Assembly (NCBI RefSeq): GCF_004365635.1
Contig: NZ_SOBH01000002.1
Coordinates: forward strand, 1-64,000
Length of the DNA: 64,000 bases
From: Litoreibacter halocynthiae
Lineage (GTDB): Bacteria > Pseudomonadota > Alphaproteobacteria > Rhodobacterales > Rhodobacteraceae
Direction: 5' to 3'
Under the pieces are notes generated by a model. That model saw only the letters and a program-made list of their open reading frames with translations. It searched no databases and had not been told where the DNA came from. Below, in pieces: positions 1 to 64,000 of the stretch (within the stretch, counting starts at the first letter, position 1; each line of letters starts with the position of its first letter). A program made the position numbers and the translations under genes.

Positions 1-18
1 AGGACGTGGAGGCCGCTA

Positions 19-510
19 ATGGCAGGGAAACCCTACAAGGGCCACAAGAAGGGGGCTGGGCGTCATGTCCAGCTTCCTGAGTGGCTTCAGGCGTCTGAGG
101 CGTGGGCAACGCTTAGGCCCGGGCCTAGGGCGCTCTACATTGAGCTAAAGCGCCGCTTCAACGGATCGAACAACGGGCGCATCGTTCTGAGTCACAGGGA
201 TGGCGCAAACGCTCTCAATGTGAACCGCAACACCGTCGGACCTTGGTTTCAGGAATTAGAGCAGCGTGGCCTAATTCACATGACGCGAGCGCCGCACCTT
301 GGCCCGTCCGGTATCGGCAAGGCGTCCGTTTGGGCGCTCGATGAATTGCCAACGGATAGCATGAAGCCAGCTCGAAAGGCGTTCATGGCGTGGAGGCAAA
401 AACAAAACCCCCGCACAAAAAACAGGACACCCCGTCCTAGTGACTATGACAGTGGGCAGTCCAAACAGGGGCAAGCAGGAGTAACCGTCCTAAAAATTGT
501 GACGCGTTAG
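19..510 (+). CDS. Winged-helix-like hypothetical protein of phage/island type
   Basis: A 163-residue basic protein of unknown function. Residues about 55-90 read like a helix-turn-helix (genes with the pattern HRDGANALNVNRNTV followed by FQELEQRGLI), as in replication-initiation or regulatory winged helices of plasmids and phages. The tail after residue 120 is rich in Lys, Arg, Pro and Gln and looks disordered. GGAGG lies 7 bases before the ATG, supporting this start. It is the first of three same-strand small genes (19-1385) that look like one cassette. DNA binding is inferred from the local pattern only. Confidence 0.5.
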   Translation: MAGKPYKGHKKGAGRHVQLPEWLQASEAWATLRPGPRALYIELKRRFNGSNNGRIVLSHRDGANALNVNRNTVGPWFQELEQRGLIHMTRAPHLGPSGIGKASVWALDELPTDSMKPARKAFMAWRQKQNPRTKNRTPRPSDYDSGQSKQGQAGVTVLKIVTR

Positions 511-547
511 GCGAAATCTCGTTTCAGCGCGTCCCAAAAAACAGGAC
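417..547. repeat. Two direct copies of a 12-base repeat
   Basis: AAAAAACAGGAC occurs at 417-428 and again at 536-547, 119 bases apart. One copy is in the tail of the first gene and the other in the gap before the second. Only two copies were found, so this is not enough to call an iteron array. Confidence 0.5.
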
Positions 548-577
548 ATATATACATCTAGCCATAGGCAGGACCGA

Positions 578-1105
578 ATGAGCAAAGAACCAACGAAGTC
601 AAACAGAGAGGCAAGTGTCTCCCTTGTTTGGAATGAAGACCAACGCAGCCTCTCAATTGAAGAGGTCGAAGGCTCAAGGGTCATATCAAAAGCCGTCGGC
701 CACACTCAAACGGTGGCTGGTCTAATCAAACAGCTCGCCACCCTTGGCTCATATGGCAAAGCCGTGGACGAAGACGCGACCAACTTTGTTCTTGGCTATG
801 TCGAAGCGATGAAGCCAAGGGACGCGACCGAGGCGTTATTGCTGGCACAGATGGGTGCAGCCCACCAAGCAACAATGATGATGGCGCGACGATTGAACCA
901 CGTCGAGAATATACCCCAACAGGATGCAGCAGAGCGCGCCTTGAACAAGCTGGCACGGACCTTCTCAACACAGGTCGAGACTTTGAAGCGATATCGCAGT
1001 ACCGGGAAGCAAGTTGTGCGTGTCGAGCGTGTGAACGTCGAAAGCGGCGGACAGGCCATTGTGGGCGACGTGAGCCACGGGGGGAGGGCTGAACATGAAA
1101 AGTGA
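578..1105 (+). CDS. Hypothetical protein of the island cassette
   Basis: A 175-residue mostly helical soluble protein with no signal peptide or membrane segment. The central part (about residues 60-145) is a run of amphipathic helices rich in Ala, Met and Gln, ending in a basic stretch. I recognise no catalytic motif. AGGAC sits just before the ATG. Its 3' end overlaps the next gene by 11 bases, so the two are probably translated together. Pairing with an HGGxxG protein recurs in alphaproteobacterial prophage-like regions to my knowledge, but the role is unknown. Confidence 0.5.
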   Translation: MSKEPTKSNREASVSLVWNEDQRSLSIEEVEGSRVISKAVGHTQTVAGLIKQLATLGSYGKAVDEDATNFVLGYVEAMKPRDATEALLLAQMGAAHQATMMMARRLNHVENIPQQDAAERALNKLARTFSTQVETLKRYRSTGKQVVRVERVNVESGGQAIVGDVSHGGRAEHEK

Positions 1106-1385
1106 CGGTAACCCCACAGACCCCACTCAGAGGCTCAGAGAAGCGCCCAGATGCCGCGCCATGGCCAAGAGTACCCGCCAACGCTGCAAGTGTCCTTCTA
1201 AGCGAGGGTGGAACGTCTGCCGCCTGCATGGCGCTGGCGGTGGTGCGCCTTCGGGTTCAAAGCATCCAAACTATCGGCACGGGATGCGCACGAAAGAGAT
1301 GGATACTGTACGAAGCTTAACCGCAATTCTTGGCAAGTGTGCGCGGGACATGGTAGATGGCGTGAAATCGTCGACAATATCCTAG
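1095..1385 (+). CDS. HGGxxG-motif small phage-like protein
   Basis: A 96-residue protein with a compact Cys/His-rich front half: C19, C32, C34, C42 and H45, then the Gly-rich turn LHGAGGGAPSGS and a YRHG motif. This matches the HGGxxG-motif proteins often found in prophages and integrated elements; their function is not established. A zinc-binding fold is plausible from the Cys/His spacing. The start has a GGGGAGGG ribosome site and lies inside the end of the previous gene. Confidence 0.55.
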   Translation: MKSDGNPTDPTQRLREAPRCRAMAKSTRQRCKCPSKRGWNVCRLHGAGGGAPSGSKHPNYRHGMRTKEMDTVRSLTAILGKCARDMVDGVKSSTIS

Positions 1386-1414
1386 TAAAAGGCTGGGATT
1401 GTGAGAGAGAGCCA

Positions 1415-1693
1415 ATGAAACGTATGCTAATCTTGGCAGCCATCGTCTCGATCTATGTCACCTCTGCATGTGCAGAAACTGTCTGCCTGAAGACAAAGCT
1501 GATCTACGATGGTAACGAGTACAAACGGGTCGAAGACATCTGTACGAGCGGTGAGCTTGTGGAGGTGCCGCGAGATTCCGCAGGAATGAGGCGGGCATTA
1601 GAAACCGACGCATCCAAAGAAAACAAAGCCAAGCGAAACAAGGCGCGCTGGGAGGAGTTCTTGTCTACTATGGATGACAAACCCGAAGATTGA
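1415..1693 (+). CDS. Small exported hypothetical protein
   Basis: A 92-residue protein starting MKRMLILAAIVSIYVTSACA, a clear signal peptide with cleavage expected after about residue 19. Two cysteines in the mature part (CLKTK and DICTSG) could form a periplasmic disulfide. The second half is a charged Lys/Glu/Arg helix. The open frame extends further upstream, but the signal peptide and a GAGAGAGA ribosome site argue for this start. Function unknown. Confidence 0.55.
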   Translation: MKRMLILAAIVSIYVTSACAETVCLKTKLIYDGNEYKRVEDICTSGELVEVPRDSAGMRRALETDASKENKAKRNKARWEEFLSTMDDKPED

Positions 1694-1728
1694 ACACTTC
1701 GTAACTTTAGCCGCCCTCTATACCGACT

Positions 1729-2124
1729 CTAACACGGGAATGAAGCCGCTAATGCGTACTGAATGAGTGTTCTTGCAGTTTCATGTCGTGTTGCTGGGTT
1801 CTCGTCTAGGTAGTTAACAACTACGTCGAGAATTTGCCCGTTTTCCGCGTTCGGAGGGATGCAAAACCCTAATGCAACGCTGGACTTTAGATCAAACTCT
1901 GATTGCGGGATTTTGTCAGGTGAAGTAGCGACCACCCCAACCAATGCTCCCCACTTCATAGCTTCGACCGAGCCGAAAATGAAGCCATAGCAAAACCCTT
2001 GCTGCACCTGTCCGGTCTGGTTGGTGCAAGCTGAGTAAATATCGTTACCTGTGAACGGTGCTGCGACAACGGGAGAACCTAAGGCAAGGCCTCCCAAAAA
2101 TGCCACTGAGAGAATAATTCTCAA
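1729..2124 (-). CDS. Rap1a/Tai-family immunity-like periplasmic protein
   Basis: A 131-residue protein with an N-terminal signal peptide (cleavage near VVAAP). The family hallmarks are visible: a Cys in IYSACTN, a Cys-Tyr-Gly-Phe stretch, FCIPPNAENGQ, a VVNYLDENP motif and a final Cys in ASFPC. Rap1a and Tai proteins of the family neutralise type VI secreted peptidoglycan amidases, but many homologues sit in islands with no known toxin. No amidase lies beside it here, so a real immunity role is only possible. The length is normal for the family. Confidence 0.7.
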   Translation of the reverse strand: MRIILSVAFLGGLALGSPVVAAPFTGNDIYSACTNQTGQVQQGFCYGFIFGSVEAMKWGALVGVVATSPDKIPQSEFDLKSSVALGFCIPPNAENGQILDVVVNYLDENPATRHETARTLIQYALAASFPC

Positions 2125-2184
2125 TACACCCCCCTTTCCTGAATTTCGAAGCTAGAGCCTGCTAACCTACGCTGACACAGTCAT

Positions 2185-2865
2185 TCAGTCACTGTCTAAT
2201 GCATCTTTGAGAACCCCACCGCCTTCCCGAACCACCTGCATTTTCTCAGCAGGAAACGGACGAAGGAGCGCCAAGGCTTCATCAGAGGAGCCAGTCATCC
2301 AAGTCTCGTAATCTTCCGGCGCTAGGATAACGGGCATCCTATTAGGGTGAACAGGTCGGACAATCTCGTTTGCAGTGGTCGTGATAATTGTATGGGTTAG
2401 CAAGTTTAGTTTGTCTTCGGGAAGGCCCGGCTGCACTCCGCGCCACATTCCAGCAAATGCGAATGGTGGCCGCGCTTCATCGCCCTTCAATGCAAACCAA
2501 TAGTTGGTAGCTGGATTCCGCCCCTTGGCTTCTCGAAAACTGGTCGCAGGGACCAAGCAACGGCGCTCCTGAAAGCTCCCCTTCCAGAACCCGCTGCTCG
2601 CTACTTTATCGGCGCGGGCGTTGTTCCAAGCGTCGGGCGAAATCGGCTTACCCGTTTTCTTGGACATCTTCGGCGTCAGGAAGCCCCAACTCATGTTTAA
2701 CAATTCACGCTGGCCGTCGCCACTTAAGCGGACAACGGGGGCGTCATACTTAGGCCAAATCGCCGTGAGTGGTCGCGCGTTCCCCAGCCTATCGTTCTCT
2801 GGCTTCACATCGAACAACTGACGCATCGCCTCTGTCGCAGTCGTCGAGGAATACAGATTGCACAT
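2185..2865 (-). CDS. SRAP-family abasic-site protein (YedK/HMCES-like)
   Basis: A 226-residue protein with the SRAP fold signature. The start is set by the invariant Met-Cys-Asn: Cys2 becomes N-terminal after Met removal and links covalently to abasic sites in single-stranded DNA. Other family residues are visible: the Asn/Ala/Arg block NNARADKV, the Glu in CLVPATSFREAKG, and the His in RPVHPNRMPVIL. Members of the family protect abasic sites at replication forks. The frame stays open 36 bases upstream, but starting there would bury the catalytic Cys. It follows a zinc-ribbon gene on the same strand. Confidence 0.9.
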   Translation of the reverse strand: MCNLYSSTTATEAMRQLFDVKPENDRLGNARPLTAIWPKYDAPVVRLSGDGQRELLNMSWGFLTPKMSKKTGKPISPDAWNNARADKVASSGFWKGSFQERRCLVPATSFREAKGRNPATNYWFALKGDEARPPFAFAGMWRGVQPGLPEDKLNLLTHTIITTTANEIVRPVHPNRMPVILAPEDYETWMTGSSDEALALLRPFPAEKMQVVREGGGVLKDALDSD

Positions 2866-2866
2866 T

Positions 2867-3136
2867 CTATGCCTTCTCGTTTCGCCAAATCCACTTGGCA
2901 ATTCTCTTCACAGGACGACGAACGGTCAAGTTTTCTAACTCTGAGACTAATGGGATGACGTAGGTAACGTTGAGATATTCGCTCGTTCTACATTTCGAGC
3001 AAGGGAAAGGTGGAACATGTAATTGATGGTCAGGCCCTACCACCTTCAACAAGTCATGCGCCCAATAGTTTACTGAGCGTCGGCAAAGGTTGCATCGCAC
3101 AGTAAGCAACTGATTCAGATTAGCGGCATCGCGCAT
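2867..3136 (-). CDS. Zinc-ribbon-like small protein upstream of the SRAP gene
   Basis: The conserved part begins at MRDAANLNQ and holds two Cys pairs, CNLC and CSKC about 30 residues apart, a classical zinc-ribbon arrangement. A basic C-terminus follows (RRPVKRIAKWIWRNEKA). The frame can extend upstream to 3211 (114 residues), but the extra residues look non-conserved; neither start has a strong ribosome site. It ends 1 base before the SRAP start, so the two are probably cotranscribed. Function unknown; DNA or RNA binding is plausible. Confidence 0.55.
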   Translation of the reverse strand: MRDAANLNQLLTVRCNLCRRSVNYWAHDLLKVVGPDHQLHVPPFPCSKCRTSEYLNVTYVIPLVSELENLTVRRPVKRIAKWIWRNEKA

Positions 3137-3381
3137 CCTACGGTTTCGGAATGGGTTAGACGATGGGCGGCTTGCGGGCATAGATTGCAATTTAGAACAT
3201 GAAGTGAACACTCATCAAGGAAGTTCCTCGTACACCGAGGTACGTCCAAGTACACAAACCGTTTTATTAATCGCCTCTATAATATATCACCAGACAGAAA
3301 GATAAGGGTGGACTAAAGGGTGGTCTGAGATAGGGGACATCTACCTAACACTATGCAAATAATAACTTTTTTTATTTTATG

Positions 3382-3468
3382 TGGTGCGGTCGGAGGGACT
3401 CGAACCCTCACTCTTGTTACAGAACAGCGACCTCAACGCTGCGCGTCTACCAATTCCGCCACGACCGC
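3382..3468 (-). tRNA. tRNA-Leu (anticodon GAG)
   Basis: On the minus strand the sequence begins GCGGTCGTGGCGGAATTGG and folds as a class II tRNA. It has a 7-bp acceptor stem (GCGGTCG/CGACCGC), an anticodon stem CAGCG/CGCTG around loop TTGAGGT (anticodon GAG), a variable arm, a T-arm with GGTTCGAGTCC, and an encoded CCA end. Its 3' end faces the AT-rich island at 1-3381. Confidence 0.95.
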
Positions 3469-3541
3469 AAAATCACAGGGGATGTGGGCGGCGTTCTAGC
3501 CTGCCCCCCCGCCCTTGTGAAGCGCAAAAACGCATCCATTG

Positions 3542-3573
3542 AAAAAGGCCGGAGATGCATCACATCTCCGGCC
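3542..3573 (-). terminator. Rho-independent terminator of the peptidoglycan-binding gene
   Basis: On the minus strand a perfect 11-bp stem GGCCGGAGATG/CATCTCCGGCC with a 5-base loop is followed by five T residues. It lies 26 bases after the stop codon of the gene ending at 3599. Confidence 0.9.
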
Positions 3574-3598
3574 TCAAATTTACACTGGTAAGCGTCGC

Positions 3599-4957
3599 TT
3601 ATGGCTCGACTTTGAAGATCGGCAAGGCCGACGCGGGCTGCACCTGGGGTAGGGCCTGCGCGTTGTTGCCACCCAACGTGAAGGACGCTTTGCGCAGCAG
3701 CGCGTTGCGCTCCGGCTGGCCCGGCGCGAAGACGGGGGTCGCCCCGTTCTCGATTGCGGTCAGCCCCATGTCATACCATGGCAGCGCCAGATCGGCGCGT
3801 TTGGATACGCCAAATCCTTGTGCCAGATGGTGGCCCATCAGCTCGCTATAGGCTTGCTCGCCCAATACCGACAGCAGCAGTGCCGATCCCAAAGCCACAT
3901 CCATGTTGTCCGTACGGTATCCGACCGACAAACAGATTTTGGCGGTGCCGGACAGCTGAACCGGCGACATTCCGGAACCAAGCACAAATCCCGACACGTC
4001 TTGCAAGACAGCCGTATGTGGCTTCAACGACAGGGCTGCTACGTGCTCTTTCAACGCGGGCCCAAACCCTTCGCATTGCTGCGCGATCTGGTCTGGGGTG
4101 AAGCCTTGGATTTTGGCCGACAGTTGCTCGCCATCGGCGATGGCATAGGTCCGTGCAAGGCAGAACTGCTCGTTCAAGGCCAGATTGGCGTCCACCATTG
4201 TCGCGGTGGTCAAGAAGCCGCCATTGGTCGAGGTCAAAAGCGACACCTGATTGCAATGCGACGCCAGCGACACTGCGGTGGTTGTCCCCATAAAGCTAGG
4301 CAGTGATCCCGTCTGCGGGGTTCCCTCGGCGCCGGCAACGGCTGTGACCGTGGTTGTCGTCGTGGTTGTTCCACCCAAGACCTGCGGTTGCAGGACTTGC
4401 GGCTGCGGGGCCACGACAACCGTCGTAGCTGGCGCGGCCAAGGCGGCACCGGCGGTTGCAACGCCAGCCGCCTCGTTGCGGTAACGGGTCAAAAGACCGC
4501 GCGGGCCAGTCGGGCTTGCTGCGATCAGCTGCGTTGTTGCGACACCGCCCGCAAGCGCACGGTTGTAGCTTTGCAGCAGGAAGTTCTTTTCGTAATCGGT
4601 CAACTGTCCCGTCGCGGGGTAGCCCATATGCGCCTGATAGTTGGCGATGGCTGCGCGGGAGTTCCGGCCGAGCACACCGTCCGGCGTCCCTGCAGGGAAG
4701 CCGAAATAGTTTAGCGATGTCTGGATTTCGCGGCGTTCCTGACGCACGTAGGACGGAACCGTCGCGGTTCTCTTTTTGGTGTAGGTTTTTCTGCGGACAA
4801 CCCGCTTTTGCTTGCCTGCGTTGCGCACGATCGCCGAGCCGACAACCCCTGCAACGATCCCGGCAGCGAAGTCACCACCATCCGCAGAGACGCGAGTCGC
4901 AGGCACCGTGATCAACGCCGCGGCAGCACAAGCCATTGTAATATTTTTGATAAACAT
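3599..4957 (-). CDS. Exported peptidoglycan-binding-domain protein
   Basis: A 452-residue protein with a signal peptide (MFIKNITMACAAAALITVPA). A PG_binding_1-like helical domain lies at about residues 70-125 (ERREIQTSLNYFGFPAGTPDGVLGR is its core; the Asp-Gly-x-Leu-Gly turn is diagnostic). A Pro/Gln/Val/Thr-rich linker at about 160-200 leads to a C-terminal helical domain of some 230 residues that I do not recognise. TAGGAGG stands before this ATG; the frame opens 7 codons earlier without such a site. It acts in the periplasm, probably anchored to peptidoglycan. It is divergent from lipB and has its own terminator. Confidence 0.75.
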   Translation of the reverse strand: MFIKNITMACAAAALITVPATRVSADGGDFAAGIVAGVVGSAIVRNAGKQKRVVRRKTYTKKRTATVPSYVRQERREIQTSLNYFGFPAGTPDGVLGRNSRAAIANYQAHMGYPATGQLTDYEKNFLLQSYNRALAGGVATTQLIAASPTGPRGLLTRYRNEAAGVATAGAALAAPATTVVVAPQPQVLQPQVLGGTTTTTTTVTAVAGAEGTPQTGSLPSFMGTTTAVSLASHCNQVSLLTSTNGGFLTTATMVDANLALNEQFCLARTYAIADGEQLSAKIQGFTPDQIAQQCEGFGPALKEHVAALSLKPHTAVLQDVSGFVLGSGMSPVQLSGTAKICLSVGYRTDNMDVALGSALLLSVLGEQAYSELMGHHLAQGFGVSKRADLALPWYDMGLTAIENGATPVFAPGQPERNALLRKASFTLGGNNAQALPQVQPASALPIFKVEP

Positions 4958-5073
4958 GCATTTCCTCCTAATACGCAACTAAAACACTTTCCTTAGCGTA
5001 ACATGCTGACCAAAGTTTGACCTAGAAAAAACGCGTTAAATCAGGCGAAAGCCTCAGGAGAAAAGCCAATACC

Positions 5074-5724
5074 ATGGTGGAATGGATCACAAGTGACGGG
5101 TTAACGGACTATGCAGAGGCGGTTGCCTTCATGGAAAACCGTGCCAATGCGATCCATCTGGGTACAGCGTCTGAATGCATCTGGCTGGTGGAACACCCGC
5201 CACTCTACACTGCGGGCACCTCTGCAGATGTGGCCGATCTCGTGTCGCCCGACCGCTTTCCCGTGCACCAAACGCGGCGCGGCGGCCAGTACACCTATCA
5301 CGGGCCCGGCCAGCGCGTGGCTTACGCCATGCTGGACCTGAACAAGCGGGGCCGTGATGTGCGGAAATACGTGCAGAATCTGGAAGCATGGGTCATCGCG
5401 ACACTGGCGGAGTTCAACGTGACAGGCCATATCCGCGATGGCCGCGTCGGTGTCTGGGTCGAGCGTCCGGACAAACCGCTTCAACCGGACGGCACCTTGG
5501 CCGAGGACAAAGTGGCCGCCATCGGCGTGCGTCTGCGCAAGTGGGTCACATTTCACGGACTGTCGATCAATGTCGAGCCGGACCTTGAGCATTTCAGCGG
5601 CATCGTCCCTTGCGGGATCAGCCAGCACGGGGTGACGTCGCTGGTTGATTTGGGCCTACCCGTTACAATGGGCGATCTGGATGTCGCGTTGCGACAGCAG
5701 TTCGACACGGTATTCAACCATTAA
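5074..5724 (+). CDS. lipB: Octanoyl-[acyl carrier protein]:protein transferase LipB
   Basis: A 216-residue enzyme that moves octanoyl groups from acyl carrier protein onto lipoyl domains, the first step of lipoate assembly in the cytoplasm. Family marks are all present: the RGG-Q-TYHGPGQ substrate loop at 69-80, the catalytic Lys146 in [11 protein letters not shown], and the acyl-accepting Cys180 in IVPCGI. The length is typical. The ATG is preceded by AGGAGAAAAG. It stands alone, divergent from the peptidoglycan-binding gene and convergent with a small minus-strand gene. Confidence 0.96.
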
Positions 5725-5737
5725 TCAGTCGACAGCT

Positions 5738-5887
5738 TCAGTGAAGGCGCTGGCGACCAAGCTCGCGGGAAAACAAGGCTTCCACCTCGTCGCGCGTCAG
5801 GGTTGGTCGCGCGGCGCTCGTGTCTTCGGGCAGCGCCATATGCGGGGCCGGCAGCAGGTTTGCCATCTGTTCAAGCAATTTCGTCAT
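5738..5887 (-). CDS. 49-residue hypothetical protein
   Basis: A short frame starting MTKLLEQMANLLPAPHMALP and ending in ELGRQRLH. A good ribosome site (GGAGAG, 6 bases before the ATG) and codon use like its neighbours suggest a real gene. It has an amphipathic N-terminal helix, a Pro-rich middle and a charged C-terminal helix (TRDEVEALF), with no membrane segment. It lies tail to tail with lipB, 13 bases apart. Function unknown. Confidence 0.5.
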   Translation of the reverse strand: MTKLLEQMANLLPAPHMALPEDTSAARPTLTRDEVEALFSRELGRQRLH

Positions 5888-6175
5888 GCTATCTCTCCGT
5901 TTTGCTTTTCAGCCCCTGACTAAACACACGGAAGAAACGCGCCGAGAGTTTCATAAGAATGCGCATTTCTACGAAACTTCCATTAAGTCATTGTTGTAAA
6001 ATGATTAAATCAGTAAGGCACACGGTGTCTCTGTAGGTTCACTTCGCTTTTGGGTTTGCTACCGCTTCGATCGTCCTACTTTGAAGGCGTGACATTGAAA
6101 CCTCGCATTCCCCACGGCCCATACAATCACTGGCCTTAGAATTTTCTTTATGCAATCGTCAGACACACGTAGACG

Positions 6176-6733
6176 ATGGAACCCTTTGATATGACTTCAA
6201 ACTCTGACATCGAACACATGATCTCCCGTGTCGCTTTGGGCGACCGTTCGGCGTTCTCCGACCTGTATGATGCAACCAGCGCGAAACTTTTAGGCGTCGC
6301 GTTGCGTGTGTTGAAGAACAGGGCCAGCGCCGAGGACGTCTTGCAAGAGACATTCATGAAGGTCTGGCGATACGCAGATAGATATTCATCAAACGGAATG
6401 AGCCCAATGACTTGGCTAATCACCATCGCCCGCAACACAGCCATCGACCGGCTGAGGGCCACAAAGAACGATAGTGACGTCGCTGATGTGATGGACACGA
6501 TGCCTGCGTCCGGCCCGACGCCGGAGCAATCCGCCGTGGCCTCCAGCGACGCGCGCCAGATTATGGGTTGCATGGAGCAGTTAGAGGCCGACAAGCGCGA
6601 CGCCGTGCGCGGGGCCTATCTAGACGGGCTAAGCTATGCCGACCTTGCCGCGCGATTTGATGTGCCACTGAACACCATGCGCACTTGGTTGCGCCGCAGT
6701 TTAATCAGTCTTCGGGAGTGCATGGCCCAATGA
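6176..6733 (+). CDS. ECF-type RNA polymerase sigma factor
   Basis: A 185-residue sigma-70 family member of the extracytoplasmic-function type. Region 2 covers about 22-90 (FSDLYDATSAKLLGVALR, then EDVLQETFMKVWR and WLITIARNTAIDRLR). Region 4 covers about 130-180, ending in the helix-turn-helix YADLAARFDVPLNTMRTWLRRS. The last codons overlap the next gene (ATGA), a translational coupling typical of sigma/anti-sigma pairs. A second in-frame ATG lies 15 bases downstream and has a better-spaced GGAA, so the true start could be 6191. It probably drives its own promoter; the target stress is not visible. Confidence 0.93.
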   Translation: MEPFDMTSNSDIEHMISRVALGDRSAFSDLYDATSAKLLGVALRVLKNRASAEDVLQETFMKVWRYADRYSSNGMSPMTWLITIARNTAIDRLRATKNDSDVADVMDTMPASGPTPEQSAVASSDARQIMGCMEQLEADKRDAVRGAYLDGLSYADLAARFDVPLNTMRTWLRRSLISLRECMAQ

Positions 6734-7449
6734 CCTCCGATCCCGAAACCCCGGAAGAAGATCGCGCCCTTGCCGCAGAATACGCTTTGCGTCTGCTTTC
6801 CAAGGACGAAGAAGCCGCGTTCGAGGCGCGAATGCTCGACGACCGACACCTTGAAGAATTGGTCGCCGAAACTGTGAACCAGTTCGCCCCGCTCGCGGAT
6901 GAAATCGCCGAAGAAACGCCATCGCGTGCGGTCAAAGCCGCTTTGCTTGCCGACCTGTTCGGCGAGGCCCCTGCTGCGACCTCCCTTTGGGAACGGGTCG
7001 GGTTGTGGCGCGCTGCAAGCTTTGCCGCAACGGCTGCGGCGGCTGTGATGGCGGTCATGTTGATCACACAATCGGCCCCCGGCCCTGCCCCACAACTCCC
7101 CGCGGCCGAGCGCGGCGCGCTCTTTGTGTCGGAAATTGCGGCGGGCGATGACAGCCTACGGGTTCTGGCGGTCTATGACGCGGACACCGGCAGTGTGCAG
7201 GTCAATCGCACCGCAGGCTCTGCGGCACCGGATCGGGCGCTGGAGCTTTGGGCCATTGCGGGCGACAATCCACCTGTGTCTTTGGGTGTTCTGCCAGTGG
7301 GCCAGAAAGGCCAGCTGGTCTTGCCTGAAAACCTGCGCGGCGACGTTTCCAGCCTTGTGCTTGCCATCTCGGACGAACCGCTGGGCGGCTCCCCGACGGG
7401 TGCGCCGACTGGTGCAGTGCTGGCGGTTGGTCAGGTCACAGACATCTAG
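6730..7449 (+). CDS. Anti-sigma factor, RskA type
   Basis: A 239-residue membrane protein. The cytoplasmic N-terminal helices (about 1-75) should hold the sigma factor. One membrane segment lies at about residues 95-115 (AASFAATAAAAVMAVMLI), and the periplasmic C-terminal half resembles the anti-sigma-K (RskA) domain, with LRVLAVYDADTGSVQV, ALELWAIAGD and GVLPVG. Its ATG overlaps the sigma stop codon. Typical RskA proteins release the sigma factor after proteolysis. I see no HxxxCxxC zinc motif. Confidence 0.88.
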   Translation: MTSDPETPEEDRALAAEYALRLLSKDEEAAFEARMLDDRHLEELVAETVNQFAPLADEIAEETPSRAVKAALLADLFGEAPAATSLWERVGLWRAASFAATAAAAVMAVMLITQSAPGPAPQLPAAERGALFVSEIAAGDDSLRVLAVYDADTGSVQVNRTAGSAAPDRALELWAIAGDNPPVSLGVLPVGQKGQLVLPENLRGDVSSLVLAISDEPLGGSPTGAPTGAVLAVGQVTDI

Positions 7450-7490
7450 ACCTGCGCAAATGGTCGGGTTTGCATCCGGCCATTCGCATA

Positions 7491-7528
7491 AAATGCGACA
7501 TTTTGCGCGAGTTTCAGGTGGTTGAAAC
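7491..7528. promoter_or_regulatory. Two dyads upstream of ctaD
   Basis: Two inverted repeats lie in the gap before ctaD: AAATG-CGA-CATTT at 7491-7503 and GTTTCA-N6-TGAAAC at 7511-7528. They lie about 120-155 bases before the ctaD start, where a regulator could bind. No regulator can be assigned from the sequence. Confidence 0.35.
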
Positions 7529-7646
7529 ATTGCCCCTCCCGCCTATCGTCTCTAAAACAGCAGGATAAACATAAGGGGCGAGTCTGCCCCGATCTTCTTG
7601 CGGGGACCAACAGCCCTGCGCAAACGAGTGGAAACGGGAGAATCGC

Positions 7647-9317
7647 ATGGCCGACGCCGCCATCCAGGAACATGACCACGACGAGCGGGGATTCTTCACC
7701 CGCTGGTTCATGTCCACAAACCATAAAGATATCGGGATCTTGTATCTCTTCACCGCCGGCCTGATGGGCTTGGTGTCTGTCCTCTTCACCGTCTACATGC
7801 GGATGGAGCTGATGGAGCCCGGCGTTCAATACATGTGTCTCGAAGGCGCACGTCTGACAGCTGCCGCTGTTGCTGACTGTACCCCGAACGGCCACCTCTG
7901 GAACGTGTTGATCACCGGCCACGGCATCTTGATGATGTTCTTCGTCGTGATCCCTGCCCTTTTCGGCGGCTTTGGTAACTACCTGATGCCATTGCAAATT
8001 GGCGCGCCTGACATGGCGTTTCCGCGCATGAACAACCTGTCCTACTGGATGTATGTGGCTGGCTGTTCGCTGGCCGTGGCATCCCTGCTAACGCCCGGCG
8101 GCAACGACCAGTTGGGCTCTGGTGTGGGCTGGGTGCTTTATGCGCCGCTCTCCACCTCCGAGGCCGGCATGTCCATGGACTTCGCCATTTTCGCGGTTCA
8201 CCTCTCCGGTGCCTCCTCGATCCTTGGTGCGATCAACATGATCACCACCTTCCTGAACATGCGCACCCCCGGCATGACGCTGCACAAAGTGCCGCTATTC
8301 TCTTGGGCCATCTTCGTGACCGCATGGCTGATCCTTCTGTCCCTGCCCGTTCTGGCCGGTGCCATCACCATGCTGCTGACAGACCGGAACTTCGGCACCA
8401 CCTTCTTCCAACCTGAAGGCGGCGGCGACCCGATCCTGTATCAGCACCTGCTGTGGTTCTTTGGCCACCCCGAAGTGTATATCATCATCGTTCCGGGCTT
8501 CGGCATCATCAGCCACATCATCGCGACCTTCTCCAAGAAGCCGGTCTTCGGTTACTTGCCGATGGTCTATGCGATGGTGGCAATCGGCGCGCTTGGCTTC
8601 GTCGTGTGGGCACACCACATGTATACAGTCGGCATGAGCCTGTCGCAGCAGTCTTACTTCATGATGGCCACTATGGTGATCGCGGTGCCAACCGGCATCA
8701 AGATCTTCTCGTGGATCGCCACTATGTGGGGCGGCTCGATCGAGCTGAAAACGCCAATGCTGTGGGCCTTCGGCTTCCTGTTCCTGTTCACCGTAGGTGG
8801 CGTGACGGGCATCGTACTGTCGCAGGCTGGCATCGACCGTGCCTATCACGACACCTACTATGTTGTGGCACACTTCCACTACGTGATGAGCCTTGGTGCC
8901 GTGTTCTGTATCTTCGCAGGCATCTACTTCTATCTGCCGAAGTTTTCGGGCCGCATGTATCCTGAATGGGCTGGCAAGCTGCACTTCTGGGCAATGTTCA
9001 TCGGGGCTAACCTGACGTTCTTCCCGCAGCACTTCCTGGGCCGCCAAGGCATGCCACGTCGCTACATCGACTACCCGGACGCCTTCGCCTACTGGAACTA
9101 TGTGTCGAGCTGGGGCGCGTTCCTGTCCTTCGCGTCGTTCATCTTCTTCATCGGCGTTCTGTTCTACACCCTGAAATGGGGCCGCAAGGTTACCGAGAAC
9201 AACCCGTGGAACGAGTACGCAGACACGCTGGAATGGACCCTGCCCTGCCCACCACCAGAGCACACGTTCGAGATCCTGCCGAAACAGTCGGACTGGGACA
9301 AAGGCCATAGCCATTAA
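7647..9317 (+). CDS. ctaD: Cytochrome c oxidase aa3 subunit I
   Basis: A 556-residue integral membrane haem-copper oxidase core subunit with about 12 membrane helices. It holds the haem a and haem a3-CuB centres and reduces oxygen while pumping protons. Landmarks in order: the low-spin haem His in [11 protein letters not shown], the CuB His/Tyr pair in [15 protein letters not shown], the double His of [11 protein letters not shown], the K-channel region, and the two His of [11 protein letters not shown]. The ATG follows GGGAGAATCGC. Subunits II and III are not in the window, as is usual in alphaproteobacteria where ctaD is often separate. A strong hairpin lies 35 bases downstream. Confidence 0.97.
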
Positions 9318-9323
9318 CCGGCC

Positions 9324-9854
9324 ATGCCAATCCAACGTATAAACCTGACAAAAGGGGCCTCGGATTATCCCGAGGCCCTTTCTACTTACGACGGCAGCGC
9401 GCCTGTCTACCGCGTTGTCCTCTGGCCCCACCGCTCCCTGCCCCGTGGCGGCTTCGTATTCTTCATCGCGATCACCTGCTTCATGCTGTCGATCCCGCTG
9501 CTACCCCTGATCGGCACCGCCGCTATCTGGGTCTTGCTGCCGTTTCTGGTCCTGACGGTCACCCTGCTCTGGGTCTTCATCATGCGCAGTTACCGCTCCG
9601 GCCAACTGGTAGAGGAGTTGAGCCTCTGGCCCGACCACATCACCCTTGTGCGCCGCGAGCCGGATGGCAGGCGGCAGGACTGGTCAACCAACCCATATTG
9701 GGTCGAGGTGATATCCCATGACAAACCCGTCGCCGCCTACCTAACCCTACGCGGTGGCCCGCGTGAGGTAGAGCTGGGCGCGTTCCTGACGCCCGAGGAG
9801 CGGCTCGAGCTGAAGGAAGAACTGGAGGAGAAGTTGCGGTTCTTGGCGGTTTAA
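9324..9854 (+). CDS. DUF2244 membrane protein
   Basis: A 176-residue protein with the DUF2244 pattern: the LWPHRSLPRGGF motif (about 34-45), a pair of membrane helices at 45-90, and the cytoplasmic part with EELSLWPDHITLVRR and the C-terminal LTPEERLELKEEL helix. Members often follow cytochrome oxidase genes in this group; their function is unknown. It begins 6 bases after ctaD with a weak ribosome site, so translation may depend on ctaD. A terminator-like hairpin lies inside its first 20 codons, and no alternative in-frame start follows before the conserved domain. Confidence 0.85.
   Translation: MPIQRINLTKGASDYPEALSTYDGSAPVYRVVLWPHRSLPRGGFVFFIAITCFMLSIPLLPLIGTAAIWVLLPFLVLTVTLLWVFIMRSYRSGQLVEELSLWPDHITLVRREPDGRRQDWSTNPYWVEVISHDKPVAAYLTLRGGPREVELGAFLTPEERLELKEELEEKLRFLAV
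9353..9382 (+). terminator. Terminator-like hairpin inside the start of the DUF2244 gene
   Basis: A perfect 9-bp stem GGGCCTCGG/CCGAGGCCC with a 6-base loop is flanked by AAAGG and CTTTCT. It lies 35 bases after the ctaD stop and within codons 10-20 of the next gene. It could end most ctaD transcripts or act as an mRNA stabiliser. Confidence 0.65.
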
Positions 9855-9861
9855 ACCGCTA

Positions 9862-10272
9862 TTAACAGACTCGGGCCCCACGAATCTTACAACTCGTAAT
9901 GGCGGCATCAACTTGAGCAAAGGCCTGCTGGATCGACTTGTCATCCAGCGCTTGAAGCCGGACTTGGAATACTTTTTCGACACCATTCTTGCACTTTACC
10001 TTCACAGTCCCGTTTTGCACCGGACCTTTGAATGAAAGCGTGACATCTACGGCTGGTGGGTTGGCAAGATTCCACGCGGTGCGCTTTGCAGAGGCTTGTC
10101 CGGCGGCATTCAAATGACCCTCCTTACCAAGGTTGACTTCGGCTTGGCGGAAAGCAGTTACCTTGGCGCTGCGGTCATAGATGGTTGCCGCAGGGAACTT
10201 TTTCCCTGCATGGCTGGGCCATATCTGAAATAGCTGCCCGTCGCCGGTGATCGCAATCGAAAGTCCAATCAT
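9862..10272 (-). CDS. Hypothetical protein
   Basis: A 136-residue protein that I do not recognise. The N-terminus is mildly hydrophobic without a clear signal peptide. The C-terminal half has alternating beta-like segments and three Cys (VKCKNG, SCKIRG and the final Cys), which might pair if exported. GGAG lies 8 bases before the ATG. It is convergent with the DUF2244 gene. It is AT-richer than its neighbours, which could mean recent arrival. Confidence 0.45.
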   Translation of the reverse strand: MIGLSIAITGDGQLFQIWPSHAGKKFPAATIYDRSAKVTAFRQAEVNLGKEGHLNAAGQASAKRTAWNLANPPAVDVTLSFKGPVQNGTVKVKCKNGVEKVFQVRLQALDDKSIQQAFAQVDAAITSCKIRGARVC

Positions 10273-10674
10273 AATAAAACTCCAATAAAATTTAACGATT
10301 TAATATCGGGAGTATGCCCCAAGCGGCACCAATTTCAAAACTTATCTGCACCTGCTGGCTGGCAACAATCAGCGCAGCCCCAAGCCTTCGCCTAAGCGGT
10401 TGATGTTAGAGACTTCTGCCGGATGACTGTTTGGGTTGGCTCGAACTGCCTTTACCCTGAGTAAAAGGACGCAAGTAAAAACCTGCGCCCATCCGAGCAT
10501 CGCACATCTTGGAAATTAAGCCCGAACACAACGGACAACTAATCTGGGCGCATTGAGTGCCTTGACCATAAGCGTCATTGTGGAGCAGCTATGTTGAAGT
10601 CAGCTTGGCGAAGGCAGTCAGTTGGCGCGCCGATCCCGGCTAAACTTATACCAACAGGCAAACCTGAAACGTCC
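10273..10674. other. Intergenic stretch with no supported gene
   Basis: About 400 bases between a hypothetical gene and the YqeY gene, both transcribed leftwards. I see no gene, tRNA or clear terminator. An open frame on the plus strand from 10591 is antisense to the YqeY gene and is not credible. Confidence 0.5.
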
Positions 10675-11133
10675 CTACCCCAACCGCGTCTTCACCATCG
10701 GGCCAACGGCGCCGAAATCCATCTGGCCTGTATATTTGCCCTTCAGCACGCCCATAACGCGGCCCATGTCGCGGATACTTTCGGCGCCCACGTCTTTGAT
10801 CGCGGCATCAACTGCCGCTTCTGCTTCGGTGTCGGACAGTTGCGCGGGCAGGAAGTCCTCGATCACCTTGACCTCGGCCAATTCGCGCTCTGCCAGTTCC
10901 AGCCGCCCGCCCTCTTCATAGGCCCGCGCGCTTTCTTGGCGTTGCTTCACCATCTTGCCGAGAATCGCCAAAATCTCAGGGTCGCCGACGCTTTTGCCAT
11001 CCACCCGCAGGGCGATATCCTGGTCTTTGATCGCCGCGTTGATCAGCCGCAAAGTGCCAAGACGCGCGGCGTCCTTGGCCTTCATAGCCTCTTTTAGCGC
11101 GTCAGTGATGCGTGTGCGCAGATCCTGAGTCAT
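10675..11133 (-). CDS. GatB/YqeY domain protein
   Basis: A 152-residue protein with the YqeY fold, the tRNA-interacting tail domain shared with GatB of the amidotransferase. Recognised by LRTRITDALKEAMKAKDAARLGTLRLINAAIKD at the front (shown here as its opening LRTRITDALK), KMVKQRQESARAYEEGGR and the terminal GKYTGQMDFGAVGPMVK. The length is typical. It may act on misacylated tRNA, but the role is not proven. It is divergent from carA. Confidence 0.9.
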   Translation of the reverse strand: MTQDLRTRITDALKEAMKAKDAARLGTLRLINAAIKDQDIALRVDGKSVGDPEILAILGKMVKQRQESARAYEEGGRLELAERELAEVKVIEDFLPAQLSDTEAEAAVDAAIKDVGAESIRDMGRVMGVLKGKYTGQMDFGAVGPMVKTRLG

Positions 11134-11301
11134 AAGGTGCCTTCCCTGAAACCTCGTAAGTCGGGTCTTTTACCCAAAACGCCTGCACATCACAACAGCG
11201 GCTTTGCGTAGTACAAAAAGGCCCTCAGCCGTGGTTGACGCCCCGCGTCGCCGCCCGTAGATATCGGCAAGTTTTACACCAGCTTTGTGGGAGAAGCCGC
11301 C

Positions 11302-12456
11302 ATGACCGCCAAACCGACAGCCTGTCTTGTTCTGGCCGATGGCACCGTGTTTTACGGCCACGGCTTCGGGGCCACAGGACAGACCACCGCCGAGCTGTGC
11401 TTCAACACCGCGATGACCGGCTATCAGGAAATCATGACCGACCCGTCCTATGCAGGTCAGGTCGTGACCTTCACCTTCCCCCATATCGGCAACACCGGCG
11501 TGACACCCGAAGACGACGAAACCACCGATCCCGTTGCCGAAGGCATGGTTGTCAAATGGGACCCGACCCAGCCGTCCAACTGGCGCGCCACCGGAGAGCT
11601 GACCGATTGGCTGGCCAAGACAGGCCGCATCGGCCTTGGCGGCATCGACACCCGCCGCCTGACCCGCGCCATCCGCTCGCAAGGGGCTCCGCATGTGGCG
11701 ATGGCCCATGATCCCGAAGGCAATTTCGACCTTGAGGCGCTGGTCGCCGCCGCCCGTGGTTTCGCGGGGTTGGAAGGTCTGGACCTCGCCAAGGACGTCA
11801 CCTGCGCGCAGTCCTATACATGGGACGAGCAACGCTGGGCATGGCCCGACGGCTTCACCAAGCGCGAGGGGCCGGGTCACAAGGTCGTGGCCATCGACTA
11901 TGGCGCGAAACGCAACATCCTGCGCTGCCTCGCCTCTGCCGGCTGTAACGTCACCGTTCTGCCGGCTTCGGCCACCGCGGAAGAGGTGCTGGCCCACAAC
12001 CCTGACGGCGTATTCCTGTCCAACGGACCGGGCGATCCGGCCGCAACGGGCGAATATGCCGTGCCAATGATCAAAGGCGTGCTGGAAAAGGACATTCCCG
12101 TTTTCGGTATCTGTCTTGGTCACCAGATGCTGGCGCTCGCCCTAGGCGCGAAAACAATCAAAATGAACCACGGCCACCACGGCGCCAACCACCCAGTGAA
12201 GGATTTGGATACCGGCAAGGTCGAAATCACCTCGATGAACCACGGCTTTACCGTGGACAGCCAGACCCTGCCAGACGGCGTGCTGGAGACGCATATCTCG
12301 CTATTCGACGGCTCCAACTGCGGCATCCGCATGGCCGACCGTCCGGTGTTCTCTGTGCAATACCACCCCGAAGCCTCCCCCGGACCGCAAGACAGCTACT
12401 ACCTGTTCGAGCGGTTCGCAGCGGCCATGGCGGACAAAGCCAGCGTCTCCGCTTAA
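11302..12456 (+). CDS. carA: Carbamoyl-phosphate synthase small subunit
   Basis: A 384-residue glutamine amidotransferase subunit that releases ammonia from glutamine for carbamoyl phosphate, feeding arginine and pyrimidine synthesis. The N-terminal CPSase domain (ADGTVFYGHGFGA, NTAMTGYQE) is followed by a class I glutaminase with the nucleophile Cys near residue 271 in GICLGHQ and the His/Glu of YHPEASPGP. The ATG follows GTGGGAG; a GTG 15 bases earlier lacks a site. The large subunit carB is not nearby. Confidence 0.97.
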   Translation: MTAKPTACLVLADGTVFYGHGFGATGQTTAELCFNTAMTGYQEIMTDPSYAGQVVTFTFPHIGNTGVTPEDDETTDPVAEGMVVKWDPTQPSNWRATGELTDWLAKTGRIGLGGIDTRRLTRAIRSQGAPHVAMAHDPEGNFDLEALVAAARGFAGLEGLDLAKDVTCAQSYTWDEQRWAWPDGFTKREGPGHKVVAIDYGAKRNILRCLASAGCNVTVLPASATAEEVLAHNPDGVFLSNGPGDPAATGEYAVPMIKGVLEKDIPVFGICLGHQMLALALGAKTIKMNHGHHGANHPVKDLDTGKVEITSMNHGFTVDSQTLPDGVLETHISLFDGSNCGIRMADRPVFSVQYHPEASPGPQDSYYLFERFAAAMADKASVSA

Positions 12457-12516
12457 CCGACCCTTAACCTAGATCATCCAGAGTTCCGGTGTATATGCTG
12501 CGCCGGAGACCGCGAG

Positions 12517-14505
12517 ATGAATGCGCCACTCAAAGCCCCTGTTCGGATCGACGCGCATCCCGAGCAGCGGGTCTTTCTTGACGCTCCCCTTCCTGACGGG
12601 GGTGATAGCAGTCATCCCCTGCTGGGAAAGTTGCTGGTAGATCAAGGGCTTATTACTCCTCCGCAGCTTCTCATCGCCCTTGCCCTGCAAGCGCGTCAAA
12701 ACGTGCCCTTAGGCGAAATCCTGATCGCGCAAGGCCATGTCGCGGAAGAAGACATCCTGCGCATTCTAGCCAAACAGCACGGCACCCATCTGGTAAATCT
12801 CGAAGCTTCCCCACCTGATCCAAGGCTTGCGGCGCTCCTCGTTGCAGAGGATTGTTTGCGGCTGGGCTTCATGCCATGGCGACGACGCGGCGACCGCGTG
12901 GTGATCGCCACCGCCCACCCCGAACGGATCGGCAGCATTCGCGTGAAGCTGCCGCTCGAGATGAGCGATGCAAAATTCGTGCTGGCCGCCCATAGCGACG
13001 TTCAAAATGCTATCCACACCCAATACGGCGACACCCTCGCCACGCAGGCCGAGCACCGCACAGCGCCGCAAGACAGTTGCCGCAACTGGTCCACAGGTGC
13101 GATGCGGCTCGTATTGTTGACGGTGGCAGCGCTTTCGGTTGCGGGCGCGCTCTTCGCGCCCGTGTGGCTCATCTGGTCCGTCTTCGGGGCCGCAAGTCTG
13201 GCGCTGGCCCTCAACAGCACGCTGAAAGCTGCCTGTACCGTTATCGCGCTGAAAAAGCGCCCGCTCCCTGCTCCGCCGGAGCGACCGCGCCCCGCGCTCC
13301 GCCTTCCCAAAATATCGATTCTGGTGCCGCTGTTTCGCGAACGCGACATTGCCGGTGCCTTGGTCAAACGCCTCGCCCGCCTGTCATATCCGCACGAACT
13401 ATTGGAAATCTGTCTGGTGGTGGAGGCATCAGACACCGTCACCGAAAACGCCCTCACCAAAGGCGGATTACCCCGCTGGATGCGGGTCGTGCGGGTGCCA
13501 AAAGGCGGCGTTCAAACCAAGCCCCGCGCGTTGAACTATGCGCTGGATTTCACCTCTGGCTCCCTTGTTGGGGTCTATGACGCAGAAGATGCGCCGGATG
13601 CCGACCAGCTTCATCAGGTCGCCCGAAAATTTGCAGAAGGCGGCGCGGATTTGGCCTGCGTTCAAGGAATCCTCAGCTTCTACAACGCCAAAACAAATTG
13701 GCTATCGCGCTGTTTTTTCTTCGAATATGCGGGCTGGTTTCGGGTCATGCTGCCAGGATTGCAAAAACTGGGCTTCGCCATCCCGCTAGGTGGCACCACG
13801 CTGTTTTTCCGCCGCGACGTATTGGTTAAACTCGGCGCATGGGACGCCCATAACGTGACCGAGGACGCCGATCTGGGCATGCGCCTCGCACGGCGCGGAT
13901 ACCGGTGTGAAATGATGCAGTCGGTCACTCAGGAAGAGGCAAACAGCCATGTCTGGCCATGGGTCAAACAACGCTCCCGCTGGCTCAAAGGCTACGCGGT
14001 GACGTGGTGCGTCCACATGCGCAAGCCGGTCTTGTTGTGGCGCGAGCTGGGGACGTGGAAGTTCATCGGGTTTCAAATCCTGTTTCTAAGCACGCTCATG
14101 TCGTTCTTCTTGGCCCCCGTTTTATGGTGGAGTCTTCTGACTTTCCTGTTCGACTGGCCGAACCCCGTATTCGACCCGATGCCCAAAGCCTTGGTCATCG
14201 GGGCGTCAGGATTCTTTTTATTGGCAGAACTCGTGACTTTGGCGGTCTTTGTCACAGCCACGGCAAATATCGGGAAACGGCCTCATATCGGGTGGATTCT
14301 CACCCTGCCCGCCTACTTCATCTTCGGCACGGTAGCCGCCTATAAAGGGCTGGCAGAGCTTTTGTTCAATCCGTTTTACTGGGACAAAACAGAACATGGC
14401 ATGTTCGGTGGGGCCAGCGACGGCTCACTCGGCAATGATCGCCCCTGCGTCGATTCGCAACCGCGTTTGGAAGGCGATGGACAAATGGTCCCGCAGCGCT
14501 TTTGA
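12517..14505 (+). CDS. Family 2 glycosyltransferase with N-terminal MshEN domain
   Basis: A 662-residue membrane protein. Residues about 30-170 form an MshEN/GspE-N-like domain (LLGKLLVDQGLITPPQL, GEILIAQGHVAEEDIL), which in other proteins binds cyclic di-GMP. Two membrane helices follow at about 190-240. The GT-A catalytic core spans about 265-500 with YDAEDAPDAD, TEDADLGMRLARRGYR and the QRSRW motif of processive polysaccharide synthases, and a C-terminal membrane bundle ends it. It resembles NfrB- and BcsA-type enzymes, so exopolysaccharide synthesis at the inner membrane is likely. The product is unknown. The 3' end overlaps the convergent GntR gene by 81 bases. Confidence 0.85.
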   Translation: MNAPLKAPVRIDAHPEQRVFLDAPLPDGGDSSHPLLGKLLVDQGLITPPQLLIALALQARQNVPLGEILIAQGHVAEEDILRILAKQHGTHLVNLEASPPDPRLAALLVAEDCLRLGFMPWRRRGDRVVIATAHPERIGSIRVKLPLEMSDAKFVLAAHSDVQNAIHTQYGDTLATQAEHRTAPQDSCRNWSTGAMRLVLLTVAALSVAGALFAPVWLIWSVFGAASLALALNSTLKAACTVIALKKRPLPAPPERPRPALRLPKISILVPLFRERDIAGALVKRLARLSYPHELLEICLVVEASDTVTENALTKGGLPRWMRVVRVPKGGVQTKPRALNYALDFTSGSLVGVYDAEDAPDADQLHQVARKFAEGGADLACVQGILSFYNAKTNWLSRCFFFEYAGWFRVMLPGLQKLGFAIPLGGTTLFFRRDVLVKLGAWDAHNVTEDADLGMRLARRGYRCEMMQSVTQEEANSHVWPWVKQRSRWLKGYAVTWCVHMRKPVLLWRELGTWKFIGFQILFLSTLMSFFLAPVLWWSLLTFLFDWPNPVFDPMPKALVIGASGFFLLAELVTLAVFVTATANIGKRPHIGWILTLPAYFIFGTVAAYKGLAELLFNPFYWDKTEHGMFGGASDGSLGNDRPCVDSQPRLEGDGQMVPQRF

Positions 14506-15084
14506 CGCCGCAGCCCCGTCCCGCGCCTCGATGGCTTGCACAATCGCCAGATGTTCCGCCAAAGCCACCTCGCCGCGCCCTTCGGCCGCCAGCGACGTCG
14601 TGGCAAGCAGCGCCATCGAGCGGTAAACAAGGTCCAGCTGCTGCACCAGAAACTGGTTATGCGACGCCAGATGGATTTGCCGGTGAAACCGCCGGTTGGC
14701 TTGCGACAGCTTTGAGGGGTCCGACAGAAAGGCGTGGTCCTCCTCGACCATGGCATACAGCACCTTAACTTCTTCCATGGCGGCATGTTGCGCGGCCAGT
14801 TCCGCCGCCAGCCCTTCCAGTGCGGTGCGCACGGTATACAGCTCTGCCATCTGGTTGTGGTCCAGTGACGCCACGATCAATGACCGTCCGTCGCGTGTCA
14901 GCATCGATTGCGTCTCCAGCCGCTGCAAGGCCTCGCGGATCGGCGTACGCGACACCCCGAACCTGTCCGCCAATTCGCTTTCCACCAAACGGCTACCCGG
15001 TTTGTATATCCCGGTGTCAATCGCGTGCAGGATCAACCCGTAAGCGTCGTTTGGGGCGGGCATTTCAATGGACATTTTTCGCAA
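14425..15084 (-). CDS. GntR-family transcriptional regulator, FCD subfamily
   Basis: A 219-residue regulator with an N-terminal winged helix (about 15-75; ESELADRFGVSRTPIREAL and LQRLETQSMLTRDGR). An all-helical FCD ligand domain (about 85-205) includes RTALEGLAAELAA, NRRFHRQIHLASHN and HLAIVQAIEARD, whose His and Asp residues usually bind metal and a small carboxylate. The target is unknown; it is divergent from the nucleotidase gene with about 90 bases between. Its 3' end lies 81 bases inside the glycosyltransferase on the other strand. Confidence 0.93.
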   Translation of the reverse strand: MRKMSIEMPAPNDAYGLILHAIDTGIYKPGSRLVESELADRFGVSRTPIREALQRLETQSMLTRDGRSLIVASLDHNQMAELYTVRTALEGLAAELAAQHAAMEEVKVLYAMVEEDHAFLSDPSKLSQANRRFHRQIHLASHNQFLVQQLDLVYRSMALLATTSLAAEGRGEVALAEHLAIVQAIEARDGAAASKALRDHLSIAFQTRLRIDAGAIIAE

Positions 15085-15177
15085 CTCTCACATTTGTTGC
15101 GCCAAGCTAGCCGCCCCCCCCATACGGTTCAACCTTTCACGGTTGCACAGCGACGCATCTGCGCTAGGTTCCCAATC

Positions 15178-15825
15178 ATGCCAGCTGAACACTTCACACA
15201 TGTCAAAACTTGGGTCTTTGACCTCGACCACACGCTATACCCGCCCGATATGCAGCTTTTCGACCAGATCGAGATTCGCATGATCGACTGGGTTATGCGA
15301 GAACTCGGCGTGGACCGTGATGAGGCCAACCATCTGCGCGCCAAATACTGGCGCGAGCACGGGACAACCTTGGCGGGCCTCATGCGCATCCACGGGGTCG
15401 CTCCAGAAGGATACCTAATTGATGTGCACGACATCGACTTCACCGTTCTGACGCCCGACCCGCATCTGCGGGACGCCATCACCAGCCTGCCAGGTCGTAA
15501 AATCATCTACACCAACGGCACGGCACCTTATGCAGAAAATGTCATAAAATCCCGCGGCTTATCAGGCATATTTGATGCAATCTATGGCGTTGAGCATGCG
15601 GATTTCCATCCCAAGCCGGACCATGCCGCCTTCCAACAGGTCTTTGCACAAGACGGGCTTGATCCGCGCACATCCGCGATGTTCGAGGACGACCCGCGCA
15701 ACCTCGCCGTGCCGCATGCGTTGGGGATGCGCACGGTGCATGTGGCGCCCGACCCTCTGGCGCATGACCACATTCACCACCACACCGACGACCTGCGCGG
15801 CTTTCTGACCCAGCTGACCCGCTGA
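15178..15825 (+). CDS. Pyrimidine 5'-nucleotidase of the HAD superfamily
   Basis: A 215-residue HAD hydrolase. Motif I is VFDLDHTLYPP at about residue 14, motif II is the Thr/Ser in IIYTNGTAPYAE, and motif III/IV is the Lys in FHPKPDH and the Asp pair in MFEDDPRNL. This matches the SDT1-like pyrimidine nucleotidase family, which removes phosphate from pyrimidine monophosphates. The frame extends 270 bases upstream over the regulator, but the first credible start is this ATG. It is followed 39 bases later by the hydroxylase gene. Confidence 0.9.
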   Translation: MPAEHFTHVKTWVFDLDHTLYPPDMQLFDQIEIRMIDWVMRELGVDRDEANHLRAKYWREHGTTLAGLMRIHGVAPEGYLIDVHDIDFTVLTPDPHLRDAITSLPGRKIIYTNGTAPYAENVIKSRGLSGIFDAIYGVEHADFHPKPDHAAFQQVFAQDGLDPRTSAMFEDDPRNLAVPHALGMRTVHVAPDPLAHDHIHHHTDDLRGFLTQLTR

Positions 15826-15864
15826 CACTTGGCGAGTGCCCGCCCGAGGCATAGGTTACACCCC

Positions 15865-17049
15865 ATGAGCACAGATATCTTCATCTCCGGTGGCGGCGTT
15901 GCCGGCCTGACTGCGGCCTGCCTGTTCGGCAGCCAAGGGTTCAACGTCACCTGCGTCGACCCTGCCCCACCGATCACTGAACGCGATGCGGATGGTGCAG
16001 ACCTGCGCTCCACCGCGTTCTTGCAGCCCGCCATTCCTGTGCTGGAAATGGCAGGCGTCTGGCACCAGCTCAGCCCCCATGCGATGCCGTTGCAAACCAT
16101 GCGGATCGTGGATGCAGGCGGCGAGGACGCCGAACCCCGCGCCACCCGTGATTTCAACGCCTCCGACATCTCGGAACTGCCCTTCGGATGGAACCTGCCC
16201 AACTGGCTGATCCGCCGCGAACTTGTCGCGCGGCTGGCGGAATTGCCCAACGTGGAGTTCCTCCCCGGCACCGCCTGTACCAAAATCTTCACACGCTCGG
16301 CCTCCGCCAAGCTGTGGCTCAGCGATGGGACGACGCGCGATGCACAATTGGTGATCGCCGCCGACGGTCGCAATTCCCTCATTCGCGAGAGCATGGGAAT
16401 CGATGTCAAAACAACGCGCTACGGACAGAAGGCACTGGCCTTCGCCGTGACGCATCCGATCCCCCACAACAATGTTTCAACGGAAATCCACCGCACCGGC
16501 GGGCCATTCACCTTGGTGCCCTTGCCAGATCATGACGGCCAACCAAGCTCCGCCATCGTGTGGATGGAAAAGGGCCCCGAAGCCGCCCGTCTCGATGCGT
16601 TGCCCGAGGTCGCCTTCAACCAAGAGATGTCGGAGCGGTCCTGCCACCTTTTCGGGCCGCTCACCTTGGCCTCGAAGCGCACGCTCTGGCCTATTATCAG
16701 CCAAATCGCCGAGCGGTTCAGTGCCGAGCGCGTGGCCTTGATCGCCGAAGCCGCCCACGTGGCCCCGCCCATCGGGGCGCAGGGTCTGAACATGTCGCTG
16801 ACCGACCTGAGCGAGTTGCTGGAGCTTGTTCGCCTTCACCCGCTTGGCAGTAAGACGATGCTGGATGCCTATGACAAAAAACGGCGTCTGGCTGTGAAGG
16901 CACGGGTGATGGGGATAGACCTGCTGAACCGCACCTCCATGTCACAAACGACATGGATCAGGGATCTGCGCTCGGCGGGTATCGGGGCGATCCATGACGC
17001 CGCCCCGATCCGCAAATCGCTTATGAAACTGGGACTTGGCGCCCGTTAA
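15865..17049 (+). CDS. UbiH/UbiF-type FAD-dependent monooxygenase
   Basis: A 394-residue flavoprotein hydroxylase. The Rossmann FAD site GGGVAGLTAACLF lies at residues 8-20, the DG motif VIAADGRNSLIRE at about 150, and the GD-like motif VALIAEAAHVAPPIGAQGLNM (split here: VALIAEAAHVAPP and GAQGLNM) at about 290. These match ubiquinone-ring hydroxylases. The usual GDAAH reads AEAAH here, replacing the GD pair, which is unusual. Ubiquinone synthesis is the best guess. The ATG sits after a poor ribosome site but matches the family start. It ends tail to tail with the aminotransferase (overlap 4 bases). Confidence 0.88.
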   Translation: MSTDIFISGGGVAGLTAACLFGSQGFNVTCVDPAPPITERDADGADLRSTAFLQPAIPVLEMAGVWHQLSPHAMPLQTMRIVDAGGEDAEPRATRDFNASDISELPFGWNLPNWLIRRELVARLAELPNVEFLPGTACTKIFTRSASAKLWLSDGTTRDAQLVIAADGRNSLIRESMGIDVKTTRYGQKALAFAVTHPIPHNNVSTEIHRTGGPFTLVPLPDHDGQPSSAIVWMEKGPEAARLDALPEVAFNQEMSERSCHLFGPLTLASKRTLWPIISQIAERFSAERVALIAEAAHVAPPIGAQGLNMSLTDLSELLELVRLHPLGSKTMLDAYDKKRRLAVKARVMGIDLLNRTSMSQTTWIRDLRSAGIGAIHDAAPIRKSLMKLGLGAR

Positions 17050-18173
17050 AGCACCGTGTCCATGATCTCCTGCAACGCTTTCAGCGTGCCATCGACGTCA
17101 TAGAGCTTGTCGAGGCCGAACAGCCCGATGCGGAAGGTGCGGAAATCGTCCGGCTCATCGCATTGCAGCGGCACGCCAGCGGCGATCTGCACCCCGATGG
17201 CCAGAAACTTGGAGCCGTTCTGGATATCGGGATCATCGGTGTAGCTGACCACAACCCCCGGCGCGCCGAACCCATCGGCGGCGACCGAAGCGATCCCCTT
17301 GGCCTTCAGCATATCACGCACGCCGTTGCCCAGCTTCCACTGCGCCTCGCGCAGCTCCTCGAAGCCGTATTCGCGGGTTTCCAGCATGGTGTCGCGGAAC
17401 GCCCGCAGCCCGTCGGTGGGCATGGTCGCGTGGTAGGCATGGCCGCCGCCCTCGTAGGTTTCCATGATCGTCAGCCACTTTTTCAGGTCGATGGAAAAGC
17501 TGTCGGATGTGGTCTCGTCGATTTTCTTGCGCGCCGCCTCAGACATGCACACAATCCCGGCGCAGGGCGTGGACGACCAGCCCTTTTGCGGCGCGGAGAT
17601 CAGCACATCCACGCCCGTCGCCTTCATATCCACCCAAGCGCAGCCCGACGCGATGCAGTCCAGCACCATCAACGCGCCAACCTCGTGAGCGGCGTCGGCC
17701 ATGGCCTTGATGTAGTCATCCGGCAGGATCACACCGGCGGAGGTTTCTACATGCGGCGCAAACACCACGGCAGGTTTTTCCTCAAGGATGCGCGCCACCA
17801 CTTCGTCAATCGGGCACGGAGCGAAAGGTGCGCGGGTGTCGTTGCCGGTTTGGCGGGCCTTCATCACGGTCGCCTCGGACGGCAGGCCACCCGCCTCCAT
17901 GATCTGGCTCCAGCGGTAGGAGAACCAGCCGTTGCGTACGACCAAGGCGCGTTGGTCGCGGGCGAATTGACGGGCTACGGCCTCCATCCCGTAGGTGCCG
18001 CCACCGGGGACAAGAGCCACGCTATGGGCGTTGTAAACCTCTTTCAGCATTTCCGAGATATCGGTCATCACCTTCTGGAAGTTCTCGGACATGGAGTTGA
18101 GCGAGCGGTCGGTGAACACCACCGAGAATTCGCGCAGACCTTCGGGATCGACGTTTTCGAGCAATGCAGACAT
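17046..18173 (-). CDS. Class V pyridoxal-phosphate aminotransferase
   Basis: A 375-residue PLP enzyme of the alanine-glyoxylate/serine-glyoxylate type. The PLP-binding Lys lies in LISAPQKGWSS (about residue 195); the Asp in LMVLDCIASGCAW and the front PGGGTYGMEAVARQ block support the class. A strong AGGAGG precedes the ATG. Such enzymes in this group act in glyoxylate or 2-aminoethylphosphonate metabolism; the exact substrate is not clear. It lies downstream of two Lrp genes on the same strand but is separated from them by two hairpins. Confidence 0.88.
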   Translation of the reverse strand: MSALLENVDPEGLREFSVVFTDRSLNSMSENFQKVMTDISEMLKEVYNAHSVALVPGGGTYGMEAVARQFARDQRALVVRNGWFSYRWSQIMEAGGLPSEATVMKARQTGNDTRAPFAPCPIDEVVARILEEKPAVVFAPHVETSAGVILPDDYIKAMADAAHEVGALMVLDCIASGCAWVDMKATGVDVLISAPQKGWSSTPCAGIVCMSEAARKKIDETTSDSFSIDLKKWLTIMETYEGGGHAYHATMPTDGLRAFRDTMLETREYGFEELREAQWKLGNGVRDMLKAKGIASVAADGFGAPGVVVSYTDDPDIQNGSKFLAIGVQIAAGVPLQCDEPDDFRTFRIGLFGLDKLYDVDGTLKALQEIMDTVL

Positions 18174-18291
18174 AGGGAGACCTCCTGAGTTTCAGGAAGA
18201 AATTAGGGGGGATTGGGGGGGGATGCACGAGCTATTTTTCAGATGCGACGACTGGTCTTACTCGCCCGCCGGAGCCGAAAACCACGCCAGC

Positions 18292-18312
18292 CAGACTTTC
18301 ATCGAAAGTCTG
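18292..18312 (-). terminator. First of two perfect tandem hairpins
   Basis: CAGACTTTC/GAAAGTCTG form a perfect 9-bp stem with a 3-base loop. There is no T run, so termination by this hairpin alone is uncertain. Confidence 0.45.
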
Positions 18313-18317
18313 CACAC

Positions 18318-18336
18318 AAATCCTCAAAGAGGATTT
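18318..18336. terminator. Second perfect tandem hairpin with a T-rich arm
   Basis: AAATCCTC/GAGGATTT form an 8-bp stem with a 3-base AAA loop, ending in TTTT on the plus strand. It lies 6 bases after the stop of the second Lrp gene (minus strand) and may terminate that unit. Confidence 0.5.
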
Positions 18337-18342
18337 TCCGCC

Positions 18343-18795
18343 TCAAAGCGGCCCCGACAACCGCTCCTCACTCAGCAGCACGTTGGCCTCCACATCTCCG
18401 ACCCCCGGCAAGGTCATAATGCGGCGGCGTAACACGCGCTCGAAGTCGGACAGGTCGCGGGCGACCACGCGCAGGCGGTAGTCGTAGAGGCCAAGGACGT
18501 GCTGCACAGTCTGCACCTCGGGGATCGCCGTCACCGCCCTCTCGAAATCCTCCAGGCTGACGCGCCCCTTGGTGGCGAGCTTCACGCCAAGGAACACGGT
18601 GACGCCAAAGCCCAACGCCTCCGCGTCCAGATCGACGCGGCGGCCCGCCAGCACGCCCTCGTCCTGCAACCGCTTGATGCGCCGCCATGTGGCGGGCTGG
18701 CTCAGACCAAGGTCACGCCCCAACGCCCCCGCGCTGAGTGTGGCATCCGCCCCAAGCGCCCGCAGGATGGCGAAATCCGTCGCATCCCAAGTCAT
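18343..18795 (-). CDS. Lrp/AsnC-family regulator, second of a tandem pair
   Basis: A 150-residue regulator: winged HTH at about 1-60 (TDFAILRALGADATLSAGAL, LGLSQPATWRRIKRLQDEGVL) and the RAM ligand domain (about 70-145; FERAVTAIPEVQTVQHVLG, YDYRLRVVARDLSDFE). Its start overlaps the stop of the preceding Lrp gene by 4 bases (ATGA), so the pair is cotranscribed and possibly forms mixed oligomers. The unit is divergent from ilvC, which suggests branched-chain amino acid control. Confidence 0.94.
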   Translation of the reverse strand: MTWDATDFAILRALGADATLSAGALGRDLGLSQPATWRRIKRLQDEGVLAGRRVDLDAEALGFGVTVFLGVKLATKGRVSLEDFERAVTAIPEVQTVQHVLGLYDYRLRVVARDLSDFERVLRRRIMTLPGVGDVEANVLLSEERLSGPL

Positions 18796-19247
18796 ATTGG
18801 CAAGGTCTCGGTGGTTTTGATGGTGGCCACATGCATCAGCGGCTCCAGTTCCGCGATATGCGGCAGGGTCAGGATCTGGTTGCGGTAGAGGCTTTGGTAA
18901 TGCGTCATGTCGCGGGCAATCACCGACAGGCGCAGGTCGACGCGGCCCAGAAAGGTCTGGATGGCGATCACTTCGGGGATTTTCCGCGCGGCCTCTTGGA
19001 ACTCGTCGAACGCGCGCGGGGCGGTCTTGTCCAAGGTGAAGCGCAACGAGACCTCCACCGCGAAGCCCAGCTTCGTCCAGTCGATCACCGCATGTTGCCC
19101 CTTGAGTATCCCCTTGGCGCTGAGCTTTTCCAACCGCCGCGCGGAGGTGGCGGGTTGCATGGCGCAGCGCTCCGCCAGTTCCGACACCGGGGCGGTCGGA
19201 TCGGATTGCAAATAGCGCAACAGGCGGCGGTCAGCGTCATCAAGCAT
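18792..19247 (-). CDS. Lrp/AsnC-family regulator, first of a tandem pair
   Basis: A 151-residue Lrp-type protein. The HTH (MLDDADRRLLRYLQSDPTA and ATSARRLEKLSAKGIL) is followed by a RAM domain (LRFTLDKTAPRAFDEFQEAA, IQTFLGRVDLRLSVIARD). It differs clearly from its downstream partner, so this is an old duplication. It is divergent from ilvC with 136 bases between, the likely shared operator region. Such proteins usually respond to an amino acid; which one cannot be read from the sequence. Confidence 0.94.
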   Translation of the reverse strand: MLDDADRRLLRYLQSDPTAPVSELAERCAMQPATSARRLEKLSAKGILKGQHAVIDWTKLGFAVEVSLRFTLDKTAPRAFDEFQEAARKIPEVIAIQTFLGRVDLRLSVIARDMTHYQSLYRNQILTLPHIAELEPLMHVATIKTTETLPI

Positions 19248-19287
19248 GAATTTTTACTAAATCAATATCTTGACGAATGCCAGCTAA

Positions 19288-20406
<1,119 letters not shown>

Positions 20407-20450
20407 TCGTCCCACAGTTCGGCTCTGGTCGAACTATGGGCTGCAATCGG

Positions 20451-20479
20451 AAAAGGCGTCTCGCAAGAGGCGCCTTTTT
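20451..20479 (+). terminator. Rho-independent terminator of ilvC
   Basis: AAAAGGCGTCTC pairs with GAGGCGCCTTTT (one G-T pair) around a GCAA tetraloop, followed by a T run. It lies 45 bases after the ilvC stop. Confidence 0.9.
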
Positions 20480-20496
20480 CATTTACCGCTGGTGCC

Positions 20497-21417
20497 ATGA
20501 GCACACCGTCCCCCGAAAATCCCGGCCTTTTCAACTGGCTTCTTGTGATCACCCTTGGTGTCATCTGGGGTGGTGCGTTCATGTCCGTGCGCCTCTCGCT
20601 CGACGGGTTCGGGCCATGGACCGTCGCCGCATGGCGCACCGGACTGGGTGGTATAGCCCTCGCCATCATCGGCGCGATGTTGGGCCAAGGCATGCACAAA
20701 ATCCCATCTGTGCGGGCGTGGATATTCGCTGGCATCATCGGTGCAGGCGCGGTCGCCCTGCCCTTTGCCCTGCTCAGCTGGGGACAGCAATTCATCCCCT
20801 CGGCCTTTGCGGGCGTCGCCATGGGCGCGGTGCCTTTGCTGGTGCTACCGCTGGTCTATCTGTTTTCCAAAGAGGAAGGCATCGGCCCCCGCCGCGTGTT
20901 GGGGATGCTGCTGGGCTTCGTCGGGTTGTTCATACTGGTCGGCCCCGGCGCGGCCGCATCCACGGGTCACGAGAACGAATGGTTGGGCCGCATCGCCTGC
21001 CTTGCTGCCGCAGGATGCTATGCTGCGGGGTCGGTGGTCACCCGCCGCGCGCCCAAAATGCCACCGATTGCCTTCGCGACGGCAACGCTATTGTTGGCCG
21101 CCGTCATTCTGGTGCCGATCGCTGCCCTCACAGAAGGCTGGCCAAACGATTTCCCCGCAACCCCGACCGCAGCGCTGATCTATGTCGCGCTGTTCCCGAC
21201 AGCCTTGGCAGCCGTCATCCGCGTCCGTGTGATCACCACTGCGGGGTCCCTGTTCATGAGCCTGACAAGCTACCAAGTGCCGGTCTGGTCCGTCATTCTG
21301 GGGGTGAGCTTCATGGGAGAAACCCTTCCCCCACAACTGTTTTTCGCGCTGGCGATCATTCTTGCGGGCATCGGCCTCAGCCAGTCGCGTGCACTGATGG
21401 CGATGATTAGGCGGTAG
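20497..21417 (+). CDS. DMT-family transporter (EamA)
   Basis: A 306-residue inner-membrane protein with about ten membrane segments in two EamA repeats (first about 15-145, second about 160-300). [14 protein letters not shown] in the first helix and [21 protein letters not shown] near the end (here cited as FMGETLPPQ) are typical. The substrate is unknown; amino acid or metabolite export is common. It follows the ilvC terminator and overlaps glmM tail to tail by 11 bases. Confidence 0.9.
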
Positions 21418-22750
21418 CGGATTGCACCGCAGACACGACGCCACCCACGACCTGCGCCAGCTTGCCCTCGTCCTCGCATTCGGCCATGACGCGGATCAAC
21501 GGCTCGGTACCTGACTTGCGGATGAGCAAGCGGCCATTGCCAACCAAGGCGGCTTCGGCGTCAGCAATCGCGGCCTTTACGGCGGCATCTTCCAGCGGGG
21601 TTTGCCCTTCGCCATAGCGCACGTTTTCCAGCAGTTGCGGGCATCGCTCGAATTGTTTGACCAACGCGCTCGCAGGCTTGTCCAACTGCTTCATCGCCGC
21701 CAGAAATTGCAGCCCCGCGACCAAGCCGTCACCGGTGGTCGCATAGTCGGTCATCACGATATGGCCCGACTGCTCGCCCCCCAGATTGTAGCCGCCTTCG
21801 CGCATACGCTCGACGACGTAGCGGTCGCCGACATTGGTGCGTTCCAGCCGGATACCATGGCTGTCCAAGTGCCGCTCCAACCCCAGATTGCTCATCACAG
21901 TGGCCACCAAGGCACCGCCTTTCAGGCGCCCCTCCTCCGCCCAACGGGTCGCCATCAGCGCCATCAGCTGGTCGCCATCGGCGACGGCGCCGGTTTCGTC
22001 CAGCATCATCACGCGGTCGGCGTCGCCATCTAGGCAAATGCCCACATCCGCGCCATGGGCCACAACGGCCTCGGCGGCGGTGCGCACGTCGGTCGAGCCG
22101 CAGCCTTCGTTGATGTTGAACCCGTTTGGCGAGACGCCAACAGGGATCACCTCGGCTCCAAGCTCCCAAAGCACTTCAGGCGCGGTGGCGTAGGCGGCCC
22201 CGTTCGCGCAATCAATCACGACCTTTAACCCTTTCAGGGTCATGCCATTGGGCAAGGTGGATTTGACCCGCTCGTTATAGCGGAACCGCCCGTCATAGAT
22301 GTGCTTGGCACGGCCGATATTGTGCGACTGGGCAGGCTGGATTTCATGCTCCAACAGTGCCTCGATGGCCATTTCATCCTCGTCGGACAGCTTAAATCCG
22401 TCGGGGCCGAAGAACTTGATGCCGTTGTCGTAATGCGGGTTGTGCGAAGCGGAAATCATCACGCCCACATCCGCGCGCATCGAAGTTGTCAGCATACCCA
22501 CCGCAGGGGTCGGCACAGGCGAAAGCAGCAGCACATCCATACCGGTTGAGGTGAAGCCAGCCGTCAGCGCGTTTTCGAACATATAGCCGGACAGGCGCGT
22601 ATCCTTGCCGATCACGACGCGGTGGCGGCCTTGATCCTTACGAAAGTACCGCCCTGCAGCAGCGCCCAGCTTCAGCGCCATTTCGGCGGTCATAGGATAG
22701 GTGTTTGCGCGGCCGCGCACCCCGTCGGTGCCGAAGAATTTCCGTGCCAT
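21407..22750 (-). CDS. glmM: Phosphoglucosamine mutase
   Basis: A 447-residue enzyme converting glucosamine-6-phosphate to glucosamine-1-phosphate for peptidoglycan and lipopolysaccharide. It begins [16 protein letters not shown], holds the phospho-serine loop [12 protein letters not shown] near residue 100, the metal loop [10 protein letters not shown] near 240, and the [12 protein letters not shown] phosphate site at the end. The frame extends six codons upstream, but the canonical start is used. It lies 49 bases after folP, so it probably belongs to the same unit. Confidence 0.97.
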
Positions 22751-22799
22751 ATTGGGCGTTCCTGTCATTGGTCCCGCGATTTCCTCGCGAAGATTGTGG

Positions 22800-23801
22800 T
22801 TATGTGTGCATGGCCCGCCAGAGGGCGAAGGCCTGCTGATGCGCCTCTATATCATGGGCACGGATGATCTGAACACCCTGCCGGATGCCCTCCAACGCCA
22901 CGGATACCGAGCCTGATGCGCGGTCTTCCGCCCGTTCCACCCCGGCAATGTTACCAATGAAGCGTTTTCGTGAAACCCCGAGCAGCACCGGACAGCCCAA
23001 CATATGGAACAGGCTAAGGCCGCGGATCAGCGCCAAATTATGCGCCTGCGTCTTGCCGAAGCCCACACCGGGGTCGACGATAATGCGGTCTTTGGACACG
23101 CCAGCCGCTTCGGCGGCGGCAACCCGTTCGGCCAGATGGTCATACACATCCAGCAGGACATTCCCGTATGTCGGGTCTTTTTGCATCGTTTCAGGGTCAC
23201 CCTGCGCATGCATCAGGCAAACCGGCACGCCGGACCGCGCGGCCGTGGCAGGCATCGCGGCGTCGTAGGTCATCGCGGAGACATCGTTGAGCATGGTGGC
23301 CCCCGCAGACAACGCGGCTTCGGCCACCACGGCCTTGCGCGTGTCGATGGAGATCGGCACCGCTACCCCAGCGGAGCGCAGCGCGGTGATAATCGGCGCA
23401 GTGCGCGCCACCTCTTCGACCTCGGGCACCAATGCGGCCCCCGGACGGGTGCTTTCCCCGCCAATGTCCAGAATGTCGGCACCGGCAGCGACCATGGCTC
23501 GGGCGTGGGCAATCGCGGCGTCCGGTGCGGTGAACTTTCCGCCGTCCGAAAAGCTGTCCGGCGTGACGTTGAGCACACCCATCAAGGCCGCGCGGTCTTT
23601 CGGCAGGCCGGGCAACACGCGTGGCACCCTCAGTTGATCCAGCAAGGCCGTCGGCAATTCAGCGACAGGCATCAGGGCGTGATGGGCACCGCGCTCCAGC
23701 GGCTCCACCATGTTGAACCACAACGGGCCGCCATGCAGCGGCACCGCATCCGCGGGAAGTTTCGGGTCGGTTTGGATGATCGGGCGAAAATAGACTGACA
23801 T
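22800..23801 (-). CDS. folP: Dihydropteroate synthase
   Basis: A 333-residue enzyme joining p-aminobenzoate to hydroxymethyl-dihydropterin pyrophosphate in folate synthesis. It has [28 protein letters not shown] and [13 protein letters not shown] loops, the Asn in [17 protein letters not shown] and the GVSRKRFIG site. The N-terminal 65 residues precede the TIM barrel and vary in the family. It follows folB by 9 bases and precedes glmM. Confidence 0.96.
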
Positions 23802-23810
23802 GGGCCGTAC

Positions 23811-24749
23811 TTACCGCAGCAATGGCCCCGATGCCAACAAGTCGGGCAAGGTGATCACCTCCCCTGCTCCGCGCGCCATATCCCCGATGGAGACAGTGCG
23901 GGTTGCGGCGAACTCTCCGGCCAGCCAGTCCGCCAGAACCACTGCGTCGGTTGTGTCGGCGTCCGGCCCATCGGTCGCGTCCAGCACCAGCTTCGACGGG
24001 GCCCAAACGCTCATCTGGCCATGTTTGATGGCCCAATCCAGCTCCGTTCGGGTCGACACCACGACGCAGCGACGATCCCGCGCGGCCAAGACCCATGCGT
24101 TCTGCTCCAGCGCCAACAGGTCGATGCGGCGTTGTGCAGCCGGATGATCGGCTTGTGGCGCGGGGGTCGCGCCCATCGGAACGCACAGAATTACGGGGAC
24201 CGCACTACTTTCCAACGCGTCCAAGGCAGCCGTCAGGTTATCCGACCCGATCACGTCATTGCCCAAAAACGCCACCAGCGGTGCGACATCCGTCGCGTGC
24301 TCCGCCACGCCTTTCATCATTTCGCGGTCCCGCACGATCTCGACGCCAAGCGCACCCGGTCCGCGATCAAGCTTCTCGATGCGCACGAAGACCCGCGCGG
24401 CGCGGGGGTCGGCCAGAATATCCTCGGCCACTTTGGCGGCCAGCGTTTCCAGCAGGTTAAGCCGTTCGGCCTGAAGCTCGCGGTCAATCGCTTCGGTGAT
24501 GGTGTCATAGGACAGAATCTTGTCCACATCGTCATCCACCCCGCCGGCGCCGGTCAGCTCGGGCAGACGCACCTCGACCACGACGTTGAAGCAGATGCGT
24601 TGCAGGGTGCCACGTTCTTGCTGGAAGGCCCCGATCTCGACCTCGCGAATATGGTCGCGCAGGGAGATGCGGTCGCGCAATTCGCTGCCAGAGGTTGCCT
24701 CGGCACGCTCGGACGGGTGCGCGAAGGCCAGTCGGATGTCGGAACTCAT
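23811..24749 (-). CDS. folB: Dihydroneopterin aldolase with a C-terminal extension
   Basis: A 312-residue protein. The first about 130 residues form a FolB domain (DRISLRDHIREVEIGAFQQE, SYDTITEAIDRELQA, NLLETLAAKVAEDI, then VRIEKLDRGPGALG), which splits dihydroneopterin in folate synthesis. FolB alone is usually about 120 residues, so about 170 residues are extra. The tail has PVILCVPMGA, VWAPSKLVLD and DAVVLADWLAGEFAA, which recall the amino acid kinase fold but lack an obvious kinase loop. The start at MSSDIR fits the reading frame. Operon with folP and glmM. Confidence 0.85.
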   Translation of the reverse strand: MSSDIRLAFAHPSERAEATSGSELRDRISLRDHIREVEIGAFQQERGTLQRICFNVVVEVRLPELTGAGGVDDDVDKILSYDTITEAIDRELQAERLNLLETLAAKVAEDILADPRAARVFVRIEKLDRGPGALGVEIVRDREMMKGVAEHATDVAPLVAFLGNDVIGSDNLTAALDALESSAVPVILCVPMGATPAPQADHPAAQRRIDLLALEQNAWVLAARDRRCVVVSTRTELDWAIKHGQMSVWAPSKLVLDATDGPDADTTDAVVLADWLAGEFAATRTVSIGDMARGAGEVITLPDLLASGPLLR

Positions 24750-24852
24750 AGGGCGGGCCTTCCGGTCGCAAAGCAGTGTTGCGCGTTCTCTAGCAGCCGA
24801 AGCCACATCCCGAACAGGCCAATTGCGACCTTTTTACTGCTGTCTACGAGGC

Positions 24853-25524
24853 TTAGGAGCGTGCGTAGAACAGGTGAACCCCATGACGCGCCGTGCGGCG
24901 GAACTTGGACGCCCAACGCGGGTTCACGGCAGTCGTGTGGTAGAACGTGGCCCCGCCAGAAAGTTTACGCGGTGCGCCGTTCAGCATCATGCGCGCAATT
25001 TTGCCCACACGGTCAAACGCGCCGGGCTCGCTGATATGTTTGGGACGCCCGTCGCAGGTATAGGTGAACTGGCAGGCGTATTTACGGCCTGTGCCTTGCT
25101 TGATCACGCCACAAACGGTGTCGGGAAAGCGCGAGGAAGATACACGGTTCAAGATTACTTCGGCCACGGCGATCTGGCCTTTCACGGTTTCCCCGCGCGC
25201 TTCGAAATACAAGGCTTCGGCCAGACAGCGCCATTGTGGTCCGCCGGTGGCGGCAGGCAAAGCGCGCAGCGTGCTGGCGTCGGTGATCAATTTGCCGGAG
25301 CCCACGCCTTGGCGCCCAAGAGGTGTAGAGATCTTAATCAGGCGTTCCGGCTGCAAAGACGCCAGACCTTCCTGATGGACACGCTCGGCATTAAGCAACG
25401 CCGAGTTGAAGGCCAGCGACGCCCCAGCAGAGGAGGATGCGACACCGTCCGCGGATGCGGACCCCATCGACAAAACAACGCACACGGCTCCAGCCGCTTT
25501 GATCACTGCACTACAAAAACCCAT
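24853..25524 (-). CDS. Cell wall hydrolase, SleB-like
   Basis: A 223-residue exported protein with a signal peptide (AAGAVCVVLSMGSASA region). The Hydrolase_2 domain occupies about 95-220: LAEALYFEARGE with the catalytic Glu, QIAVAEVILNRVSS, FPDTVCGVIKQG, QFTYTCDG and GATFYHT. Such enzymes cut peptidoglycan, here probably in cell-wall turnover as this group does not sporulate. It is separate from the fol genes by 103 bases. Confidence 0.9.
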   Translation of the reverse strand: MGFCSAVIKAAGAVCVVLSMGSASADGVASSSAGASLAFNSALLNAERVHQEGLASLQPERLIKISTPLGRQGVGSGKLITDASTLRALPAATGGPQWRCLAEALYFEARGETVKGQIAVAEVILNRVSSSRFPDTVCGVIKQGTGRKYACQFTYTCDGRPKHISEPGAFDRVGKIARMMLNGAPRKLSGGATFYHTTAVNPRWASKFRRTARHGVHLFYARS

Positions 25525-25684
25525 TACGCTCTGCCTTGGGGCCTTACCCCATTTACAACGGACGCCAGATGACCGTCAGCCGCGTGATTTAGTGCGGGAG
25601 CGTTAAAAAATCTACCCATTGGTCAAAACCCGCGTCACTTAGCCCACATTTGAACCAAATTCCTCAAGATGTAGTAGGAACATC

Positions 25685-28276
25685 CTAGAGCGGGACAAAT
25701 CCTTCATCTTCGGGAAATTCGAACATGTCGTCTTCTTTGACCGGTTGGCGAATCGCCAGCTGGGCTGCAGCCAAGCGCGCAATCGGGACCCGATATGGCG
25801 AGCAGGACACGTAATCCATCCCCAAAGACCGGCAAAACGCGATGCTTTCGGGGTCGCCGCCATGCTCCCCGCAGACCGACAAAGTCAGCTTGGAGCGCAC
25901 ATGACGCCCGCGCTCGGACGCAAGTGCCAGCAACTCGCCGACCCCGTCCTGATCGAGTGCCAGAAACGGGTCTTCGGGGAAGACACCCTGGTTCACATAG
26001 TCCGACATGAAGCGCCCCGCATCATCGCGCGACAGCCCGTAGGTCATCTGGGTCATGTCATTCGTCCCGAAGCTCAGGAAGCTGGCATGGGTCGCGATGT
26101 CACCGGCGCGCAAAGCGGCGCGCGGGGTCTCCACCATCACGCCGAGGCGGTATTCCAGCTTCTGGCCGGTTTCGCTCATCACATCCGCCGCGACCGCATC
26201 GATACGGGATTTCACGATCTCCACTTCGCGCTTGGCCGAGACCAGAGGGATCATCACCTCCGGCACCACAACGGCCCCCTCCGAGGACGCCTCTATCGCC
26301 GCCTCGAAGATCGCGCGGGCCTGCATTTCGTAAATCTCCGGCACCGTGATCCCAAGGCGCACGCCGCGCATCCCCAGCATCGGGTTGACCTCGGACAGAT
26401 CATCCACACGGGCTTGCACCTCACGCGCACTCATATCCAGCGCGTCAGCCAATTCCACGATGCCCGCGCGGGTCGAGGGCAAAAATTCGTGCAAGGGCGG
26501 ATCGAACAGACGCAAACACACGGGGCGCGGTGCCATAATGCGGAACATATCCGCAAAGTCCGCGCGTTGCATCGGCAGCAAGCGCGACAAGGCCGCCGCG
26601 CGGTCCTCGGTGTCCTCGGCAAAGATCGCTTCGCGCAACACGGTCAGACGGTCTTCGTCAAAGAACATATGCTCCGTTCGGCACAGCCCGATGCCTTCGG
26701 CATTGAACAGGCTTGCCACTTCGGCATCCTCGGGCGTGTCGGCATTCGCTCGCACGCCAATGTCGCGCATCTCGTCGGCCCATGTCAGCAGCTCGCGGAA
26801 CGCGCCGCCAATGCCGGCCTCGATCATCGGCATGGCCCCCGCCAAGACCTGCCCCTTGGTGCCGTCCAACGTCACCATATCACCTTCGGAAAACACCCGC
26901 CCGTCAGACGCGGTCAGCGTGCGGGCCTTCGTGTCGATGTCAACGTCGGTCGCTCCGGCCACACAAGGCAGCCCCAGCCCGCGCGCAATCACGGCGGCAT
27001 GGCCGTTGGCCCCGCCCCGTTCCGTCAGGATACCCTTGGCGGCGTGCATGCCGCGCACATCCTCGGGGCTGGTTTCACGGCGCACCAGAATACACGCCTC
27101 GCCCTGTGCCGCAGCGGTCTGCGCGGCGAACGAGTCAAACACCAGCTTGCCCGTGGCAGCCCCCGGGCTGGCGGCAATCCCGCGCGCAATCAGGTCACGC
27201 TTCACCTTCGGGGCCACCTGTTGGTGCAACAGTTCCGAAATCGCGCGCGGCTCGATCCGCAACACCGCATCTTCGCGCGATATGATATCGTCATTGGCCA
27301 AGGCGGTGGCCACAGCCACTTCCGCGCGGGCCGACCGCGGGGTGTTCACCGCATCAAGGATGAACAGCTTGCCCCCCTCCACGGTAAACTCGATCTGCAT
27401 TTCCTCGCGCAGGCCGGTACGGCCGATATCGCCCAGGCGGCACAGCTCCGCGTAGACATCCGGCTGCGACTCCTCCAGCGACGGGCCGCGCTCGTCGCGG
27501 GTCAGATACATCGTGTCGTCATGCGGCCCGCTCAACGCGTCGCGGCCTTGGCTCTGGCGCTTGTAGCGGCCCACTTCCTGCGGATCACCACTGTCGGAAT
27601 TGATGAACTGGATCACACCAGAGCCGCTCTCGCCCTTGCCCATGCCAAACGCCATACGCTGCACGACCAGTCCCAGCCCTGCGTTTTCCGGCGCGCCTTT
27701 GGACATACGCAGAAGTCGGGCGGAAGTCCCCTCCCACGCCCGCGACATGGATTTCAACACGTTGAAAAGCTGGACTTCCACATCCTGCGGGAAGGCTTCC
27801 TCGGTTTCGTCTTCATAGGCGGTCAGGGCTTTGTCGACGGTCAGGTCCGGGATATCGAACATCTCGTCATCCAACCGCGCCACGTCGACAGCATAAGAAC
27901 GGATAAACGTCAGATGCAGCGCCGCTGCGGCTTTGGAACCCAGCTTCGACGCAAAAAACGCCTCGTTCGTGCGATTCATGCCGATATTCAGGATCGTCCC
28001 CGGCCCGCCCCAATCGGGCTGCACGGGAGACGAACGCACGGAGAGCACCGGCCAGCTGCCGAAATGCTCCAGAAGCCGTTTCATTTCAGGTTGTTGGCCA
28101 CTGGCAATCGAGCGCACTGTCGGGGTCGAGATCGCCACAGTATCCGGCACCGGCATATCCAGCCTGATAAGGCGCTGCAGGCATTTCGCCCGCGCGCCAT
28201 GCAGCTTCCGGTGGATAGCAGCGGTGGGCGTAATCAGCTCAAAGTTCAAATGGTCCAGCATACTGCGGCGCAGCAT
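25685..28276 (-). CDS. Pyruvate phosphate dikinase-like protein
   Basis: An 863-residue protein close in length to PPDK, which interconverts pyruvate and phosphoenolpyruvate. The N-terminal nucleotide domain is divergent but keeps LSVRSSPVQPDWGGPGTILN. The swivelling domain has the phospho-His (about residue 426) in TERGGANGHAAVIARG, where the usual MTS before the His is ANG. The PEP barrel keeps GLCRTEHMFF, NPMLGMRGVRLG, FGTNDMTQM and the catalytic Cys near 800 in CGEHGGDP. The position downstream of glyS recurs in relatives. Activity is likely but the altered motif leaves doubt. The start could be 15 bases later. Confidence 0.85.
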   Translation of the reverse strand: MLRRSMLDHLNFELITPTAAIHRKLHGARAKCLQRLIRLDMPVPDTVAISTPTVRSIASGQQPEMKRLLEHFGSWPVLSVRSSPVQPDWGGPGTILNIGMNRTNEAFFASKLGSKAAAALHLTFIRSYAVDVARLDDEMFDIPDLTVDKALTAYEDETEEAFPQDVEVQLFNVLKSMSRAWEGTSARLLRMSKGAPENAGLGLVVQRMAFGMGKGESGSGVIQFINSDSGDPQEVGRYKRQSQGRDALSGPHDDTMYLTRDERGPSLEESQPDVYAELCRLGDIGRTGLREEMQIEFTVEGGKLFILDAVNTPRSARAEVAVATALANDDIISREDAVLRIEPRAISELLHQQVAPKVKRDLIARGIAASPGAATGKLVFDSFAAQTAAAQGEACILVRRETSPEDVRGMHAAKGILTERGGANGHAAVIARGLGLPCVAGATDVDIDTKARTLTASDGRVFSEGDMVTLDGTKGQVLAGAMPMIEAGIGGAFRELLTWADEMRDIGVRANADTPEDAEVASLFNAEGIGLCRTEHMFFDEDRLTVLREAIFAEDTEDRAAALSRLLPMQRADFADMFRIMAPRPVCLRLFDPPLHEFLPSTRAGIVELADALDMSAREVQARVDDLSEVNPMLGMRGVRLGITVPEIYEMQARAIFEAAIEASSEGAVVVPEVMIPLVSAKREVEIVKSRIDAVAADVMSETGQKLEYRLGVMVETPRAALRAGDIATHASFLSFGTNDMTQMTYGLSRDDAGRFMSDYVNQGVFPEDPFLALDQDGVGELLALASERGRHVRSKLTLSVCGEHGGDPESIAFCRSLGMDYVSCSPYRVPIARLAAAQLAIRQPVKEDDMFEFPEDEGFVPL

Positions 28277-28337
28277 AGGGAACTTAAGTGTTCAAACAAG
28301 GGCGACGCGCCGGCACACCGCAGATTTTTGGCAGATG

Positions 28338-30569
28338 TTACCCTTCGATCTTGGTCAGATCGGCCACCCCGCCGCAAATGGTGCGGATGCGGTGCAGCAG
28401 GCAAAGCCGGTTGCGGCGCACGATCTGGTTGTCCGAGTTCACCTGAGTGGCCTCGAAAAACGCATCAATCGGCCCGCGCAGCTTGGCCATGGCCGCCATG
28501 GCGGTGGTGAAGTCTTCCTGCGCCATCGCGGGCTTGATCGTGGCCTCGGCTTGGTCGAGCGCCGCGAACAGCGCCTTTTCCTCGTCGCTTTCGGCGAATT
28601 TCGGATCGGGGTCCAACTCGTAGGACACGCCGTCCTTCTCCTCCTCCGCCGACAAGATGTTGTTGGCGCGCTTAAACCCCTGAATCAGGTTCTCGCCATC
28701 GTCGGTTTTCAACGTCTTCGAGAGCGCCTCTGCCCGCTTCACCAGAAGGGTCAGATCCTCACTGCCCTCCATCGCGATGCATGCATCAATGATGTCGTGA
28801 CGGATACCCTTGTCCTTGAGGAAGACCTTCAGACGGTCGTGGAAGAAGGAAAGGAGGTCATCACCATTGTCTTGCATCCCTGCAGTAATTTTCTCAACAG
28901 CTTCTCCCGGAGAGTCTTCACCGCGTTCCACGACGGCATGCAGCGCCGCACCAAATACGCCATGCTCGGCAATCTCGTTAAGAATGTCGCGCAAAGATTG
29001 CATATCCTGATCCGACGCATCGCCTTCGACCAGTCCCATTTCAATGCGCAATAGCTGCTCATCAATGAAACGGGTCAGCTTGAGCGAAACTTTATTCTCC
29101 AATACCAACCGAATAACCCCCAACGCGGCCCTCCGCAGCGCAAACGGGTCTTTCGAGCCTGTGGGCTTCTCGTCAATCGCCCAGAACCCCGTCAGCAGGT
29201 CGATCTTGTCGGCCAAAGCGACCGCTACAGACACCGGTGCAGTTGGAACATCATCCGATGGACCTAGCGGCGAGTAATGTTCCTCGCAGGCCGCAGCAAC
29301 CTCGGCCGGAAGCCCTGCCGCCTCACTGTAATATCGCCCCATAAGCCCTTGAAGTTCTGGAAACTCATAAACCATCTCGGACGACAGATCGGCCTTGGCG
29401 ACCCGCGCCGCCTGCTCTGCCAACTCGGGATCAGCCCCCACAGCCGGAGCAATCTCCCGCGCCAATGCGGCGATGCGCTCGATACGTTCTTTCTGCGACC
29501 CCAGCTTGTTGTGGAAGGTCACATTCTCCAACGCATCAATCCAAGGCTGCATCCCCGCCTTCGCTACACGCAGATCATTCTCCCAGAAGAACTTCCCGTC
29601 TGCCAAACGCGCCGACAGAACCCGCCCGTTGCCCGCCAGAATGGTCGCACCCTGATCGGCGGTTTCGATATTGGCGACGGTCACATATTGCTCGATCCGG
29701 CCCGTCTTGGGGTTCTTGACCGAGAAGAACTTCTGGTGCTCTTTCATCGAGGTTTTCAGCACCTCCGGCGGCAGGTCCAGGAACTGCTCCTCGATCTTGC
29801 CCAGCAGGACCACTGGCCATTCAACCAGCCCTGCGACCTCGGTCAAAAGCCCGCGATCCTCGACCACCTCCATGCCTTGTGCGAACGCCTGATTCGTGGC
29901 CTCCGCCCAGATGTGATCGGCCCGCTCTGAGGCATCCAGAACCACCTTGGCCCGCCTTAGCTTCGCCGCGTAATCATCGAAAGATGTTACCGAAAATGCA
30001 TCCGGCGCCATGAAGCGGTGGCCGTGCGTGGTGTCGCCCGACCTGATCCCGTCGATATCCAGATCAACGACCTCTGCACCAGCCTCATCGGACAGAATGC
30101 ACAGAATGGAATGCAACGGACGCACCCACCGCAAAGTACCGTCCCCCCATCGCATCGACTTCGGCCAAGGGAAATTGCGCACGGTCTGCTCCAGCACCTC
30201 CGCCACGATCTCGGACGCAGGGCGACCCGGCTTGTCGATCACGGCGAACCAGACTTGGCCCTTCTTGTCGTCGCGGGCCTCCAGCTGGTCCTGCGTCAAT
30301 CCGACCCCGCGCAGGAAGCCCGCTAGCGCCTGCTCCGGTGCGCCGACCTTGGGGCCTTTGCGTTCTTCCTTGACGGCGGGCGACGCGGCCAGCAAGCCTT
30401 CCACCGACAGCGCCAAGCGGCGCGGCGTCGAGAACGCACCGGCGGAGGCATAGGTCAGCCCCGCCTCGACCAAGCCATCGGTGACCAGTTTTTTCAGATC
30501 AGCGGCGGCCTTGCCCTGCATGCGGGCGGGAATTTCCTCGGAGAAGAGTTCGATCAGAAGATCAGGCAT
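28338..30569 (-). CDS. glyS: Glycyl-tRNA synthetase beta subunit
   Basis: A 743-residue beta subunit of the heterotetrameric glycyl-tRNA synthetase, which binds tRNA-Gly. It begins MPDLLIELFSEEIPARMQ, the usual start; the frame runs 162 bases further upstream over the neighbouring gene. The central part has DLPPEVLKTSMKEHQKFFSV and LQGLMGRYYSE, and the C-terminus has the anticodon-binding-like helices. It is cotranscribed after glyQ and a small membrane protein, with 1 base to the latter. Confidence 0.97.
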   Translation of the reverse strand: MPDLLIELFSEEIPARMQGKAAADLKKLVTDGLVEAGLTYASAGAFSTPRRLALSVEGLLAASPAVKEERKGPKVGAPEQALAGFLRGVGLTQDQLEARDDKKGQVWFAVIDKPGRPASEIVAEVLEQTVRNFPWPKSMRWGDGTLRWVRPLHSILCILSDEAGAEVVDLDIDGIRSGDTTHGHRFMAPDAFSVTSFDDYAAKLRRAKVVLDASERADHIWAEATNQAFAQGMEVVEDRGLLTEVAGLVEWPVVLLGKIEEQFLDLPPEVLKTSMKEHQKFFSVKNPKTGRIEQYVTVANIETADQGATILAGNGRVLSARLADGKFFWENDLRVAKAGMQPWIDALENVTFHNKLGSQKERIERIAALAREIAPAVGADPELAEQAARVAKADLSSEMVYEFPELQGLMGRYYSEAAGLPAEVAAACEEHYSPLGPSDDVPTAPVSVAVALADKIDLLTGFWAIDEKPTGSKDPFALRRAALGVIRLVLENKVSLKLTRFIDEQLLRIEMGLVEGDASDQDMQSLRDILNEIAEHGVFGAALHAVVERGEDSPGEAVEKITAGMQDNGDDLLSFFHDRLKVFLKDKGIRHDIIDACIAMEGSEDLTLLVKRAEALSKTLKTDDGENLIQGFKRANNILSAEEEKDGVSYELDPDPKFAESDEEKALFAALDQAEATIKPAMAQEDFTTAMAAMAKLRGPIDAFFEATQVNSDNQIVRRNRLCLLHRIRTICGGVADLTKIEG

Positions 30570-30570
30570 A

Positions 30571-31095
30571 TCAGTTGCTTTCTGTCGGTCGTGCCGGGCA
30601 TTCGGGGCCGACGGCGGTGCCGTCATAGGCCTTTTGCCCGCAATCATTGAGCTGCTGCCACACATAGCCGCGCCCGTCCTCGAAGATGACCACGATGCGG
30701 TCCACCCCGTATTCGATGTTTTCCTTGCCAAGGAAGGCCAGCGCGGTGCCGTCTTCCAGCGCCGTCCCTATTTCGGTCGCGTTGAAGCAGTCAAACCAGT
30801 CGGGCGCGGTCAGGGGGATCGCCCCGTCGGCCAACTGATAGGTTTCCGTCAGCATGGAATGGGACATGGGCGTGCTGAAACACGCGCGGTAGCGGATGGG
30901 CGAAGACGTGGCGTCGATCGCTGTGATCTCGTCCGCGATGATCTCCTCCGGCTCGCCCGTGACGACGGAAACCAACTGCACCGCGTCGGGCGTCTCCACC
31001 TTCGCGTAGTAGTGGTAGACCTGCAGGTAGTAGAGGCTCGCGCCTGCAATCAATGCAATGACCATCAGCCCGATCCCGATATATTTGCCATTCAT
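30571..31095 (-). CDS. DUF6446-like single-pass membrane protein
   Basis: A 174-residue protein with one N-terminal membrane anchor (residues 5-25, [19 protein letters not shown]) and a periplasmic domain with three to four Cys ([29 protein letters not shown]), likely disulfide-bonded. It lies between glyQ and glyS, overlapping the former by 4 bases, an arrangement known in Rhodobacteraceae. The family name is from memory of such neighbours and the function is unknown. Confidence 0.7.
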
Positions 31096-32033
31096 GCCGC
31101 GTTTTCCGGCGTGTAACCGCCCGCTTTTGTCTGCACGAAGGCATCCGCACAGGCCACCGCCAGCGTTCGCACCCGCCCGATATAGGCTTGGCGTTCGGTG
31201 ACCGAGATCACCCCGCGCGCATCCAGCAAGTTGAACACGTGCGACGCCTTGATGGCTTGATCATAGGCGGGCTGCGCCATGACGATGCGGCGTCCAGTTT
31301 TGGGGTCGTCTGCGGGCTGGGCGAGGATGCGGGCGCACTCGGCCTCCGCGTCCTTGAAGTGTTGCAGCAGCGTGTCGGTGTCGGCCACGTCGAAGTTCCA
31401 GCGGGCATATTGCGCCTCCGCCTCGCGGAACACGTCGCCATAGGTCAGCGGGATCGGCGCGTCGGGGTCGTTGAAGGGCATCTCGTTGCCGTCGTCGAAG
31501 CCCAGAACATACATGGCGAGGCGCTCCAGCCCGTAGGTCAGCTCGCCTGACACCGGCTTGCAGTCATGCCCGCCCACCTGCTGGAAATAGGTGAACTGCG
31601 ACACTTCCATGCCGTCGCACCAGACCTCCCAGCCCAAGCCCCAAGCGCCCAGCGTCGGGCTTTCCCAGTCGTCCTCGACGAAGCGGATGTCGTGCATCTT
31701 CATGTCGATGCCGATGGCCTCCAGCGAGCCGAGATACAGCGCCTGCAAATCCGGCGGCGAAGGTTTGATGATCACCTGATACTGGTAGTAGTGCTGCCAG
31801 CGGTTCGGGCTGTCGCCATAGCGCCCGTCGGTGGGGCGGCGGGACGGTTGCACATAGGCCGCAGACCACGGCATGGAGCCCAGCGCGCGCAGCGTCGTGG
31901 CGGGGTGGAACGTCCCTGCCCCCACTTCCATGTCATAAGGTTGCAGCACCGCGCAGCCCTGCGCCGCCCAGTAGCTTTGCAGACGCATAATGATCTCCTG
32001 AAAGGAGCGCGGTTTTTGCAGCTTTTCGGCCAT
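31092..32033 (-). CDS. glyQ: Glycyl-tRNA synthetase alpha subunit
   Basis: A 313-residue catalytic subunit for glycine activation and transfer. Class II motifs are visible: [50 protein letters not shown], and the C-terminal [17 protein letters not shown]. The start MAEKLQKP is the usual one. The beta subunit lies one gene downstream. Confidence 0.97.
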
Positions 32034-32223
32034 GATGCTCGCCCTGAAGTTCGTTTGGCCTCTCAATAGGCAACCCGTGTGGGGGGGTCAATCAACAGAA
32101 CCACCCAAAGAACCCCGTGAACACGACCTTTTCAGATGCGCCCGCCGCCCTAAGTGATAACTTGCGCCAGATAAGATTCGGGGCGGCACGCAGATCGCCC
32201 GTCGGACCAATGGGGATTTGAGT

Positions 32224-33963
32224 ATGTCGCGCAGTATTTTTGCAGCCTTGTTTCTGACAGCGTCAGGCGTCGCGTTTTCCGCCGCAGCCCAGTCTTGGGT
32301 GCAGGTTGAGGCGCTACCAGACCTGCGCACCGCCGAGGAGCGTGCACGGGCGTATAGCTCGGCGCTGAAGGATGTGAACGGGTTTCGCCTGCGCTCCGGC
32401 TGGTATGCCCTGACGCTTGGCCCCTACAGCGTTGCCGAGGCGCAATCCAAGTTACGCGAATTGCGCGGCGCGGGCATCATCCCGCGCGACAGCTATATTT
32501 CCGACAACGGCCCGTACCGCCAGCGGTTCTGGCCCATTGGTGCTGGTGCAACAAACATTGCGCCCGCAACACCGGTGCAACCTGCACCAGACACGACTGC
32601 GCCAGAAGCGATCCCGACACCTGTGGTTCCGGCAGCCCCCGTTGATCTAGACGAAACCCCGCGCGAGGCCCGCGCCTCGGAAGCGCTGCTAAGCCGTGAC
32701 CAGAAAAAAGAGCTGCAAGTCGCTATGCAATGGTTCGGCTTCTACAACTCCGCCATCGATGGCTCTTTCGGACGCGGCACGCGCGGCTCTATGGCGGAAT
32801 GGCAAAAGAACAACGGCTATGAGGTGACAGGCATCCTGACCACCAAGCAGCGCAAGGTGCTGATGGACAATTACACCAGTGCGCTGGCCGCATTGGGTCT
32901 GGGTCAGGTCAATGAGGTAAAAGCCGGCATCGAGATCACCATGCCGATCGGCCTCGTGGAATTCGACAAATACGAATACCCGTTTGTGCAGTACCGCGAA
33001 AAAGACGGCTCCGGCATCGAGGCGTTGCTGATCTCGCAACCCGGTGACGAAAACACGCTGTTTGGCCTCTACGAGATCATGCAAACGCTGGAAATCGTAC
33101 CGCTGGAAGGCGAGCGGTCCAAAGGACGGCGCTCTTTCACCCTGACGGGGCAAGGCGACGACATCCATTCCTACACCTATGCCCGTGCCGAAGGCGGCTA
33201 TGTCAAAGGCTTCACGCTGGTCTACCCCCCCGCCAAGGCGGCTGACATGGCTCGGGTGATCGAAATTATGCAAGACAGCATGGTCATCACCGAAGGCACC
33301 CTGACACCTGATTTGTCGGATGCAGCTGCGCAAGGGGTGGATCTTTTGTCGGGCCTCGACGTGCGCAAGCCTGCGCTGTCACGGTCCGGATTTTATGTGG
33401 ACGGGCGCGGCCATGTTCTGACCACCGCCGAGGCTGTCGCGTCTTGCGGTCGCATCACGCTCGATGACACCTACGAGGCCACCGTCAAGGCCACAGGCAA
33501 CGGCTTGGCCCTGCTGGAGCCGTCGACCAGCCTTGTGCCGCTCAACTATGCCCGTTTTACGACGTCGATCGGTCGTCTGCGCGCCCCGGTTGCCGTGGCG
33601 GGATATTCCTACGAAGGGGCGCTGGACGCGCCAACACTGACCTATGGCACGCTGGAAGACCTCAAAGGTCTTGGGGGCGAAGCCGAACTGTCCCGTCTGG
33701 ACCTTGACGCCCTGCCCGGTGACGTTGGCGGGCCGGTGCTGGATATGACCGGAGCTGTCTCCGGCATGTTGGTCGACCACGATCTGACCGGCAAAGCCCT
33801 GCCCAGTGCGGTGCGCTTTTCGTTGAAAGCCAGCGAGCTGGCAACCTTCCTCAGCGAAAACGGCATCACCGCCGCAGCCTCCGAGGACACAGCGCAACTG
33901 GACGCCGAAGATATCGTGGTTTTGGGCACAGATATGACCGTGCTCGTCGGCTGCTGGGAATAA
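32224..33963 (+). CDS. SPOR/peptidoglycan-binding protein with inactive trypsin-like domain
   Basis: A 579-residue exported protein (signal peptide MSRSIFAALFLTASGVAFSA). A SPOR-like repeat lies at about 25-100 (SWVQVEALPDLRTAEERARAY). A Pro-rich linker follows, then a PG_binding_1-like domain at about 157-210 (AMQWFGFYNSAIDGSFGRG). A trypsin-like beta barrel lies at about 385-560. In it the usual His/Asp/Ser sites read TTAEAVASCG, GNGLALLEP and PGDVGGPVLD, so all three catalytic residues appear lost. A binding or scaffolding role is likely. It is divergent from glyQ and convergent with the RraA gene. Confidence 0.82.
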   Translation: MSRSIFAALFLTASGVAFSAAAQSWVQVEALPDLRTAEERARAYSSALKDVNGFRLRSGWYALTLGPYSVAEAQSKLRELRGAGIIPRDSYISDNGPYRQRFWPIGAGATNIAPATPVQPAPDTTAPEAIPTPVVPAAPVDLDETPREARASEALLSRDQKKELQVAMQWFGFYNSAIDGSFGRGTRGSMAEWQKNNGYEVTGILTTKQRKVLMDNYTSALAALGLGQVNEVKAGIEITMPIGLVEFDKYEYPFVQYREKDGSGIEALLISQPGDENTLFGLYEIMQTLEIVPLEGERSKGRRSFTLTGQGDDIHSYTYARAEGGYVKGFTLVYPPAKAADMARVIEIMQDSMVITEGTLTPDLSDAAAQGVDLLSGLDVRKPALSRSGFYVDGRGHVLTTAEAVASCGRITLDDTYEATVKATGNGLALLEPSTSLVPLNYARFTTSIGRLRAPVAVAGYSYEGALDAPTLTYGTLEDLKGLGGEAELSRLDLDALPGDVGGPVLDMTGAVSGMLVDHDLTGKALPSAVRFSLKASELATFLSENGITAAASEDTAQLDAEDIVVLGTDMTVLVGCWE

Positions 33964-33980
33964 GCCTTGGGCTAATCCCC

Positions 33981-34673
33981 TTACGTTCGGGCCTTCTCGA
34001 AGGCCTCCCACGCGGCTTCGAACTTGGCAAAGTTAAAGCCCTTCTCGCGGGCCGGACCCAGCACCAGATGCTCGGTGTCCTGCATCTTTCGGATCGCAGC
34101 TTCCAGATGGTCGATCACCTCCGGCGGCACGACCACGGCCCCGTGCCGGTCCGCATGAACCAGATCACCGGGACGCACGGTCAAACCGAACACCCTCACC
34201 GGCACGTCCAGCGCGGTCACATGCACGAAGCCGTGGCTCGGCCCGATGCTGCCCGCCACCACCGGATAGTCCGGAGCCATGTCACCCAGATCACGCATGA
34301 CCCCGTTTGTTAGCGTGCCGGAAATGCCGAGCCCTTTGTGAACCTCGGTGTTGACCTCGCCCCAAAAAGCTCCGACGGCGTTCGGATAATCCTCGTCCTC
34401 AACCACGCAGACGGAGGGCTGTGGCGCCTCCGCCATTTGCTTGTAGTAGGCCATGCGCCGCGTGCGGATGACCTCTGATGGTTCAGTCGGAGGCAATACA
34501 GCGGCAATTTTCGCGGTGCTCGCATAGCCCACGACCACGCCGGTCGGCTCGTTGATCAGCATCGTGCCACGGGTGAAATCGTTAAAACCCCGTTTGCCTT
34601 GGGCAACCTCAATGGCGTTGCAAACCGTCGGCGTGTCGACGCTGCGCAGCAGAGTTAGCAAACTGTCGTTCAT
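33981..34673 (-). CDS. RraA-family protein, HMG-aldolase-like
   Basis: A 230-residue protein with the RraA/HMG-aldolase fold: LRSVDTPTVCNAIE, GVVVGYASTA, ISGTLTNGVMRDLGDM, GPSHGFVHVTA, VRPGDLVHADRHGAVVVP. Family members split 4-hydroxy-4-methyl-2-oxoglutarate or oxaloacetate, or bind RNase E; catabolic neighbours favour an aldolase or decarboxylase. It is the last gene of a tight five-gene run and its ATG overlaps the stop of the hydrolase gene. Confidence 0.85.
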   Translation of the reverse strand: MNDSLLTLLRSVDTPTVCNAIEVAQGKRGFNDFTRGTMLINEPTGVVVGYASTAKIAAVLPPTEPSEVIRTRRMAYYKQMAEAPQPSVCVVEDEDYPNAVGAFWGEVNTEVHKGLGISGTLTNGVMRDLGDMAPDYPVVAGSIGPSHGFVHVTALDVPVRVFGLTVRPGDLVHADRHGAVVVPPEVIDHLEAAIRKMQDTEHLVLGPAREKGFNFAKFEAAWEAFEKART

Positions 34674-35365
34674 GATATCTCCAGCCAGCGGTTCAAGGCC
34701 GCGTTTGTCGCGTCGGGTTGTTCAAGTGTGGGTAAGTGACCTGCACCGTCGATAATCTCCAATGTCGCACTGGACACGAGCGAGCAGATCAGCTCGTGGC
34801 GATGGATCGGGCACAAAGTATCCTCCCGCCCGCACAGTGCCAGTGTCGGCACCTCGATCTGACGCAGCGTGTCTTGTTGGTCGGGCCGCGTTTGCAACGC
34901 GTGGGACTGACGCACGAACACCTCCGGCCCAAGGGCGTCCGCCATGTCCATGCACAGATCAAGGATGGCAGCACGGTTCGGCCCGTCCGCCAGATAGCGC
35001 GGCTTCATCTCGTCGCGCATGATGGTGCGCAACTCACCTGCTTTTGCCCGCGCGATCTGCGGCTCGCGGCCCTTTGCAACTGCATCGGCTTCGGCCTTGG
35101 GGTTGGTGTCCAGAAACGCGATCCGGTCGATCCGGTCGGGCGCTTGGCGAAACGCCTCCATCGCCACGATCCCGCCCATGGACAGTCCGGCCAGCGCAAA
35201 ACGTGGTGGCGCATGGGCCAGCACCTCCGCCGCCAAGTCCGCCACGTTATCTGCCCCGCCAATCGGTGCTACCTGCACCGCACGGTCGACGGAGAACGCA
35301 GCGATTTGAGGCGCGAACAGTCGCGCGTCGCACATCATGCCGGGCAAAAAGACAAGCGGCGTCAT
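34670..35365 (-). CDS. Alpha/beta-fold hydrolase
   Basis: A 231-residue hydrolase resembling 3-oxoadipate enol-lactonase. The nucleophile Ser lies in LAGLSMGGIVAMEAF, the Asp in ALCGREDTLCPI and the His in IIDGAGHLPTLEQP. LPGMMCDARLF at the front gives the oxyanion strand. It overlaps both neighbours by 4 bases (ATGA). It probably opens an ester or lactone in the catabolic route. Confidence 0.88.
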   Translation of the reverse strand: MTPLVFLPGMMCDARLFAPQIAAFSVDRAVQVAPIGGADNVADLAAEVLAHAPPRFALAGLSMGGIVAMEAFRQAPDRIDRIAFLDTNPKAEADAVAKGREPQIARAKAGELRTIMRDEMKPRYLADGPNRAAILDLCMDMADALGPEVFVRQSHALQTRPDQQDTLRQIEVPTLALCGREDTLCPIHRHELICSLVSSATLEIIDGAGHLPTLEQPDATNAALNRWLEIS

Positions 35366-36483
35366 CGCACCTGCGCCGCCCCTTCGGCCAATGCGCCCAG
35401 CTTGGCATAGGCAATCTCAGGGTCTACTGCGCCAAAGCCCGCAAAGGTACCAAACCCGCAATCGGATCCTGCAACGACCCTATCCGCGCCGACGATATCC
35501 ACGAAGCGACGAATACGTTCTGCCACCAGATCAGGATGCTCGACGAAGTTCGTCGTCGTGTCCACCACGCCCGGCACCAGCACCTTGTTGTCCGGAATAT
35601 CCGCCTTGCGGTCGCGGAACACGGCCCATTCATGGCCGTGGCGCGGGTTGGAGGTCTCGAACAACACATAGCGCGATTTGGTCGCCATCAACGTGTCGAA
35701 CATCTTGGACATGGGGATGTCGCAGACATGCGGGCCCTCGTAATTGCCCCAGCAGATATGCACCCGCACCTTCTCGGCGGGCACGTCTTGCAGCGCATGG
35801 TTCAACGCCTCCACATGGCTGGCCGCGACCTTCAGGAATTCGTCATCCGACAGATCGTTAAACAGCATATGCCGCGACAGGGCCAAGTCGGGGCAATCCA
35901 GTTGCAGGTCAAGGCCCGATGCCACGATGGTCTCGTATTCCGCCTTCATGGCGTCGGCCAACGCGGCCAGATAAGCCTCCCGCGTTTTGTAGTGGTCGTT
36001 TTGCAGGAACAGCGAAATCACCCCCGGCGACGCCGCGTTCATGAAGCCCCGCTCAACGCCATGCTCCGCCATCGCAGCCTTGAGATTGCTGATGTCCTTT
36101 TCCAGCTCCCCCTGCCCCTTGGACTTCACCTCGCCCACACACATGGGCCGCGCATATTGCGGCGTGCCGCCGTCATCGGCCAGACGCTTCAGGAAACTGG
36201 GGAATTTCTTCAAATCAGCAGGCGCGTTGCGCGGGCTGTCGCCGTCAAAGCCGGTGTAGCGGTCCTTGACATAGGTGGCATAGCTGATCTTTGAGGTTTC
36301 CCCATCCGAGACGATATCCACCCCAGCGGCCTTCTGCTTGGCCACGGTGTCGCTGACCGCTTCTGTCATCGCTTTATCGAAAGCGTCTGCGTCGTAGTTC
36401 TCGCCATTCTCGCGGGCGAAAATGAAATCGACCACCTCTTGCGTGCGTGGCAGCGACCCCACGTGGGTTGTTTTGACGTTCAT
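35362..36483 (-). CDS. MetE-core (cobalamin-independent methionine synthase-like) protein
   Basis: A 373-residue TIM-barrel protein matching the C-terminal half of MetE only. THVGSLPRTQEV opens the barrel. The zinc ligands are kept: His and Cys of VHICWGNYEGP, Glu of VLFETSNPR and Cys of VAGSDCGFGT. GFMNAASPGVISLFL stands at the substrate site. Core-MetE proteins move methyl groups between unusual donors and thiols. Here, with a methyltransferase and catabolic genes, it may take methyl from the substrate. The start at MNVKTT has AAAGGA before it. It overlaps the hydrolase gene by 4 bases. Confidence 0.85.
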   Translation of the reverse strand: MNVKTTHVGSLPRTQEVVDFIFARENGENYDADAFDKAMTEAVSDTVAKQKAAGVDIVSDGETSKISYATYVKDRYTGFDGDSPRNAPADLKKFPSFLKRLADDGGTPQYARPMCVGEVKSKGQGELEKDISNLKAAMAEHGVERGFMNAASPGVISLFLQNDHYKTREAYLAALADAMKAEYETIVASGLDLQLDCPDLALSRHMLFNDLSDDEFLKVAASHVEALNHALQDVPAEKVRVHICWGNYEGPHVCDIPMSKMFDTLMATKSRYVLFETSNPRHGHEWAVFRDRKADIPDNKVLVPGVVDTTTNFVEHPDLVAERIRRFVDIVGADRVVAGSDCGFGTFAGFGAVDPEIAYAKLGALAEGAAQVR

Positions 36484-36494
36484 CTGGTTTCCTT

Positions 36495-37097
36495 TCAATC
36501 TTTACGCGCCATCAGAACCGAGTGGCGGTTGCAGTCCGGGTCCTCGGCGATATAGGCCGTAAGACGCAGCCCGTTTGCGTCTAGAATTTGCACATATTCC
36601 ATGGGTGACAGGCTGGCGTGGTAAACCGTGTCGCCTGCCACGTCTCCCGTCGTCTCGCCTGCGTCCGGCCCGACGGTCACCATCAACGTGCCCCCCTTGT
36701 TGAGATGCGCTGCCAGACGGGGCAAGCAGGCGCGTTGTTCGTCCTGCGTCAGGTGGAAGAAGCTGTTCCACGCGATGATCGCGTCAAAGCGCTTGCCCAA
36801 ATCCAGCGCACGCATGTCGCCTTCACGCCAATCCCCGTCAGGCCAGCGCGCGCGGGCGATATCAAGCATCGCGTCGGAGAAATCGACGCCTGTCAGATCA
36901 AAACCCTCGGCGATGAGCCAACTTGCGATTGGCTCACCAGCGCCGCAGCCCAGATCCAATACGCTACCTTTATGCGGCACCGCCGCCCCGAAACGCGCCA
37001 ACCAGCGCGCCTCGTGAAGCGTCCGTGTTCGCGCCTTGTCATAGGCATCAGCATTGGCCTCGTAGACCGCTTGCGTTTTATCCGAGAGGGCGGTCAT
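36495..37097 (-). CDS. Class I SAM-dependent methyltransferase
   Basis: A 200-residue Rossmann-fold methyltransferase: motif I VLDLGCGAGEPIASWL at about 46-61, FDLTGVDFSDAMLDIA as the acidic loop, and FDAIIAWNSFFHLTQDE as motif IV. The target is unknown. It sits between the cupin gene (overlap 4 bases) and the MetE-core gene (11 bases), so methyl chemistry in the route is plausible. Confidence 0.88.
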   Translation of the reverse strand: MTALSDKTQAVYEANADAYDKARTRTLHEARWLARFGAAVPHKGSVLDLGCGAGEPIASWLIAEGFDLTGVDFSDAMLDIARARWPDGDWREGDMRALDLGKRFDAIIAWNSFFHLTQDEQRACLPRLAAHLNKGGTLMVTVGPDAGETTGDVAGDTVYHASLSPMEYVQILDANGLRLTAYIAEDPDCNRHSVLMARKD

Positions 37098-38062
37098 CCC
37101 TTCCAGGTTGCTCCGGCGGCGTCGTCAGTGGCAACCACGTGATACAGCGACGCCTCTCCGGTCATTGACGGCACGGCGGTGTGCATCAGGTTTTCAGGCA
37201 CCGACATGGTGTCGCCGGGGGCCAGAGTGACCGACCCGCCGTCATAGTCGACGCGCCAGTGGCCATGCATGGGCATCAGCACCGACGGGCGGTCATGCTT
37301 GTGCTTCTCCTCGGAAGCACTTTCGCGGGTGATCAGATCGACTTCGAAACCGGGCTTGTCGCGGATCAGGCCCTTTTCGCCGATCACCTTGACCGGCTTG
37401 CCGCTGCGCCCTAGCGCCTTCATGTCGAGATAGCGCCGCACATAGCCGCCGATCACGTCCATCGGGGTGGGTTTGTCGACCTTGTCCAACTCGTCTTGCG
37501 TCAACAGCGGCATGGGCTTGATGCCGTCTGGCAGGTTTTGGCCCTTCTTGCTGTCGTAGAGCTTGCCGTTGTCGCCCAGCACCAAGCCGTGCGCCTTGGC
37601 GTCCTTGATCACATGCGGCGCCCAGATCACGCCACCGCCCGCGTCGTCACCGCCCAGAATGGCCATGATCATCCCGTAATCCGTGCCGATATTCTCGAAG
37701 CCGCGGAAGATGTTTGTGGGGATGTTGAAGATATCGCCCTCCTCCATCACCACTTCGCCCAGATCGCCATGCTCGCCCCAGAAGAAGCGCCAGCGGCCTT
37801 TGAGGATGAAGAACACCTCCGCCGTGCGGTGATTGTGAAGCGAGTTGCGGCAATGGGGCGGCTGGCCCGCGGCGCCGATGTTGAACCCGTGGGGGATGGC
37901 GATATGGACGTGCTGGTCGGGGGATTCAGAGACCCCGCCGCCGATGATGGTGAAGTTTTCCTTCTGGTCGCTGCCCGGCGTGTGGGCGTCGATGAAGGCG
38001 GTTTTGCAGGGTTGCAGATCGCCGTAGCGAACGATGCGGGCTTCCATGTCTTGAGGTGTCAT
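37094..38062 (-). CDS. Double-cupin protein, gentisate-dioxygenase-like
   Basis: A 322-residue protein with two cupin folds. In the first the metal ligands are HCRNSLHNHRTAEVFFILKG (His and Glu residues), with EGDIFNIPTNIFRGFEN after it. In the second they are HKHDRPSVLMPMHGHWRVD (His) and VPENLMHTAV. It could be a ring- or chain-cleaving dioxygenase or an isomerase. It heads the five-gene run 33981-38062 and lies 138 bases after a gene of the upstream run, with hairpins between. Confidence 0.8.
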   Translation of the reverse strand: MTPQDMEARIVRYGDLQPCKTAFIDAHTPGSDQKENFTIIGGGVSESPDQHVHIAIPHGFNIGAAGQPPHCRNSLHNHRTAEVFFILKGRWRFFWGEHGDLGEVVMEEGDIFNIPTNIFRGFENIGTDYGMIMAILGGDDAGGGVIWAPHVIKDAKAHGLVLGDNGKLYDSKKGQNLPDGIKPMPLLTQDELDKVDKPTPMDVIGGYVRRYLDMKALGRSGKPVKVIGEKGLIRDKPGFEVDLITRESASEEKHKHDRPSVLMPMHGHWRVDYDGGSVTLAPGDTMSVPENLMHTAVPSMTGEASLYHVVATDDAAGATWKG

Positions 38063-38102
38063 GATGTGTTCCTGACTGAAATTATATAGGGATGTTTTTG
38101 AC

Positions 38103-38174
38103 TTGCGCCCACCCTGACGGCGGGCGCAAATTCAGCCTGCGCGCCCTGCGGCTCTCCAAGAACCCGTGCACGGG
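38103..38174 (-). promoter_or_regulatory. Intercistronic hairpins before the cupin gene
   Basis: An 8-bp stem TTGCGCCC/GGGCGCAA lies at 38103-38129 and a 12-base perfect palindrome CCCGTGCACGGG at 38163-38174. They lie in the only gap longer than 80 bases between 33981 and 46766 and may attenuate or separate the two runs. Confidence 0.45.
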
Positions 38175-38200
38175 CAAAAGCGAGCGGGCGCGTTGCAACA

Positions 38201-39172
38201 TCACTGCGCGCCTTGATGCAGCAATATCTGCTTCCAGATCGCCACTTCGTCGATCAGCGTGAACTCGCGGCGCAGGCCCCATTCACCCCATTCGGCGTGG
38301 GTGATGCCCATGACGTGCACCTCGGCCCCTGACGGTGCGCCGAAATAGCCCGGCCCGCTATGCTTGCCGGTCAGTGACCAACGCACGGCGGCACGGTTGG
38401 GCGTGCCAGCGTCGGAGCGGCCGATGACATGGTGGATTTCAAACTTGGCCGTCGGGAAGCTTGAGCGCAGGCGCATCCAGTCGGTCTCGGGGAAGTCCCA
38501 AGACCAGCCGTTGCGCGCGCCCCAATGCTCGGTGCAGACCGCGCGGTCGTATTCGCTGCGGATGACGGTGAAGTCCTTGTCCATGATCCGTTGCAGGATG
38601 CCTGCCAGCTTGGCACCCCACTCGTTGTCATTGCCGCGTCCCATGTAAGGGCCGTCAACGTCATGCGACGGATGGAAAGGCCGCGTACACTTATCCGGCC
38701 CGCCTTCCTGCTCGATCTGCCACGCGGCGTAGTCTTTCGGGTCCCAGCCCAACTGCCGTGCGATGCCGCCGACGTCGCGGATCAGCCATTCGTCGTCGAT
38801 GACATCATCCTTGGCCGCGCAATCGGCGATGGTGCGGACCTGAAACTTGCGCCCTGTCGGAGGCCCGAACGCCCCGTGACCCGTATGCGTGCCGCCCGTC
38901 ACAATGCGGTGCGAAGACAGGTAGCGGTCGCCGTCTTGCGACCAGATCACGTCCTCGCCCAGCAGGTAGCGGTCGGGGAATTCGGCTAGCGTCGCCAGCG
39001 TCCCGTCTATCACGCTTGCGTTGCCCGTCACCAGTCCCGACGGGAACCGCATCGGGATCTCCTTGCCGTAATAGTGATGCAAGGTGGCAAGGCCGCGGTC
39101 CTCCCAAATCTCTTTGGTGATCTTGATAATGTAGTCCGGCAAGTCCTTGAACTGATTCGAGAAGCCCTTCAT
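38201..39172 (-). CDS. NTF2/SnoaL-like double-domain protein A
   Basis: A 323-residue protein with two NTF2-like cone folds. ITKEIWEDRGLATLHHYY starts the first (about 15-130) and MRLRSSFPTAKFEIHHVIGR marks the second (about 190-315). It ends in IDEVAIWKQIL, typical of SnoaL helices. NTF2-like proteins act as cyclases, isomerases or ester cyclases. It is a clear paralogue of the next gene upstream, sharing the opening and the HSGxGxFGxPxGAEVxxMGI block. The stop of gene B overlaps this start by 4 bases. Confidence 0.82.
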   Translation of the reverse strand: MKGFSNQFKDLPDYIIKITKEIWEDRGLATLHHYYGKEIPMRFPSGLVTGNASVIDGTLATLAEFPDRYLLGEDVIWSQDGDRYLSSHRIVTGGTHTGHGAFGPPTGRKFQVRTIADCAAKDDVIDDEWLIRDVGGIARQLGWDPKDYAAWQIEQEGGPDKCTRPFHPSHDVDGPYMGRGNDNEWGAKLAGILQRIMDKDFTVIRSEYDRAVCTEHWGARNGWSWDFPETDWMRLRSSFPTAKFEIHHVIGRSDAGTPNRAAVRWSLTGKHSGPGYFGAPSGAEVHVMGITHAEWGEWGLRREFTLIDEVAIWKQILLHQGAQ

Positions 39173-40179
39173 TCGTGCTGTCCTGTCTGGAGCAATATCT
39201 GTTTCCAGATCGCTGTTTCATCAATCAATGTGTATTCACGGCGGATGGTCGGCTCGCCGGTGCCGAAAGGGCCAAACTCGGCGTGGCTGATGCCCATGAT
39301 GTAGACCTCGGCCCCCGTAGGCGTGCCGAAGCGACCCCAGCCGGAATGCCTGCCATGAAGCGACCAGCGGACCGCCGCGCGCGGGGGCATCAACGGGTCG
39401 TCGCGGCCGATGACATGGTCAATGGTGAACGCCGCATCCGGAAACGCCGCACGCAGGCTCATCCAGAACTGGTCCGCCTCGGCCCATCCCATCGCATCAT
39501 GCGCGGCTGGGTAATGTAACGCACAGGCGCGGTCATAGCGTTTGGGGATCACCTGCATGTCTGCCGCCATGATCGAGCGCAACGTATCAGCGTAGCGTTC
39601 GCCCCATTCGTTGTCGTTACCCGTTCGGGTGTAGGGTCCGGGCACGTCATTGGCGGGGGTCATGGGTTTCACACAATGCTCCGGCCCACCCTCGCGGGCG
39701 ATAAGGTCGCGGGTCCAGTCGACAACATCCGCCCCCATCTGCTGCACGATAGCGGACTGGTCGCGCACCAGCCATTCGTCATAGACCGCGTCATCACGGA
39801 TCGCGCAGTCGGCAAGGATGCGGTAGGCAAAGCGCCGTCCGGTGGGCGCGCCATACATGCCCGGATGTGTATGCGTAGCGGTGCAATAGAGGCGGTGCGA
39901 GGACAGGAAGGCGTCGGAGGTTTCGGTGGCACCTTCGGGGTCATCGCACCAGATCACGTCCTCGCCCAGCAACTCACGGTCGGGGAACTCGGCCAGCGTC
40001 GTCATGGTCGCAGCAATGACCCGCGAATTGTCGACCACCACCGACGCCGGAGACCGCACGATCAACCCGTCCGCATATCGCTTGCGCAGGGAGCCGATTT
40101 CGCGGTCCTCCCAGATTTCCTTGGTGATACCGATGATGAAATCGGGAACGTCACGCCATTTGCTGTCAAAGCCGCGCAT
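39169..40179 (-). CDS. NTF2/SnoaL-like double-domain protein B
   Basis: A 336-residue paralogue of the gene downstream. It opens MRGFDSKWRDVPDFIIGITK and has LAEFPDRELLGEDVIW, SLRAAFPDAAFTIDHVIG and GTPTGAEVYIMGISHAE, each matching protein A. The two probably form a heteromer or act on successive intermediates. Residues that could be catalytic (His and Asp in IDHVIGRDD and SSHRLYCTATH) are kept in both. It lies 3 bases from the LacI gene. Confidence 0.82.
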   Translation of the reverse strand: MRGFDSKWRDVPDFIIGITKEIWEDREIGSLRKRYADGLIVRSPASVVVDNSRVIAATMTTLAEFPDRELLGEDVIWCDDPEGATETSDAFLSSHRLYCTATHTHPGMYGAPTGRRFAYRILADCAIRDDAVYDEWLVRDQSAIVQQMGADVVDWTRDLIAREGGPEHCVKPMTPANDVPGPYTRTGNDNEWGERYADTLRSIMAADMQVIPKRYDRACALHYPAAHDAMGWAEADQFWMSLRAAFPDAAFTIDHVIGRDDPLMPPRAAVRWSLHGRHSGWGRFGTPTGAEVYIMGISHAEFGPFGTGEPTIRREYTLIDETAIWKQILLQTGQHE

Positions 40180-40182
40180 ATC

Positions 40183-41196
40183 CTATCCTTTTGCCGGAGC
40201 GGTCGATCCACGCAGGATCAACGCCCCTTCCAGTTTCGCCCTGTGCGCAGGGCGCGTGGGGTCCTCTATCCGCTGCATCAGCGCCTCGACTGTCTGCGCG
40301 ACCATTCGGTTGATCGGCTGGCGGTAGCTGGTCAGATCGTAAGCGGGCCACGCAGCAATCGGCACGTCGTCGAAGCCTGCGACGCTGATATCTTCGGGCA
40401 CCCGCAACCCCAATTTGAAGCGCAATGCGTCCATGACGGCGAACGCCATGTGGTCGTTGCACACGAAAATGGCCTCGGGCCGGTCAGTGCCTGCGCACAT
40501 CTCCAGCGCCGCGGCGCGAGCGTCGGCATAGATGAAGTTGCCGACCTCACGCGACGACAATTCCAGACCAGCGGCGGCCAAGCCGTCACGGAAGCCGTGT
40601 TCGCGGTCCCGCTGGGTGGATGCACCCTCGAATCCGGCGATGTAGCCGATGCGGGTATGACCAAGCTCCGCAAAATGGGTACCGATTGCGAAGCCGCCAC
40701 CGTAGTTGTTGGTGGTGACCGCAGACATGCGCGGGTCGTCCTGCTCACGGTTGAACAGCACCACGGGGATGCCGTGTTCCGCGCAGCGGGTGCTGAGGCT
40801 GGAGGACATGGACACCGAGGCCAGCACGATCCCCTCGACCTGATGATCCAGAATTTCCTCCATGACCGACTGCACGTCATCGCCCGCTGTAGGGGACGCC
40901 ATGAACATCAGCACATGATACCCTCGTTCTTGCAGGGCGTTTGACAGCCGCTCCACCGCTTCGGGGTAGAACTGGTTTTCCAGATAGGCGACCACCAACC
41001 CGATCATTCGGCTTTTGCCGGTGATCATCGCGCGGGCCATGGCATTGGGACGATATCCCAGCTCCGCCGCAGCCTTCTTCACCTTCGCTGCGGTCGCCGG
41101 CGACGCGGAGGCGCCACGGGTGAACACACGGCTGACAGCCGACTGGCTGACCCCTGCGCGTTCAGCGACCTGAAGGGAGGTGATTTTGCGTGGCAT
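40183..41196 (-). CDS. LacI/GalR-family transcriptional regulator
   Basis: A 337-residue regulator. The N-terminal HTH (ITSLQVAERAGVSQSAVSRV) is followed by the hinge (GYRPNAMARAMITGKSRM) and a periplasmic-binding-like ligand domain (about 60-335, with VPEDISVAGFDDVPIAAW). It lies inside the operon it probably controls. Its ATG shares a base with the SDR stop (TGATG), fixing the start. A LacI-type dyad at 48210-48223 upstream of the transporter genes is the best operator candidate. Confidence 0.95.
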   Translation of the reverse strand: MPRKITSLQVAERAGVSQSAVSRVFTRGASASPATAAKVKKAAAELGYRPNAMARAMITGKSRMIGLVVAYLENQFYPEAVERLSNALQERGYHVLMFMASPTAGDDVQSVMEEILDHQVEGIVLASVSMSSSLSTRCAEHGIPVVLFNREQDDPRMSAVTTNNYGGGFAIGTHFAELGHTRIGYIAGFEGASTQRDREHGFRDGLAAAGLELSSREVGNFIYADARAAALEMCAGTDRPEAIFVCNDHMAFAVMDALRFKLGLRVPEDISVAGFDDVPIAAWPAYDLTSYRQPINRMVAQTVEALMQRIEDPTRPAHRAKLEGALILRGSTAPAKG

Positions 41197-41960
41197 CAAT
41201 CTGCCGTCCATCCGCCGTCGATCAGCATGTGGGTCCCTGTCATTAGCGCAGATGCATCCGAGGCCAGATAAACCACCGGCCCCATAATGTCGGTGACCTC
41301 GCCCACGCGGCCCAGCTTGATCTTTTCCTCGATCCATTTGACCCGTTCGGGGTTGTCGAACGTGCTTTCGGTCAGGGGCGTGCGAATGAAGGTCGGGCAG
41401 ATGGTGTTGACGCGGATACCCTGCGGCCCCCACTCGATCGCCATGGCTTTGGTGAAGCCTTCCACCGCGTGTTTGGTGCCGCAATAGACCGCGCGGTCGA
41501 TACCGCCGACATGGGCCATCTGGCTGGTGATGTTGATGAGCGAGCCGGGCTTTCCCTCCGCTATCAGGCCTTTGGCCACGGCGGTGGTCAGGAAATACGC
41601 GCCCTTGAAGTTCAGATCCGACACGCGGTCGAAGTCATCTTCCTGTGTTTCCAATGCGGGGCTGTGGATGGCGAGGCCGGCGGAGTTCACCAGTATGTCG
41701 AACGGGCGAGCTTGCGTCACGGCGGCTTGCATGGCCGCGATGTCCGACACGTCCAACGGCATCGTTTCCGCCTTGAAACCCGCCTCGCGCAATTCTTGCG
41801 CGGTGGTTTCCAATTTCTCAGCGGAGCGTGCTGCCAGCGTGACTTCGGCCCCCGCCTCGGCCAGTGCTACGGCACAGGCAAGACCTATGCCAGAGGACGC
41901 GCCTGTGACCAGCGCGCGTTTGCCGGAGAGGTTGAACGAGGGTGTCTTGGGAAGGCTCAT
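41196..41960 (-). CDS. Short-chain dehydrogenase/reductase
   Basis: A 254-residue classical SDR: NAD(P) site [24 protein letters not shown], catalytic Ser in [10 protein letters not shown] and the YxxxK of [10 protein letters not shown]. The C-terminus [19 protein letters not shown] is standard. The start at MSLPKT overlaps the stop of the HisD-like gene by 4 bases; the frame opens far upstream without support. It likely oxidises a hydroxyl on the pathway substrate. Confidence 0.94.
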
Positions 41961-43288
41961 TCTGCGGCGTCCTTGTAAGGCGCTGCCCCGCCATAAGGCA
42001 CATTGATGCCACCATAGCGGCGCACGCGGACGTTGCATTGCTCGGCATGACCGACAAAACCTTCCAAGAGGCACAGACGCGAGCCGTAGGCACCGATCTC
42101 GGCGGCAGCTTCATCGGTCGTGATCTTCTGATAGCTATGTGTTTTCAGATACTTGCCTACCCATAAGCCACCCGTATACCGCCCCGCCTTTTTGGTGGGC
42201 AGCGTGTGGTTTGTGCCGATCACCTTGTCACCATTGGAGACATTGGTGCGCGGCCCGAGGAACAGAGCGCCGTAGCAGGTCATGTGTTCAAGGAACCAGT
42301 CGTCGCGGTCGGTCATCACCTGCACATGCTCGGATGCGATGTCGTCGGCAACGGCCAGCATCTCGTCATAGGTGTCGCAGACGATCACCTCGCCGTAGTC
42401 TTCCCAGCTTTTGCCAGCAGTGTCAGCCGTGGGGATAATTTTCAGCAGGCGTTCGATCTCGGCCAGAGTGTCTTTGGCGAGTTTCTCGGAGTTGGTCAGC
42501 AGCACGGCGGGCGAGTTGTAGCCATGCTCCGCCTGCCCCAGCAGGTCGGTGGCGCACAGCTCGCCATCTGCGGCGGTCTCGTCGGCGATCACCATGGTCT
42601 CGGTCGGGCCTGCGAACAGGTCGATACCAACGCGGCCGAACAATTGGCGTTTGGCTTCGGCGACAAATGCGTTGCCCGGGCCGACCAGCATATGGACAGG
42701 CTCTATCGTTTCGGTGCCGATGGCCATGGCTCCGACGGCTTGGATACCACCCAGCACGTAGATCTCATGCGCGCCGCCCATGTGCATCGCGGCGATCACC
42801 GCCGGATTCGGCTCGCCCTTAAAGGGTGGCGTGCAGGCCACAATGCGCGGCACTTTGGCGACGCTGGCGGTGGCGACGGACATGTGGGCGGAGGCCACCA
42901 TGGGGAACTTGCCACCCGGCACGTAGCAGCCCACCGATTGCACGGGAATATTCTTGTGGCCAAGGATCACGCCCGGCATCGGCTCGACCTCGATATCAAG
43001 CATCGAGTCCCGCTGCGCCTGCGCAAAATTGCGCACTTGGTCTTGCGCAAACCGGATGTCAGCCATGTCGCGGTCGGACACCTTGGCGATAATGGACTGG
43101 ATGTCTTCGTCGGACAGACGGTAGCTGGCAGGGCTATAATTATCGAACTTCTCGGCCATTTCCCGCACCGCTGCGTCGCCACGGGCTTCAATCGCCTTCA
43201 ACCCGTCTTCGACGATGGCACGTACCTTGGCGTCATCTTCTGCACGGGCAGCTTCGGAGCGGGCGGTTTTCAGGTGGCGAATGGTCAT
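41957..43288 (-). CDS. Histidinol dehydrogenase-family alcohol dehydrogenase, HpsN-like
   Basis: A 443-residue zinc enzyme of the HisD family. Zinc and catalytic positions are kept: Gln and His in [11 protein letters not shown], the Glu-His pair in ASEHVQVMT, Asp in [15 protein letters not shown], and His in EGFVGHAEQ. True HisD oxidises histidinol twice; catabolic paralogues such as HpsN oxidise sulfopropanediol. The catabolic and transport neighbours and the lack of other his genes point to a paralogue. The substrate is not known. The SDR gene overlaps its stop by 4 bases. Confidence 0.85.
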
Positions 43289-43300
43289 TGTCTTGCGTCC

Positions 43301-43786
43301 TTATTTCGGATGTTGCGGCGTGACGGTGCCGTCGTCGTAATGCTCCCAACCGTGGCCATCGAATACGTCGCGGCCCAGCTGGGCTAAAACTGAGGGGAAA
43401 TCGACGGAGACCCAGTTGTCCTTGATCCGCCCGTCCTCGACCTTCCAAAAATCCATGTAATGGATTTTGACCCGCTTGCCGGTCGCCTCGATCCCCATGA
43501 ACGTGCCGGAATGGGTCGCTTCGATATGACCGAAGCACGACGCCCATTCGCCTTCGCAAATGAAGCGGTCGGTTTTGTAGTCCCGCTCTGTAAACGCGGC
43601 GCGAATGGGCAATTGCCAGTTGTTGCGAAACGCCTGCAAATCCGGCTTGGTGCCGCAGCCCTGGTTGCCCATCCAGCGGAAATCTTCGTGGAAATGGGCG
43701 GCCATGTCGTTGGAATTGGCCCCAAGGGCTGCCTCCATCCGCAAGATGACCTGACGGGTTGCCTCGGCCTGTTCTGTCGGTGTCAT
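43301..43786 (-). CDS. NTF2/SnoaL-like single-domain protein
   Basis: A 161-residue protein with one SnoaL-type fold: MAAHFHEDFRWMGNQG, DKTDRF-like KTDRFICEGEWASCFG, THSGTFMGIEATGKRVKIHY and DFWKVEDGRIKDNWV. It is the third NTF2-like gene in this operon. The start MTPTEQ shares a base with the stop of the ATPase gene (TAATG). A cyclase or isomerase role is possible. The frame opens 45 bases earlier inside the ATPase gene. Confidence 0.85.
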   Translation of the reverse strand: MTPTEQAEATRQVILRMEAALGANSNDMAAHFHEDFRWMGNQGCGTKPDLQAFRNNWQLPIRAAFTERDYKTDRFICEGEWASCFGHIEATHSGTFMGIEATGKRVKIHYMDFWKVEDGRIKDNWVSVDFPSVLAQLGRDVFDGHGWEHYDDGTVTPQHPK

Positions 43787-44838
43787 TACAGCGCAATCCT
43801 TTCGCCCGAAGCCGTGTCGAACAGGTGGCAAATGCTGGCCGGAATGCTGGCCTGCACGACGTCACCTATCTCGGCGCGGTATTCCTTGTTGGTCTTGATT
43901 GACACCAAAGCGCCGCCAAGCCGCCAAGTGATCATCGACGCCTCTCCCAGCAATTCGATCGAATACATCGGCGCGGAGATTTGCCCGCCTGTGTCGACGA
44001 TCTCTGCATCCTCGGCACGAAAGCCCAGCGTGACGTTGCCGGACGGACCGGTGGGCAGGCCTTCGACCCTGATGCCCTCTCCGGTAAAGGTGCCACCCTC
44101 CAGCGCGCCTTCGACAAGGTTCATTGCGGGCGAGCCAATGAAGCTGGCCACAAAGGTGTTGGCAGGCATGTCATAGATATCCGTCGGCGTGCCGACCTGC
44201 TGGATCTTGCCTGCGTTCATCACCACCACACGGTCCGCCAAGGTCATGGCCTCGATCTGGTCGTGGGTCACGTAAACAGTCGTGGTCTTCAGTTTCGATT
44301 GCAGGTTTTTGATCTGCGCCCGCGTGCTGACACGCAACTTGGCGTCGAGGTTCGACAACGGCTCGTCCATCAGGAACACCGTGGGCTTGCGCACAATCGC
44401 GCGTCCCAAGGCGACCCGCTGGCGTTGGCCACCGGACAGCTCGGCGGGACGGCGGTGCATGAAGTCTTCCAGTTCGGTCATATGGATCGCCTTCATCACC
44501 ATCTCGTCGTGCTTTTCCTTCGGCACCTTGCGCACGCGCAGCGGGAAGCGGATGTTCTCGTAGACAGTCAGGTTCGGGTAGAGACCGTAGGACTGGAACA
44601 CCATGGAGATGTCGCGGTCCTTCGGCTCCAGATCGTTGACGACACGGTCGCCTAGAATGATCTCGCCATCGGTCACATCTTCCAGCCCTGCAATCATCCG
44701 CATGGTCGTGGACTTGCCGCAGCCTGATGGCCCCAGCAGCACAAGGAATTCCTCATCTGCAATGTCGAGGTTGAAGTTGTCGACACCGATGAAGGAGCCC
44801 CAACGCTTGTTGACGTTTTTGAGTTGAAGTCTGGCCAT
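43786..44838 (-). CDS. Sugar-type ABC transporter ATP-binding protein (MalK/UgpC-like)
   Basis: A 350-residue ATPase. Walker [16 protein letters not shown] is at about 34-48, the signature [16 protein letters not shown] follows, Walker B is [12 protein letters not shown] and the H-loop [11 protein letters not shown]. The C-terminal 110 residues form the MalK-type TOBE/regulatory domain. It powers the importer encoded by the next three genes upstream. The next gene downstream overlaps its stop by 1 base. Confidence 0.96.
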
Positions 44839-44849
44839 TGTGAGCCCCT

Positions 44850-45731
44850 TTATCCTTTGACGGCGCCAGCGGTCAGCCCGCTTACGATTTGACGTTGGAA
44901 GAACATAACCATCACGAAAAGCGGCGCCGTCGCAGAGACAACTGCCGACACGGCGAACATGACGTTACCCTTGGTTTGTGTGGTGCCAAGGAAACTTGCG
45001 ATCTTGGGTATCATGGTCTGGTTCTCTTTGCTCAGCAGCATGGTGGTCACGGCAAAGTCGTTATAGGCCAGCAGGAAGCTGAACAGACCCGTCGTGATGA
45101 CCCCCGGCCACATCACCGGAATGATCACGTGGCGGAAAGCCTGAAACCGCGTGCAGCCATCGACCATGGCGCTTTCGTCCAGATCCTTGGGGATGTTCTT
45201 GAAGAACGAATGCAGCATCCACAGGGTAAACGGCTGGTTGATCGCCACCAGCACGATCACGGTCGTGTAAAGATGGCCCCAAAGGTTCCATTCGAAGAAC
45301 GGCAGCAGGTAGCCCGAGACCAGCGTGATCGGCGGCATGGCGCGGAACATCAGCGCGAACAGCAGGAACCAGAACGCATAGCGGTGGGTCGAGCGCGCAA
45401 GGGCGTAGCCCCCCAGCGTGCCGCAGGTCAGCGAGACGGTCACAACGAACACACATACAATCGTGGTGTTCAGCGCCGCACGCCAGAATTCTTCCTGCAC
45501 CCAAGCGCCCTCATAGCCGGCACCGGTGAAGCTGCCCCCGGTTTCGGCCTGTGTCAGGGTGCCGAACAGGGCATTGGCCCAATTGGCCTTGGAGAAGAAA
45601 TCCCCCTCGACCTTGAACGATCCCCACAGCGTCCACAGGAACGGGAAGGCGGCGACGAGCAGCCAGATCACCAGAAACGAGGTCGCCATGATCCGGATCG
45701 TGGGTGGTTGGCGTGTAGCTTTGCTGGACAT
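44850..45731 (-). CDS. ABC transporter permease (MalG/UgpE-like)
   Basis: A 293-residue inner-membrane protein with six membrane segments. The EAA loop ([25 protein letters not shown], cited from [15 protein letters not shown]) lies at about 195-215 and contacts the ATPase. The N-terminal TM starts at about residue 12. It forms the channel with the permease encoded just upstream. Confidence 0.95.
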
Positions 45732-45742
45732 ATCTTGCCCCC

Positions 45743-46765
45743 CTACTTGCGGTCAAAGTCGCGCCATGTCCGAACAAGGACCGGCGAGAGAAGTATGGCA
45801 ATGCCGATGATGGTCAGCACCGATGTTGCAGCGGCCGAGGACAGCAAGCGCGTCTCGCCCCCAAGGTCGTTGTAGATCGCATAGGACAGCGACGTGGCAT
45901 GCGCCGAGGCCTGAAAACTGACAATCGGCTCGAACACCCTGAAGTTGTCCATTAGCTGGATCAGCGCCACGAAGGTCACCAGCGGCAACAGATGCGGCAC
46001 CACGACAAATCGGATACGCTCCCAACGGGTTGCCCCGTCAACCATTGCGGATTCCAGCGTGTCGGTGTTGACCGTTTGAAGCCCCGCATAGAACACGACG
46101 AAGGCGAAAGGGGCCGCGTGCCAGACCCCGTAGACCATAAGCATGATCCACATCAGCCCCGTTGACGCCTTGACCGATAGGTTCGGGTCATCCGTCAGCC
46201 ATTGCAATCCGGTCCCCAGAATACCGCGCGCATCCACCATCCAGAACAGGATCAGCGACCCCACAAGCGGTGTCACGATCATCGGCAGCAGCGAGAAAAA
46301 GATCGTCGGGCCTTTCAGGGCCTTGGCGACGGAGTTGACGGCAATGGCGACGAAGAACCCCAAAAGGATGGTCAGCGGCGTCACGATGGCCGTGTAGGTC
46401 AAGGTAAACCCCAACGCCTTGTAGAATGGCAGGTTCATCAAGCTGCGCCCGAAATCCGGCAGCCCGTCCGAGTTCACCCAAGCCGCAGCCACTTCGCCAA
46501 AGGCCAGATGGTTGCGGTCTGTGTAGATGTCCAATCCCGCGAATTTGCCCAAGGGCTCGGCTTCGCGGATAGCGGCGGTGGCCTCTTGGTCGACCGAGGT
46601 TTCCATCGTGCAGCCGAACGGCCCGCAGTTTTTGACCTGAACGACTACCTGCTCATGGGCGGAGTAAAAGGACTGGCTGACGACCGACACGATCGGAAAG
46701 GCGATAAAGGCCAACATCAACAAGGTGGACGGGAGAACGAACCAGAAGAATGAACTGTGTTTCAT
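45743..46765 (-). CDS. ABC transporter permease (MalF/UgpA-like)
   Basis: A 340-residue permease with six to seven membrane segments and a periplasmic insert at about 35-95 holding a Cys pair (VKNCGPFGCTME), an unusual detail. The EAA loop is ESAMVDGATRWERIRFVVVP at about 240-260. It lies 11 bases upstream of the partner permease, and a strong hairpin separates it from the binding-protein gene. Confidence 0.94.
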   Translation of the reverse strand: MKHSSFFWFVLPSTLLMLAFIAFPIVSVVSQSFYSAHEQVVVQVKNCGPFGCTMETSVDQEATAAIREAEPLGKFAGLDIYTDRNHLAFGEVAAAWVNSDGLPDFGRSLMNLPFYKALGFTLTYTAIVTPLTILLGFFVAIAVNSVAKALKGPTIFFSLLPMIVTPLVGSLILFWMVDARGILGTGLQWLTDDPNLSVKASTGLMWIMLMVYGVWHAAPFAFVVFYAGLQTVNTDTLESAMVDGATRWERIRFVVVPHLLPLVTFVALIQLMDNFRVFEPIVSFQASAHATSLSYAIYNDLGGETRLLSSAAATSVLTIIGIAILLSPVLVRTWRDFDRK

Positions 46766-46798
46766 AGCTTGAGCTGCCTGTTGTGAATGGGGGCAGTG

Positions 46799-46842
46799 AA
46801 AAGGGCGCGACGCGTGACGGTGTCAGGGCGGCGCGCCCTTTT
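46799..46842 (-). terminator. Hairpin between the binding-protein and permease genes
   Basis: An 11-bp stem AAAAGGGCGCG/CGCGCCCTTTT with a 22-base loop lies 13 bases after the binding-protein stop. This arrangement usually raises the ratio of binding protein to permease by partial termination or by protecting the upstream mRNA. Confidence 0.8.
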
Positions 46843-46854
46843 GGAAGAGACGAC

Positions 46855-48090
46855 TTACTTGACGTAGCCCTGCTCTTTTGCGGCAGCTGTGTAGGCCGCT
46901 TCGATGTCGGCGAGCGTCTGCTCGGCGCTTTCCTTGCCAGTCAGGAAATCTGCAATGTTGTCACCGGACGCGGTGTGCAGCAGACCCATGTAAGGCAGCA
47001 TCGGGTAAGGCTTCGATCCGGCTTTAACCGCGGCCAGAACACCTTCAGAAACCGGAGCGGGCTCATAGCCCTCAATCAGCCAAACTGCTTGGTCCATGGT
47101 CGTGTCGTTCAACGTCGACGGTGCCACGGCGTGGGCCAGTGCTTGGAACGTCGCAGCGGCATCTTCGTCGCTGATGTTTTTCGCAACAGTCCAGCCATCC
47201 CACCACAGGGTGGTTGCAGGAACGCCGCTGTCACCAACCATGAGCGGGCCTGCGACTTTGGTGTTCTCGTAAACCTGCGGCTCGGAGCCTTCTGTATCCA
47301 TCAGGTTCTGCATCCGGCTGCCCCACATATGCATCAGCGCGACATTGCCAGCTTCCCATTCAGCCTGCGTGCCGTTGGAATCGTGGGTCAGGTAGTCGGG
47401 GTTCATGTATTCGGTCAGCGCCTTCATCATCTCCAAAGTAGCAACACCTTGCGCGTTGTTGATCGAGATGTTGGCAGTGCCCGGCTCGAAGAATTCACCG
47501 CCATGGCCAATATACATGTTGTTGAATTCCTGCGCGAGGTTCCAACCGGCCGCATATGGACCGCCGACGGGGTTTTCCATGATGCCTGCATCGCGGATGG
47601 CTTTGGCAGCGACGAGGACTTCGTCGTAAGTGGATGGAACCGCAAGGCCAACTTCTTCCAGAACGTCGGACCGGTAGGCCAATGTTTGCGCGTTTGCCAT
47701 GAAGGCAACAGCCATGACTTTGCCGTCAACTGTGATCAACTGGCGCTGCGGGATGTCTTTGCCGTATTCCGCGACAAGGGCGTCCAGCGGCTGGATGACG
47801 TCTTCGTTGATCAACGCTACGATGGACGAGTTGGCAACAATCGCACTGGTGTATTCGGCTGGGTTGCCGGACATGCCAGCCACATTCAGTGTTTGGTGGT
47901 CGGCAGTCAGGTTTGCCTCGATCGTTGCACCAGTGCATTCAGCTGCGGCAGTGGCGACAGTCTGGATGGCAGGAAATTCGTTGCCGATGATGTTCACGCG
48001 GCCACTGTCGATCGTGCAAGCAGCGCTCGCAGCACCGGCAGCGACGACAAGGGCGCTCGCGGCGACCGTCGATTTGATAAAGGTTTTCAT
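46855..48090 (-). CDS. ABC transporter substrate-binding protein, sugar type
   Basis: A 411-residue exported protein with a signal peptide (MKTFIKSTVAASALVVAAGA, cleaved before ACTIDS). It resembles family 1 binding proteins, with VMAVAFMANAQTLAYRSDVLEEVG and ATTLWWDGWTVAKNIS regions typical of sugar or polyol ligands. GGGAGAATCCGCA precedes the ATG; the frame is open 168 bases upstream but lacks support. It heads the operon, and a LacI-type dyad lies 120 bases upstream. Confidence 0.93.
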   Translation of the reverse strand: MKTFIKSTVAASALVVAAGAASAACTIDSGRVNIIGNEFPAIQTVATAAAECTGATIEANLTADHQTLNVAGMSGNPAEYTSAIVANSSIVALINEDVIQPLDALVAEYGKDIPQRQLITVDGKVMAVAFMANAQTLAYRSDVLEEVGLAVPSTYDEVLVAAKAIRDAGIMENPVGGPYAAGWNLAQEFNNMYIGHGGEFFEPGTANISINNAQGVATLEMMKALTEYMNPDYLTHDSNGTQAEWEAGNVALMHMWGSRMQNLMDTEGSEPQVYENTKVAGPLMVGDSGVPATTLWWDGWTVAKNISDEDAAATFQALAHAVAPSTLNDTTMDQAVWLIEGYEPAPVSEGVLAAVKAGSKPYPMLPYMGLLHTASGDNIADFLTGKESAEQTLADIEAAYTAAAKEQGYVK

Positions 48091-48734
48091 TGCGGATTCT
48101 CCCGTTGTTGGCAGTAGTTCCGTGCCTCCCGCGAAGGGGATCACCGGATTTTTTGTAATAGTTGGCCGGACCGTTAATCGGCCCTGACTTCCCCAACGGT
48201 AACGAAAGTTGAATACGCTTGCAATAATTTTAGTTTCGCCCCCGCAAACCCCATCCATCTAGACATGCGCGCTGGCATGGTTCACAAAAATTCCAACACG
48301 AAAACCGCAGTTTACTTGGGGATAGGCCGGCGCACGGGTGTCTGCATCACTGCCTTGGCAAACGGCATTCCGACGCTCTGTGTGCCTAATGCTCACCAAC
48401 TCTGATTCTATCTAAAGCGCGAATCTGATGAGGCCGATTCTGCGGCGAAATCTTGCATTTTCGACTGATTACCCCACTTTTCTTCAATAAAATCCGGATT
48501 GCTGAGCTTTCAAACCGCATCGGCAACGACTCTCGCGCCAACGGGCTGATAGGTCGCACGGTCAGCGGGTTTCCAAGTGCATCCGAATAGGTGGCCCCGG
48601 CGCGCGTCAGATGCTGACCGAGGTGCCAGACCTATGGCCAAAAAGCCAATTCAACCTAGCCGGCAGGCTTTGCATGCGAATGCAACTACAAGAAGATTTC
48701 TCAAACAGAATATTTGCAGGCGGCAGATCAAAGA
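48091..48734. promoter_or_regulatory. Long regulatory gap upstream of the ABC operon
   Basis: About 640 bases between the binding-protein gene and the TPP enzyme gene, both on the minus strand. No gene is supported here. It holds the LacI-type dyad at 48210-48223 and AT-rich stretches near 48470-48500 that could be promoter elements. Confidence 0.5.
48210..48223. promoter_or_regulatory. LacI/GalR-type operator candidate
   Basis: TGAATACGCTTGCA fits the family pattern TGNAANCGNTTNCA with one mismatch and a central CG. It lies 120 bases before the binding-protein start and the LacI gene is in the same operon, so autoregulation is likely. Confidence 0.55.
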
Positions 48735-50318
48735 TCAGCCGAGCGCGGTCTCCGGCGTCACATGGATCAATGTCGGCCCGTCAGTGGCTAGCGCTTCTGT
48801 TACCGCGTGCTGGAACGCCTCCAGTGAACGCGGGTCAACCGCGCGGGCGCCATAGGCTTCCGCCAGCTTGCAGAAATCAGGGTTGCGGGCGACCACCGCA
48901 TTGGGCGCGATCTGCGCATGGATCATGCCGTCCTCGATCTCTTTCAGCTTGCCATTGTCCCAAACGATGATCGGCAGGCTCAAACCCAGCTCCACCGCCG
49001 TCGCCAGTTCCTGAATGTTGTACTGAAAGCCGCTGTCGCCGTTGACCGAGATGACCGGATTGTCCCCTGCCCCCACCTTGCCACCGATGGCCGCTGCCAG
49101 CGCGTAGCCCAATGTGCCGAAGCCCGACGGGTGATGCCAGTGGCCGGGGCGGTCCATGGGAAAGGTCTCATTGGCGACATAGGCGAATTGCGTCATGTCG
49201 GAGAAGATCATCGTCTCGGGGGGCAGCACCGTGCGCAGCGCGTCCACCAGCGGGACGATCCCCGGGCGGTCCGCATCCGTCTCGGCGCGCCACTTCGCCC
49301 GCATGGCGGTGATCGCAGCCGCATCCCAATCGCTGCCGGACGGCTCCATCGTCGCCAGAAGCGCCTCGCAGAAGACCGTGCAATCGGCCAGCACAGGATC
49401 GGTCACATTGTGGCGATCCATCAGCATCTGAGGGTCAAGGTCAACGCGGATCATCGGACAGTCATGGCCGAGCGGGCCGCGCCATAGGTCGCATTCGGAC
49501 AGCTCGCTGCCAAGAACCAACACCAGATCAGCCTGCGCCATGATTTCGGCGCTACCCGGGCGGCTCAAACACGCGCCAAAGCTCAACGGTGCGTCGTCTC
49601 CATACAGGCCACGGCCCGCATTGGTCATGAACACGGCAGCCCCTGCACGGGTCGCAACCTCCGCAGCAAGCCCCCCCGCGCGACATGCGCCGCCGCCAAG
49701 GATCACCACCGGTCGCTTGGCTGCTGACAGCATCCCCGCAATGCGGGCGATCTGGTCAGAATTAGGGGCATCGAACGCTATCTGCACCGACCGGTCCGCT
49801 GCGGGCGCGGCCTCCGCTTCCAGCAACGCAATCGGCACATTCATCAGCTTGGGGCGCGGACGCGAGGTCTTGAACTCCAGCAGCGCGCGGTCGATCAGGT
49901 GGTACGCGGCGTTCGCGGTGCGCGGGGTTTCCGACCAGTCCGCAACGGTCGCACCTGCGCCCTCTTGGTCCAGCATCTGGTGCAACTGGCCTCGGGTCGC
50001 CACCGTCTCGTCAAGGCAGGACGCAATCACCAGCAGCGGCACGCTATCCGAATAGGCCTGCCCCACGGGGTTCATGATGTTGCACAGCCCCGGCCCCGTG
50101 ATCACGTAAGCCACACCGGGTTTGCCGGTGGCCCGCGCATAGCCGTCCGCCATGAAACCTGCGCCCTGCTCGTTGCGGGCCAGCACATGGGTGATCCCCG
50201 CCTCCTCGATCCCGCGATACATTTCTTGGTTATGCACACCGGGAATGCCGAAAATGACCTCCACGCCACGGGACTTCAACATATGCGACAGCTGTGCGCC
50301 GAGCGGTTTGGTGGACAT
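48735..50318 (-). CDS. Thiamine-diphosphate enzyme, AruI/acetolactate-synthase-like
   Basis: A 527-residue ThDP enzyme. The N-terminal domain has the catalytic Glu in LARNEQGAGFMADGYARATG, the central domain PVVILGGGACRAGG, and the C-terminal ThDP site begins NGDSGFQYNIQELATAVE and ends in VWDNG. The front VIFGIPGVHNQEMYRGI is like 5-guanidino-2-oxopentanoate decarboxylase (AruI) of arginine breakdown. A true acetolactate synthase is less likely, as no small subunit follows. It starts 1 base after the TrkH stop. Confidence 0.82.
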   Translation of the reverse strand: MSTKPLGAQLSHMLKSRGVEVIFGIPGVHNQEMYRGIEEAGITHVLARNEQGAGFMADGYARATGKPGVAYVITGPGLCNIMNPVGQAYSDSVPLLVIASCLDETVATRGQLHQMLDQEGAGATVADWSETPRTANAAYHLIDRALLEFKTSRPRPKLMNVPIALLEAEAAPAADRSVQIAFDAPNSDQIARIAGMLSAAKRPVVILGGGACRAGGLAAEVATRAGAAVFMTNAGRGLYGDDAPLSFGACLSRPGSAEIMAQADLVLVLGSELSECDLWRGPLGHDCPMIRVDLDPQMLMDRHNVTDPVLADCTVFCEALLATMEPSGSDWDAAAITAMRAKWRAETDADRPGIVPLVDALRTVLPPETMIFSDMTQFAYVANETFPMDRPGHWHHPSGFGTLGYALAAAIGGKVGAGDNPVISVNGDSGFQYNIQELATAVELGLSLPIIVWDNGKLKEIEDGMIHAQIAPNAVVARNPDFCKLAEAYGARAVDPRSLEAFQHAVTEALATDGPTLIHVTPETALG

Positions 50319-50319
50319 G

Positions 50320-51768
50320 TCAGGCTCTCCAGAAACGAATGGTGAAAATTGCGTAGACGGCCAGAAGCTCCAACCGACCGATCAACATGCCAGCAGCCAG
50401 CAGCCACTTTGCGGTGTCGTTCAACCCCGAGAAGTTGCCAGCTGGCCCGATCTGGCTGCCTAAGCCGGGGCCGATATTGGCCAAGGCGCTGGCTGCACCG
50501 GACACCGAGGTGATAAAATCCAGTCCGGTCATGCCAAGCAGGACCGACAGCATCCCCATCGAGACCACAAACATCACAAAGAACGACATCACCGAGGACA
50601 ACACATCCTCGCTTACGGGCTTGCCGTCATAGCGCGGCTGGAACAGGCCGTGCGGCGAGTGGATGCGGCGCACCTGCGCCTTGATCGAGGCGAATAACAA
50701 CTGGTAGCGGAAGATTTTGACCGAGCACGCGGTCGAGCCGGCGCAGCCGCCGATCAGACCCAGAAAGAAGAACACCGCCACCGCAAGGCTGCCCCAAAGC
50801 TGGTAGTCCACGCTGGCATAGCCCGTGCCGGAAATGATCGACACCACGTTGAACAGCCCCTCGCGAAACCCCTCCTCCGGATGATCACCGAAGACGAACA
50901 GGCGGAACACGGTAAACAACAAGGTAAAGCCCAGAATGGTCGCCAGATAGGCCCGCAGCTGGCTGTCCCTCAGCAATGGCTTGGCCGAACCGGAGAGCAG
51001 CTGCACGTAGCGCACAAATGGCAGCGACCCCAAGATCATGAAGAACGAGGCCACATATTCCGGTGTCCCCTGAAACGCTCCGAACGAGGCATCCGATGTC
51101 GAAAACCCGCCGGTCGACATGGTGGTCAACGCGTGGTTGATCGCCTCGAAAGGGCTCAACCCGACAATGACATAAGCAACGGCACACGCGATGGTGAGAC
51201 CGATATAGAAATAGGAAATCTGCGCGGCAATCTGCACCGCCCGCGGCAGCACCTTGCCCATTGTGTCGAACGCCTCGGACCGGAAAATCTGCATCCCCCC
51301 GACCCTAAGTTCGGGCAGGAACACCATGGCGACTACGATGATACCGATGCCGCCGAACCATTGCAGCATCGACCGCCATAGCTTCAGCCCGTCCGGCAAG
51401 GCCTCCAACTGGGTAAATACCGTGGAACCGGTGGTGGTTAGCCCTGACATGGCCTCGAAAAACGCATCGACATAGCGCGCCTCGGTGGCCCCCAGAAACA
51501 TCGGTAACGCGCCAAAAATCGGCAGCGCCAGCCAGACGCCTGTGGTCAGCAAAAAGGTTTGCTGGATGGACAACCGGTCGCCCACCCCGTTGGAAGATGC
51601 CAGCGCCATCAATACGCCAATCCCCGTGGTGATGATCGCGCTTTCGGCAAAAGCGGGCCAATGCCCGTTGCCCACCCACAGGTCCAAAGCCATCGGAATC
51701 AGCATCGAAGCCCCGAGGCAGGCGGTAAGCAGGCCAATCACATAGGCCACTGGGCGTGCGTCAAACAT
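50320..51768 (-). CDS. TrkH-family potassium uptake protein
   Basis: A 482-residue membrane protein with four pore repeats. The selectivity loops are GLTTTGSTVF, TMSTGGFSTSD, IISGTGYASVD and ANIGPGLGSQ, each with the Gly that lines the filter. It imports potassium with a TrkA-type regulatory partner, which is not in the window. The next gene downstream, the TPP enzyme, begins 1 base after its stop, which is an odd pairing. Confidence 0.94.
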   Translation of the reverse strand: MFDARPVAYVIGLLTACLGASMLIPMALDLWVGNGHWPAFAESAIITTGIGVLMALASSNGVGDRLSIQQTFLLTTGVWLALPIFGALPMFLGATEARYVDAFFEAMSGLTTTGSTVFTQLEALPDGLKLWRSMLQWFGGIGIIVVAMVFLPELRVGGMQIFRSEAFDTMGKVLPRAVQIAAQISYFYIGLTIACAVAYVIVGLSPFEAINHALTTMSTGGFSTSDASFGAFQGTPEYVASFFMILGSLPFVRYVQLLSGSAKPLLRDSQLRAYLATILGFTLLFTVFRLFVFGDHPEEGFREGLFNVVSIISGTGYASVDYQLWGSLAVAVFFFLGLIGGCAGSTACSVKIFRYQLLFASIKAQVRRIHSPHGLFQPRYDGKPVSEDVLSSVMSFFVMFVVSMGMLSVLLGMTGLDFITSVSGAASALANIGPGLGSQIGPAGNFSGLNDTAKWLLAAGMLIGRLELLAVYAIFTIRFWRA

Positions 51769-51895
51769 AGCGCCAAGGCTTGGAGCGGTGCTGGCAAACT
51801 GTCAAGCAGTGCCGTGACATAAGGCCAACTTCGGTGCTCTGTTGAGTAGGCATTCAGGGCTTACTTTTGCCGACACCTGTCGGCCCCTGTTGCGC

Positions 51896-52954
51896 TCAGT
51901 TTGCCGCGTATAGACTGCCTGTTGATGTCGCAAGGAACGCCTTGAGGCCGATCTCCTCTTGCTTCAAGAACCCCGTTGCCGGCAGTGCGCCATCACGCAC
52001 CATTTCGATAATCGAGACAACCGAGCCAGCGGTCGTCCACGAAATCGCGGTGCGCTGTTTACCTGCAACTTCGACGGGGCGATACGCACGGACGAATTCG
52101 CGGCGCTGCAACTTTCCGTCGATCGTGCCCTCGGCAGAAGCATGTACATAGACAATATCGTCTTCAACGGGCGGCTTCGCATTGATCAAAATCTCGCCCG
52201 CCTCTTTGCGGCGGTCCCGCATCAAAAGCTCGTGGAAGAAGAAATTCATCAACTTCGCATGGCCCGGATATCGCATGGTTTTATAGTCGATATTCGCGAC
52301 TTTACCCAGATAGGTCTCGCACATGGTGCCCAAGCCGCCCGAGGTGGTGAATGCCTCAAGCTTCATGCCGTCGATATAGATGTCTTCCATCCATTCCATC
52401 GGCGACACGAGCTTGCGCGCGCCATCCTCGATCACTTCGCAGTCATTCAGGTATTCATTCACCACGCCTTCGGGGGACCAGTTGAAGGAATAGCCCATCA
52501 AACCGGTCGGGTTCTGTGGCAATGCGCCAACACGCATCTTGCACGAACGGCATTCATCCAACTGGGCAATCAATGACGCGCCGACGATCCCGATAAAACC
52601 GGGTGCAAGTCCACATTGCGGCGCCATAAGGCCCTTTGAAGTCTTGCTCAACTCTATGACACGGTTTGTGGTCGGCACATCTTCGGTCAGGTCGAAATAG
52701 TGAATACCCGCACGATGGGCAATTTCGGCCACCGAAATGTTCAGATGGAATGGCAAACACGACAGAACGGCATCCTGTTTGGTAAAAACCGCTTCAACAG
52801 CACTTGTATTCGTCAAATCCAGCGCCACTACCGGAAACGGCAGATCACCGCGGGTCGCCAGATCAATGCCTGTTACGTCAAAGCCTGACCCATGCAACAA
52901 CTCGGCCGCCAGACTGCCAACCTTGCCCAACCCCAAAACTGCAATCTTCTTCAT
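51896..52954 (-). CDS. Saccharopine dehydrogenase-like, lysine 6-dehydrogenase-like
   Basis: A 352-residue enzyme. The Rossmann site VLGLGKVGSLAAELL is at residues 5-19 and HYFDLTEDVPTTN with LMAPQCGLAPGFIG marks the family. The C-terminus has ISWTTAGSVVSIIEMV. Lysine 6-dehydrogenases and lysine-ketoglutarate-type reductases are the nearest I recall. It is divergent from an Lrp regulator 125 bases away, which fits amino-acid control. Confidence 0.8.
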   Translation of the reverse strand: MKKIAVLGLGKVGSLAAELLHGSGFDVTGIDLATRGDLPFPVVALDLTNTSAVEAVFTKQDAVLSCLPFHLNISVAEIAHRAGIHYFDLTEDVPTTNRVIELSKTSKGLMAPQCGLAPGFIGIVGASLIAQLDECRSCKMRVGALPQNPTGLMGYSFNWSPEGVVNEYLNDCEVIEDGARKLVSPMEWMEDIYIDGMKLEAFTTSGGLGTMCETYLGKVANIDYKTMRYPGHAKLMNFFFHELLMRDRRKEAGEILINAKPPVEDDIVYVHASAEGTIDGKLQRREFVRAYRPVEVAGKQRTAISWTTAGSVVSIIEMVRDGALPATGFLKQEEIGLKAFLATSTGSLYAAN

Positions 52955-53079
52955 CCAACAAATCCTTCGCGTCTTTCAGACACGATCAAATCCTATTCCA
53001 CTGCCATCCAAAACGGCAATAATTGACGCAAATCGCTAAAGTTTTGACTTTTCAGCAACGACCAAAGATAACATGGAGT

Positions 53080-53511
53080 ATGGATGATCTAGACCACCAG
53101 CTTTTGCAGCTTCTAACCAAGGACGCGCGCGCGTCAGCGACAGTTCTTGCCCGCACCCTTGGCGTCTCGCGCGGTACAATTCAAAACCGCATTGACCGGT
53201 TGCAGCATCAAAACGTGATCAAACGGTTTACCGTTGAGCTGTCAGCAGGCAAGACAGATACGCAAGTGAGCGCCTTTACCCTGATCCGGTTGAAAGCGGA
53301 CGACGGGAAGGCCACCATTCAATCTTTGCGACGTATTTCTGCGATTTTGGACATCCACACCCTAAGTGGAAGCTTTGACCTTGTCGCCGAGGTGCGGGCG
53401 TCTTCGCTGTCAAACCTGGATACCGTTCTGGACTGTATCCGCGCCTTGCCCGAGGTCGCGGAAACGCAAAGCCATATCCGGCTCTCCTCCAGTAAAGCGG
53501 ACAATCGGTAA
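53080..53511 (+). CDS. Lrp/AsnC-family regulator divergent from the dehydrogenase
   Basis: A 143-residue regulator from the in-frame MDDLDHQLLQLL, the usual Lrp opening; a TTG at 53023 would add 19 residues. HTH: ASATVLARTLGVSRGTIQNRI. RAM domain: ISAILDIHTLSGSFDLVAEV. It probably controls the divergent dehydrogenase. The ribosome site is weak at either start. Confidence 0.85.
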   Translation: MDDLDHQLLQLLTKDARASATVLARTLGVSRGTIQNRIDRLQHQNVIKRFTVELSAGKTDTQVSAFTLIRLKADDGKATIQSLRRISAILDIHTLSGSFDLVAEVRASSLSNLDTVLDCIRALPEVAETQSHIRLSSSKADNR

Positions 53512-53604
53512 CAGCGCAGCATTTGCACAAAGGCTCCAGCCTACTTTGTGCAGACACCCCGCCATGGTCTTGACCCGCTTCCCCAGCAGGCGTATCCAAG
53601 CCCC

Positions 53605-53655
53605 CGTGGCGATTTGTTACCGGATTGCGGGCCACGTTAAATATGCTGCTAAAGA
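53605..53655 (+). ncRNA. SAM-II riboswitch (metA element)
   Basis: The sequence reads CGTGGC, then GATTTG, TTACCGG-ATTGC, GGGCCACG, TTAAA and GCTAAAG, matching the SAM-II consensus: the paired CGTGGC/GCCACG stem, the ATTTG and TTGC core segments and the final GCTAAA that closes the pseudoknot. It lies 75 bases before metZ. Riboswitches of this class sense S-adenosylmethionine in alphaproteobacteria. Confidence 0.93.
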
Positions 53656-53670
53656 GGATGGATTGCTATG

Positions 53671-53701
53671 AGCCTCCCCCTTTTCCCGGTGGAGGCTTTT
53701 T
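53671..53701 (+). terminator. Terminator-like hairpin between the SAM-II element and metZ
   Basis: AGCCTCC/GGAGGCT form a 7-bp stem with a 16-base loop, followed by TTTTAT. It starts 16 bases after the riboswitch and 28 bases before the metZ ATG ends the leader. This allows control by early termination in addition to the usual ribosome-site masking. Confidence 0.7.
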
Positions 53702-53729
53702 ATTTGGGCAATGCCCAACAGAGGATGAC

Positions 53730-54911
53730 ATGACAAAAGACTGGTCCCCCCGCACGAAATCCGTCCACAGCGGCACCCGCCGTTCCCAATATGGCGAAAT
53801 GTCCGAAGCGATTTTCCTGACCCAAGGTTTCGTCTATGACAGCCCCGAGCAGGCCGAGGCCCGTTTCATCGAGAGCGGCCCCGACGAATTCATCTACGCC
53901 CGCTACGGCAACCCCACCGTGCGCATGTTCGAAGACCGCATCGCCGCGCTGGAAGGCACCGAGGACGCCTTTGCCACCGCGTCGGGGATGGCGGCGGTAA
54001 GCGGCGCGCTGACCTCCATGCTGAAGGCGGGCGATCATGTGGTGTCCGCCAAGGCGCTGTTCGGCTCGTGTCTCTATATCCTAGAGGATGTGCTGACCCG
54101 TTTCGGGGTCGAAGTTACCTTTGTCGACGGCACCGACCTTACCGCGTGGAAAGCCGCCGTGCGTGATGACACCAAGGCGGTGTTTCTGGAATCCGTCTCC
54201 AACCCGACGCTGGAAGTCATCGACGTCAAGGGCGTGGCCGAGATTGCCCATGCCAAAGGCGCAACCGTGGTGGTCGACAATGTCTTTGCAACGCCCGCGT
54301 TTTCCAAGGCAGCCGAGCTTGGCGCCGACGTCATCGTTTATTCCGCCACCAAGCATATCGACGGTCAGGGCCGCTGCCTTGGCGGCGTGATCTGCGGCAC
54401 CCGCGAGTTCATCCGTAAAACTGCCGAGCCTTACATCAAGCACACCGGCGGGGCGCTATCGCCGTTCAACGCGTGGGTGATGCTGAAAGGTCTGGAAACC
54501 CTGCACCTGCGCTGCAATGCTCAAGCCGAAAGCGCGTTGTTCATTGCAGAGGCGCTGGAAGGCCACAACAAGCTGGACCGCACGCTGTATCCTTACTTGA
54601 ACTCCCACCCGCAACAGGCTGTTGCCAAAGAACAAATGGGCGCTGGCGGCACGGTGATCTCGCTGGATATTCAAGGCGGCAAGGACGCGGCATTCCGTTT
54701 CCTCAATGCGCTGGATATTATCCTGATCTCCAACAATCTCGGCGACAGCAAGAGCATCGTGACCCATCCAGCCACCACCACGCATCAACGCCTGAGCGAC
54801 AAGAAACGCGCCGAGTTGGGCATCACCGATGGTCTTGTGCGCATCTCTATCGGCTTGGAAGACAAGGCCGATCTGTTGGCCGATATCCGCACCGCACTAG
54901 ACGCGGTCTAG
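53730..54911 (+). CDS. metZ: O-succinylhomoserine sulfhydrylase
   Basis: A 393-residue PLP enzyme of methionine synthesis that makes homocysteine from O-succinylhomoserine and sulfide. The start MTKDWSPRTKSVHSG follows GAGGATG. It has FATASGMAAVSGAL, the Asp of VVVDNVFATPAF, the PLP Lys near residue 208 in YSATKHIDGQGR, and VRISIGLEDKADLL at the end. The open frame extends 105 bases upstream through the riboswitch and hairpin, but that part is regulatory RNA. Confidence 0.95.
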   Translation: MTKDWSPRTKSVHSGTRRSQYGEMSEAIFLTQGFVYDSPEQAEARFIESGPDEFIYARYGNPTVRMFEDRIAALEGTEDAFATASGMAAVSGALTSMLKAGDHVVSAKALFGSCLYILEDVLTRFGVEVTFVDGTDLTAWKAAVRDDTKAVFLESVSNPTLEVIDVKGVAEIAHAKGATVVVDNVFATPAFSKAAELGADVIVYSATKHIDGQGRCLGGVICGTREFIRKTAEPYIKHTGGALSPFNAWVMLKGLETLHLRCNAQAESALFIAEALEGHNKLDRTLYPYLNSHPQQAVAKEQMGAGGTVISLDIQGGKDAAFRFLNALDIILISNNLGDSKSIVTHPATTTHQRLSDKKRAELGITDGLVRISIGLEDKADLLADIRTALDAV

Positions 54912-54999
54912 GCCAAAAAGGTCGGTTTTCCTTTGTAACGTCCGCGTGCCGCCCCATATAGTGGCGCACGCCGACGCCGCATCCCGAGGAGGGAAAGCC

Positions 55000-56091
<1,092 letters not shown>

Positions 56092-56239
56092 CGGCGTTGG
56101 GATTTGAACGACGGCTATCCGGACGAGGCGGGCATTGCCCCCAGCGTGACCAATGGCTGCTTTCGAGTGGCTGCAAATACCGCGAAAAACACCATGGGCT
56201 TTAAAAAGGGTGTGGGGTTAACCGTTTTGAGTCGGTCCA

Positions 56240-56267
56240 TTAGGGGTTGCGGCCGGGCTTGTATAAT
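56240..56267 (+). promoter_or_regulatory. Promoter candidate of the DUF4123 operon
   Basis: A perfect TATAAT at 56262-56267 lies 51 bases before the first gene, with TTAGGG 16 bases upstream as a weak -35 match. A near-palindromic GTATAATATAC surrounds the box. Confidence 0.4.
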
Positions 56268-56317
56268 ATACCCACAAGGAAATTATATTATCCGGCATTG
56301 TATCAGGTGACCTCGTC

Positions 56318-57379
56318 GTGCACGCAGACGAGAAGGACGATTACTGGACGCTGCAATCCAGTCCGTTGCAAAAGCAACTTGAACCACTACTGAAGACAGA
56401 GGCTATCGACGGTGTTGAGCCGCTTGGAAATCAGTTTGCCATAGACTCGAAAGAATCCGTACCCGAACTGCTGAAGCAACCGCTATTTGGACAGCCAGCG
56501 TTGACATCCAGTGAACTTGGCAGAGCACGATCAGCTCCTACAGTGTTAGGTCCGTTGAACACTTACGCGCTGCTTGACGCGGCCCGGTTACCATTCATAT
56601 TAACTGAGCTGCTTGAAGCGTCGGGGCTGACCAGCCAATCCCTGTTTGACGGCAAAGCGCAGGAAGAGATGGGGGAACAAGCTCCATATCTCGTGCAGCT
56701 TGAGGAGGCGAACAGCTTTACCAGAAAGCTTTTCACTGACGGGAGTGGTATGAACGGTCTTTGGGGATTAGGTCTAGGAATCTTTTTGCGATCACGGAGC
56801 TCATTTGCATCCGTTAGAAAGCACATGCGCAAGATGACCCGCGTTCAGATCGAAAAAGACAACACATGGAACTACTTTCGATTCTGGGAACCGAAAATGG
56901 TCCCTTATTTCCTACGCGGTACGGATGTTGCGAACCAAGAGGCATTTTTGGGTTTTGATCTTGAACTCCATACTATTGATCACGCGGGGACATGGTTAAG
57001 AATGTATCTGGTTGGAGAACCAAGGCTCACGCCGCCCGCTCGCATTATCATCAAAGATCGCGATAAGACCTCATTCCAGCGCTACGGTCGCAGGCAATAT
57101 GTCCACGATCTAAAAGACTGGCTGTATGACAGCTTTGGCAACCCTTCCAAGATTGAAGATACTGAAAGGTTTTTAAGGCGCGAGATTAGGGCAGCGCATA
57201 AAGGCTTCCGCACAACTGATAAGCGCATCATTGCTCATTGTGTGGCCGCATCTTGGCTTCTGGGAGAGAGCGCCATGACTACTAAGCGCGTAAAAACTTC
57301 GGACGTTTTGGTTAACGCGCGCGGTGCTAAGCAGCTTTATGACAGAGCGTATAAGTACCGCTACATGGTCGAGGATTAG
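56318..57379 (+). CDS. DUF4123 protein (type VI effector adaptor, Tap/Tec-like)
   Basis: A 353-residue protein. The DUF4123 pattern spans about 80-205: TYALLDAARLPFIL, then SLFDGKAQEEMGEQAPYLVQL, then GLWGLGLGIFLRSRSSFASV, and HMRKMTRVQIEKDNTWNYFRFWEP with MVPYFLRG (each cited in part). Such proteins load toxic effectors onto the VgrG spike of type VI secretion systems. The C-terminal 130 residues are helical and less conserved, probably the part that grips the cargo. GTG start with GGTGA upstream. The next gene begins 2 bases later. Confidence 0.8.
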   Translation: MHADEKDDYWTLQSSPLQKQLEPLLKTEAIDGVEPLGNQFAIDSKESVPELLKQPLFGQPALTSSELGRARSAPTVLGPLNTYALLDAARLPFILTELLEASGLTSQSLFDGKAQEEMGEQAPYLVQLEEANSFTRKLFTDGSGMNGLWGLGLGIFLRSRSSFASVRKHMRKMTRVQIEKDNTWNYFRFWEPKMVPYFLRGTDVANQEAFLGFDLELHTIDHAGTWLRMYLVGEPRLTPPARIIIKDRDKTSFQRYGRRQYVHDLKDWLYDSFGNPSKIEDTERFLRREIRAAHKGFRTTDKRIIAHCVAASWLLGESAMTTKRVKTSDVLVNARGAKQLYDRAYKYRYMVED

Positions 57380-57381
57380 TA

Positions 57382-58557
57382 ATGACTTATCAGCCCAGCT
57401 TTGAAGACATGCTCTACCTAACGCGGGAGAACCCAAACCTGTTTTCGAACCCCGGAAACCTCGCGGAGGTCGCCCAAAACTACGGCGGCTCAGATGCGGT
57501 GTCGGTCATAACCCGAGAGTCTGCCTCTGCAGCCGCATACCAAGATTACCTAGAACGGGGAGGTGACGTCCTGACGGAAAGCCCAGTACCTATCCCACCC
57601 GAAGTTCAGCCGACCCCTCCATTTGAGCAGGGCTCTGAAGTTTCGGAAGCATCACAAGAATGCCCGTGCAAAAAAGAAAACATCATAGTTTTGGGATCAG
57701 AACAGTATTATAATTCATTCTGGCTCAAGATGATGTTCATGTCCCCAGCATTCAGTGTAGCCGCTGGTTACAAGCTGCCCCCACGTTGGAAGGCTGCAGA
57801 TAGGACCACGGTACTCTATGTCCGACACGGCTATGTACGGCCTGAATTCTTGGCGTTGGAAGCATTGCGCGACACCCATGGCATCAACCTGGTGCCGCTC
57901 AACAGCGTTGGTCAACTGACAGCATATGTAAACAACCGTATGCACGAAGGCGAAGAGTACAAGGTACAACATCTCGTGTTCTTAGCGCACGGGCTGTACG
58001 ATCGGTTGGCTTTGAATTTCTGGAAGACTCCGCTAATTGATGTCAGAAAAAGAAATATCGACGCGTTCAACGCATCTGCTTTCGATCGGGGCGGCGCCAT
58101 TTATTCCTATGCCTGCAGGACCGGCACATGGGTCGATCAGGAAGCATTCTCAAGCGCCGCTCAAGCCGAACCTCAAAACAGCATAGCCCAATACATGGCG
58201 GACCAATGCGGCGTAAAAGTCTATGCATTCATGACACGCACATTGTTCAAGCAGTGCATCCGCGACCCCGCCGACAGTGACTCTATTACCGTAAGTCTTG
58301 TCGAGAGGCGGGAAAGCCAGGAGGGCCAGATTATCAATATTTCCAGCGAACATGAAGGGTTGCCACATCCGGGGGTTGGCCATTCCGTTTTTGTATTGGA
58401 TGCCCCTATCGATCCACCCGGACCCTTTGGCGGGGGGCAGCGCGAAGGCACGGCAGAATATGCACTTTGGCGCAAAGGCGGCGCGCGATATTTACCTGTT
58501 GGGGGGCAAACACCCACTGGATTGCCTAACTCAATGCGCGTCTTTGAGCCGGCATGA
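57382..58557 (+). CDS. Putative type VI effector with His/Cys clan-CD-like core
   Basis: A 391-residue protein with no recognised family. The N-terminal 100 residues are Pro- and Glu-rich and may be a delivery segment. From about 100 to 340 it has alternating strands and helices. Two motifs stand out: HLVFLAHG with His203 and AIYSYACRTG with Cys245. This is the spacing and context of the His-Gly and Cys ends of caspase/CHAT/C80-type cysteine peptidases. VKVYAFMTRT follows as the next strand. GAGG precedes the ATG. Cargo identity is inferred from its place between a DUF4123 gene and a membrane-anchored gene. Confidence 0.55.
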   Translation: MTYQPSFEDMLYLTRENPNLFSNPGNLAEVAQNYGGSDAVSVITRESASAAAYQDYLERGGDVLTESPVPIPPEVQPTPPFEQGSEVSEASQECPCKKENIIVLGSEQYYNSFWLKMMFMSPAFSVAAGYKLPPRWKAADRTTVLYVRHGYVRPEFLALEALRDTHGINLVPLNSVGQLTAYVNNRMHEGEEYKVQHLVFLAHGLYDRLALNFWKTPLIDVRKRNIDAFNASAFDRGGAIYSYACRTGTWVDQEAFSSAAQAEPQNSIAQYMADQCGVKVYAFMTRTLFKQCIRDPADSDSITVSLVERRESQEGQIINISSEHEGLPHPGVGHSVFVLDAPIDPPGPFGGGQREGTAEYALWRKGGARYLPVGGQTPTGLPNSMRVFEPA

Positions 58558-59105
58558 GGAAAACTTTCATTGTAGCAATTGTTGCAATAGCTGGGTTGGT
58601 TATTGTCGCAAAAATAGGTTGGGGAGTTTGGAAGGGCTATATGGGACAACTAGAAAATAACGAAAACTGCACATTCTACAATGAGGTGGACTATCAATTG
58701 CAATTGAAGTGGGTAAATGGCATCGCCGTTCCAGAGCCTGCAAACCCGTTTCCCGTGCGCGTAACATTTGAACTGAACGGGTTGCCACATAATATTAGCC
58801 GCATGATCTTCAACCATGGCACAGCGCCGATCACTCCACCGACATATGAAAGCGCCGAATATGTTGGACCGTTTCAACTGACAATGGACTTCCTTTTGTC
58901 AGACACCAGAAATGAATGGCCTTTCTCGTTTCATCCTGCGGTAGGCTTGTTTTATGATGACGAGCGAGCCGTTTGCTTTTGGGATAGTGGAGAGGTCGCC
59001 GAGTACATCCAAGATAGCCGAGGGCATCCACATTTCAAACTCGAATTACTCCCCTACCGGCGGGTCGATGTGATGTCCGGATATAATTTGCAGCTAGTCA
59101 AGTAG
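58554..59105 (+). CDS. Membrane-anchored putative immunity protein
   Basis: A 183-residue protein with one N-terminal membrane segment (residues 5-22, FIVAIVAIAGLVIVAKIG) and a periplasmic domain of mainly beta character, including VRVTFELNGLP and LTMDFLLSD. Two Cys (NCTFYN and AVCFWDS) could pair. Its ATG overlaps the effector stop by 4 bases, the usual setting for an immunity gene. The periplasmic location suggests the effector is met in the periplasm. No family recognised. Confidence 0.55.
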   Translation: MRKTFIVAIVAIAGLVIVAKIGWGVWKGYMGQLENNENCTFYNEVDYQLQLKWVNGIAVPEPANPFPVRVTFELNGLPHNISRMIFNHGTAPITPPTYESAEYVGPFQLTMDFLLSDTRNEWPFSFHPAVGLFYDDERAVCFWDSGEVAEYIQDSRGHPHFKLELLPYRRVDVMSGYNLQLVK

Positions 59106-59497
59106 CCGAGCTTATCGTGGCATCAAGTGCCACATGCTGCGTTGCGGTCTTACTAGCCTTTTATGCGAATGATATTACTTGGCGTAGGCCGTAGTGTTCG
59201 TTTCGGATGAGTGTGAAATGTCATTTCAAGACCCTAGTCCCCCTTCAGTTTTTGGCTTATCCATAGCGAAGTGTTCGAATGCGGCTATGGACGGGGAACT
59301 ACTAAGGTCATCTTTCAGCGTTCCCAATAGCCGACATTCGCTGCGGGACAGAAACATGTTGGTTTGGGCTCAGAGCAGTCAATTAACCGGGCCAGCCCAC
59401 CGGGATATTGCCGGGACCGATCTTACTCACCAAATCTACCAGCATTCCGGATCACGGTGACTTGACCCGAATCCTACATATCGATACTTCCCGATAT
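59106..59497. other. Intergenic stretch after the effector operon
   Basis: About 390 bases with no supported gene. An 88-codon frame at 59194-59460 has no ribosome site and unlikely composition. The part around 59270-59345, including CCGACATTCGCTGCGGGA, resembles short decayed intergenic sequence scattered in this bacterial group, but only one copy is present here. Confidence 0.35.
59478..59497. promoter_or_regulatory. ArsR operator candidate
   Basis: ATATCG-N8-CGATAT is a perfect dyad ending directly at the arsR ATG. Such a short dyad over the start is usual for ArsR-family self-control. Confidence 0.6.
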
Positions 59498-59830
59498 ATG
59501 GATAACGCACAAGCCATCGACGCCTTCGCCGCCCTTAGCCAAGCCACCCGGCTTGATGTGTTCCGTTTGCTGGTCAAGGCCGGCGAGGTCGGCATGTCCG
59601 CCGGTGACATCGGCGACTCGCTGGGTGTGCGGCAGAACACCATGTCCACGCACTTGGCGGTCCTGACTCGCTCCGGCCTGATCCGGAACACCCGCGACGG
59701 GCGCTCCATCCGCTATTTCGTCGATATGGACGGAATGCGCGGACTGCTTGCCTTCCTGATGGAAGACTGCTGTGGCGGTCGGCCCGATCTGTGCCAACCC
59801 GTCATCGACGAAATCGCCTGCGCCTGCTGA
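59498..59830 (+). CDS. arsR: ArsR-family arsenic-responsive repressor
   Basis: A 110-residue winged-helix repressor. It starts MDNAQAIDAFAALSQATRLD, has the recognition helix VRQNTMSTHLAVLTRSGLI, and ends in a Cys-rich tail (EDCCGGRPDLCQ and IACAC). The Cys cluster near the C-terminus, rather than in the DNA-reading helix, probably binds arsenite and releases the DNA. It heads the acr3-arsC-arsH genes. A dyad lies over its start. Confidence 0.92.
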   Translation: MDNAQAIDAFAALSQATRLDVFRLLVKAGEVGMSAGDIGDSLGVRQNTMSTHLAVLTRSGLIRNTRDGRSIRYFVDMDGMRGLLAFLMEDCCGGRPDLCQPVIDEIACAC

Positions 59831-59860
59831 CGCCTGAACAGAACTCCCGAAAGGTTTACC

Positions 59861-60928
59861 ATGACTGACACCCCCCTCCCCGCAGCGGCAGGCCTCGGCA
59901 CCTTCGAGCGCTGGCTCTCCGTCTGGGTGGCCCTCGCGATCGGCGCGGGGCTGCTGCTTGGCAACCTCGTCCCCGGCGTCTTCTCTGCCCTCGCCGCGCT
60001 GGAGGTGGCCTCCGTCAACCTGCCCGTCGCGGTCCTGATCTGGGCAATGGTCTACCCGATGATGGTCGGCGTCGATTTCGGGGCACTGCGTCAGGTTGGC
60101 GACAAGCCCAAAGGGCTGGTCGTCACGCTGGTGGTAAACTGGCTGATCAAACCCTTCACCATGGCCGCCCTTGGCGTGCTGTTCTTCAACTACGTCTTCG
60201 CGGGCCTGATCCCGCCCGACGACGCGCAGGCCTATCTGGCTGGCGTCATCCTGCTGGGCGCGGCACCCTGCACCGCCATGGTCTTCGTCTGGTCCAACCT
60301 GACGCGCGGCGATGCGACCTACACGCTGGTGCAGGTCAGCGTGAACGACGTCATCATGGTCTTTGCCTTTGCGCCCATCGTGGCCTTCCTGCTGGGCGTT
60401 ACGGATATCGTCGTGCCGTGGGACACGCTGCTGCTGTCGGTCGGGCTTTATGTCATGCTGCCGCTGCTGGCGGGCTATGTGACCCGCCAGAACCTTGTGC
60501 GCAAGGGCGGCGAGGCGGCGGTCGATGCGTTCAAGGCGCGAGTGCAGCCGTTCTCCATCCTCGGCTTGCTGATCACCGTCGTATTGTTGTTCGGCTTTCA
60601 GGGCGAAGTCATTCTTGAACAACCCCTCGTCATTGTTCTGATCGCCATTCCCCTGTTGATCCAGTCCTACGGCATCTTCTTCGTGGCCTACGGCGCGGCG
60701 CGGGCCTGGCGTATCCCCTTCAACGTCGCGGCCCCCTGCGCGCTGATCGGCACCTCCAACTTCTTCGAGCTGGCCGTTGCCGTGGCAATCAGCCTGTTCG
60801 GGCTTGGCTCCGGCGCCGCCTTGGCGACCGTCGTGGGCGTGTTGGTCGAGGTGCCGGTGATGTTGTCGCTGGTGGCCTTTGCCAACCGCACGCAACATTG
60901 GTTTCCGCAGGAGAAAGGCACAACATGA
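59861..60928 (+). CDS. acr3: Arsenite efflux transporter, ACR3 family
   Basis: A 355-residue inner-membrane protein with ten membrane segments. The essential Cys lies at about residue 137 in [15 protein letters not shown], and [10 protein letters not shown] and [12 protein letters not shown] are family signatures. It pumps arsenite out using the proton gradient. It follows arsR by 30 bases and overlaps arsC by 4. Confidence 0.96.
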
Positions 60929-61347
60929 GCATCGTCATCCACCACAACCCCGACTGCGGCACCTCGCGCAATGTGCTGGCGATCATCGAAGCATCAGGAG
61001 AAGAGCCGACGGTTATCGAATATCTCCAAACAGGCTGGACACGCCCGCAGCTGCTGGCGCTGTTTGCCGCCGCCGATCTGACGCCGCGCACCGCCTTGCG
61101 GACGTCGAAATCACCGGCGGAGGAGTTGGGGCTGCTGGACCCGTCCGTCAGCGACGAGGCGCTGCTGTCGGCAATGCTGGAACATCCCGTCTTGGTAAAC
61201 CGCCCGATCGTCTGCTCTCCGAAGGGTGTCCGGCTTTGCCGACCCAGCGAGGTCGTTCTGGACCTTCTCGACCGCCTGCCTCCCGGTCCCATGACGAAGG
61301 AGGACGGCGCGCCGCTGATCGATGCCCAAGGCAACCGCGTCAGTTAA
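60925..61347 (+). CDS. arsC: Arsenate reductase, glutaredoxin-dependent
   Basis: A 140-residue enzyme reducing arsenate to arsenite. The nucleophile Cys11 lies in [11 protein letters not shown]; the Arg of [16 protein letters not shown] binds the oxyanion. The ATG overlaps the acr3 stop (ATGA), which fixes the start; the frame opens nine codons earlier. Confidence 0.95.
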
Positions 61348-61398
61348 GCCCCGAAACCCGCCCACAATATGTGCCTTCAACCGAAAAGCCTTGCCCCT

Positions 61399-62100
61399 AT
61401 GACCGACACTCCTCAACTTGATGATACCCACTTCCGCACGCCTGAACGGCTTGAGGCGGGAAAGGTCAGCACCCACAAGCCGCGCATCGCCATGCTCTAT
61501 GGCTCGTTGCGTCAGGGCAGCTTTTCGCGGTCCATGACCGAGGAAGCCGCCCGCGTGCTGACCCGCATGGGGGCCGAGGTGCGCATCTTCAATCCGACCG
61601 GCCTGCCCCTGCCCGATAGCGAGGACGCGGATCACCCCAAGGTGGCCGAATTGCGGGAGTTGGTGACGTGGTCCGAGGGCATGGTGTGGTGCTCCCCCGA
61701 GCGTCACGGGGCGATGACCGGCATCATGAAGGCCCAGATCGACTGGATACCGCTCAGCATGGGCGGTGTGCGCCCCACCCAAGGCAAAACGCTGGCTGTG
61801 ATGCAGGTCAACGCGGGATCGCAGTCATTCAACACTGTCAACCAGCTGCGCATTCTGGGCCGTTGGATGCGGCTGCTGACAATCCCTAACCAGTCCTCGG
61901 TGCCCAAGGTGTTTCTGGAATTTGATGGCCGCTACCGGATGAAGCCTTCGCCGTTCTACGACCGCATGGTCGACGTGATGGAGGAGCTGATGCGCTTCAC
62001 GCTGCTGACCCGCGACATCAAGGATGAATTGGTCGACCGCTATTCAGAGCGCAAGGAAAGCCATGCGGAACTGTCGAAGCGGGTAAATAAAAAGGACTAA
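61399..62100 (+). CDS. arsH: Arsenic resistance NADPH-flavin oxidoreductase ArsH
   Basis: A 233-residue flavoprotein that oxidises trivalent organoarsenicals. The FMN site is [15 protein letters not shown] at about 32-46, with [16 protein letters not shown] for the second loop and [17 protein letters not shown] for the dimer. The length and start fit the family. It ends tail to tail with the septation gene, overlapping by 4 bases. Confidence 0.95.
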
Positions 62101-62702
62101 GCCGCGTCTTCCGGCTCGTCGGAATAGCGTTGCAGCATCCCCGCCTGCGACATGAAGAACACGAACAGCGCAATGGGGAAGCCGAAGGTTTCGATCTTCA
62201 CCCACGCGTCGGTGGACATGAAGCGCCAGACCAGTTCGTTGGCGATGGCAAGGGCTGCGAACATGGCGGTCAGGCGCTTGGTCAGGAGCATCCAGCCCTC
62301 GGGTTTCAGCGGCAGGAAATCGTCCATGACGTATTCAAGCCACGAGCGTTTCAGCAGCAGACCTATCCCCAGCATCGAGGCGAAGAAGCCGTAAACGATG
62401 GTGGTCTTGATCTTGAAGAATTTCTCGTCGTTGAAATAAACCGTCAGCCCGCCAAAGAAGATCACCATAAACGCCGTGAGCACCTGCATCCGGCTGAGTT
62501 TCCCTGTCAGTTTCCACAATATTCCCATGGAGAGCAGAAGCAGCGGCACGAACAACGCGGTCACCACGATGAAGCCGGAATATTCAGTGCCACCAATCAG
62601 GTACACCTCTTCCTTCATCTTCAGATAGGCCACGAAGAACAGCAGCACCGGCCCCAGTTCCAGTGCCGATTTCAGCCCTTGCGAGATTTTCTTCTCTGCC
62701 AT
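62097..62702 (-). CDS. Inner-membrane septation protein A (IspZ)
   Basis: A 201-residue protein with about five membrane segments. The signature [17 protein letters not shown] near residue 12 and [20 protein letters not shown] (part of it [11 protein letters not shown]) near 90 match the IspZ/YciB family, which acts in cell-envelope and septum work. It starts 3 bases after the transporter stop, so the two are probably cotranscribed. Confidence 0.93.
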
Positions 62703-62705
62703 GCT

Positions 62706-63611
62706 CTAGCCTCCTGCTTCCACGATCACCGCGCCAAGCGCGATCAGCGCCATCAATGTCAATCGGCGCGGCCCGACCTTTTCCCCCAGCACCAGCCAGC
62801 CGATCAGGGCGGCAAACACGGTCGAGGTCTCGCGCAATACCGCAGCCTCCCCCACATTGTCGAGCCGTGTTGCCATCATGATTGCGCCAAACGAGAAAAA
62901 CGCCACGAAAGCGCCCAGCACGCCGCGCTGCATCAGCGGGCCCAATGTCGGGCGATCGGCCATGCGCCACCAGCGGTGCGCGGCGATGGGCGGGATGAAG
63001 AACAGTCCGTCAATAAAGAAGAACCACGCAAGGAAGGTAAACGGGTCCGCCGTGGCGCGGATGCCGTAGGCGTCATAGGTGGTGTAAAGGGCGACGAACA
63101 TCCCCGTCGCCACTGCCAGCCACAGCGCCGAGACCAGCGTGTCGCGGTTCACCGTGATGGTGCGCAGATTATACACCGCCAGCCCGTAAATGCCCGCCAG
63201 CAAGGTGGCGACGCCGAACCACTGAACGAGGTTGAAGGTCTCGCCAAAGAAGAAATACGCGGTGATAACGGCGAAAAGCGGACCGGTCCCGCGGACGACC
63301 GGATAGACGACTGTATAGGCGCCGCGGCTATAGGTGAAGGCCTGCAACAGCTTGTAAATCGAGTGGATCACAAACGCGATGGCGAAGATCAGCCACATAT
63401 GCGGCTCCGGCCACGGGACGACGAACAGCGCGAAGGGGGCGGCGATGAGGCCGTAGCTGAAATCGATGGCCCCCCGTGACAGCCACGGGTCGTGACGGCC
63501 TTTTTGCAATGCGCCGAAGATGGCGTGCAAGAGAGCTGCGGTGAGCGCGAGGATCAGCGCCAGCTGGTGTCCGGCCTCGGTGCCCTCCAGCGAGACGAGC
63601 CATGTGCTCAT
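62706..63611 (-). CDS. DMT-family transporter (EamA), second copy
   Basis: A 301-residue membrane protein with about ten membrane segments in two repeats (about 15-145 and 160-295). RGTGPLFAVITAYFFFGE and IGWLVLGEKVGPRRL mark the ends of the two EamA repeats. The substrate is unknown. It lies between ftsY and the IspZ-type gene, and reads in the same direction as both. Confidence 0.88.
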   Translation of the reverse strand: MSTWLVSLEGTEAGHQLALILALTAALLHAIFGALQKGRHDPWLSRGAIDFSYGLIAAPFALFVVPWPEPHMWLIFAIAFVIHSIYKLLQAFTYSRGAYTVVYPVVRGTGPLFAVITAYFFFGETFNLVQWFGVATLLAGIYGLAVYNLRTITVNRDTLVSALWLAVATGMFVALYTTYDAYGIRATADPFTFLAWFFFIDGLFFIPPIAAHRWWRMADRPTLGPLMQRGVLGAFVAFFSFGAIMMATRLDNVGEAAVLRETSTVFAALIGWLVLGEKVGPRRLTLMALIALGAVIVEAGG

Positions 63612-63684
63612 GATGCAGGGACCCTCCGGGGGGAATATTTAAGCCAAGATGAAACCATGGGGGCGCGTTAACCTTAATGCGGTG

Positions 63685-64000
63685 TTACTCGGTGGCGGCA
63701 CCCGTGAGGGCTTGTGCGAATTCCTCGGGATCGAACGGCGCGAGGTCGTCGATCTGCTCCCCCACCCCGATGGCGTGGATCGGCAGGCCGAACTTGTCCG
63801 CCAGCGCCACCAGCACGCCGCCTTTGGCCGTGCCGTCGAGCTTGGTCATCACAAGGCCGGAGACGTCGCTGATCTGGCGGAACACATCGACCTGATTGAG
63901 GGCGTTCTGCCCCGTGGTCGCATCGAGAACCAATAACGTGTTGTGCGGAGCGGTGTCGTCCTTCTTGCGGATCACGCGGACGATCTTGGCCAGCTCCTCC
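63685..64000 (-). CDS. ftsY: Signal recognition particle receptor FtsY, 3' part
   Basis: The C-terminal about 104 codons of FtsY, cut by the window edge. It has LLVLDATTGQNALNQ (G3 Asp-x-x-x-Gly), VMTKLDGTAKGG (G4) and VGEQIDDLAPFDPEEF at the end, as in the NG domain of SRP-GTPases. FtsY delivers ribosomes to the Sec translocon. The N-terminal part lies beyond position 64000. Confidence 0.95.
   Translation of the reverse strand, partial: EELAKIVRVIRKKDDTAPHNTLLVLDATTGQNALNQVDVFRQISDVSGLVMTKLDGTAKGGVLVALADKFGLPIHAIGVGEQIDDLAPFDPEEFAQALTGAATE

Follow-up and report, generated by a model that had tools for sequence, protein, structure and literature searches.

Why should a bacterium keep a DUF4123 adaptor gene together with a cargo gene and a putative immunity gene when its assembly yields no TssC or VgrG match as a sign of the type VI secretion system (T6SS) that would fire them? 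The question is raised by a three-gene cassette of Litoreibacter halocynthiae (NCBI RefSeq assembly GCF_004365635.1), located in the window, i.e. the 64,000-nucleotide stretch of contig NZ_SOBH01000002.1 that was analysed. In the original prediction the cassette was read as an orphan T6SS effector module consisting of an adaptor, a novel cargo and a membrane-anchored immunity protein, an interpretation that, taken as a whole, was partly supported.

The three open reading frames were confirmed on the forward strand (56318-59105; Table 1) and form the tight unit that had been described: gene 2 starts at 57382, right behind the end of gene 1 at 57379, and shares 4 bp with gene 3 (ATGA at 58554). 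The stretch is AT-rich, as claimed, with a GC content of 0.507 vs. 0.595 for the 64-kb window (lowest 1% of equal-sized stretches), and it does lie between folE2 and ars genes, with folE2 (PF02649, E 8e-76) on one side and genes for an HTH protein, an SBF-family transporter, ArsC and an FMN reductase on the other; the HTH protein, the transporter and the reductase are presumably ArsR-like, ACR3-like and ArsH-like, respectively. No flanking repeats were seen at the cassette, no tRNA lies near it (the sole tRNA of the window is at 3382-3468), and promoter and terminator scans remained at chance level there. AT-richness as a hallmark of all cassettes of this host was rejected, the GC content of the other four (0.542-0.590) being close to or slightly lower than that of their flanks (0.570-0.595).

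Table 1 Features of the cassette, with coordinates in the window
Feature	Position	Strand	Evidence
Gene 1, DUF4123 adaptor (Tap/Tec type), 353 aa, GTG start	56318..57379	+	Pfam PF13503, E 4.2e-22
Gene 2, cargo, 391 aa, probable caspase-like (clan CD, DUF4347-related) cysteine-protease toxin	57382..58557	+	Sub-cut-off DUF4347 matches of relatives, motifs
Candidate catalytic His203-Gly204 of the cargo	57988..57993	+	Invariant in 5/5 aligned sequences
Candidate catalytic Cys245 of the cargo (SYAC block)	58114..58116	+	Invariant in 5/5 aligned sequences
Gene 3, putative immunity protein, 183 aa, one N-terminal membrane segment, then soluble domain	58554..59105	+	Hydropathy, four-member alignment
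N-terminal hydrophobic segment of gene 3, residues 4-22	58563..58619	+	Mean Kyte-Doolittle 2.51 over 19 residues

Gene 1 was assigned to DUF4123 by the HMM search that had been proposed for it (79 bits, gathering cut-off 25.8), with the domain at residues 83-204 and all three blocks on which the assignment had been based, TYALLDAA, GLWGLGLGIFL and FRFWEP, present. Its match to Tla1 (NCBIfam NF053803) reached 36.5 bits, under the curated cut-off of 200, and the protein is thus related to Tla1, not a Tla1 equivalog. The N-terminal motif 'VEPLGNQF...VPELLKQPLFG' is of a type that a regular expression recovered in 19 of the 58 adaptors compared.

Genes 2 and 3 had been placed outside known families, and neither matched a family over cut-off in Pfam or NCBIfam, the sole listing for gene 2 being unrelated (E 0.25). 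The cargo is nevertheless not wholly novel, as a distant DUF4347/caspase-like relationship emerged. The window cargo itself was not listed against DUF4347 (PF14252; gathering cut-off 24.6 bits) at E up to 10; two of the five aligned family members gave matches under that cut-off (locus L006, 20.7 bits, E 3.9e-4; locus L097, 11.7 bits), and alignment of the cargo with a Treponema DUF4347 protein by hhalign gave a probability of 68.9. Clan CD caspase-like proteases have a conserved His in an HG motif and a downstream Cys. Both were found in the cargo alignment, H203-G204 and S242-C245 being invariant throughout, and a His and a Cys are also given for the caspase-like toxin domain in PMC3482391. 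These motifs and sub-cut-off matches make the cargo a probable cysteine protease of caspase-like (DUF4347-related) type. Sequence and profile searches found no relatives of worth in the PDB, and none were found in phages or viral contigs. Among the 389 genomes searched, 5 gave a match to the cargo, the host being one of these and three of the matches being strong; a further match came from a Paracoccus MAG. The match in genome G151 contains one TGA in the genome search; the ORF as read is open for 297 codons.

Hydropathy bore out the membrane anchor that had been claimed for gene 3, and a single membrane segment might fit an immunity protein. Homologues have 15-23% identity to the window protein (four members aligned), C39 and C141 are conserved in all four members found, and the membrane-segment threshold (Kyte-Doolittle 1.6) was passed by three of them, the L006 protein remaining below it at 1.35. 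Cargo and gene 3 occur together in 4/4 loci compared (the window, L006, G149 and G151, with weaker relatives in G262, G271 and Treponema set aside), and the order adaptor, cargo, third gene recurs in L006 and G151. Genes of the fetched loci were called by script, and names without a Pfam match come from reading the translations. On contig C9 of G149, a cargo homologue (51% identity) and a gene 3 homologue are followed by a DUF4123 gene and then, on the opposite strand, by vgrG (Phage_GPD, E 6e-76), so that the pair lies one gene away from vgrG; this 120.9-kb contig also carries TssC and, by reading of translations, ParA/ParB-like genes. In G262, a cargo-like match (E 1.9e-14) lies downstream of a gene read as VgrG-like. 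The toxin and immunity roles, at first assigned from gene order only, gain support from the constancy of the pair and from its one occurrence beside vgrG on a T6SS-bearing contig.

The host assembly was then searched as a whole. Judged from two families, TssC (PF05943) and the VgrG hub (PF05954), no T6SS was matched anywhere in its 3.68 Mb; as controls, the VgrG of G149 matches the hub profile, and the same TssC search was positive in 8/21 genomes of the genus. A T6SS local to the host assembly was rejected on these grounds. None of vgrG, hcp or PAAR was recognised by Pfam in the three cassette genes, and the one PAAR of the genome lies far from the window cassette. The host assembly carries five DUF4123 cassettes, on contigs C1, C2 and C3, all five DUF4123 matches being free of internal stops. 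The absence of vgrG nearby, noted in the original prediction, thus extends to the whole genome, and the term orphan holds in that the cassette stands away from vgrG; it fails in that the cassette is not a lone one. A genome lacking T6SS genes had been named there as a refutation of the reading, and in essence this was found, because five DUF4123 cassettes stand beside no TssC or VgrG match, and delivery is therefore unproven in the host.

Comparison with relatives offers a likely reason for the missing matches, namely that within the genus the T6SS varies from genome to genome and is often carried on a plasmid. Among 21 genomes of the genus, DUF4123 was found in 11, TssC in 8 and both in 7 (P 0.017, relatedness not controlled); in a family sample of 149 genomes, DUF4123 was over cut-off in 7, TssC in 34 and both in 6 (Fisher P 5.7e-4). 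The 11 DUF4123-bearing congeners have 1-12 matches each, not all of them adaptor-only. Contig type was read for three of the eight TssC-positive congeners: besides the contig of G149 described above, G152 has TssC, vgrG and DUF4123 genes on one 73-kb plasmid-like contig, and the TssC gene of G167 is found 2.58 Mb into the chromosome-sized contig C1. Rhodobacteraceae T6SS plasmids have already been published, and in Rhodobacteraceae bacterium S2214 the T6SS core genes, a vgrG-PAAR-DUF4123 locus and a further DUF4123 gene are on three different plasmids. On a tree of 51 of the 58 adaptors (50 labelled, 7 rows from four other genera dropped), adaptors of T6SS-less and T6SS-bearing genomes are intermixed: the labels change 15 times vs. 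a shuffled mean of 16.0, with 15 or fewer changes in 74 of 200 shuffles.

With moderate confidence, the locus is interpreted as a chromosomal three-gene T6SS cargo-effector cassette without a spike of its own, serving a T6SS that is often plasmid-borne and is missing from the assembly. As in T6SS DUF4123 cassettes, an adaptor stands directly upstream of the cargo and the putative immunity gene; linkage to vgrG or PAAR was not found in the host, but the homologous pair in G149 is separated from vgrG by a single gene, on a plasmid-like contig that bears a T6SS, and to judge from that neighbourhood the cassette still belongs to the T6SS type. In the proposed scheme, the cargo would be bound by the DUF4123 protein and handed over to a VgrG provided in trans; once in the periplasm of a rival cell, it would attack as a caspase-like cysteine protease (His203/Cys245). 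Producer and kin would be protected by the third protein, held in the inner membrane by its anchor with its domain on the periplasmic side. The T6SS itself would be variable in the genus through loss or mobility, residing on plasmid-like contigs in G149 and G152 and on a chromosome-sized one in G167, and the cassettes would be a chromosomal stock of ammunition for a gun that is present at some times and not at others; in the intervals, the immunity genes may be of use.

It is unlikely that the living strain has a T6SS on a plasmid missed by the assembly, which would make the cassette an ordinary working effector module. The 73- and 121-kb plasmid-like contigs that carry TssC in two congeners speak for it, as does the fact that the completeness of the host assembly is given as 99.99% without a stated method, such estimates usually being based on chromosomal marker genes; on the other hand, all four DUF4123-positive TssC-less genomes are at least 99% complete, and the assembly of one of them, G154, consists of 3 contigs.

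An eCIS was at first favoured as launcher of the cassettes. The host has a full-looking eCIS operon (sheath, tube, Pvc16, AAA, OB-fold spike, gp25, eCIS_core), and in the genus DUF4123 is present in every one of the 8 genomes (of 21) that have the sheath (P 8e-4, without correction for relatedness), the sheath being over cut-off in 3/4 of the genomes with DUF4123 and without TssC. The sheath tracks DUF4123 in the genus at least as well as TssC does, an observation that counts against the preferred T6SS reading. In addition, the distant cargo relative in Treponema sits in a contractile-injection locus, two of the cassettes are under purifying selection in two eCIS-positive TssC-less genomes, and the sole PAAR of the host is close to PAARs of eCIS loci in a comparison with 22 of 29 loci fetched from other genomes; L072, a locus of a TssC-less genome and one of the 7 loci outside this comparison, gave no match to the host PAAR, against the trend. 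The eCIS was lowered to a distinctly unlikely launcher because G150, with 7 DUF4123 matches, has neither TssC nor eCIS sheath and because the adaptors from TssC-less and from T6SS-positive genomes do not separate on the tree. Moreover, the eCIS stretch read (C1:1205001-1265000) contains no DUF4123 cassette, although eCIS-associated effectors would be expected in or beside the operon, and the eCIS hub and spike of the host bear only a weak resemblance to VgrG models (18.9 and 43.2 bits against VgrG_rel, cut-off 275). More doubtful still is the specific version in which the DUF4123 adaptors serve the eCIS and the purifying-selected cassettes are launched by it, perhaps via a separately encoded needle-PAAR tip of eCIS type; if true, the eCIS would be a weapon against other bacteria, its exchangeable cargo being paired with immunity genes and dispersed over the chromosome. 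That the needle and PAAR are a remnant of a T6SS spike was considered less likely, since the nearest relatives of the needle are eCIS spikes and those of the PAAR come from TssC-less genomes. DUF2345 is a domain occurring in VgrG; the needle matches it at 27.2 bits, under the cut-off of 30.7, which speaks against this assessment.

That a T6SS was lost and the cassettes are its decaying remnants, as the lack of TssC and VgrG matches could suggest, is highly unlikely. The five DUF4123 matches of the host are stop-free, as are 24/24 DUF4123 matches in the four DUF4123-positive genomes of the genus sample without TssC, and dN/dS between the host and TssC-less G151 was 0.046-0.101 for adaptor, toxin and immunity gene of two sister cassettes, to which these figures are confined as no close orthologue of the window cassette was found. 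With values of 0.05-0.10 against another TssC-less genome, the sister cassettes are not obvious relics. Such strong purifying selection between two TssC-less genomes would also be unexpected under the preferred reading if the gun were long gone. Finally, it is scarcely credible that gene 2 encodes a caspase-like protease that works inside its own cell, in defence or processing, and is regulated by gene 3 instead of being delivered: caspase-like domains are often processing peptidases (PMC3482391) but gene 2 follows a DUF4123 adaptor in the window, L006 and G151 and lies one gene from vgrG in G149, and an anti-phage role was rejected as PADLOC gave no match.

If the preferred reading of a T6SS cargo cassette is correct, the two halves of a T6SS weapon are separated: the adaptor-toxin-immunity cassettes remain chromosomal, and the machine differs among close relatives and is often plasmid-borne. 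Whether ammunition and antidotes are retained by bacteria that lack the gun then becomes a testable question. In published DUF4123 modules (vgrG-DUF4123-effector-immunity; Tap/Tec, PMC10673891), the adaptor likewise stands directly upstream of cargo and putative immunity gene, but the window cassette is without recognised vgrG, hcp or PAAR and its genome without TssC or VgrG match. T6SS orphan islands and auxiliary modules (PMC13098142, PMC9765294) are similar in carrying effector-immunity cargo away from the T6SS, plasmids included; as described in the parts of these sources available, they are defined by hcp, vgrG or PAAR, none of which the window cassette has, and the survey in PMC13098142, which uses these genes, would therefore miss adaptor-only cassettes. 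Orphan effectors without hcp, vgrG or PAAR are mentioned in PMC9765294. Regarding the cargo, searches of the literature on DUF4347, caspase-like or cysteine-protease T6SS effectors yielded no caspase-like effector behind a DUF4123 adaptor. The nearest case that emerged is the DUF4347 protein PA0256 of Pseudomonas aeruginosa, an Hcp3-binding protein with toxicity in E. coli, with no adaptor named in the available part of the report (PMC8262886). It resembles the window cargo, by description and not by sequence, as a putative T6SS toxin with a DUF4347-type domain; it differs as an Hcp cargo with cytoplasmic toxicity and no candidate immunity gene there, whereas the window cargo stands behind an adaptor and has a membrane-anchored partner. 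The Tox-Caspase domain (clan CD) of polymorphic toxins shares the His/Cys caspase-like toxin domain, but its delivery is given, in the part of the source available, as T7SS, PVC, TcdB/TcaC and T2SS and not as DUF4123/T6SS (PMC3482391). Cpe1 is, likewise, a T6SS-associated cysteine-protease interbacterial toxin with an immunity protein; it is papain-like, whereas the motifs of the window cargo look caspase-like (PMC12136450). Set against these systems, the window cassette would add a new type of cargo behind a DUF4123 adaptor, a probable caspase-like protease with a membrane-anchored partner.

The three genes between folE2 and an ars-like operon make up a T6SS effector cassette of the adaptor-only form, the genome having five such cassettes and no T6SS found in it; the toxin of this one is probably a caspase-like protease and its immunity protein probably membrane-anchored, both being predictions. 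Its layout was as originally described: genes 1 and 2 are separated by 2 bp, genes 2 and 3 overlap by ATGA, and the surroundings are AT-rich (GC 0.507 vs 0.595 for the whole window). The adaptor domain DUF4123 was recovered in gene 1 by profile search (79 bits, cut-off 25.8); against the Tla1 equivalog the gene reached 36.5 of 200 bits, i.e. it is related, but no member. The expectation that genes 2 and 3 belong to no family held in the Pfam and NCBIfam searches.

Features of the effector cassettes and of the contractile-injection genes (L numbers are loci cut out for reading; C1 is a contig of the same assembly)
Feature	Position	Strand	Content or match
Gene 1, DUF4123 adaptor	56318-57379	+	PF13503, E 4.2e-22
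Gene 2, cargo	57382-58557	+	no Pfam or NCBIfam family over cut-off
Gene 3, putative immunity	58554-59105	+	no Pfam or NCBIfam family over cut-off
Cassette 2, partner			Tle1-like phospholipase (Pfam, 1.8e-14); one other protein between it and the adaptor
Cassette 3, partner			matrixin-like zincin (Pfam, 9.7e-5, below cut-off), plus partner
Cassette 4, partner			CHAP-like protein (Pfam, 7.7e-5, below cut-off), after a second adaptor-like ORF
CHAP cassette, further members			two SH3_3-like proteins (Pfam, below cut-off)
Cassette 5, partner			136-residue protein plus partner, Pfam match for neither
Gly/Pro-rich N-terminal parts of cargos	57382-57690 (window), L008:10185, L009:9735, L134:6866		CCDCP, CCPPPP, CCACP, CPCKK
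Needle-like gene and PAAR	L011:1471-2214 (C1, near 759,500)		146-residue needle-like protein
eCIS operon	C1:1230786-1258763 (L034:5786 to L035:13763)		Pfam

The cassette does not stand alone in the genome: five DUF4123 genes, none with internal stops, were found on three contigs of the assembly (3.68 Mb, 9 contigs, stated completeness 99.99%), each forming a small group with its partners amid ordinary genes. A simple hydropathy threshold was passed by three of the six putative immunity proteins of the five cassettes (one each in the window, Tle1 and CHAP cassettes) and failed by the other three, of which the zincin-cassette protein starts lipoprotein-like by eye. Membrane or envelope partners of this kind would fit toxins acting in the periplasm. 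In several cargos of differing enzyme type, Gly/Pro-rich stretches and a Cys cluster precede the catalytic part; this N-terminal part is perhaps an adaptor-binding leader.

As to vgrG, PAAR and tss genes, whole-assembly search gave 0 matches for TssC (PF05943) and the VgrG hub (PF05954), the two families on which the absence of a T6SS rests, and a single PAAR away from the cassette. The TssC search was controlled by its positives in the genus (8 of 21 genomes) and family (34 of 149). The sole PAAR adjoins a needle-like gene with a DUF2345 match just below cut-off; in a small set of sequences, the needle aligned to the terminal parts of spikes of eCIS type (best E 1e-9), and hardly to the VgrGs of two T6SS in the genus (E 0.022, 4.9). 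Leaving aside one further PAAR of a TssC-less genome (L072), which gave no match, PAAR identity was 67-75% to 10 PAARs of TssC-less genomes and 48-65% to 12 of TssC-bearing ones. By reading, hub-spike and gp25-like neighbours stood at 8 of these 10 TssC-less PAARs, not at the most similar one (L054). Needle and PAAR are most like eCIS parts, with no hub beside them and the eCIS operon far off; the stand-alone pair may be an alternative tip in trans or a remnant.

The eCIS operon encodes sheath (PF04984 5e-10, PF17482), tube (PF06841 1e-36), Pvc16_N, AAA, CIS_tube, OB-fold spike, gp25, eCIS_core (1e-22), patatin-like and other proteins. It looks full, and also holds MBL-fold proteins and, at its end, an unmatched 737-residue protein. 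No PAAR was recognised inside it; its spike terminates, by reading, in a His-Thr-His apex sequence and may be self-capping.

DUF4123 was over cut-off in seven of the 149 family genomes, six with TssC (Fisher P 5.7e-4) and the seventh being L. halocynthiae itself; an eighth (G006) had a sub-threshold match and no TssC. In the genus, DUF4123 was found in 11 genomes, seven with TssC (P 0.017). The eCIS sheath was over cut-off in 8 of 21, all eight with DUF4123 (P 8e-4), and matched weakly in two more without DUF4123. DUF4123 without TssC occurred in four genomes of the genus (L. halocynthiae, G150, G151, G154), where 24 of 24 DUF4123 matches were stop-free. Fragmentation is an unlikely reason for the missing TssC in G154, since that assembly has 3 contigs. 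As neither TssC nor sheath was found in G150, neither, as sequenced, explains all four genomes; a T6SS that comes and goes would account for them. In ten stretches of G150 and G154, with genes named by reading, the DUF4123 genes have one or two partners beside them, and no vgrG was recognised there. One 7.3 kb contig of G150 (C6, L144) carries a DUF4123 gene, a weakly zincin-like protein, a partner and a tyrosine integrase.

In a tree of 51 adaptors, labels changed between T6SS-less and T6SS-bearing 15 times, against a shuffled mean of 16.0 (74 of 200 shuffles at or below 15), many inner branches being weak (26 of 48 open). A PLDAQFG...LFG-like N-terminal motif was present in 19 of 58 adaptors, in both groups. 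The mixed labels and shared motif argue that the cassettes were made for a T6SS; they speak against an adaptor peculiar to the eCIS.

Two of the cassettes were compared with their same-site orthologues in G151, likewise TssC-less. dN/dS was 0.101, 0.046 and 0.054 for adaptor, Tle1-like protein and immunity protein, and 0.066, 0.078 and 0.086 for adaptor, zincin and partner (flanking genes 0.005, 0 and 0.044); these low values indicate that both cassettes have been kept. At two sites common with G150, G152 and G153 the adaptor was more conserved than the toxin (identity in G150 69% vs 45%; in G152 59-66% vs 42%), and in G153 the DNA match ends where the adaptor ends. Such sites look like places of toxin exchange behind a resident adaptor. 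One chromosomal site, read in four congeneric genomes (L008:8266-11920, L137, L134, L133), has a conserved adaptor and varying toxin and immunity genes.

T6SS genes of the genus were located for three of its eight TssC-positive genomes. A 73,157 bp contig of G152 (C3) carries ParA/ParB-like genes, T6SS genes including TssC, vgrG and DUF4123 genes (names other than TssC and DUF4123 by reading), and a 120,921 bp contig of G149 (C9) is of the same sort; G167 carries TssC 2.58 Mb into its contig, and hence not on a small plasmid. Among the 40 listed of 433 records, TssC relatives sit on many Rhodobacterales plasmids. Of three different plasmids in Rhodobacteraceae bacterium S2214, one bears T6SS core genes, another a vgrG-PAAR-DUF4123 locus and the third one more DUF4123 gene. 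On the 8.4 kb plasmid p7 of Thioclava sp. GXIMD4215 (L121), perhaps an 'ammunition plasmid', a DUF4123 gene and its two small partners adjoin a HigA/RelE-type addiction module; TssC is on another plasmid. Plasmid-borne T6SS in Rhodobacteraceae are already published (PMC13098142, PMC9113992).

The predicted membrane segment of gene 3 was borne out by hydropathy as one hydrophobic N-terminal segment, also present in two of three homologues. These share 15-23% identity with the window protein (n = 3), against 40-51% for the cargos; immunity proteins usually diverge fast.

Homologues of gene 2 were scarce (5 of 389 genomes searched), with strong matches in L. halocynthiae, G149 and G151 and weaker ones in G262 (E 1.9e-14) and G271 (8.6e-4); none was found by search in phages or viral contigs. 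One more is carried by a Paracoccus MAG (L006), where, as in G151, adaptor, cargo and third gene follow in the window order; in G149 a DUF4123 gene comes after the homologues of cargo and third gene, and next to it, on the opposite strand, vgrG. In the MAG (L006:1661-6593) a Tle1-like cassette, its adaptor truncated at the contig end, stands tail to tail with the window-type one. A distant relative (26%, E 2e-7) lies within a contractile-injection locus of a Treponema succinifaciens plasmid (L120:2892-6804), within a few kb of a DUF4347-annotated gene.

H203-G204 and S242-Y243-A244-C245 are kept in five of five aligned cargo proteins. Such a His-Gly plus later Cys we take to be a mark of the caspase-like clan CD. 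The signature is also supported by PMC3482391. DUF4347 was not reached by the window cargo in the Pfam search; the cargo profile matched the Treponema DUF4347 protein at probability 68.9, with HG and Cys in register. The cargo had been called novel, which stands insofar as no family exceeds the cut-off, and is weakened by the L006 homologue, which matches DUF4347 below it (E 3.9e-4).

PA0256, a DUF4347 protein of P. aeruginosa, combines Hcp3 binding with toxicity in E. coli (PMC8262886) and is a precedent for a DUF4347-type domain in a T6SS toxin. Taken with the DUF4347 matches and the HG/SYAC residues as clan CD marks, it makes a caspase-type cysteine protease the likely identity of the window cargo. 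In the literature searched, seen in part, no earlier description of adaptor-only cassettes in genomes without T6SS, or of such a cargo, was found. T6SS effector cassettes as a kind are already known; the adaptor-only form in such genomes, with this cargo, is a variant of them.
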